IMG/VR virus record: IMGVR_UViG_3300030101_001006
Coordinates: 6,282 to 28,090 of that record
Length of the DNA: 21,809 bases
Reading direction: 5' to 3' (one strand)
DNA from: a virus
Below the pieces are notes generated by a model. That model did no database searches. It was given only the letters and a program-made list of their open reading frames with translations, and was not told the origin of the DNA. Of the stretch, positions 1 through 21,809 are shown one piece after another (the stretch's first letter is position 1; each line of letters opens with the position of its first letter). Both the position numbers and the translations under genes were made by a program.

Positions 1-1364
1 CTATGGGCGATACACCTATCAGCCTGACCAGCCCCGACGACAGGTCAATGCTCCTGTACTCACGCAAGGTGAAGAACAAGACAACATGGTCGAACCTGTT
101 TAACTTAGGCATGGAGCGGCGCGGTGCCACGATGAAACCCAAACAGCGCACCCGCATGTCAGGCAAGGACTTTCGTATTGCAGTACGTAACAACACCGAT
201 GTCGTATACAGAACAGTTGGTGAGCAGTGTCGCACCTGTGTCGGATTTGGAAAAGTTCGTCCCGTTCGAAAAGATGGCACCCCCAGCAAGGCTCTGCGTA
301 TCTGCAAGACATGCGGGGGCAAGGGTGTCCTCTATCGCCCAACAAACGAAGTTGCAGGATTTAAGATGGTGCCGCGCAACGTGCGTGACGTGGCGGCAGC
401 AGGATTTAAGACTGACAAGGACACACTGGCAGAACGTGAATTAGAACTGTCGGGCACGGCTCGTGAGTTTGCGTCCGCATACGTGCGTTACAATGCCTTG
501 CGTATGTACTTGGGAACTTTTGTGGAAGGAATGAAAAACAATGTCGATGATTACGGAATCATACATCCGGAATTTATGCAGTGTGTTACGGCGACGGGTC
601 GCCTTTCGTCTCGTAACCCGAACTTTCAAAATATGCCACGTGGTAATACCTTCGAAATACGCAAGGTTGTCGAGAGCCGCTTTGAGAACGGCAAGATCAT
701 TGAGGGCGACTACTCGCAACTCGAATTCAGGGTGGCAGGATTTCTAGCACAAGATGAGCAAGCGTATGTGGACGTGAAAGAGGGCACAGATGTCCACAGT
801 TATACTGCCGGTGTGATAGGTTGCTCACGCCAAGAAGCAAAGGCTCACACGTTCAAGCCACTCTACGGTGGGACCACTGGCACAGAAGCCCAGCAACGCT
901 ACTACAGAGCCTTCAAGGAGAAGTATGGGGGAGTGTCCACATGGCACGAAGACCTGCAGCGAGAGGCCGTTGAGAAGCGAGTGGTGACCCTTCCATCAGG
1001 CAGACAGTATGCTTTTCCCGATGCGCGGTGGACAAAGTACGGCACGGCAACACACCGGACAAACATATGCAACTATCCGGTGCAGGGATTTGCAACTGCA
1101 GACCTGCTGCCTGCTGCGCTTGTGCGTCTTGACAAGCTATTTATGGCAAGCAAACTGCAGTCAGTGATATGCAATACAGTCCACGACTCTATTGTTATTG
1201 ACTGTCACCCAGATGAAAAGATCATTTGCGTCAAGCTGATGCGTGAGGCCATGCTGGCATTGCCTGAAGAGACACTACGACGATACAGAGTAAAGTATGA
1301 CATGCCTGTCGAAATAGAGATAAAAATGGGCGATAACTGGCTTGACTTGCACGTCGTAGAGTAG
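1..1364 (+). CDS. DNA polymerase, family A (Pol I-like), 5'-truncated by window edge, with DnaJ-like zinc element
   Basis: Replicative DNA polymerase of the phage. The reading frame is open to the left edge and an ATG at 3 is probably internal, because the residues after it already match the region that precedes the thumb in Pol I (ISLTSPDD, then LLYSRK). The 3'-5' exonuclease domain would lie upstream. Counting from that Met: the TGRLSSRNPNFQNMPR block is near residues 198-213; motif A is DYSQLEFR (D236); motif B is R276-x3-K280-x3-F284-x3-YG; motif C is VHDS (H394, D395), with Ser where Pol I and T7 have Glu. F284 aligns with Pol I Phe762. An extra segment of about 100 residues before the thumb carries CxxC (C76, C79) and CxxC (C101, C104) followed by GGKG, like half of a DnaJ cysteine-rich domain. 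HMO-2011 is reported to have a DnaJ-like piece in its polymerase. The next gene starts 46 nt downstream. Confidence 0.95.
   Translation, partial: MGDTPISLTSPDDRSMLLYSRKVKNKTTWSNLFNLGMERRGATMKPKQRTRMSGKDFRIAVRNNTDVVYRTVGEQCRTCVGFGKVRPVRKDGTPSKALRICKTCGGKGVLYRPTNEVAGFKMVPRNVRDVAAAGFKTDKDTLAERELELSGTAREFASAYVRYNALRMYLGTFVEGMKNNVDDYGIIHPEFMQCVTATGRLSSRNPNFQNMPRGNTFEIRKVVESRFENGKIIEGDYSQLEFRVAGFLAQDEQAYVDVKEGTDVHSYTAGVIGCSRQEAKAHTFKPLYGGTTGTEAQQRYYRAFKEKYGGVSTWHEDLQREAVEKRVVTLPSGRQYAFPDARWTKYGTATHRTNICNYPVQGFATADLLPAALVRLDKLFMASKLQSVICNTVHDSIVIDCHPDEKIICVKLMREAMLALPEETLRRYRVKYDMPVEIEIKMGDNWLDLHVVE
228..320 (+). other. DnaJ-like CxxC...CxxCGGKG zinc-binding element within the DNA polymerase
   Basis: The polymerase codes here for CRTC, about 21 residues, then CKTCGGKG (cysteines 76, 79, 101, 104 counted from the Met at position 3). 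Four cysteines in two CxxC knuckles, the second followed by Gly-Gly-Lys-Gly, is the pattern of one zinc site of the DnaJ cysteine-rich domain. The surrounding insert is rich in Lys and Arg. It falls between the segment matching helix F and the segment matching helix G of the Klenow fragment. That is close to the thumb but not where the thioredoxin-binding loop of T7 polymerase is inserted. A role in DNA binding or processivity is inference. Confidence 0.75.
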
Positions 1365-1410
1365 TAATATCTATCTACCAACCCTTAAACGTAAAGGAGA
1401 TCGAGAGATC

Positions 1411-2283
1411 ATGTTAGGGACAGAACTAATGGAAATGGACAATGATCTTGACAACATCGTAGCGGCTATGTCGAGCGATAATGTTGAGGAGATGATGAAA
1501 CTCACTGGACAGGGTGGCGGTGCCACTGAGAAGGTTGGGCTTCCGCGTCTCAATATTAACTATGATCAGGAAACTGAGGACGGCCAGAACCTTGTGCGAG
1601 GTGACTGGAAGATGTTCTTCAATGGTCAGTATATCTTTGCCAAAGAGGTAAAACTTCGAGCGTTGCTTCGTACCTACGAGTATTCTATGTGGGACTCTGA
1701 GGCTAACGAGGGCAAGGGGGGCTTCTCCTGTAAGTCAGTACAGAAGACCTCGTTTGGTGGTGAGTTTCCTGATACTCAGGGGGGCAACAAGTGTGGACGC
1801 CTATCCCGTGATGAAGAGGATGCACTCGACAAGGATGATGTGCGATACCTGACTTCTCGTGCCGTCGTATGTAATCAGGTCATTTACGGACGCATCAGCG
1901 GGTCGTTTATGACGCCTGATGGTACTGCTGTCGAAGTGGTGGATGAGCCGGTGATTGCTTACTTCAAGCGTTCAGGGTTCAAGCCTATCGCAGACTTCAT
2001 TCAGGGCTTGACCAAGCAAAGCAAGCTGATGGCGCAGACGAATATCCTGCTGCGTACAAATCGACAGAAGAAGGGCAGCGTCACCTATTGGACACCGATG
2101 CCCACGTTCGATAGCACTGTAGCTATTTCGGACGACGATAAGGAACTGTTGGGGACTTTTGCAGAGACTGTTAAGGGACACAACGAAAACGTAATGAATG
2201 GACACAGGGAAGCATCTAAGCTGATGTCAGACGATAGCGATATCGATCTGGCTGCGGATTTCAAAGATGCTGACGCTGCTTAA
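1411..2283 (+). CDS. probable single-stranded DNA-binding protein
   Basis: A 290-residue acidic protein with no catalytic motif that I recognise. The body, roughly residues 43-235, has alternating short strands and aromatic residues (for example GDWKMFFNGQYIFAKEV). It ends in an acidic tail (DDSDIDLAADFKDADAA). An acidic C-terminal tail that contacts partner proteins is a hallmark of phage SSBs such as T7 gp2.5, and the place between DNA polymerase and exonuclease suits an SSB. I cannot show an OB fold from sequence alone, so the call rests on context and tail. An AAAGGAG box precedes the ATG at 1411 by 11 nt; a second in-frame ATG at 1429 would trim six residues. The 3' end overlaps the exonuclease gene by 17 nt. 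Confidence 0.5.
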   Translation: MLGTELMEMDNDLDNIVAAMSSDNVEEMMKLTGQGGGATEKVGLPRLNINYDQETEDGQNLVRGDWKMFFNGQYIFAKEVKLRALLRTYEYSMWDSEANEGKGGFSCKSVQKTSFGGEFPDTQGGNKCGRLSRDEEDALDKDDVRYLTSRAVVCNQVIYGRISGSFMTPDGTAVEVVDEPVIAYFKRSGFKPIADFIQGLTKQSKLMAQTNILLRTNRQKKGSVTYWTPMPTFDSTVAISDDDKELLGTFAETVKGHNENVMNGHREASKLMSDDSDIDLAADFKDADAA

Positions 2284-3160
2284 CATTCAAGACTACATGT
2301 CTAAGGCTTTGCGGGGGGAGACTTGCGCTTCCCCCGCAGGTCTTTCTGCATTTGTAGAAGAGACGAGACACTCAGTAAACAGGCAACTCACTGAGAAGCG
2401 TGGCGAATATCGCATACGTATGTCTGGCTTGGGTCGCCCCCTATGTCAGCAGGTCCTAGAGAAGAAGGGCATCAAAGAGTCGATGCAGTACAATACGCTG
2501 TTTCGCTTCTTGTTTGGTGACATCACAGAGGCCATCCTCATGCTTGTGATGCGAGAGGCTGGTGTAGACGTGGTTGATGCCCAGAGGCAGGTTGAACTGA
2601 AGCTGGGTGAACATACCATCAAGGGCACTCTCGACGTTATCATACGAGACGAGACGGGCACAGAGAAGGTCTGGGATATTAAGTCGGCAAGCGACTGGGC
2701 GTTTAAGAACAAGTTTACTGGGTTTGGTGGATACGACTCCTTGAAAAACGATGACCCATTCGGGTACGTGATGCAAGGCTACCTGTACTCCGCAGCCACC
2801 GGTATGCCTTTTGGCGGGTGGATTGTTGTAAACAAGTCTAGCGGTGAAGTTGCTATGGTGGAAGCACCGGAGTGGCAGGATGAAGACCGCGCCAGATATT
2901 TGGCAGACGCTGTAGAGCGTGTCAAATTTTTGACTAACCCAGATGTTAAAGAATTCAAGCCGTACCCCGATGAGTTTGAAACGTATCGGCGTAAGGGTGA
3001 GACGTTGCGTACTGGCAACAAGGTCTTGGCAAAGGAGTGCAATCTTTGTGGGTTTCGGCAACACTGCTGGCCGAAAGCAGAACTGCACCCTCGTGTAACG
3101 TCACAGGCAAAATCACCACCGCAAGTGTGGTATACAAAGCTAAAGACAAAGGAACTGTAA
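2267..3160 (+). CDS. PD-(D/E)XK exonuclease, Cas4/RecB-like, with iron-sulfur cysteine set
   Basis: A 297-residue nuclease expected to degrade host DNA or process phage DNA ends. The RecB/Cas4 nuclease motifs appear in order: E88 in GDITEAI; GTLDVII with D123; WDIKS with D137 and K139 (the D-x-K of the family); and MQGYLYS at 169-175 (the Q-x-x-x-Y motif). Cys60, before the nuclease core, together with C258, C261 and C267 (C-x2-C-x5-C) near the end matches the 4Fe-4S 'iron staple' layout of AddB and Cas4. The start is uncertain: ATG 2267 overlaps the SSB-like gene by 17 nt, and an in-frame ATG at 2297 would remove ten residues; neither has a strong Shine-Dalgarno. There is no integrase or CRISPR near it, so a Cas4 role in spacer capture is not implied. 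Confidence 0.85.
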   Translation: MLTLLNIQDYMSKALRGETCASPAGLSAFVEETRHSVNRQLTEKRGEYRIRMSGLGRPLCQQVLEKKGIKESMQYNTLFRFLFGDITEAILMLVMREAGVDVVDAQRQVELKLGEHTIKGTLDVIIRDETGTEKVWDIKSASDWAFKNKFTGFGGYDSLKNDDPFGYVMQGYLYSAATGMPFGGWIVVNKSSGEVAMVEAPEWQDEDRARYLADAVERVKFLTNPDVKEFKPYPDEFETYRRKGETLRTGNKVLAKECNLCGFRQHCWPKAELHPRVTSQAKSPPQVWYTKLKTKEL

Positions 3161-3161
3161 C

Positions 3162-3542
3162 ATGCCGTACCTCTTCGTAAGGGACTACGAGACAGAACTG
3201 ATGGAAATGAACAAAGACCTTCATCACGTCTACGTAGAGTCACATGGCGGTAGTGGTGGTGAACGGAAGATCGTTCGTTTGCGCTTGAACGAGCGAGGCT
3301 TGTCTCTTACACTGCGAGATAACTACAGCGAACTGGGTACACTTACATCCAACACTGAAAAGCGTGACATCACTACCCTCGAATCTGAATTGCAAAAGAT
3401 AGGAAGAGCATCTCACTCAGGAGTTATCGTATGCGTCCCACTGAGCCGTTTGACAAACGAACTCTCCATAATAGAAAAACTTTCCCCAAAAGTGGCAGGG
3501 TACGTGGTGCAAAGAATCGGATCGATAGGAATGCAACTATGA
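3162..3542 (+). CDS. hypothetical protein, 126 residues
   Basis: Starts one base after the exonuclease stop, with an AAAGGA box eight bases before the ATG, so it is well placed as a real gene. The first half looks like short strands with charged residues (HHVYVESHGGSGG, then KIVRLRLNERGLSLTLRD); the second half is more helical. I recognise no family. Its last 112 nt overlap in another frame with the longest possible form of endonuclease I. Its stop TGA at 3540-3542 overlaps the alternative endonuclease ATG at 3539 as ATGA, which suggests translational coupling of the two genes. Confidence 0.65.
   Translation: MPYLFVRDYETELMEMNKDLHHVYVESHGGSGGERKIVRLRLNERGLSLTLRDNYSELGTLTSNTEKRDITTLESELQKIGRASHSGVIVCVPLSRLTNELSIIEKLSPKVAGYVVQRIGSIGMQL
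3419..3433 (+). promoter_or_regulatory. strong ribosome binding site and alternative start for a longer endonuclease I
   Basis: AGGAG at 3419-3423 lies seven bases before ATG 3431, which opens the endonuclease I frame 36 codons upstream of the family-like start at 3539. The site is inside the previous gene. Using it would give a 165-residue protein with a basic leader (ten Arg/Lys before Met37) and a 112-nt two-frame overlap. Confidence 0.5.
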
Positions 3543-3928
3543 AGCGCGGCAATCGTAAGGCGGGCTTTCGATCCAACTTCGAGTTAGACATAGCGAAAAA
3601 ACTCAGCGGCAAAAAAATTCCGTACGAATACGAGAAGATGAAGCTTACGTACGTGCCCAAGCCGCGCACGTATACGCCAGACTTCCATCTCACAAAGCAC
3701 GACATAATTGTAGAGGCAAAAGGATACTTCGACAAGGGTGACAGGATAAAGATGCAGTTGATCAAAGAACAGCACCCTGACTTGGACATTCGCATCGTGT
3801 TCCTCAATGCGCGTAATAAAATTTACAAAGGCAGTAAGACTACGTATGGTGCGTGGGCTGAAAAGAATGGATTCAAGTGGGCAGAAGGTTCTATACCAGA
3901 GGAGTGGCTAAAAAATGACGACGATTGA
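3539..3928 (+). CDS. endonuclease I, T7 gp3-type Holliday-junction resolvase
   Basis: Resolves branched DNA and, in T7, breaks host DNA to feed phage synthesis. From the ATG at 3539 it has 129 residues, with the T7 endonuclease I signature: E15 in RSNFELD, YTPDF with D48, and VEAKG with E59 and K61, matching T7 E20, D55, E65 and K67. The stretch EQHPDLDIRIVF is also almost as in T7. I chose this start because its length fits the family and its ATG overlaps the previous stop as ATGA, with AGGA eight bases upstream. An upstream in-frame ATG at 3431 has a better Shine-Dalgarno (AGGAG at 3419-3423, gap 7) and would add 36 mostly basic residues. Both forms may be made. The 3' end overlaps the next gene by 14 nt. 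Confidence 0.9.
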   Translation: MKRGNRKAGFRSNFELDIAKKLSGKKIPYEYEKMKLTYVPKPRTYTPDFHLTKHDIIVEAKGYFDKGDRIKMQLIKEQHPDLDIRIVFLNARNKIYKGSKTTYGAWAEKNGFKWAEGSIPEEWLKNDDD

Positions 3929-4250
3929 TGAGAGCGAATATGAAAAAGCAACTCTGATGCCGAACAGGTGGTATATTATACTGCGTAAGGTTGACGAGGA
4001 AAGCTTCCACGTGTCTGCGTACGATACCACAACCGAAGAGGATGAAGAATACTACGAGGCTGGCACAGTCGTAACAAATGGTATCATGGAACTCTTGGAC
4101 TCTGATTTTGATAGGGTCATGGAAGCGGGCTTGGCGCGTTTGGCGTTCCTAAATGTCAAGCAGAAGATGGAAGATGATGTGGACGCACCCGTTGTCGAGC
4201 ATGAGGATGGTACAAACATAGTCAAGATAGATTTTGGTAAGACGCAATGA
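3915..4250 (+). CDS. hypothetical acidic protein, 111 residues
   Basis: A small acidic protein that starts inside the end of endonuclease I (14-nt overlap), with GGAG about ten bases ahead of the ATG, and stops at a TGA overlapping the mazG ATG. It opens with a segment that could form strands (NRWYIILRKV, then SFHVSAYDTT), passes an acidic run (TEEDEEYYEAG), then a likely helix (DFDRVMEAGLARLAFLNVKQKM). No family recognised. Tight packing between nuclease and nucleotide-pool genes suggests an accessory role in DNA metabolism, but nothing in the sequence proves it. Confidence 0.75.
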   Translation: MTTIDESEYEKATLMPNRWYIILRKVDEESFHVSAYDTTTEEDEEYYEAGTVVTNGIMELLDSDFDRVMEAGLARLAFLNVKQKMEDDVDAPVVEHEDGTNIVKIDFGKTQ

Positions 4251-4582
4251 TCAAAGAGAACTGGAACTTAAATAGCTATCAGATGCAGGCTCGTAAGTTT
4301 GCCATATATCCTGAACGCATGAAGATAACATATCCCGCTCTTGGTCTCGCTGGAGAAGCAGGCGAGGTAGCAGACAAGGTTAAAAAGATTTTTCGTGACA
4401 ACCGTGATGATCCCCGGTTCAAGGGCGAGATAGCAAAAGAGATAGGTGATGTCCTATGGTATTGCGCCGCCCTAGCAGACGACTTGGGCTTTAGCCTGCA
4501 ACAGATTGCAGAGATGAACATATACAAATTGAAATGCCGCATGAATGAAGGTACGATTACAGGCAGCGGAGACAACCGATGA
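4247..4582 (+). CDS. mazG: MazG-like nucleoside triphosphate pyrophosphohydrolase
   Basis: Hydrolyses (d)NTPs, or in some phages (p)ppGpp-related signals, to monophosphate and pyrophosphate; common in marine phages. The single MazG domain covers most of the 111 residues: GLAGEAGEVADKVKK with E37 and E40, then EIAKEIGDVLWY with E65 and D68, the two metal-binding E-x2-E and E-x2-D helices of the fold. The N-terminal NSYQMQARKFAIYP is typical of short phage MazGs. The ATG overlaps the previous stop by four bases and its own stop overlaps the DUF3310 start the same way, so the three genes are likely translated together. It lies two genes before the ribonucleotide reductase, as expected of a nucleotide-pool enzyme. 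Confidence 0.92.
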   Translation: MIKENWNLNSYQMQARKFAIYPERMKITYPALGLAGEAGEVADKVKKIFRDNRDDPRFKGEIAKEIGDVLWYCAALADDLGFSLQQIAEMNIYKLKCRMNEGTITGSGDNR

Positions 4583-4860
4583 GACACGATCAGTACATGA
4601 AGATACGCAACGAGGATTACTTGGGGGAGAGAAGCAAGGATGCCGATAACGTCAATCATCCGCCACACTACAATCAGGCAGGTATCGAATGCCTCGACGC
4701 AATCGCAGCGGCGACAGGCGACGGATTCGAGCATTACTTACAGGGAAACATCCTCAAGTACCTCTGGCGGTACAGATACAAAAACGGACTCGAAGACCTC
4801 AAAAAAGCCCAGTTCTACTTAAATAAATTGATCACAACAAAGGAAGATAGTCATGAATAA
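4579..4860 (+). CDS. DUF3310 family protein
   Basis: A 93-residue protein with the DUF3310 signature: NHPPHY at residues 26-31, then IECLDAI, a central segment, KYLWRYRYKNGLEDLKKA, and a closing helix. This family is widespread in phages and often annotated loosely as nucleotide-kinase-like; its biochemistry is not established to my knowledge. GGAG seven bases before the ATG and a four-base overlap with mazG support the start. The 3' end overlaps the ribonucleotide reductase start by eight bases. Neighbours on both sides act on nucleotides, which suggests but does not show the same for this protein. Confidence 0.88.
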   Translation: MRHDQYMKIRNEDYLGERSKDADNVNHPPHYNQAGIECLDAIAAATGDGFEHYLQGNILKYLWRYRYKNGLEDLKKAQFYLNKLITTKEDSHE

Positions 4861-6781
4861 TATGTTGCCCACACCCTACCAACAATTCATCCACAAGTCC
4901 CGCTACGCTCGTTGGCTCGACAGCGAACAACGTCGAGAGAACTGGGACGAGACCGTGTACCGATACACAAACTTCATGCGTAATCATGTCAAACGCAAAC
5001 ATGATTTTGACATCTCCGATACTGATCTGTTCGACATTGAGCAAGCTATTATCGGTCAAGAGATCATGCCTTCTATGCGGGGTATGATGACTGCGGGTCC
5101 AGCCCTAGAGCGAGACAATATTTGTGGCTACAACTGTAGCTACATTCCGGTGGACAGCCCCCGTTCGTTTGATGAGTGTATGTATATCCTGATGTGCGGC
5201 ACAGGTGTAGGTTTTTCTGTAGAGCGTGAGAACGTGGACAAGCTGCCCGTGATCAGTGATGCTATGCACGAGACGGACACAGTGATCCGTGTGGGTGACT
5301 CGAAGCCGGGATGGGCAAAATCTCTGCGTGAGTTAATTGCGCTGCTGTACGCTGGACAGATTCCGCAGTGGGATTTGTCCGCTGTGCGCCCATCGGGTGC
5401 CCGACTCAAGACGATGGGCGGAAGGGCATCTGGCCCCGGCCCTCTGGATGACCTGTTTCAGTTCACTGTTGCCCTGTTCAAGAAGGCACAGGGTCGTCGC
5501 CTTTTTCCGATTGAGTGCCACGATCTGATGTGCAAGGTCGGCGAGATTGTCGTAGTTGGTGGCGTACGTCGCTCCGCCCTGATATCGCTATCGAACTTGA
5601 ACGACGATCAGATGGCACATGCCAAGTCTGGTGCGTGGTGGGAGAATGAGGGCCAACGTGCGCTGGCTAACAATTCTGTTGCCTATAAGGGCAAGCCAGA
5701 GATGGGGACATTCATGCGTGAGTGGCTGGCCTTGTACAACTCCAAGTCAGGAGAGCGTGGCATCTTCAACCGTGAGGCTGCAGATGTACAGGTTGCTCGT
5801 AATGAGCGGCGTGAGACAGGGCATATGTGGGGCACAAATCCCTGCTCTGAGATCATCCTGCGTCCCTACCAGTTTTGCAATCTGTCAGAGGTGGTCGTAC
5901 GTGAAAACGATACGCTGGAGTCCTTGAAGCGCAAGGTGCGCCTCGCAACTATCTTGGGCACTCTGCAGTCAACCCTAACCGATTTTAAGTATCTGAGGAA
6001 AGTATGGCGGGACAACACAGAAGAAGAACGCCTCTTGGGCGTTTCCTTGACTGGTATCATGGATCACTGGATTTTATCCAAGACCGTAGATTCCCCTCTC
6101 TGGCTAGAAGAGATGAAGCAAGTCGCCGTCGATACCAATCTGAAGTTTGCCCAGATGCTTGGAATCCCTCAGTCCGCCGCTATCACTTGTGTAAAACCAT
6201 CGGGCACTGTGTCACAACTCGTAGACGCCGCTAGTGGCATCCACGCTCGTCACAATGACTATTATATTCGCACAGTGCGCGGAGATAACAAAGACCCGCT
6301 GACGCAGTTCCTCAAGGAACAGGGCGTATATAGCGAGGCGTGTGTGATGAAGCCAGACTCTACGACTGTCTTCTCTTTTGCTATGCAGTCACCAAAGGGG
6401 GCTGTGACCCGTGATGATATGACTGCAATCCAGCAGCTTGAACTGTGGAAAACATATGCCCTGCACTGGTGTGAACACAAGCCGTCCGTCACAATTACAG
6501 TGAAAGAACACGAATGGATGGACGTGGGTGCGTGGGTGTATGAAAACTTTGATGTGGCGTCAGGCGTATCCTTCCTGCCTCATAGTGATCATACGTATCA
6601 GCAGGCTCCGTACCAAGACATCGAAGCTGATGATTACTTGGAGTGGCAGCAAGAACGTGGCAGTCTGATGATTGACTGGGCTGCACTGTCTACGTACGAG
6701 AGAGAAGATAACACATCAGGGTCACGCGAACTGGCGTGTACTGCAGGCGTGTGTGAGGTTGTTGATCTCAATGCCGCCTAA
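4853..6781 (+). CDS. nrdJ: class II (adenosylcobalamin-dependent) ribonucleotide reductase, monomeric type
   Basis: Reduces ribonucleotides to deoxyribonucleotides using adenosylcobalamin, so it works aerobically or not and needs no NrdB subunit. It is 642 residues. Key residues match Lactobacillus leichmannii RTPR: C95 in NCSYIPV and C342 in FCNLSEV as the reducible pair; C331 and E333 in NPCSE as thiyl cysteine and general acid, with C331 to C342 spaced exactly as in RTPR (408/419); and C629/C634 in the C-terminal CTAGVC as the relay pair. VRPSGARLKTMGG and KPSGTVSQLVDAASGIHARH form substrate and phosphate loops. It is about 100 residues shorter than RTPR and no ATP-cone is seen. AGGA lies eight bases before ATG 4853; a second ATG at 4862 is possible. 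The phage would need host B12. Confidence 0.96.
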   Translation: MNNMLPTPYQQFIHKSRYARWLDSEQRRENWDETVYRYTNFMRNHVKRKHDFDISDTDLFDIEQAIIGQEIMPSMRGMMTAGPALERDNICGYNCSYIPVDSPRSFDECMYILMCGTGVGFSVERENVDKLPVISDAMHETDTVIRVGDSKPGWAKSLRELIALLYAGQIPQWDLSAVRPSGARLKTMGGRASGPGPLDDLFQFTVALFKKAQGRRLFPIECHDLMCKVGEIVVVGGVRRSALISLSNLNDDQMAHAKSGAWWENEGQRALANNSVAYKGKPEMGTFMREWLALYNSKSGERGIFNREAADVQVARNERRETGHMWGTNPCSEIILRPYQFCNLSEVVVRENDTLESLKRKVRLATILGTLQSTLTDFKYLRKVWRDNTEEERLLGVSLTGIMDHWILSKTVDSPLWLEEMKQVAVDTNLKFAQMLGIPQSAAITCVKPSGTVSQLVDAASGIHARHNDYYIRTVRGDNKDPLTQFLKEQGVYSEACVMKPDSTTVFSFAMQSPKGAVTRDDMTAIQQLELWKTYALHWCEHKPSVTITVKEHEWMDVGAWVYENFDVASGVSFLPHSDHTYQQAPYQDIEADDYLEWQQERGSLMIDWAALSTYEREDNTSGSRELACTAGVCEVVDLNAA

Positions 6782-6911
6782 GAAGGAAAAGAAAAAGCCA
6801 CCCCTCGTGTGGAAGCAGGGTGACGGATGGATTCAATACGATCCCCATCCTCATCATCCCTGCTATGAGGAGTGGATGTTGAAACGAGAAAAGCATGAGC
6901 AAGAGAAATAG
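6771..6911 (+). CDS. hypothetical small protein, 46 residues
   Basis: Starts inside the end of the ribonucleotide reductase gene (11-nt overlap) with a GAGG about 12 bases upstream, and ends inside the next gene (17-nt overlap). The N-terminus is Lys- and Pro-rich (MPPKKEKKKPPLVW), then GDGWIQYDPHPHHPCYEEWM with three His and one Cys, then a charged tail. The His/Cys cluster could bind a metal, but no family is recognised. The frame is open further upstream inside nrdJ, but only this ATG fits the tight gene spacing. Confidence 0.55.
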   Translation: MPPKKEKKKPPLVWKQGDGWIQYDPHPHHPCYEEWMLKREKHEQEK

Positions 6912-7389
6912 TCCTAATCCCTACACAGGGAATCCCATGTACTACAAGGATAATCCTGAAGCCGTAAAGAAACGGGACTCTCGACGCATGTTTGTCAACG
7001 GCAAAGAGGTTTCTAAGTCACACCCCCTACATCGTCCGGGGAGATACAAGTCTCTGGATGATGCGTGGTCGCATGAAAAGATTGAAAGCACGAACGAGGG
7101 TGAGGTTTATGCTATCACCAATCCTGCGTGGCCTGACTGGATTAAGATAGGTAAGGCGGTGCGGGCAGATGATCGTCTCAACGGATATCAGACCTCATCA
7201 CCGCACAGAGACTACGAGATTCTTGCACGAATACCCGCAAGCAACAGGCATGAAAAGGAACTTGAAATGCATAAGCGTTTCGAGGACAATGCCAGTAGAC
7301 GCAAAGGCGAGTGGTTCAATACGGATGAATCCACTGCCATTCTTTTGTTCCTAGAGGAAACAGATGATACAAGTAAAAATAACTCCTGA
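6895..7389 (+). CDS. T5orf172-domain protein (GIY-YIG nuclease superfamily)
   Basis: A 164-residue protein. After a basic, Asn/Pro-rich N-terminal part (about residues 1-65), the T5orf172 domain runs to the end: VYAITNP at 71-77, IKIGKA at 83-88, an Arg in DDRLNGYQTSSP (R94), HEKELEMHKRF at 119-129 and the closing GEWF at 138-141. These correspond to the two strands, catalytic Arg and Glu of GIY-YIG enzymes, with the first motif here reading VYAIT. A DNA-binding or nicking role is inferred from the superfamily; activity of this subfamily is poorly known. It overlaps the next gene, a second nuclease-like protein, by 26 nt. It could also be a free-standing remnant of a homing nuclease, but no intron or intein is seen next to it. 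Confidence 0.85.
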   Translation: MSKRNSPNPYTGNPMYYKDNPEAVKKRDSRRMFVNGKEVSKSHPLHRPGRYKSLDDAWSHEKIESTNEGEVYAITNPAWPDWIKIGKAVRADDRLNGYQTSSPHRDYEILARIPASNRHEKELEMHKRFEDNASRRKGEWFNTDESTAILLFLEETDDTSKNNS

Positions 7390-7852
7390 GATCATAGCCC
7401 GCGCAAAAAAGAAAGCTGCCACTGTAGGTAATCTACAGGGCAGCATCACGGGCAGTTTGAGTCATGTTGTTGGCGCGATAGGAGAGATCATCGTGGCTGA
7501 CACTATGGGTGCAGACCAGTCAAACACCTACGACTATGATTTGGTGAGGGACGGGGAGCGGATCGACGTAAAAACGAAACGCTGCAACACCCGTCCCTTT
7601 CCACACTACGACTGTTCGGTGGCTGCACACGGTGCCAAGCAGGATTGCGACAGTTATATATTTGTACGCATCCTGACCGACTCATCGCAAGCGTGGATAC
7701 TGGGTCACATTCCGAAGAAGGAATTCTACACAAAGGCAACAAAGTATAAACGGGGTGACGTAGACCCCGCAAACGGCTTCACGTTCAAGGCCGATTGTTA
7801 CAATCTACCTATTAGTGAGTTGTCCGATGTCAAACAAAGCATCGCTGTTTAA
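7364..7852 (+). CDS. PD-(D/E)XK superfamily nuclease-like protein
   Basis: A 162-residue protein with a restriction-endonuclease-like core: GAIGEIIVAD (E41) on a helix, TYDYDLV (D59), then ERIDVKTKRC with D68-x-K70, which is the D-x-K half of PD-(D/E)XK. Following strands (DSYIFVRIL, QAWILGHIP) fit the fold's later sheet. It resembles small phage endonucleases and Holliday-junction-resolvase-like proteins; the substrate cannot be told. GAGGAAA six or so bases before ATG 7364 supports the start, which lies inside the T5orf172 gene. The pair of overlapping nuclease-like genes may act together. Confidence 0.75.
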   Translation: MIQVKITPEIIARAKKKAATVGNLQGSITGSLSHVVGAIGEIIVADTMGADQSNTYDYDLVRDGERIDVKTKRCNTRPFPHYDCSVAAHGAKQDCDSYIFVRILTDSSQAWILGHIPKKEFYTKATKYKRGDVDPANGFTFKADCYNLPISELSDVKQSIAV

Positions 7853-8042
7853 GTTCGAAGCAAATCTCCTTACCAATGGAAAGGTGGAGTTGCTTTGCGA
7901 ATCTGTTAAGCCAGAAGAGTTTGAGGGCGTAATCAACAACGGGTTGCCGGAGTATGATGGAGCGCACTCCATAGCAACCCTGTTGAGATATTTGAATTCA
8001 TGGGCAAACGAGGCGATAGACAAGTCTGCCAGATACATCTAG
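7827..8042 (+). CDS. hypothetical protein, 71 residues, last gene of the + strand arm
   Basis: Starts inside the end of the PD-(D/E)XK gene (26-nt overlap). I chose ATG 7827; a GTG four codons earlier at 7815 is possible. The protein starts with likely strands (SLFKFEANLLTNGKVELLCES) and ends in a helix (AHSIATLLRYLNSWANEAID). No family is recognised. Its TAG stop at 8040-8042 overlaps the TAG of the convergent gene on the other strand. Confidence 0.65.
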   Translation: MSNKASLFKFEANLLTNGKVELLCESVKPEEFEGVINNGLPEYDGAHSIATLLRYLNSWANEAIDKSARYI

Positions 8043-8329
8043 CTTTTGCCCTTGCCGTCTGCAGCGTAGAACGGCACCATATCACCGGCATCATTCCTGA
8101 CCATCTTTAACTTGCCTCCACCTGCCATCATTGGCATCTTTGGCTTCTGCATCATCGTGTTCTGCATCTGATTCTGCTGGCCCTGTGTGGCTGTCATCAT
8201 GCCCCCCGCTTGAGCCTTCTTGCGGGGTTTCTTTTTGGTGGTAGCCATGCCGCCGTACATCATCGGCTTACGCTTTGCAGCCCCGCCGTACATCATACCC
8301 TTGCGCTGGCCGTTGTTGTACATTTTCAT
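8039..8329 (-). CDS. Met/Lys/Gly-rich basic small protein with MMYGG repeats
   Basis: Last gene of the - strand virion run. AGGAG (8337-8341, complement) sits seven bases before the ATG at 8329 and overlaps the stop of the 1668-residue gene, so this start is well supported over an upstream Met. The 96-residue product has 17 Met and 19 Lys/Arg but only 3 Asp and no Glu. It carries GMMYGG, PMMYGG and AGGMM, then a Gln-rich stretch, then more Met-Gly-Lys (PMMAGGGKLKM), and ends GKGKS. Similar Met/Gly/Lys-rich proteins occur in marine podoviruses beside internal-virion genes, as I recall, but I know of no tested function. A disordered DNA- or membrane-binding virion component is a reasonable guess. 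Confidence 0.8.
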   Translation of the reverse strand: MKMYNNGQRKGMMYGGAAKRKPMMYGGMATTKKKPRKKAQAGGMMTATQGQQNQMQNTMMQKPKMPMMAGGGKLKMVRNDAGDMVPFYAADGKGKS

Positions 8330-8336
8330 TAGTTTT

Positions 8337-8342
8337 CTCCTA
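8337..8342 (-). promoter_or_regulatory. ribosome binding site overlapping the upstream stop codon
   Basis: Read on the - strand the bases are TAGGAG: the TAG ends the 1668-residue gene and the AGGAG is a near-ideal Shine-Dalgarno seven bases before the ATG of the Met-rich gene. This decides the start of that gene and suggests reinitiation after the giant gene. Confidence 0.7.
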
Positions 8343-11300
8343 GTTTTGAGGTTGCCCAAACAATGCTTGAGCATCTGTTTCTGGTGCTGGATCGGTTCGT
8401 GGTATTACGAGGTCTTGGAATGCGAAGCCCAAGTCTGCCTTAGATCGGATGGTTCTGCTATCGTCTGTGGTTGTAGGTCCACCCATAGTGAATTCGTAGC
8501 CAGTGCCTGTGCGTACTCTGAGTGGCTCCGGCTGATGCGTAGCGTTGTAGCGTTCGAGTCCGATGGATAGCATCTGGAACATCTGCTTTTCCTTTTCGAA
8601 CGGTAGAGGTTTTCCTGTGCGTACCATCTCCATAAACAACTCACCAACTTTAGGATTCTGGATAATTTGCGTCAGCATGGACATATTTCTGTTACGCATC
8701 TGTTGGAGGACAGCCTCTGTGCCAACATACCTGAAGCTTACGACGCCACGATTGATTGCGTAGAAGCGGCTTATGTAGCTTTCTACGGAAAACGAACGAG
8801 GTATTCCTGTAAACCTTATACGATTATCAAGCTTGGTCTGTTCCTCTGCCATGAAAGCAAGGACCGACTTGTATGTCTTGTATGCTTCTGGACCCACAGC
8901 GTCCTCTACTGCCCTAGCTACGGCAGGATCGTTGATTCCTAGAAGAGAGTTTAGCTGGTTCATGTCTACGTCGTAGTCAGGGGTCAGTCTCTCTGCACCA
9001 CCCACCATAGTCTTGCCGGTGTTTGCGGTGAATGTTCCAGTTGCCTTGAAGGCTCTATTGGTGATGGCCTCACTGACAACAGAACGCATTACTTCTGATA
9101 TCTCGTCATCATTTAGATTGCCAACAGTCTTGAGATGATTCTTGAGAAGGGCTATCCTCTCCGGACCTCCTCCGACCAATACGTCTACAGCCTTTACAGC
9201 GTCGAGATTTTCAGGACTGTATCTGCGTAGGAATTCTATGGAGGTCTGTACGCCGCTCTTGACTACGCGAAGCTGCCTGCTAACCTCGCTTGCATTTTCT
9301 TTCGCTGCCTTTTTCATCGTGGACTGTGCGTTTGCAAAGGCAATCTCACCGACTGTGTCTTCAGAGAATTCCATCATGTGCCGGAATATTTTGTTGGTGT
9401 TCATAAGGGCGACGACATTGCCGTCTGCGTCTATGCCAGTGAACAACTGTTCGTACTTCGAAGACATGTCCTCGAACTGTTTGAAAGTAAGATCACCGCG
9501 TTCCAAAGAGTCCATGATCCACTGCCTATACGTAGCAGCTATAGACTCCTTAACAAAACGTCCCTCTGGTGTTCGTAGGTCAATCCTCCGTGTACCGTCC
9601 GGCTGAAGAGTTCCAGCAGCCTCAACAAGAAATGCAAAATCTTTATCTGCAGTCGCCTTGTCCTTTTTTGCCCACGTAGCCACGTCTAGCCACGTAGGGG
9701 GTGGATTATTTCCGTATGAAATACCGCCGGGTTTATCCGCAGTTCTTCCAGTAAATACTCGCGGCTCTCCCTTGAATGTATTTGTACCCAGCCAAGTTGA
9801 TACAAGAGGGTTGCCTCCCTCAAAACGATTCATGTGTTGACTCCAGCCCTGATCAGCAACACGCAGGGCTTGACGAACAGGCATGTCCGCTTGTGTACCG
9901 TCCGGCAGAGTTACTGTTGCTATCAAGTCACCAGCATTTACACGATTGCCTTGAGAATCGGTTACGGTAAAGTTGCCCAGAGCCTCATCTGCTGTCATCC
10001 GGAGACGTGAGTAGTCAGCTTGTGCAGAGTTCTTGTTTGCTTTGCCCGCTCTAAACGACAGTTGTCCCAAGCTTTCGCGGGCTTCTTTGACTTGCAAAAA
10101 GTCTAGGGGAAATACTTCCATGTCTATCCCCTTTGCAGCATTTTCGTCACGCATAAATTTGACGACTGCAAGAGCCTCAGGTACGCCTGTTGCCAGTCGA
10201 TTTCCTGCACGAGCCTTAGCGGCTTCAATAATGACCTCTACCTCGACGCCTCGCTTTGCAGCAATAATAGAAAGTGAGTTTTCCGCTGCACCTGTAAGTG
10301 TTCCCAAAAGCTTGCTTATGCTCCCCGTGTTCACGGAGTCCGGATTCATAGCCTTTAGAAGGTCTATGTTTTCGTCCTTGCCCATGACGGAGAATATGTC
10401 ATCCAAAAGCTTGCCGCCGTCTGATGTGGCAATCCCCATGACTCGTTGACCATCCGGCCCCGGCATACGGAATATCTGTCCGTTGAGACTCTTGTAGGGC
10501 AGAGAGGCGTTCTGATAGGATGTAGAGCGAAGGTTTTCCATGCCCAGTGCAAACAAATCAGATGGCTTTCTGTATAGAGGAAGTACACCATCTTCTGCAG
10601 CATCAGGGAAAGCATCGGGAGTGATTCTTTTAACATCTTGCCCTGTAGGCAACGCCCTGCGAACAACAGTCTTTAATCTAGATGTGATCTCGTCGGAGAA
10701 AGCGTCAGACGTTGCTTCAATCTGTTGACGCACCTCTACACCCCTTGCCGGATCGATGAATTGAACGCCATCTCCCTTGAGACGAGCAATTACTGCAGGC
10801 ATGTTTTCGAATGAGTCAGGCGACATGTGATGAGCAAGGCCCGTTTGATCACCCCGAATTGTGGCGAGTGCTATTTCTACTCCGTTATTGTTTACAAACT
10901 CCATGTCAGCTTCTAGTTGGCGTATCTTGTTTTCGGAGTTTTCAAGAGCAGCCTGTACGGTATCATACAGCTTTTTGACTCCAGAACCTTCCTCACGTGC
11001 TTGGGGATTTGATCCCAGCCTTTCAAACAGAGAACGAAGTTCTGCTGTGAGTTGTCCCTGCGCGTTCTTAATGTTTTGTAATTCGCGAGACGCTAGATCA
11101 AATCCTGCCGTTCCCGGAGCATCTAAATCCATACGCATACCCTCTTCAAGAGTTTGCAGGATGGATAGCTTAAATATGTTTGAGGCTGACCTGTTAGTGA
11201 GTTCTGCTGGGACACCCGCTCGTATCAGTTCTGCAGACAACTCGTCAAAGTATCTTACACGAGCCATAACACCGGCAACAAAGTCGGGGTCCATGTTTTC

Positions 11301-13346
11301 CATGTTCTTGCCCAGACGAACAGCGTTAAGCAGGTCGAGGGGGGATGTAAAAGAACTCGTACCTACTTCATTGGCTCCTCGCATTAGGTCCTTCACAAAC
11401 ACAGCGGCAGTTCCGGCCTTGCTTCCGCCATACAAGCCCAGACCTGCTAGGCTACCAAACAATTCCCAGAGCATCATGTCGCCGCCGTAGTTTTGACCTA
11501 CGATGTTTCCAGCGGCACCACCCAGTATGACCGTAGCGTCAAGCTTTGTCGATGTACGCATAAACGCAGGAACTTCAGACAAAGCCACAATGCTGCGTAG
11601 TTCGTTTTTGCTTCGATCAATCTGCCGTGTAAGTTCGTCCAGTCTTGCTTGATCAGCAGGAGATGTGGTCTTGCCACTATTTTTAATCCGTTCCCGAATT
11701 GCGGCACGTTCTTGAATCTTGCCCCTGCGATAGGCTATAAATTTGCTCACCTCTTCCCTCTTGCCGACTGCCAGAGCAGCATCTTCAAGCTGGAAGCCCG
11801 CCTTGAGGGCACTGGTGGTTCTGAATCCATTGATGAATGATATAGGTTTGGCGGCAACCCCTGCAGCAAAAGCGATAGGCTTCCCCGCTAGGGGGACATA
11901 CATAAGCATGTCATGTATGACATCACTCTTGACTGTGAAGGTTGTGTTTGTAAAGGGAAGGTCAACTTCTTGTTTACGCTTTGCCTTGTAGCGCAGCAGG
12001 ATGTCATCCGGCGTAGCGTCTGGAAACTTCTTTCGCATGTCGTTTGCAAACAACTGGAAACGCTGCATCTCTTTTGCACCACGCAAAGATTGTGCAAGTC
12101 GTGTAATTCCCAGAGTGAACTTGGCCTCAACCGCAATGTTTGCCAGTGCAGTCGTGGGACTAGAGTAGAAGCGCGAAAGCTGTTCAGCCTGATAGTTTGT
12201 GATGTCGAGGCCCAGAGCATCGTAATGATCTTGGATCGTATCAGGGAGACGAGGCAGCCACCTGTCATGCAGGGCTTCTCTTCCCTGCGGTGTACTCAGG
12301 TTGTAGCCGCCAATGCCCTCGAAGTTAAGCTGGGCATTCCACAGTGTAAGTGCCTCGAAGCCCTCACCTAGCACCCACGTTCCCATGTCCACACCAAAGC
12401 GAAGGGCTTCCGTAGGAGAAGCGGCAAGGATAGACTTATCGCCGTATGATATACTGGACCCCAGAAGAGTGTCTTCCAGTTGCGGTATGACTTGCTTCAA
12501 GGACAGACGGTGCTTGAGGACGCCCGCAATGTTGCGCTCACTCATGCCACGCTGACGAAAGTAGCGAACAAACTTGTTGGCGAACAACGCATCCAGAGTC
12601 TGTTTGTCGTGTCCTGCAACAAACAGGTCAGCACTACCATCTTCCCGCTCAATGAACGGAACATTCATTTTTAGGTACTTTTCGATTTCTTCTGGCTGAC
12701 GGGTCCACTGCTCTGTGATTGCTTGGTACGGAATCTCTTCCCTGTCAACTAGAGTGCGTCCATCGCTTGTCTTGAGTTCAAACTCTAGGGTTTGAGCCTT
12801 GTTCTCCTCAAGCAGGCGGACTCGCTCTTCGAAGGATATCGGACCAAGTACAGCTAGGGAAAACTTTTTTAGGGGATACTTACCATCTGCTCCCGGCTGG
12901 GCGTTCGTATCTTTTGCAAGGAACGAAGTGGCACCCATGACCATATTCTTGTAAGCTTCTTCGTCTACACCAGCGGCAGCGAATGCTTCCTTAGATGTGA
13001 CGATGAAATCGTCGGGTTCGAACTTCGACTTGTCTAGGACGTTTTCCCGCATACTTGTAAAGCCGGTGCCCAGTATAGATGGCTCAATCGTCTTTGTAGA
13101 TTCGCCAGTCAGGACAGGTGACACAGGGGGCTTATCGCCCAGAGAGAAGGGAAGGTAGCCCAAGCCAGTCATTTGACCCGGAAGCCTATACTCCGAAGTC
13201 TTGAGATCAGGACGAGGTGCAGGTTCGGCGGGAGTCCCTGCCGATGTAAACTCTTCTAGTGCAGCAGCTTTAGCCGCTTCATCCTCCGGCTCATCGGCGG
13301 GGGGCTGCGGTAGAAAAGTGTTTGCGCCTTGTGGTTCTTCTGACAT
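8340..13346 (-). CDS. giant internal virion / DNA-ejection-like protein, 1668 residues
   Basis: The longest gene of the window. AAGGA lies about eight bases before the ATG and only one base separates it from the previous stop. The product begins with a Pro/Ala/Glu-rich disordered leader (about residues 1-50), then a mostly helical, charged body. Two stretches with hydrophobic, Gly/Ala-rich character lie near residues 474-500 (LMYVPLAGKPIAFAAGVAA) and 600-640 (VILGGAAGNIVG, then LFGSLAGLGLYGG). The C-terminal part (SYISRFYAINRGVVSFRYV, then a helix ending in a MVRTGKPL-like segment) resembles the end of large internal proteins of other marine podoviruses as I remember them. Size, position after other virion genes and apolar segments fit a T7 gp16-like ejection protein, but I see no transglycosylase motif. 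The role is inferred. Confidence 0.75.
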   Translation of the reverse strand: MSEEPQGANTFLPQPPADEPEDEAAKAAALEEFTSAGTPAEPAPRPDLKTSEYRLPGQMTGLGYLPFSLGDKPPVSPVLTGESTKTIEPSILGTGFTSMRENVLDKSKFEPDDFIVTSKEAFAAAGVDEEAYKNMVMGATSFLAKDTNAQPGADGKYPLKKFSLAVLGPISFEERVRLLEENKAQTLEFELKTSDGRTLVDREEIPYQAITEQWTRQPEEIEKYLKMNVPFIEREDGSADLFVAGHDKQTLDALFANKFVRYFRQRGMSERNIAGVLKHRLSLKQVIPQLEDTLLGSSISYGDKSILAASPTEALRFGVDMGTWVLGEGFEALTLWNAQLNFEGIGGYNLSTPQGREALHDRWLPRLPDTIQDHYDALGLDITNYQAEQLSRFYSSPTTALANIAVEAKFTLGITRLAQSLRGAKEMQRFQLFANDMRKKFPDATPDDILLRYKAKRKQEVDLPFTNTTFTVKSDVIHDMLMYVPLAGKPIAFAAGVAAKPISFINGFRTTSALKAGFQLEDAALAVGKREEVSKFIAYRRGKIQERAAIRERIKNSGKTTSPADQARLDELTRQIDRSKNELRSIVALSEVPAFMRTSTKLDATVILGGAAGNIVGQNYGGDMMLWELFGSLAGLGLYGGSKAGTAAVFVKDLMRGANEVGTSSFTSPLDLLNAVRLGKNMENMDPDFVAGVMARVRYFDELSAELIRAGVPAELTNRSASNIFKLSILQTLEEGMRMDLDAPGTAGFDLASRELQNIKNAQGQLTAELRSLFERLGSNPQAREEGSGVKKLYDTVQAALENSENKIRQLEADMEFVNNNGVEIALATIRGDQTGLAHHMSPDSFENMPAVIARLKGDGVQFIDPARGVEVRQQIEATSDAFSDEITSRLKTVVRRALPTGQDVKRITPDAFPDAAEDGVLPLYRKPSDLFALGMENLRSTSYQNASLPYKSLNGQIFRMPGPDGQRVMGIATSDGGKLLDDIFSVMGKDENIDLLKAMNPDSVNTGSISKLLGTLTGAAENSLSIIAAKRGVEVEVIIEAAKARAGNRLATGVPEALAVVKFMRDENAAKGIDMEVFPLDFLQVKEARESLGQLSFRAGKANKNSAQADYSRLRMTADEALGNFTVTDSQGNRVNAGDLIATVTLPDGTQADMPVRQALRVADQGWSQHMNRFEGGNPLVSTWLGTNTFKGEPRVFTGRTADKPGGISYGNNPPPTWLDVATWAKKDKATADKDFAFLVEAAGTLQPDGTRRIDLRTPEGRFVKESIAATYRQWIMDSLERGDLTFKQFEDMSSKYEQLFTGIDADGNVVALMNTNKIFRHMMEFSEDTVGEIAFANAQSTMKKAAKENASEVSRQLRVVKSGVQTSIEFLRRYSPENLDAVKAVDVLVGGGPERIALLKNHLKTVGNLNDDEISEVMRSVVSEAITNRAFKATGTFTANTGKTMVGGAERLTPDYDVDMNQLNSLLGINDPAVARAVEDAVGPEAYKTYKSVLAFMAEEQTKLDNRIRFTGIPRSFSVESYISRFYAINRGVVSFRYVGTEAVLQQMRNRNMSMLTQIIQNPKVGELFMEMVRTGKPLPFEKEKQMFQMLSIGLERYNATHQPEPLRVRTGTGYEFTMGGPTTTDDSRTIRSKADLGFAFQDLVIPRTDPAPETDAQALFGQPQN

Positions 13347-13347
13347 G

Positions 13348-16300
13348 CTAGGTTCCTTGAAGTCGCTTGCGGGTAGTCGCTAATAATTCAGGAGGGATTT
13401 TGTCGATACTTTCAAACTTCCCATTAGGGTTGTCTTTTGCATCATACGGTCTGTTATTTCTACGCATGTTGAGACTGTCAAAAATAACTTGATCGTCTAC
13501 TTTGACGCCCTCTGGCCCTGCTCCACGAATCCTAGCCGCAATCGATCCTGCGTTGACTGCACGATGATACCCGCGTGGATCATTGTTGACTGCAGACAGT
13601 GCCTTTACGAAGTAGTAGGCTGCAGCTTCTTGGGGATTCTGCGACATCTGATAGTTCATGTCTGTAGCAATGTCCTGCGCGATAAGCTTGATCTCTTCAA
13701 GAACTGCAGTTTGAGATTGCGGCGTAGCTGTAAACTTTTGACGCAGAGCCTTCAGGATGATGGCAACGTCTTGGTCAGAAATCGTACGTCCACCCGTGCC
13801 ACCCTGCATCGTAGCTGACAGTTCATAGGCAAGCGATACAATGTAGAGTTGACGACTGGCATACAGACGCTTAACTTCGTCGTCCTTTATACCTGCAGCT
13901 TCTGCGGCAATATCGTTGATTATGCCTTCGATCTCTTGTCTAGCGAGTTTTGCCTCTGGCGAGTTGTCAGGTGGCAAGGCTTCGGGATTTGTTTCAAGGT
14001 GCCTTTCGTAGATGCTATTTACGTAATCATCCAGATTGCCCGTAATTTCACGTGCAAACGCTTCCGCATCTCCCATGTTAAGAGCAGCTTTTGCTCTAGT
14101 AAGAGCCTCATTACCTAAGTAAAATAGTCCATCCACAGTCAGTTCGATATCTCCGACAGCTACAGAGCCTCTGTATCCACCCTGTCCATTATTCATATCA
14201 GGATCAAACAAAGTGTTGATCATCTTGTTAGACAAATCGATAACACGATAGGCACTGTTTTGTTTGCCTACAAGTGACTGAAACTGTTGATCAGTGACCC
14301 TAGTAGAAAACTCACCAATGCCGTTACGCATTGCTGCCGCCTTGAGGTCTGGCGGAATGAACGAAGTTCCGTTCATGGGATCACCGACAATGCCGCCAAT
14401 CAGGGGAGTTACAGCAGTTACGAGGTCAGACAGACTCTCCCCGGAACCAATGTACTCCCTTGAAAAGTATTGGAAGTCGGCAGACTTGGTGGCTGATCCA
14501 TTTGCGGCATCAACAAAAGCTGTGAACATAGTCTTGTTGCCAGCACCCGCAAGCTTCTTAGAACTCATGTTAATCCATGCGTCTAGGATAGGCTGCGATC
14601 TCTCGAATGCAACTACGCCATCGACCATCACAGGCTGACCGTTTCGATCATACTTTTTATTCATAAGAGAGATGATGTCGAGGTTAGTGCGATTCTGTAC
14701 TCCATCGTTTACAGCAAGGAAGATAGGATTCAGAGTATTGCTAACAAAGCTTGCATACTTTGCGGGAATGTTTCCGCCCACCACTGTAGTGGATGACCCA
14801 GACTCCACAGGATTTTCGATAGCGTTGTCTTCGTCTATAGTCGCTTCGTTTGTGCTGGTTACGGCAACTACAGGAACGTCACTAGAGGCCCCAGAGTTAG
14901 CCAAGCGATCACTAACACTAAGCACTGTGTCCTGCACTTGTGTGGTTTCAATCCCAACCAGATATTCCCGCATACCCGGAACAGCAAATATTTGCGGGTA
15001 TACGCTCTTTACGTGAGCGGCTAGACTCTTGTTAAGGAAGAGGCTTTGTCCTGTTTGTTCTTTGCTTTGTACATCAAGCATATTCAAATGACTGACTACG
15101 AGAGGACCAAACGAGTTGACGTATTCCGCTGCTTGTCCCTCCTCAGCGAGTTGCTTCAGGTTGTCAGCATTGAGAGTCCTGTTCATTCGCGCCAGTTGAA
15201 CGCCCATGTCGAGTTCTGAAGGCGCACCCAGATGCACGTCTGTTCCCTTGATCTTCATGGGCACGTTCATGGACGCGGCTATCTTGGCTTCCCCTAGAAG
15301 TGTAGATTCTGAACCCGTTACGCTCACTTCGCCTGTCGTGGGAGAAACGGTTCCTTTTCTACTGGATGTCATAGAGTCTAGCTGATCTTCCGTGGCATCT
15401 TCTATCGGCACATTCGTAAAGTCGGGACCAGAAATAAGTTCTACTTCACGGCTCTCAACTGCACCATCAAGAGAGACAAAGCCACTGCTGTCTCGCTTAC
15501 CTATGCCTGCATATTCAAATCCGGCTACACCCTTAAACGTATTTTCCAATGCAGCCTTCGTAGGTGCAGTTACTTCCACACGCCTACCATTCGCATCAGT
15601 TATGTAGCCGACTGCTACGCGGGTTTCCCCATATTTTATGCTTGTGGTAACTGTCTTTGTTATTTCACCGTCTACGGTTGTAGCTTCCTTATTTACAACT
15701 GTAATTGCAGAAGGGGAAATGCCTCTCTCCCGTGCAATTACGGCAATATCCGTAGGGTTTTGATCTGTTAGAACAGTATCGTCTGGAAGTACGAGATCAA
15801 CAACACCCTTCGTAACTTCCACGCCCGGAGGGCTGTAGCTGCTTTTCAGTGCCTTGTCTATTATCTCTTGGGTAAACCTATCACGCGTGATAGAAAATCT
15901 GTCAAAGGCAATGTCGTCCCTACTTAGACCGCGTTTAGCCAACTCAGATGTAAATGAGTCGTCTGTTAGATTTGGCACGGTTTCTGTGCCGCCACCCGGT
16001 TTAGGGAAGTACGCGGTGATTGTTTCAGACTTCAGAGAATCAACAGGTCTACGTATACCCGTAAATTCACTTACCGTTTCTTCACCACCGGTTTTTTCTC
16101 CCGAAGCAGTTACAGTAAAAGATACTGTTTCGATTTTGTTACCGGTCTCTCGTGCAACAGGCGCAACTGTCGTCAGCGTACCTTGCACAATGTTGTTGTC
16201 GGCATCGACGGTGCGGTACTCCTGTTTGGTCCTGTAGCCACGAATAACGGAAATGTTTTCAGGGCTGTAGATGGTGGGACCATTTTTGCGGTTTGTATGG

Positions 16301-16860
16301 CCTATGGCTGGTCCTGTAATTTTTGACGAGACGCCCGTACCACTCAAGTCACGCTGCATCAGGGGCGGCAGGCTTGCATTCTCTTGTAGAAGAATTTGTT
16401 TAATTTCTTTTGCTGTGCGCGGTGTTTCACGGAAATTGAACAGAGGAATGTTAGGATCGGGTGTAAAATCAGAATTTAGGTTAAATTTGTTACCGTCTGA
16501 TCCCGGATTGTAACCCAGAGCAGTAGCAAGCTGTGTCCACTCCGGTCCCGGAGATTTCGTCATCTCTGGACCGAATGATGTGGTGTACTCGATGTTGCCA
16601 TTGCCGTCGCCCCACATGGCGGTGCGTACGCCAAGCGCACGTAGTTGATCCAGAGCCTTGCGGTCTGCCGCTGCTGCAGCTACTGCTATATCTTTCTGGC
16701 CTATGGAACTCTGCTTTGCCGCCTCTATGTCTATCGTGTCCTGCTTTTCTTGCGCCTTTGCAGCAGCCTCTGCCAGTTGTTTAGCAGCAGCAGCCTCTTT
16801 ATCTTTTTTACTACGGTATCCGCTGGCAACAAACAGTCCCAGTTCCAACAAACCACTCAT
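13348..16860 (-). CDS. large internal virion protein, 1170 residues
   Basis: Starts at 16860 with GAGGTAGAG just upstream and abuts the 1668-residue gene with one base between. It opens with a short apolar helix (LLELGLFVASGY) and a Lys/Ala/Gln-rich helix typical of coiled coil (about residues 18-75). Residues about 200-475 are rich in Thr, Val and Gly with alternating strands, and contain what looks like repeated modules (a Pro-containing strand, a helix, RGxSxxxI, a strand). The rest is mainly helical. No enzymatic motif is recognised. With the 1668- and 440-residue proteins it probably makes up the internal core or ejected proteins, as T7 gp14-gp16 do. That role is inferred from size, order and the apolar N-terminus. 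It could instead be an external structural protein, given its beta-rich centre. Confidence 0.75.
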   Translation of the reverse strand: MSGLLELGLFVASGYRSKKDKEAAAAKQLAEAAAKAQEKQDTIDIEAAKQSSIGQKDIAVAAAAADRKALDQLRALGVRTAMWGDGNGNIEYTTSFGPEMTKSPGPEWTQLATALGYNPGSDGNKFNLNSDFTPDPNIPLFNFRETPRTAKEIKQILLQENASLPPLMQRDLSGTGVSSKITGPAIGHTNRKNGPTIYSPENISVIRGYRTKQEYRTVDADNNIVQGTLTTVAPVARETGNKIETVSFTVTASGEKTGGEETVSEFTGIRRPVDSLKSETITAYFPKPGGGTETVPNLTDDSFTSELAKRGLSRDDIAFDRFSITRDRFTQEIIDKALKSSYSPPGVEVTKGVVDLVLPDDTVLTDQNPTDIAVIARERGISPSAITVVNKEATTVDGEITKTVTTSIKYGETRVAVGYITDANGRRVEVTAPTKAALENTFKGVAGFEYAGIGKRDSSGFVSLDGAVESREVELISGPDFTNVPIEDATEDQLDSMTSSRKGTVSPTTGEVSVTGSESTLLGEAKIAASMNVPMKIKGTDVHLGAPSELDMGVQLARMNRTLNADNLKQLAEEGQAAEYVNSFGPLVVSHLNMLDVQSKEQTGQSLFLNKSLAAHVKSVYPQIFAVPGMREYLVGIETTQVQDTVLSVSDRLANSGASSDVPVVAVTSTNEATIDEDNAIENPVESGSSTTVVGGNIPAKYASFVSNTLNPIFLAVNDGVQNRTNLDIISLMNKKYDRNGQPVMVDGVVAFERSQPILDAWINMSSKKLAGAGNKTMFTAFVDAANGSATKSADFQYFSREYIGSGESLSDLVTAVTPLIGGIVGDPMNGTSFIPPDLKAAAMRNGIGEFSTRVTDQQFQSLVGKQNSAYRVIDLSNKMINTLFDPDMNNGQGGYRGSVAVGDIELTVDGLFYLGNEALTRAKAALNMGDAEAFAREITGNLDDYVNSIYERHLETNPEALPPDNSPEAKLARQEIEGIINDIAAEAAGIKDDEVKRLYASRQLYIVSLAYELSATMQGGTGGRTISDQDVAIILKALRQKFTATPQSQTAVLEEIKLIAQDIATDMNYQMSQNPQEAAAYYFVKALSAVNNDPRGYHRAVNAGSIAARIRGAGPEGVKVDDQVIFDSLNMRRNNRPYDAKDNPNGKFESIDKIPPELLATTRKRLQGT

Positions 16861-16861
16861 G

Positions 16862-17407
16862 CTACTCTACCTCACCTTCAGGCGCGTTTAAAAACGAAGC
16901 AGGGGCTTCTGCTTGAGGATATACAACTCGTACCGACGCCTTCTTCTCTGCAGCCATACGTATATCTTCGTTTATTTTCTCATTCATAGCTTTGTACAGT
17001 TCCGGATTGCGGTCCTTTACAACGTTGAAGAAAGTCGCATCCTCGACTTCACCCTCAGATACCTCCGGATCAACAAACATTTGTGGCTCGAAACCAGCCT
17101 GCAAAGCCATGTCAACCAGCGCAATACCCAGCGCAGGCTTCATAAGTTCAGCAACGTCTGGGGTGACTGCTCCCGCCATGAACCCCTTGAAGGCAAGCTG
17201 TTCTACGATCTCTTCGACAGTGATACCGGCCAGCATCAGTTTGAGCATGTCGTCACGAGCAGGCCCATTCGACATCATCTCTAGCGCGTGATCGATAGCG
17301 TCATTCGGATTCGGAAACTGTGGCGGCTGCTCCCACTTCCATTTGCCGGGTGCGTCTGTAAGAGAGTTGCCCGGAGGAACGGCTAGGGCTGTGATTTTGT
17401 CCATCAT
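16862..17407 (-). CDS. hypothetical virion-associated protein, 181 residues
   Basis: Begins MMDK with the first ATG at 17407 overlapping the previous stop as ATGA and AAAGGA about ten bases upstream. It opens with a Pro/Trp-rich segment (ALAVPPGNSL, GKWKWEQPPQFPNP) and then helices, one with DMLKLMLAGITVEEIVEQLA and one with DVAELMKPALGIALVDMALQ, and ends in an acidic tail. I recall PPG...GKW.WE-like starts in virion gene clusters of other marine phages but know no function. One base separates it from the 1170-residue gene. A structural or chaperone role is inferred from the neighbours only. Confidence 0.75.
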   Translation of the reverse strand: MMDKITALAVPPGNSLTDAPGKWKWEQPPQFPNPNDAIDHALEMMSNGPARDDMLKLMLAGITVEEIVEQLAFKGFMAGAVTPDVAELMKPALGIALVDMALQAGFEPQMFVDPEVSEGEVEDATFFNVVKDRNPELYKAMNEKINEDIRMAAEKKASVRVVYPQAEAPASFLNAPEGEVE

Positions 17408-18018
17408 GCGCTTGTCAATCCTTTATACTGACGCCGTTTTGCGCTTGTAGTTTGTGCGAGTCCTGCAGTCGATACAGGTGAAGCTGTAGGTAATCTGGAA
17501 GCGGCAGGCAAACCCATCATCCGAACTTGTTTTGCAAGATATTGGCGCATTGCATCAGTCTGCAGAGCAGAAGAAACTTGCGTTCCGTTGCCAATCGGAA
17601 TCCTGCCAATCTGTCCCGGCTGGAAATTAGTGTCAGTCCGAATTCCGGTTGCTGTTATCTTGCCGGGGGTAATCGCTTGATCAAAACGTTGTGCCGCACT
17701 TAGACTCTGCACTGCCCCTATAGCTGCCTCTGCATCACTAGACTGGCCTATGCCCAAGAAGCTGCCGGTTTCCGTAATTGCTTTGCCTAGTGTAGACTGT
17801 CCGAACGAGGTGTTTTGAAAGGGTGTTATATTGAACTTGTTAAATACCTTTCCGGCAAAAGTATCATCAGTGTATGATGCACCTACGTAATCTCCTGCAC
17901 CGCCGTAGCCACCTAAACTTTGCTCTCCAAAAAGGTACCGACTGCCGAAATATCCTGTAGCAGCTAGTGCCGCTATCTTTAAGGTTTTGCCACCTACAAG
18001 CTTTGACAACCAACTCAT
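17404..18018 (-). CDS. virion-associated protein with N-terminal hydrophobic helix, 204 residues
   Basis: GGAG about eight bases before the ATG at 18018, and three bases after the stop of the 440-residue gene. The N-terminus has a basic start and an apolar stretch (TLKIAALAATGYFGSRYLFG), which could be a membrane-active helix; no signal-peptidase site is evident. The rest is Gly/Ser/Thr/Ala-rich, low in charge and probably extended, ending in a basic tail (SAKRRQYKGLTSA). I recognise no family. In podoviruses a small protein with such a helix among the internal virion genes may be an ejected pore component (compare T7 gp14), but this is inference. Confidence 0.75.
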   Translation of the reverse strand: MSWLSKLVGGKTLKIAALAATGYFGSRYLFGEQSLGGYGGAGDYVGASYTDDTFAGKVFNKFNITPFQNTSFGQSTLGKAITETGSFLGIGQSSDAEAAIGAVQSLSAAQRFDQAITPGKITATGIRTDTNFQPGQIGRIPIGNGTQVSSALQTDAMRQYLAKQVRMMGLPAASRLPTASPVSTAGLAQTTSAKRRQYKGLTSA

Positions 18019-18021
18019 CGC

Positions 18022-19344
18022 TTATCTCCAGATTTTATCGATTATTTCGTGCTTTAGGAAGTCGTCATACTTTTTATCGTATGCTGCCTCATTCGCAGCG
18101 ATAGCCGCAGCCTGCATGGCGGCATTGTGTGCGCGATCTTTTGCGTTCTCTGAAATCTTCATAGTCCACGCAGCCTTGTCGCGATAACGCTGCCAGAGAG
18201 CGTTAAGAGCATTTTGCTGAATACCCAGAAGGTTCAGAGCGTTCTGCCTGTTTGCTTCGTTCTGTGCTGCAGTGTTCCGTGTGTTTACTGTACGACGCCA
18301 CACGGCGTTGCTTTGATCGATCTCAAGCTGCATGTTAGCGTTAAACTGATCGGCTGCTGTTTCCATCTGTGCATTGAACTGTGCGATTGCAACCTTCTGA
18401 TTCGAGTTAAACTGTTTTACAGCGATATCGCGGTTGATGTTTGATGCCTCAATAGATGCACCCATCTCTGCAAAAAACTGATTTATTTCGTTTTCAGACT
18501 TAGCGTTAAACTGCTTGGCCGCATTGTCTGCGGCTTGATCAGACAGGAGTGTCTGCAGTTTAGCCTGATATGTAAGGGTATTGGATTGCTGCTCATTCGT
18601 TACGTTTTGCATATCCATAGACAGAAATGCTTTGGCGTTATTTACTGCAGCCTGTTGGCGGTTGTTGAGATTTGCCATATCCATCTGCAGGACAGCGGCG
18701 GCGTTTTGCAGAGCGGCCTGCTGTTCATTGTTCAGGTTCTGTAGCTGAATCGTGGCGTACTTTTGTGCATCCTGTGCAGCAATCGGTATGCCCGACTCCA
18801 TCATAGCCTGCATCGTCGCTGCTGCAGCCATAGAGGACGAACCCAAGCCACGAGACTGCATAACAGCAGTGACCTTGCGAACGGCAGGAGCGGCCCACGC
18901 AGGTGGAGGACCCCCCTCTTCAATGCCCTTGAACAACTCTGCCAGTTGATAGCGAGTGGTTGCGCGAGGGTCGAGTTCCTGAGTGGCGGCTTCGGCAAGG
19001 GCTTCTTTGGATACGACACCCTGTGCCGCAGTCATAATTGACCCTTCTGACAGTTGCCCCTTCGCTGCTTTTGCTTTGCCTACATCGTCTGCTTTTGTAG
19101 AAACGTAGGATGCAGCATCAAATTCTTTAGGCTTTCCTTGATCCGTAGATACTATAGCGTCAGGCGTTTTTACTTTAGTGGGAGCATCGATTTTCTTATC
19201 AGCAGTGGTCAGGAGTTCATCAGTTTGAACTTCTTGATCTTCAGACTCTATCTTAGTGCCTTCGGGCATTTCAGTCGCAGTGGACTGCTTTTCCATAGCT
19301 TTGACGGCAGCTTTATCTTTTTCTGAAATATTCTCGTTGGCCAT
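18022..19344 (-). CDS. virion protein with 22- and 11-residue helical repeats, 440 residues
   Basis: The N-terminal 75 or so residues are charged and disordered (MANENISEKDKAAVKAMEKQ onward). A short Pro/Ala region follows (GGPPPAWAAPAVRKV), then a long Gln/Asn/Ala-rich helical part. Residues 202-267 form three 22-residue repeats (QNLNNEQQ, ANLNNRQQ, QNVTNEQQ), and residues 277-375 form nine consecutive 11-residue repeats with QFN near each start (KQFNAKSENEI, AQFNAQMETAA, DQFNANMQLEI). The 11-residue period predicts a long straight or right-handed helical bundle rather than a heptad coiled coil. Placed upstream of the other large virion proteins, it is probably a structural or ejected protein. 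No enzyme motif is seen. The ATG at 19344 is two bases after the previous stop; its Shine-Dalgarno (GGGAA) is weak, so it may be coupled. Confidence 0.82.
   Translation of the reverse strand: MANENISEKDKAAVKAMEKQSTATEMPEGTKIESEDQEVQTDELLTTADKKIDAPTKVKTPDAIVSTDQGKPKEFDAASYVSTKADDVGKAKAAKGQLSEGSIMTAAQGVVSKEALAEAATQELDPRATTRYQLAELFKGIEEGGPPPAWAAPAVRKVTAVMQSRGLGSSSMAAAATMQAMMESGIPIAAQDAQKYATIQLQNLNNEQQAALQNAAAVLQMDMANLNNRQQAAVNNAKAFLSMDMQNVTNEQQSNTLTYQAKLQTLLSDQAADNAAKQFNAKSENEINQFFAEMGASIEASNINRDIAVKQFNSNQKVAIAQFNAQMETAADQFNANMQLEIDQSNAVWRRTVNTRNTAAQNEANRQNALNLLGIQQNALNALWQRYRDKAAWTMKISENAKDRAHNAAMQAAAIAANEAAYDKKYDDFLKHEIIDKIWR
18220..18741 (-). repeat. in-frame 66-bp and 33-bp coding repeats (22- and 11-residue) in the 440-residue virion protein
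   Basis: Three 22-residue units (residues 202-223, 224-245, 246-267), a nine-residue link, then nine 11-residue units (277-375). The first two 22-mers end in QMDM and SMDM; most hendecads begin with x-Q-F-N or x-x-x-N and close with I, V or A. Identity is at protein level; the DNA copies have diverged, so this is an old repeat, not a recent expansion. Confidence 0.85.
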
Positions 19345-19345
19345 A

Positions 19346-19546
19346 CTAATTCATTCCCATAAATACTGTGACCACCATCGCAACCACCATAATCGTACTA
19401 CCCATAATCATTGCTTCAAGACGCCACATGCGCTTGTCTAAACTCTCTAGCTTCTCTTGCACAGCGGCATACCGGATGGCGCACTCTTTCTCGTGCGCTT
19501 CCAGTTCCATCTGTGTCTTGAGTACGGGTTCCATCGTCAGCTTCAT
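19346..19546 (-). CDS. small coiled-coil plus single-TM protein, XhlA/holin-like
   Basis: A 66-residue protein with an N-terminal charged helix (ELEAHEKECAIRYAAVQEKL, then ESLDKRMWRLE) and one C-terminal membrane segment of about 19 residues (IMGSTIMVVAMVVTVFMGM). Coiled coil followed by a C-terminal TM is the layout of XhlA, which works with holins, and of some class III holins and spanin-like proteins. It might therefore take part in lysis, but no endolysin is seen beside it, so a virion or membrane-anchor role is equally open. The ATG overlaps the previous stop by one base (TGATG); an internal ATG four codons on is possible. The stop TAG is one base before the next ATG. Confidence 0.75.
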   Translation of the reverse strand: MKLTMEPVLKTQMELEAHEKECAIRYAAVQEKLESLDKRMWRLEAMIMGSTIMVVAMVVTVFMGMN

Positions 19547-19788
19547 CAGGATGCTTTATAAGCCTTACCGTCGCTGATTGCTTTTGTCGTAGCCGCCATG
19601 TCCTCAGAACCCCAGTCGGTCATTGCCTTCATAAGTTCAAGGTGTCCCACATTGCGGTCAACACAAGCCTGACGGTCAGCGGCATCTTCGTCTGCCATCT
19701 GAGAGCCAGCGATTACAGCGTTGATAAGGTCAACCGAATGACCCATAGCCGTGTAGTCTTGTGCGAGTTCTTCTGTTGTTCGTGCCAT
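19546..19788 (-). CDS. hypothetical protein, 80 residues
   Basis: A small, mostly helical acidic protein with a good ribosome site (GAGGAG, about eight bases before the ATG at 19788). It has several Ala/Asp-rich helices (EELAQDYTAMG, then INAVIAGSQMADEDAADRQA, then HLELMKAMTDWGSEDMAATT). I recall similar short proteins near tail-fibre genes in marine phages but no known function. It lies between the S74 fibre and the TM protein and overlaps the latter by one base, so it belongs to the same operon. A fibre accessory role is a guess. Confidence 0.75.
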   Translation of the reverse strand: MARTTEELAQDYTAMGHSVDLINAVIAGSQMADEDAADRQACVDRNVGHLELMKAMTDWGSEDMAATTKAISDGKAYKAS

Positions 19789-19799
19789 AGGTTTCTCCT

Positions 19800-21596
19800 C
19801 TATTCGGCTTCAAGTGCTGCAACTTTCGTTTCCAGCGTTTCAATGCGGGTCATTGCTTCTTGCAGGGCTTTGACAGCTTTCATGTAGAGGATGCTGTATT
19901 TTAAAGCCTTAGTCGTAGTGCCTAAGTCATTGTTGTCTTCGTCTACGTCAGGTGTCTCAATGACAAGTCCTGACATCCCGGCTGTTTCGACTTCCTGTGC
20001 AACAAGGCCAAGACGCCACAAAGCATCGCTGTCGCCTTTATTGGCAACATCCTCTTTCATCTTGTATTTGCGGACGATTAGCGCCTTGATGTCATCCCAC
20101 TGTGAAGAAGCATCAGCAATCTGTTCTTTTACTTTCTGGTCGGAAATTGCGCCATAACTGTTGTCGTGGTTCTGAACATCGCCATCGTTTAAGATACGCA
20201 TCCTTGTTGCAGCGCCATCTCTACACTCAAAGAAATTTTTGTTGCCGTTGTCGTCTGAATTGTTCAGGAAACGAACCAGCAAACCATTTGGGCCTGTTGA
20301 TGCTTTGTTTTCAATGATAGCCCCATAGGCGTTAGAAGTATTCCCGTGAAACTGCCAATCACCACTTGAACGAAAATACGCACGGGCATTGCCATCGCCA
20401 TCTGACAGCACGATGTTGTTGTCGGATGTGCGGATGTCTAGACTGTCTTGATTGCCGTTATAGCTGCCGATGATGGTGTTCTTTGAGCCAGTGGTCACTG
20501 TGCTACCACATGAACGACCTAGAAAAGCATTGTAGGTGCCTTCGGTCATCGCACCAGCGGCGTTGTAGCCGATAACAGTGTTTTGACTTCCAGTTGTTAT
20601 AGCATCGCCAGCTTCCCCCCCAACAGCCACGTTTTCCGTGCCAGTGGTGTTTGATTTTAATGCCCGATAACCTATGCCCGTGTTGTTGCTTGCCGTAGTA
20701 TTTGCCTTCAATGCCTCAAAGCCTACCGCAACATGACTAGACCCTGTAGTGTTTGTCGTGAGTGATGAGGTGCCAACAGCAGTGCTTTGATTTCCGGTAG
20801 TGTTTGCAGTTAATGCGGCATATCCAAAAGCACTGCTTTGGTCGCCAGTAGTGTTAGCGTCAAGGGATTCATACCCGACTGCCGTTAGCTTGGTTCCAGT
20901 GGTATTTGTTAATAACGCAGAGTGGCCCACTGCAACATTGTCAGATGCAGTAGTGTTTGCGCCAAGTGCGTTGACGCCGATTGCTATGTTGGTTGTGCCG
21001 GATGTGTTTGCATCAAGTGCGCCTTTTCCAACGGCCACGTTGCTTCCGCCAGTGGTGTTAAGGAGAAGAGCATCACCACCCACCGCCGTATTATTTGCAC
21101 CCGTAGTAGTATCACGCAATGCACGATATCCGATGCCAGTGTTTTCTACCGCTGTAGTATTAGATTTTACAGCATGGCGGCCGACTGCTGTAATTCTGCC
21201 CGTAGTGTTTGCGCCACCAGCGTCGATGCCCACTGCTACCGATTCTGCACCAGTAGTATTTGCATCTAATGCGCCAAAGCCGATAGCCACGTTGCTTTCG
21301 CCAGTGGTGTTAAGAACAAGAGCATTGTAGCCAACCGCAGTATTGCTGTTTGCGGAAGTGTTTGACCCAAGTGCATTACGTCCGACTGCTGTATTGTTGG
21401 CACCGCCTTCGTTATCAGACAGCGCATTGTTACCAATCGCAGTGTTAGCCCCACCGCTCAGACTACCGTCATCAAGTGCCTGATTACCCAGTGCGACGTT
21501 CTCTGTGCCTGTCGGAAAGTTGCCGTCCAGCTTGATTGAACCGCCGTCTATAGAAAGCGTCTTATGTTGGTCTGCTAAATCTCTTGCGCGTGTCAT
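19800..21596 (-). CDS. tail fibre / spike with 17-residue repeats and C-terminal Peptidase_S74 chaperone domain
   Basis: Receptor-binding fibre candidate of 598 residues. After a short N-terminus (MTRARDLADQHKTLS) come about 21 tandem repeats of about 17 residues (consensus N-x-A-V-G-Y-x-A-L-x-x-N-T-T-G), residues about 31-388, which should fold as a trimeric beta-structure, loosely like YadA-type heads. A linker follows, then the S74 intramolecular chaperone from S485 (AISDQKVKEQI, related to the usual SDxRLKxxI) to a long C-terminal coiled coil (LQEAMTRIETLETKVAALEAE). Such domains help the trimer fold and cut themselves off. I chose ATG 21596 because it overlaps the previous stop as ATGA with GAGGAG 11 bases upstream; a GTG at 21608 falls inside that Shine-Dalgarno. 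Confidence 0.9.
   Translation of the reverse strand: MTRARDLADQHKTLSIDGGSIKLDGNFPTGTENVALGNQALDDGSLSGGANTAIGNNALSDNEGGANNTAVGRNALGSNTSANSNTAVGYNALVLNTTGESNVAIGFGALDANTTGAESVAVGIDAGGANTTGRITAVGRHAVKSNTTAVENTGIGYRALRDTTTGANNTAVGGDALLLNTTGGSNVAVGKGALDANTSGTTNIAIGVNALGANTTASDNVAVGHSALLTNTTGTKLTAVGYESLDANTTGDQSSAFGYAALTANTTGNQSTAVGTSSLTTNTTGSSHVAVGFEALKANTTASNNTGIGYRALKSNTTGTENVAVGGEAGDAITTGSQNTVIGYNAAGAMTEGTYNAFLGRSCGSTVTTGSKNTIIGSYNGNQDSLDIRTSDNNIVLSDGDGNARAYFRSSGDWQFHGNTSNAYGAIIENKASTGPNGLLVRFLNNSDDNGNKNFFECRDGAATRMRILNDGDVQNHDNSYGAISDQKVKEQIADASSQWDDIKALIVRKYKMKEDVANKGDSDALWRLGLVAQEVETAGMSGLVIETPDVDEDNNDLGTTTKALKYSILYMKAVKALQEAMTRIETLETKVAALEAE
21036..21073 (-). repeat. copy A of a 38-bp near-identical direct repeat within the fibre array
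   Basis: These 38 bases differ from copy B, exactly 252 bp away, at only three positions (two in the codon after GTTAAG and one at a third codon position). 252 bp is five repeat units less one codon, so recombination between them would keep the frame. Confidence 0.8.
21288..21325 (-). repeat. copy B of the 38-bp near-identical direct repeat within the fibre array
   Basis: Partner of the copy at 21036-21073. The flanks are also similar (for example TTTGCATC...TGCGCC on one side), which makes this the closest pair that I could see in the array. Confidence 0.8.
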
Positions 21597-21809
21597 CGTA
21601 TCAACCACTCCTCTACATCACTGGATATGTCACGCAGTTTAATCCACCTGTCGCCAGTAGGCTGACCTTTACGCATACGCAACTTACCCATCATGCCAAC
21701 AGCATCCCACTCCTTGCGTTCTTCTCTGGGGATATAGGTAACAGATGGGTCAAAACTACTGCTTTCTTTCGGCCTTGTCTGATTTGATGTGACCACTGCA
21801 TCGTCTGGG
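21593..21809 (-). CDS. C-terminal end of a fibre-like protein with Peptidase_G2-type self-cleaving domain (cut by window edge)
   Basis: Reads in from the right edge; about 71 residues are visible. SFDPSVTYIPREERKEWDAV, then GMMGKLRMRKGQPTG, then RWIKLRDISSDVEEWLIR match, as I know it, the end of the Peptidase_G2 / IMC autoproteolytic domain found on phage appendage proteins: PSYDPS, a YxPREER helix, EWDAVGLxGKxR. This domain directs trimerisation and cuts itself off. Its start and N-terminal domains are outside the window. The stop TGA overlaps the ATG of the S74 fibre by four bases, so two fibre-type genes are translationally coupled. The GTG at 21796 is probably an internal Val codon, not a start. 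Confidence 0.8.
   Translation of the reverse strand, partial: PDDAVVTSNQTRPKESSSFDPSVTYIPREERKEWDAVGMMGKLRMRKGQPTGDRWIKLRDISSDVEEWLIR

What the first reader, a model, noticed from the sequence alone, without database searches (positions are those of the whole stretch)
18220..18741. Nine tandem hendecads after three 22-residue repeats in a virion protein
The unit length of exactly 11 holds for 99 residues (277-375) and 22 for the 66 before. Eleven-residue periodicity gives long straight or right-handed helical bundles or amphipathic membrane-lying helices (compare apolipoproteins). In a phage protein next to ejection proteins it could form a long tube or line a membrane during DNA entry. I know of no description of this architecture in podoviral ejection proteins.
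Basis: partly seen in the sequence, partly recalled or inferred. Interest (0 to 1): 0.62.

Follow-up and report, generated by a model that had tools for sequence, protein, structure and literature searches.

The report
Eleven-residue helix array in phage protein
A virion-cassette protein of abundant marine short-tailed phages carries a long run of 11-residue helical repeats, and across 113 relatives the run changes length only by whole repeats, which suggests a long helical tube or fibre, probably one that helps the phage's DNA cross the cell envelope.

Summary
The repeats are real. The protein (18022-19344, minus strand, 440 aa) shows a lag-22 signal at residues 200-276 (z 7.0) and lag-11 at 277-375 (z 6.8), in one continuous register of 16 units. 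It belongs to a large unnamed family in HMO-2011-type podoviruses and relatives (27 phage records, over 570 viral-contig matches). The decisive new result: between two conserved anchors, spacing differs from the window's by an exact multiple of 11 in 113 of 113 homologues (-22 to +176), while lengths outside the array follow no such rule. Unit number varies; phase does not. AlphaFold predicts long helices at moderate confidence. The gene opens a conserved five-gene cassette ending in two giant proteins, resembling T7/P22 ejection operons. Relatives carry an S74 domain shared with P22-like ejection proteins, LysM, or adjacent wall hydrolases. I found no homology to T7 gp14 or P22 gp7. The closest architectures are siphophage tape-measure repeats and the phiX174 H tube. 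Best reading: an ejected, tube-forming pilot protein whose unit number sets length. Virion location, ejection and the tube are inferred; a trimeric fibre is not excluded.

The parts
18022..19344 (-). Hendecad-array protein, 440 aa (P0001), first gene of the conserved cassette
   Evidence: homologues in 27 phage records and at least 573 viral-contig stretches
18910..19344 (-). N-terminal region (residues 1-145), Ala/Thr/Pro/Gln-rich, variable length in relatives; AlphaFold pLDDT mostly under 50 at 77-112
18748..18909 (-). Conserved anchor, residues 146-199: short helix, RGLGSSS loop, start of the long helix (AlphaFold H152-164, H171-278)
18550..18747 (-). Three 22-residue repeats, residues 200-265 (six 11-residue units)
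   Evidence: lag 22, z 7.0
18517..18549 (-). Transition unit, residues 266-276, conserved LLSDQAADNA motif; array length varies independently on each side of it
18220..18516 (-). Nine 11-residue units, residues 277-375, consensus x-Q-F-N-A-x-x-x-x-x-I
   Evidence: lag 11, z 6.8; position profile over 113 homologues
18025..18219 (-). C-terminal helical domain, residues 376-440 (conserved WQxYRDxAxW); replaced or extended by S74 or other domains in relatives
17404..18018 (-). Second cassette gene, 204 aa; 60-320 aa and variable in relatives (a Hydrolase_2 cell wall hydrolase in CRP-603, LysM with a sub-threshold GH19 match in CRP-207)
16862..17407 (-). Third cassette gene, 181 aa (about 160-209 aa in relatives), detected in 22 phage records that also carry the hendecad protein
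13348..16860 (-). Fourth cassette gene, 1170 aa (about 300-1200 aa in relatives), gp15-like by position and size only
8340..13346 (-). Fifth cassette gene, 1668 aa (about 1000-1790 aa in relatives), gp16-like by position and size only

Best explanation
The protein is the first of a set of internal virion proteins that are expelled at infection. Its Asn/Gln-rich 11-residue array folds as a long straight alpha-helix. Several copies pack side by side into a tube that extends the short tail across the outer membrane and periplasm so that DNA can pass, working like the phiX174 H tube and like a tape-measure protein after ejection. Each unit would add about 16.5 angstroms (11 x 1.5), so 16 units give about 264 angstroms; relatives with 14 to 32 units would make about 230-530 angstroms. 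Shown: the repeats, strict phase conservation, predicted helicity, cassette position and domain fusions. Inferred: presence in the virion, ejection, oligomeric state, the tube, and that unit number sets length.
For: Spacing between anchors outside and at the end of the array differs by exact multiples of 11 in 113/113 unique homologues (11 length classes), while N-terminal and C-tail lengths spread over all residues mod 11; a regex test on unique motifs gave 71/71. Both sub-arrays change independently by whole units, including compensating -22/+22 pairs in 15 sequences. AlphaFold predicts helices 171-278, 285-373 and 377-438 in the window and a similar layout in a divergent relative. The cassette (hendecad, small, ~180 aa, 300-1200 aa, 1000-1790 aa) is conserved in almost all relatives and resembles the T7/P22 order gp14/gp7, gp15/gp20, gp16 (PMC8954989). 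Relatives carry a C-terminal S74 domain shared with DNA ejection proteins, including H6/1 gp17, whose N-terminus matches phrog_598 'DNA ejection'; N-terminal LysM in CRP-235; adjacent wall hydrolases. Asn/Gln content is 31% in the array against 26% in the phiX174 H coiled-coil domain, where 18 of 23 lumen positions are N, Q or R. Short 11-residue arrays also occur in some P22-gp7-like ejection proteins (lag 11 z 5.0 in ct76p945, 4.1 in H6/1 gp17).
Against: No detectable profile homology to T7 gp14 or P22 gp7 (for gp7 no better than a reversed control). No PDB match by sequence or fold. No proteomic or ejection data found for any relative. S74 is also typical of trimeric tail fibres, and an S74 fibre gene lies nearby (19800-21608). 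AlphaFold confidence is only moderate, pTM is 0.34, and no oligomer could be modelled. The two-face hydrophobicity pattern does not separate a tube from a trimeric coiled coil: the trimeric P22 needle gp26 gives it too.
Confidence: 0.45

Rival explanations
1. It is a trimeric fibre, whisker or needle: the hendecads form a three-stranded straight coiled-coil shaft outside the capsid, and S74 is the trimerising C-terminal chaperone in those relatives that have it. Whole-unit changes set shaft length.
For: S74 fusion in CRP-3, CRP-212 and CRP-235 homologues; a nearby S74 tail fibre gene; undecad coiled coils are known in the trimeric adhesin NadA (PMC6191539); P22 gp26, a trimeric needle, shows a similar two-face hydrophobicity spectrum.
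Against: S74 is present in only a few relatives; in P22-like phages the same S74 type sits on ejection proteins. The gene is fixed at the head of the giant-protein cassette, while the fibre genes upstream vary. A helix this rich in Asn would be unusual for a stable trimer core (inference).
Confidence: 0.22
2. It is a tape-measure-like or scaffold filament: an extended helix that organises the internal core during assembly through regularly spaced aromatic residues (F every 11), and is ejected afterwards without itself forming a tube.
For: Aromatic residue (F, W or Y) every 11 residues with runs of 6-7 in 38 of 116 homologues (shuffled runs never exceeded 4); tape-measure proteins show the same F/W-x(10) pattern and whole-unit changes.
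Against: These phages have short tails, so there is no long tail to measure; no tail-assembly chaperone was identified; sequence homology to tape-measure proteins was not tested.
Confidence: 0.18
3. It is an amphipathic, membrane-lying helix of the apolipoprotein kind that coats or lines a membrane during entry.
For: 11- and 22-residue units resemble exchangeable apolipoproteins (general knowledge).
Against: Almost no single-face signal (3/11 power 0.29 in the window, family median 0.33) and 31% Asn/Gln.
Confidence: 0.05
4. The array is low-complexity drift from slippage, with no structural role.
For: Simple composition (N, Q and A make up nearly half of residues).
Against: No DNA-level tandem repeat; the 11-residue phase is kept in 113/113 relatives at identities down to about 23-40%.
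Confidence: 0.02

Closest known systems
Siphophage tape-measure proteins with 11-residue repeats (TP901-1, p2, Staphylococcus and Clostridium phages; PMC3271669, PMC5099701)
   Same: Helical protein of the virion, aromatic marker every 11 residues, repeat number changes by whole units, linked to DNA passage into the cell
   Different: Long-tailed phages, inside a tail tube, much longer proteins with predicted transmembrane regions; no sequence relationship shown
phiX174 H DNA-pilot protein (PMC7354561)
   Same: Hendecads within a long coiled-coil helix, amide-rich; tube 170 angstroms long
   Different: Three hendecads then heptads; decamer solved; ssDNA microvirus with no such cassette; no sequence homology seen in the PDB search
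T7 gp14 / P22 gp7 first ejection proteins (PMC8954989, PMC11784390)
   Same: First gene of an operon ending in a mid-sized and a giant internal protein; in T7, two antiparallel helices per chain making an outer-membrane channel; P22-like members can carry S74 and short 11-residue arrays
   Different: About 200 aa; T7 gp14 and P22 gp7 have no 11-residue periodicity; no profile homology
Trimeric fibres with S74 (Peptidase_S74, PF13884) or undecad stalks such as NadA
   Same: S74 in some relatives; 11-residue coiled-coil periodicity
   Different: Window protein lacks S74; genomic place differs from the fibre genes

Membership tests
T7 gp14 / P22 gp7 ejection proteins | Sequence or profile similarity to gp14 (phrog_805) or gp7 (phrog_598) | tested here: not met
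   PHROG scan of the window protein: 0 families; hhalign without signal, for gp7 no better than a reversed control
T7 gp14 / P22 gp7 ejection proteins | Operon place: first gene before gp15- and gp16-like genes | tested here: met
   Order and sizes conserved in almost all relatives; extra small genes lie between, and the two giant proteins are gp15/gp16-like by position and size only
T7 gp14 / P22 gp7 ejection proteins | Ejected at infection and forms an outer-membrane pore | not testable with these tools
   Needs virion proteomics, fractionation or bilayer recording
Siphophage tape-measure protein repeats | Aromatic residue every 11 residues, whole-unit length changes | tested here: met
   the window itself has a run of three only (F312, F323, F334), relatives up to seven
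Siphophage tape-measure protein repeats | Length proportional to a long tail | tested here: not met
phiX174 H DNA-pilot protein | Hendecad/heptad helix forming a decameric amide-lined tube | tested here: inconclusive
   11-residue repeats and amide richness met; oligomer and lumen not testable; no PDB sequence match
Canonical heptad coiled coil | 7-residue hydrophobic periodicity | tested here: not met
   2/7 power 0.59 over 200-375; lag 7 not significant
S74 trimeric fibre | C-terminal intramolecular chaperone (PF13884) | tested here: not met
   Absent from the window protein; seen only in CRP-3, CRP-212 and CRP-235 among the homologues scanned
Apolipoprotein-like amphipathic helix | One broad hydrophobic face at 11/3 periodicity | tested here: not met
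   3/11 power 0.29 in the window, family median 0.33

The most novel reading that the evidence does not exclude
HMO-2011-type podoviruses build a trans-envelope DNA conduit from a hendecad tube of a separate protein family, and evolution tunes conduit length in 16.5-angstrom steps to the host envelope, so the number of units would be a readable ruler of the envelope distance to be crossed.
Probability: 0.2. Interest if true: 0.8.

Novelty: new variant of a known kind. Interest (0 to 1): 0.5.

Why it matters
HMO-2011-type phages are among the most abundant marine phages, and I found no description of their ejection apparatus. A protein family whose length changes only in exact 11-residue steps is a natural experiment on how a helical conduit or fibre is sized. 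It links podoviral ejection cassettes to tape-measure proteins and the phiX174 pilot by architecture, and it gives a clear prediction: removing 11 residues should be tolerated, removing 5 or 6 should not.

Tried and rejected
Homology to T7 gp14 and P22 gp7 by hhalign: a first run used a wrong global-alignment option, repeated locally and with a broader gp7 set and a reversed control; no signal. A hydrophobicity spectrum meant to tell a tube (two faces) from a trimer (one face) was rejected as a discriminator because P22 gp26, a trimeric needle, also shows the two-face signal. The strong 4/11 and 5/11 components and alternating hydrophobics raised the idea of a beta-solenoid; set aside because both AlphaFold models are helical and the composition favours helix, but not excluded by experiment. 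PDB fold search gave only chance matches to F-BAR domains; BFVD matches with E below 0.001 were unnamed or weakly named phage proteins. PDB sequence searches of the two giant neighbours gave nothing useful. The C-terminal domain of HMO-2011 gp25 was found only in HMO-2011 itself. A remembered link to T4-like cyanophage proteins was tested by tblastn and not found for the array; only the S74 part matched cyanophage fibres.

Full report
Observation. The protein is encoded on the minus strand at 18022-19344 (440 aa). Self-comparison by BLOSUM62 against 2,000 shuffles gives lag 22 with z 7.0 for residues 200-276 and lag 11 with z 6.8 for 277-375, with harmonics at 22, 33 and 44; no shuffle reached these peaks, while residues 1-190 show nothing. 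The three 22-residue copies are in register at 200-265, then one 11-residue unit (266-276), then nine units (277-375). All sixteen units share one register. There is no heptad signal and no DNA-level tandem repeat.

Family. No Pfam or PHROG family describes the protein. tblastn finds it in 27 phage records: Puniceispirillum phage HMO-2011, Roseobacter CRP phages, pelagiphages HTVC033P/103P/104P/115P, Sinorhizobium phiM6, Rhizobium RHph phages, Vibrio CHOED, Aeromonas MQM1 and 1233, Pseudoalteromonas Slicky01 and an environmental genome. The window is therefore from an HMO-2011-type podovirus or close kin (class II ribonucleotide reductase and a family A DNA polymerase by sequence, inference; synteny).

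Key result. I placed two anchors by profile: residues 146-208 (before the main array) and 334-405 (reaching well beyond it). In 113 of 113 unique homologues the distance between them differs from the window's by an exact multiple of 11: 0 (60 sequences), +66 (34), and -22, -11, +11, +22, +44, +55, +88, +154, +176. Unique-motif regular expressions gave the same for 71 of 71. As a control, the lengths of the N-terminal part (80 classes) and the C-terminal tail (30 classes) are spread over all eleven residues mod 11. Changes occur independently before and after the conserved LLSDQAADNA motif, again in whole units, and 15 sequences have -22 before and +22 after it. Many of these sequences share ancestry, so the count of independent events is smaller than 113; the ten non-zero total classes alone would have a chance of about 11^-10 if classes were independent and phase-free (inference).

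Chemistry and structure. Over 113 homologues the unit consensus in the second zone is (N/D)-Q-F-N-A-x-x-x-x-x-(I/V). Position 4 is Asn or Gln in 74-80% of units in both zones, and the array is about 31% Asn plus Gln. In the window protein the richest 99 residues reach 0.34 Asn plus Gln, against at most 0.19 in any other protein checked. AlphaFold with 62 sequences predicts helices at 171-278, 285-373 and 377-438, with block pLDDT of 48-82 (70-82 through most of 290-380) and pTM 0.34; a divergent relative gives a similar layout at lower confidence. Hydrophobic positions fall on two opposite sides of an 11/3 helix rather than one. I hoped this would separate a tube from a trimer, but the P22 needle gp26 control shows the same signal, so I do not use it that way. 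The lack of a single face does argue against an apolipoprotein-like helix.

Context. The gene is first in a cassette found in almost all relatives: hendecad protein, a variable 60-320 aa protein, a 160-209 aa protein, a 300-1200 aa protein and a 1000-1790 aa protein. This resembles T7 gp14-gp15-gp16 and P22 gp7-gp20-gp16 in order and rough size (PMC8954989), with extra small genes. The 181-aa neighbour was detected in 22 phage records, all of which also carry the hendecad protein. Domain fusions point to envelope passage: CRP-235 adds an N-terminal LysM (PF01476, E 8.7e-11) and a C-terminal S74; CRP-603 and CRP-207 have a cell wall hydrolase or a LysM protein as the next gene. The S74 type matches DNA ejection proteins of Salmonella 7-11, Cronobacter and Vibrio podoviruses. 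In Pseudoalteromonas H6/1 gp17 the N-terminus matches the P22 gp7 family phrog_598 (E 3.7e-16) and the C-terminus is S74. Some of these gp7-like proteins carry short 11-residue arrays (ct76p945 lag 11 z 5.0; H6/1 gp17 z 4.1; CBW1004C z 3.6), but P22 gp7 and T7 gp14 do not.

Membership. Profile comparison with gp14 and gp7 families finds nothing, for gp7 no better than a reversed alignment. So it may work like a first ejection protein, but I do not file it as one. Tape-measure proteins share the 11-residue aromatic-marked repeats and whole-unit changes (PMC3271669, PMC5099701), but these phages are short-tailed. The phiX174 H protein has three hendecads in a decameric tube with 18 of 23 lumen positions N, Q or R (PMC7354561).

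Mechanism. The most likely reading (0.45) is an ejected pilot protein whose array forms a helical tube for DNA passage, each unit adding about 16.5 angstroms. Shown: repeats, phase, predicted helix, cassette, fusions. Inferred: virion location, ejection, tube and length control. A trimeric fibre (0.22) and a tape-measure-like filament (0.18) remain open.

Novelty. 11-residue helical arrays and hendecad DNA tubes are known; a strictly phase-locked, length-variable one heading a podoviral giant-protein cassette was not found in the literature searched, so I call it a new variant of a known kind.

Noticed in passing
L039:9739-10188 (Pelagibacter phage HTVC115P): The gene directly after the hendecad protein is an RTX-toxin-type lysine acyltransferase homologue (HlyC, PF02794, E 1e-15); possibly it acylates a virion protein. 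Not found in the other fetched loci.
   Followed up: partly
L089:6489-9524: The hendecad homologue carries N-terminal RTX calcium-binding repeats (PF00353, E 3.2e-15), and L114's homologue has sub-threshold EF-hand matches.
   Followed up: partly
L046:1342-3873 (Roseobacter phage CRP-235): One protein combines LysM, the hendecad array and S74.
   Followed up: yes
window 19800-21608, minus strand: 602-aa fibre with an S74 C-terminus and many repeats of the form NTTGxxNVAxGxxAL, by sequence like trimeric adhesin head repeats.
   Followed up: no
window 17404-18018, minus strand: 204-aa protein with a lag-6 self-similarity signal (z 4.2) and no family match.
   Followed up: no
L233:1219-2118 (ct76p945) and L132:1649-2725 (H6/1 gp17): P22-gp7-like ejection proteins with short 11-residue arrays (for example GQNVANQLGAY/GQNMANQLGAA), suggesting 11-residue arrays recur in podoviral ejection proteins.
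   Followed up: partly
L002:9697-11811 (HTVC033P): Two 2OG-Fe(II) oxygenases and a putative ferrochelatase annotated shortly before the hendecad gene.
   Followed up: no
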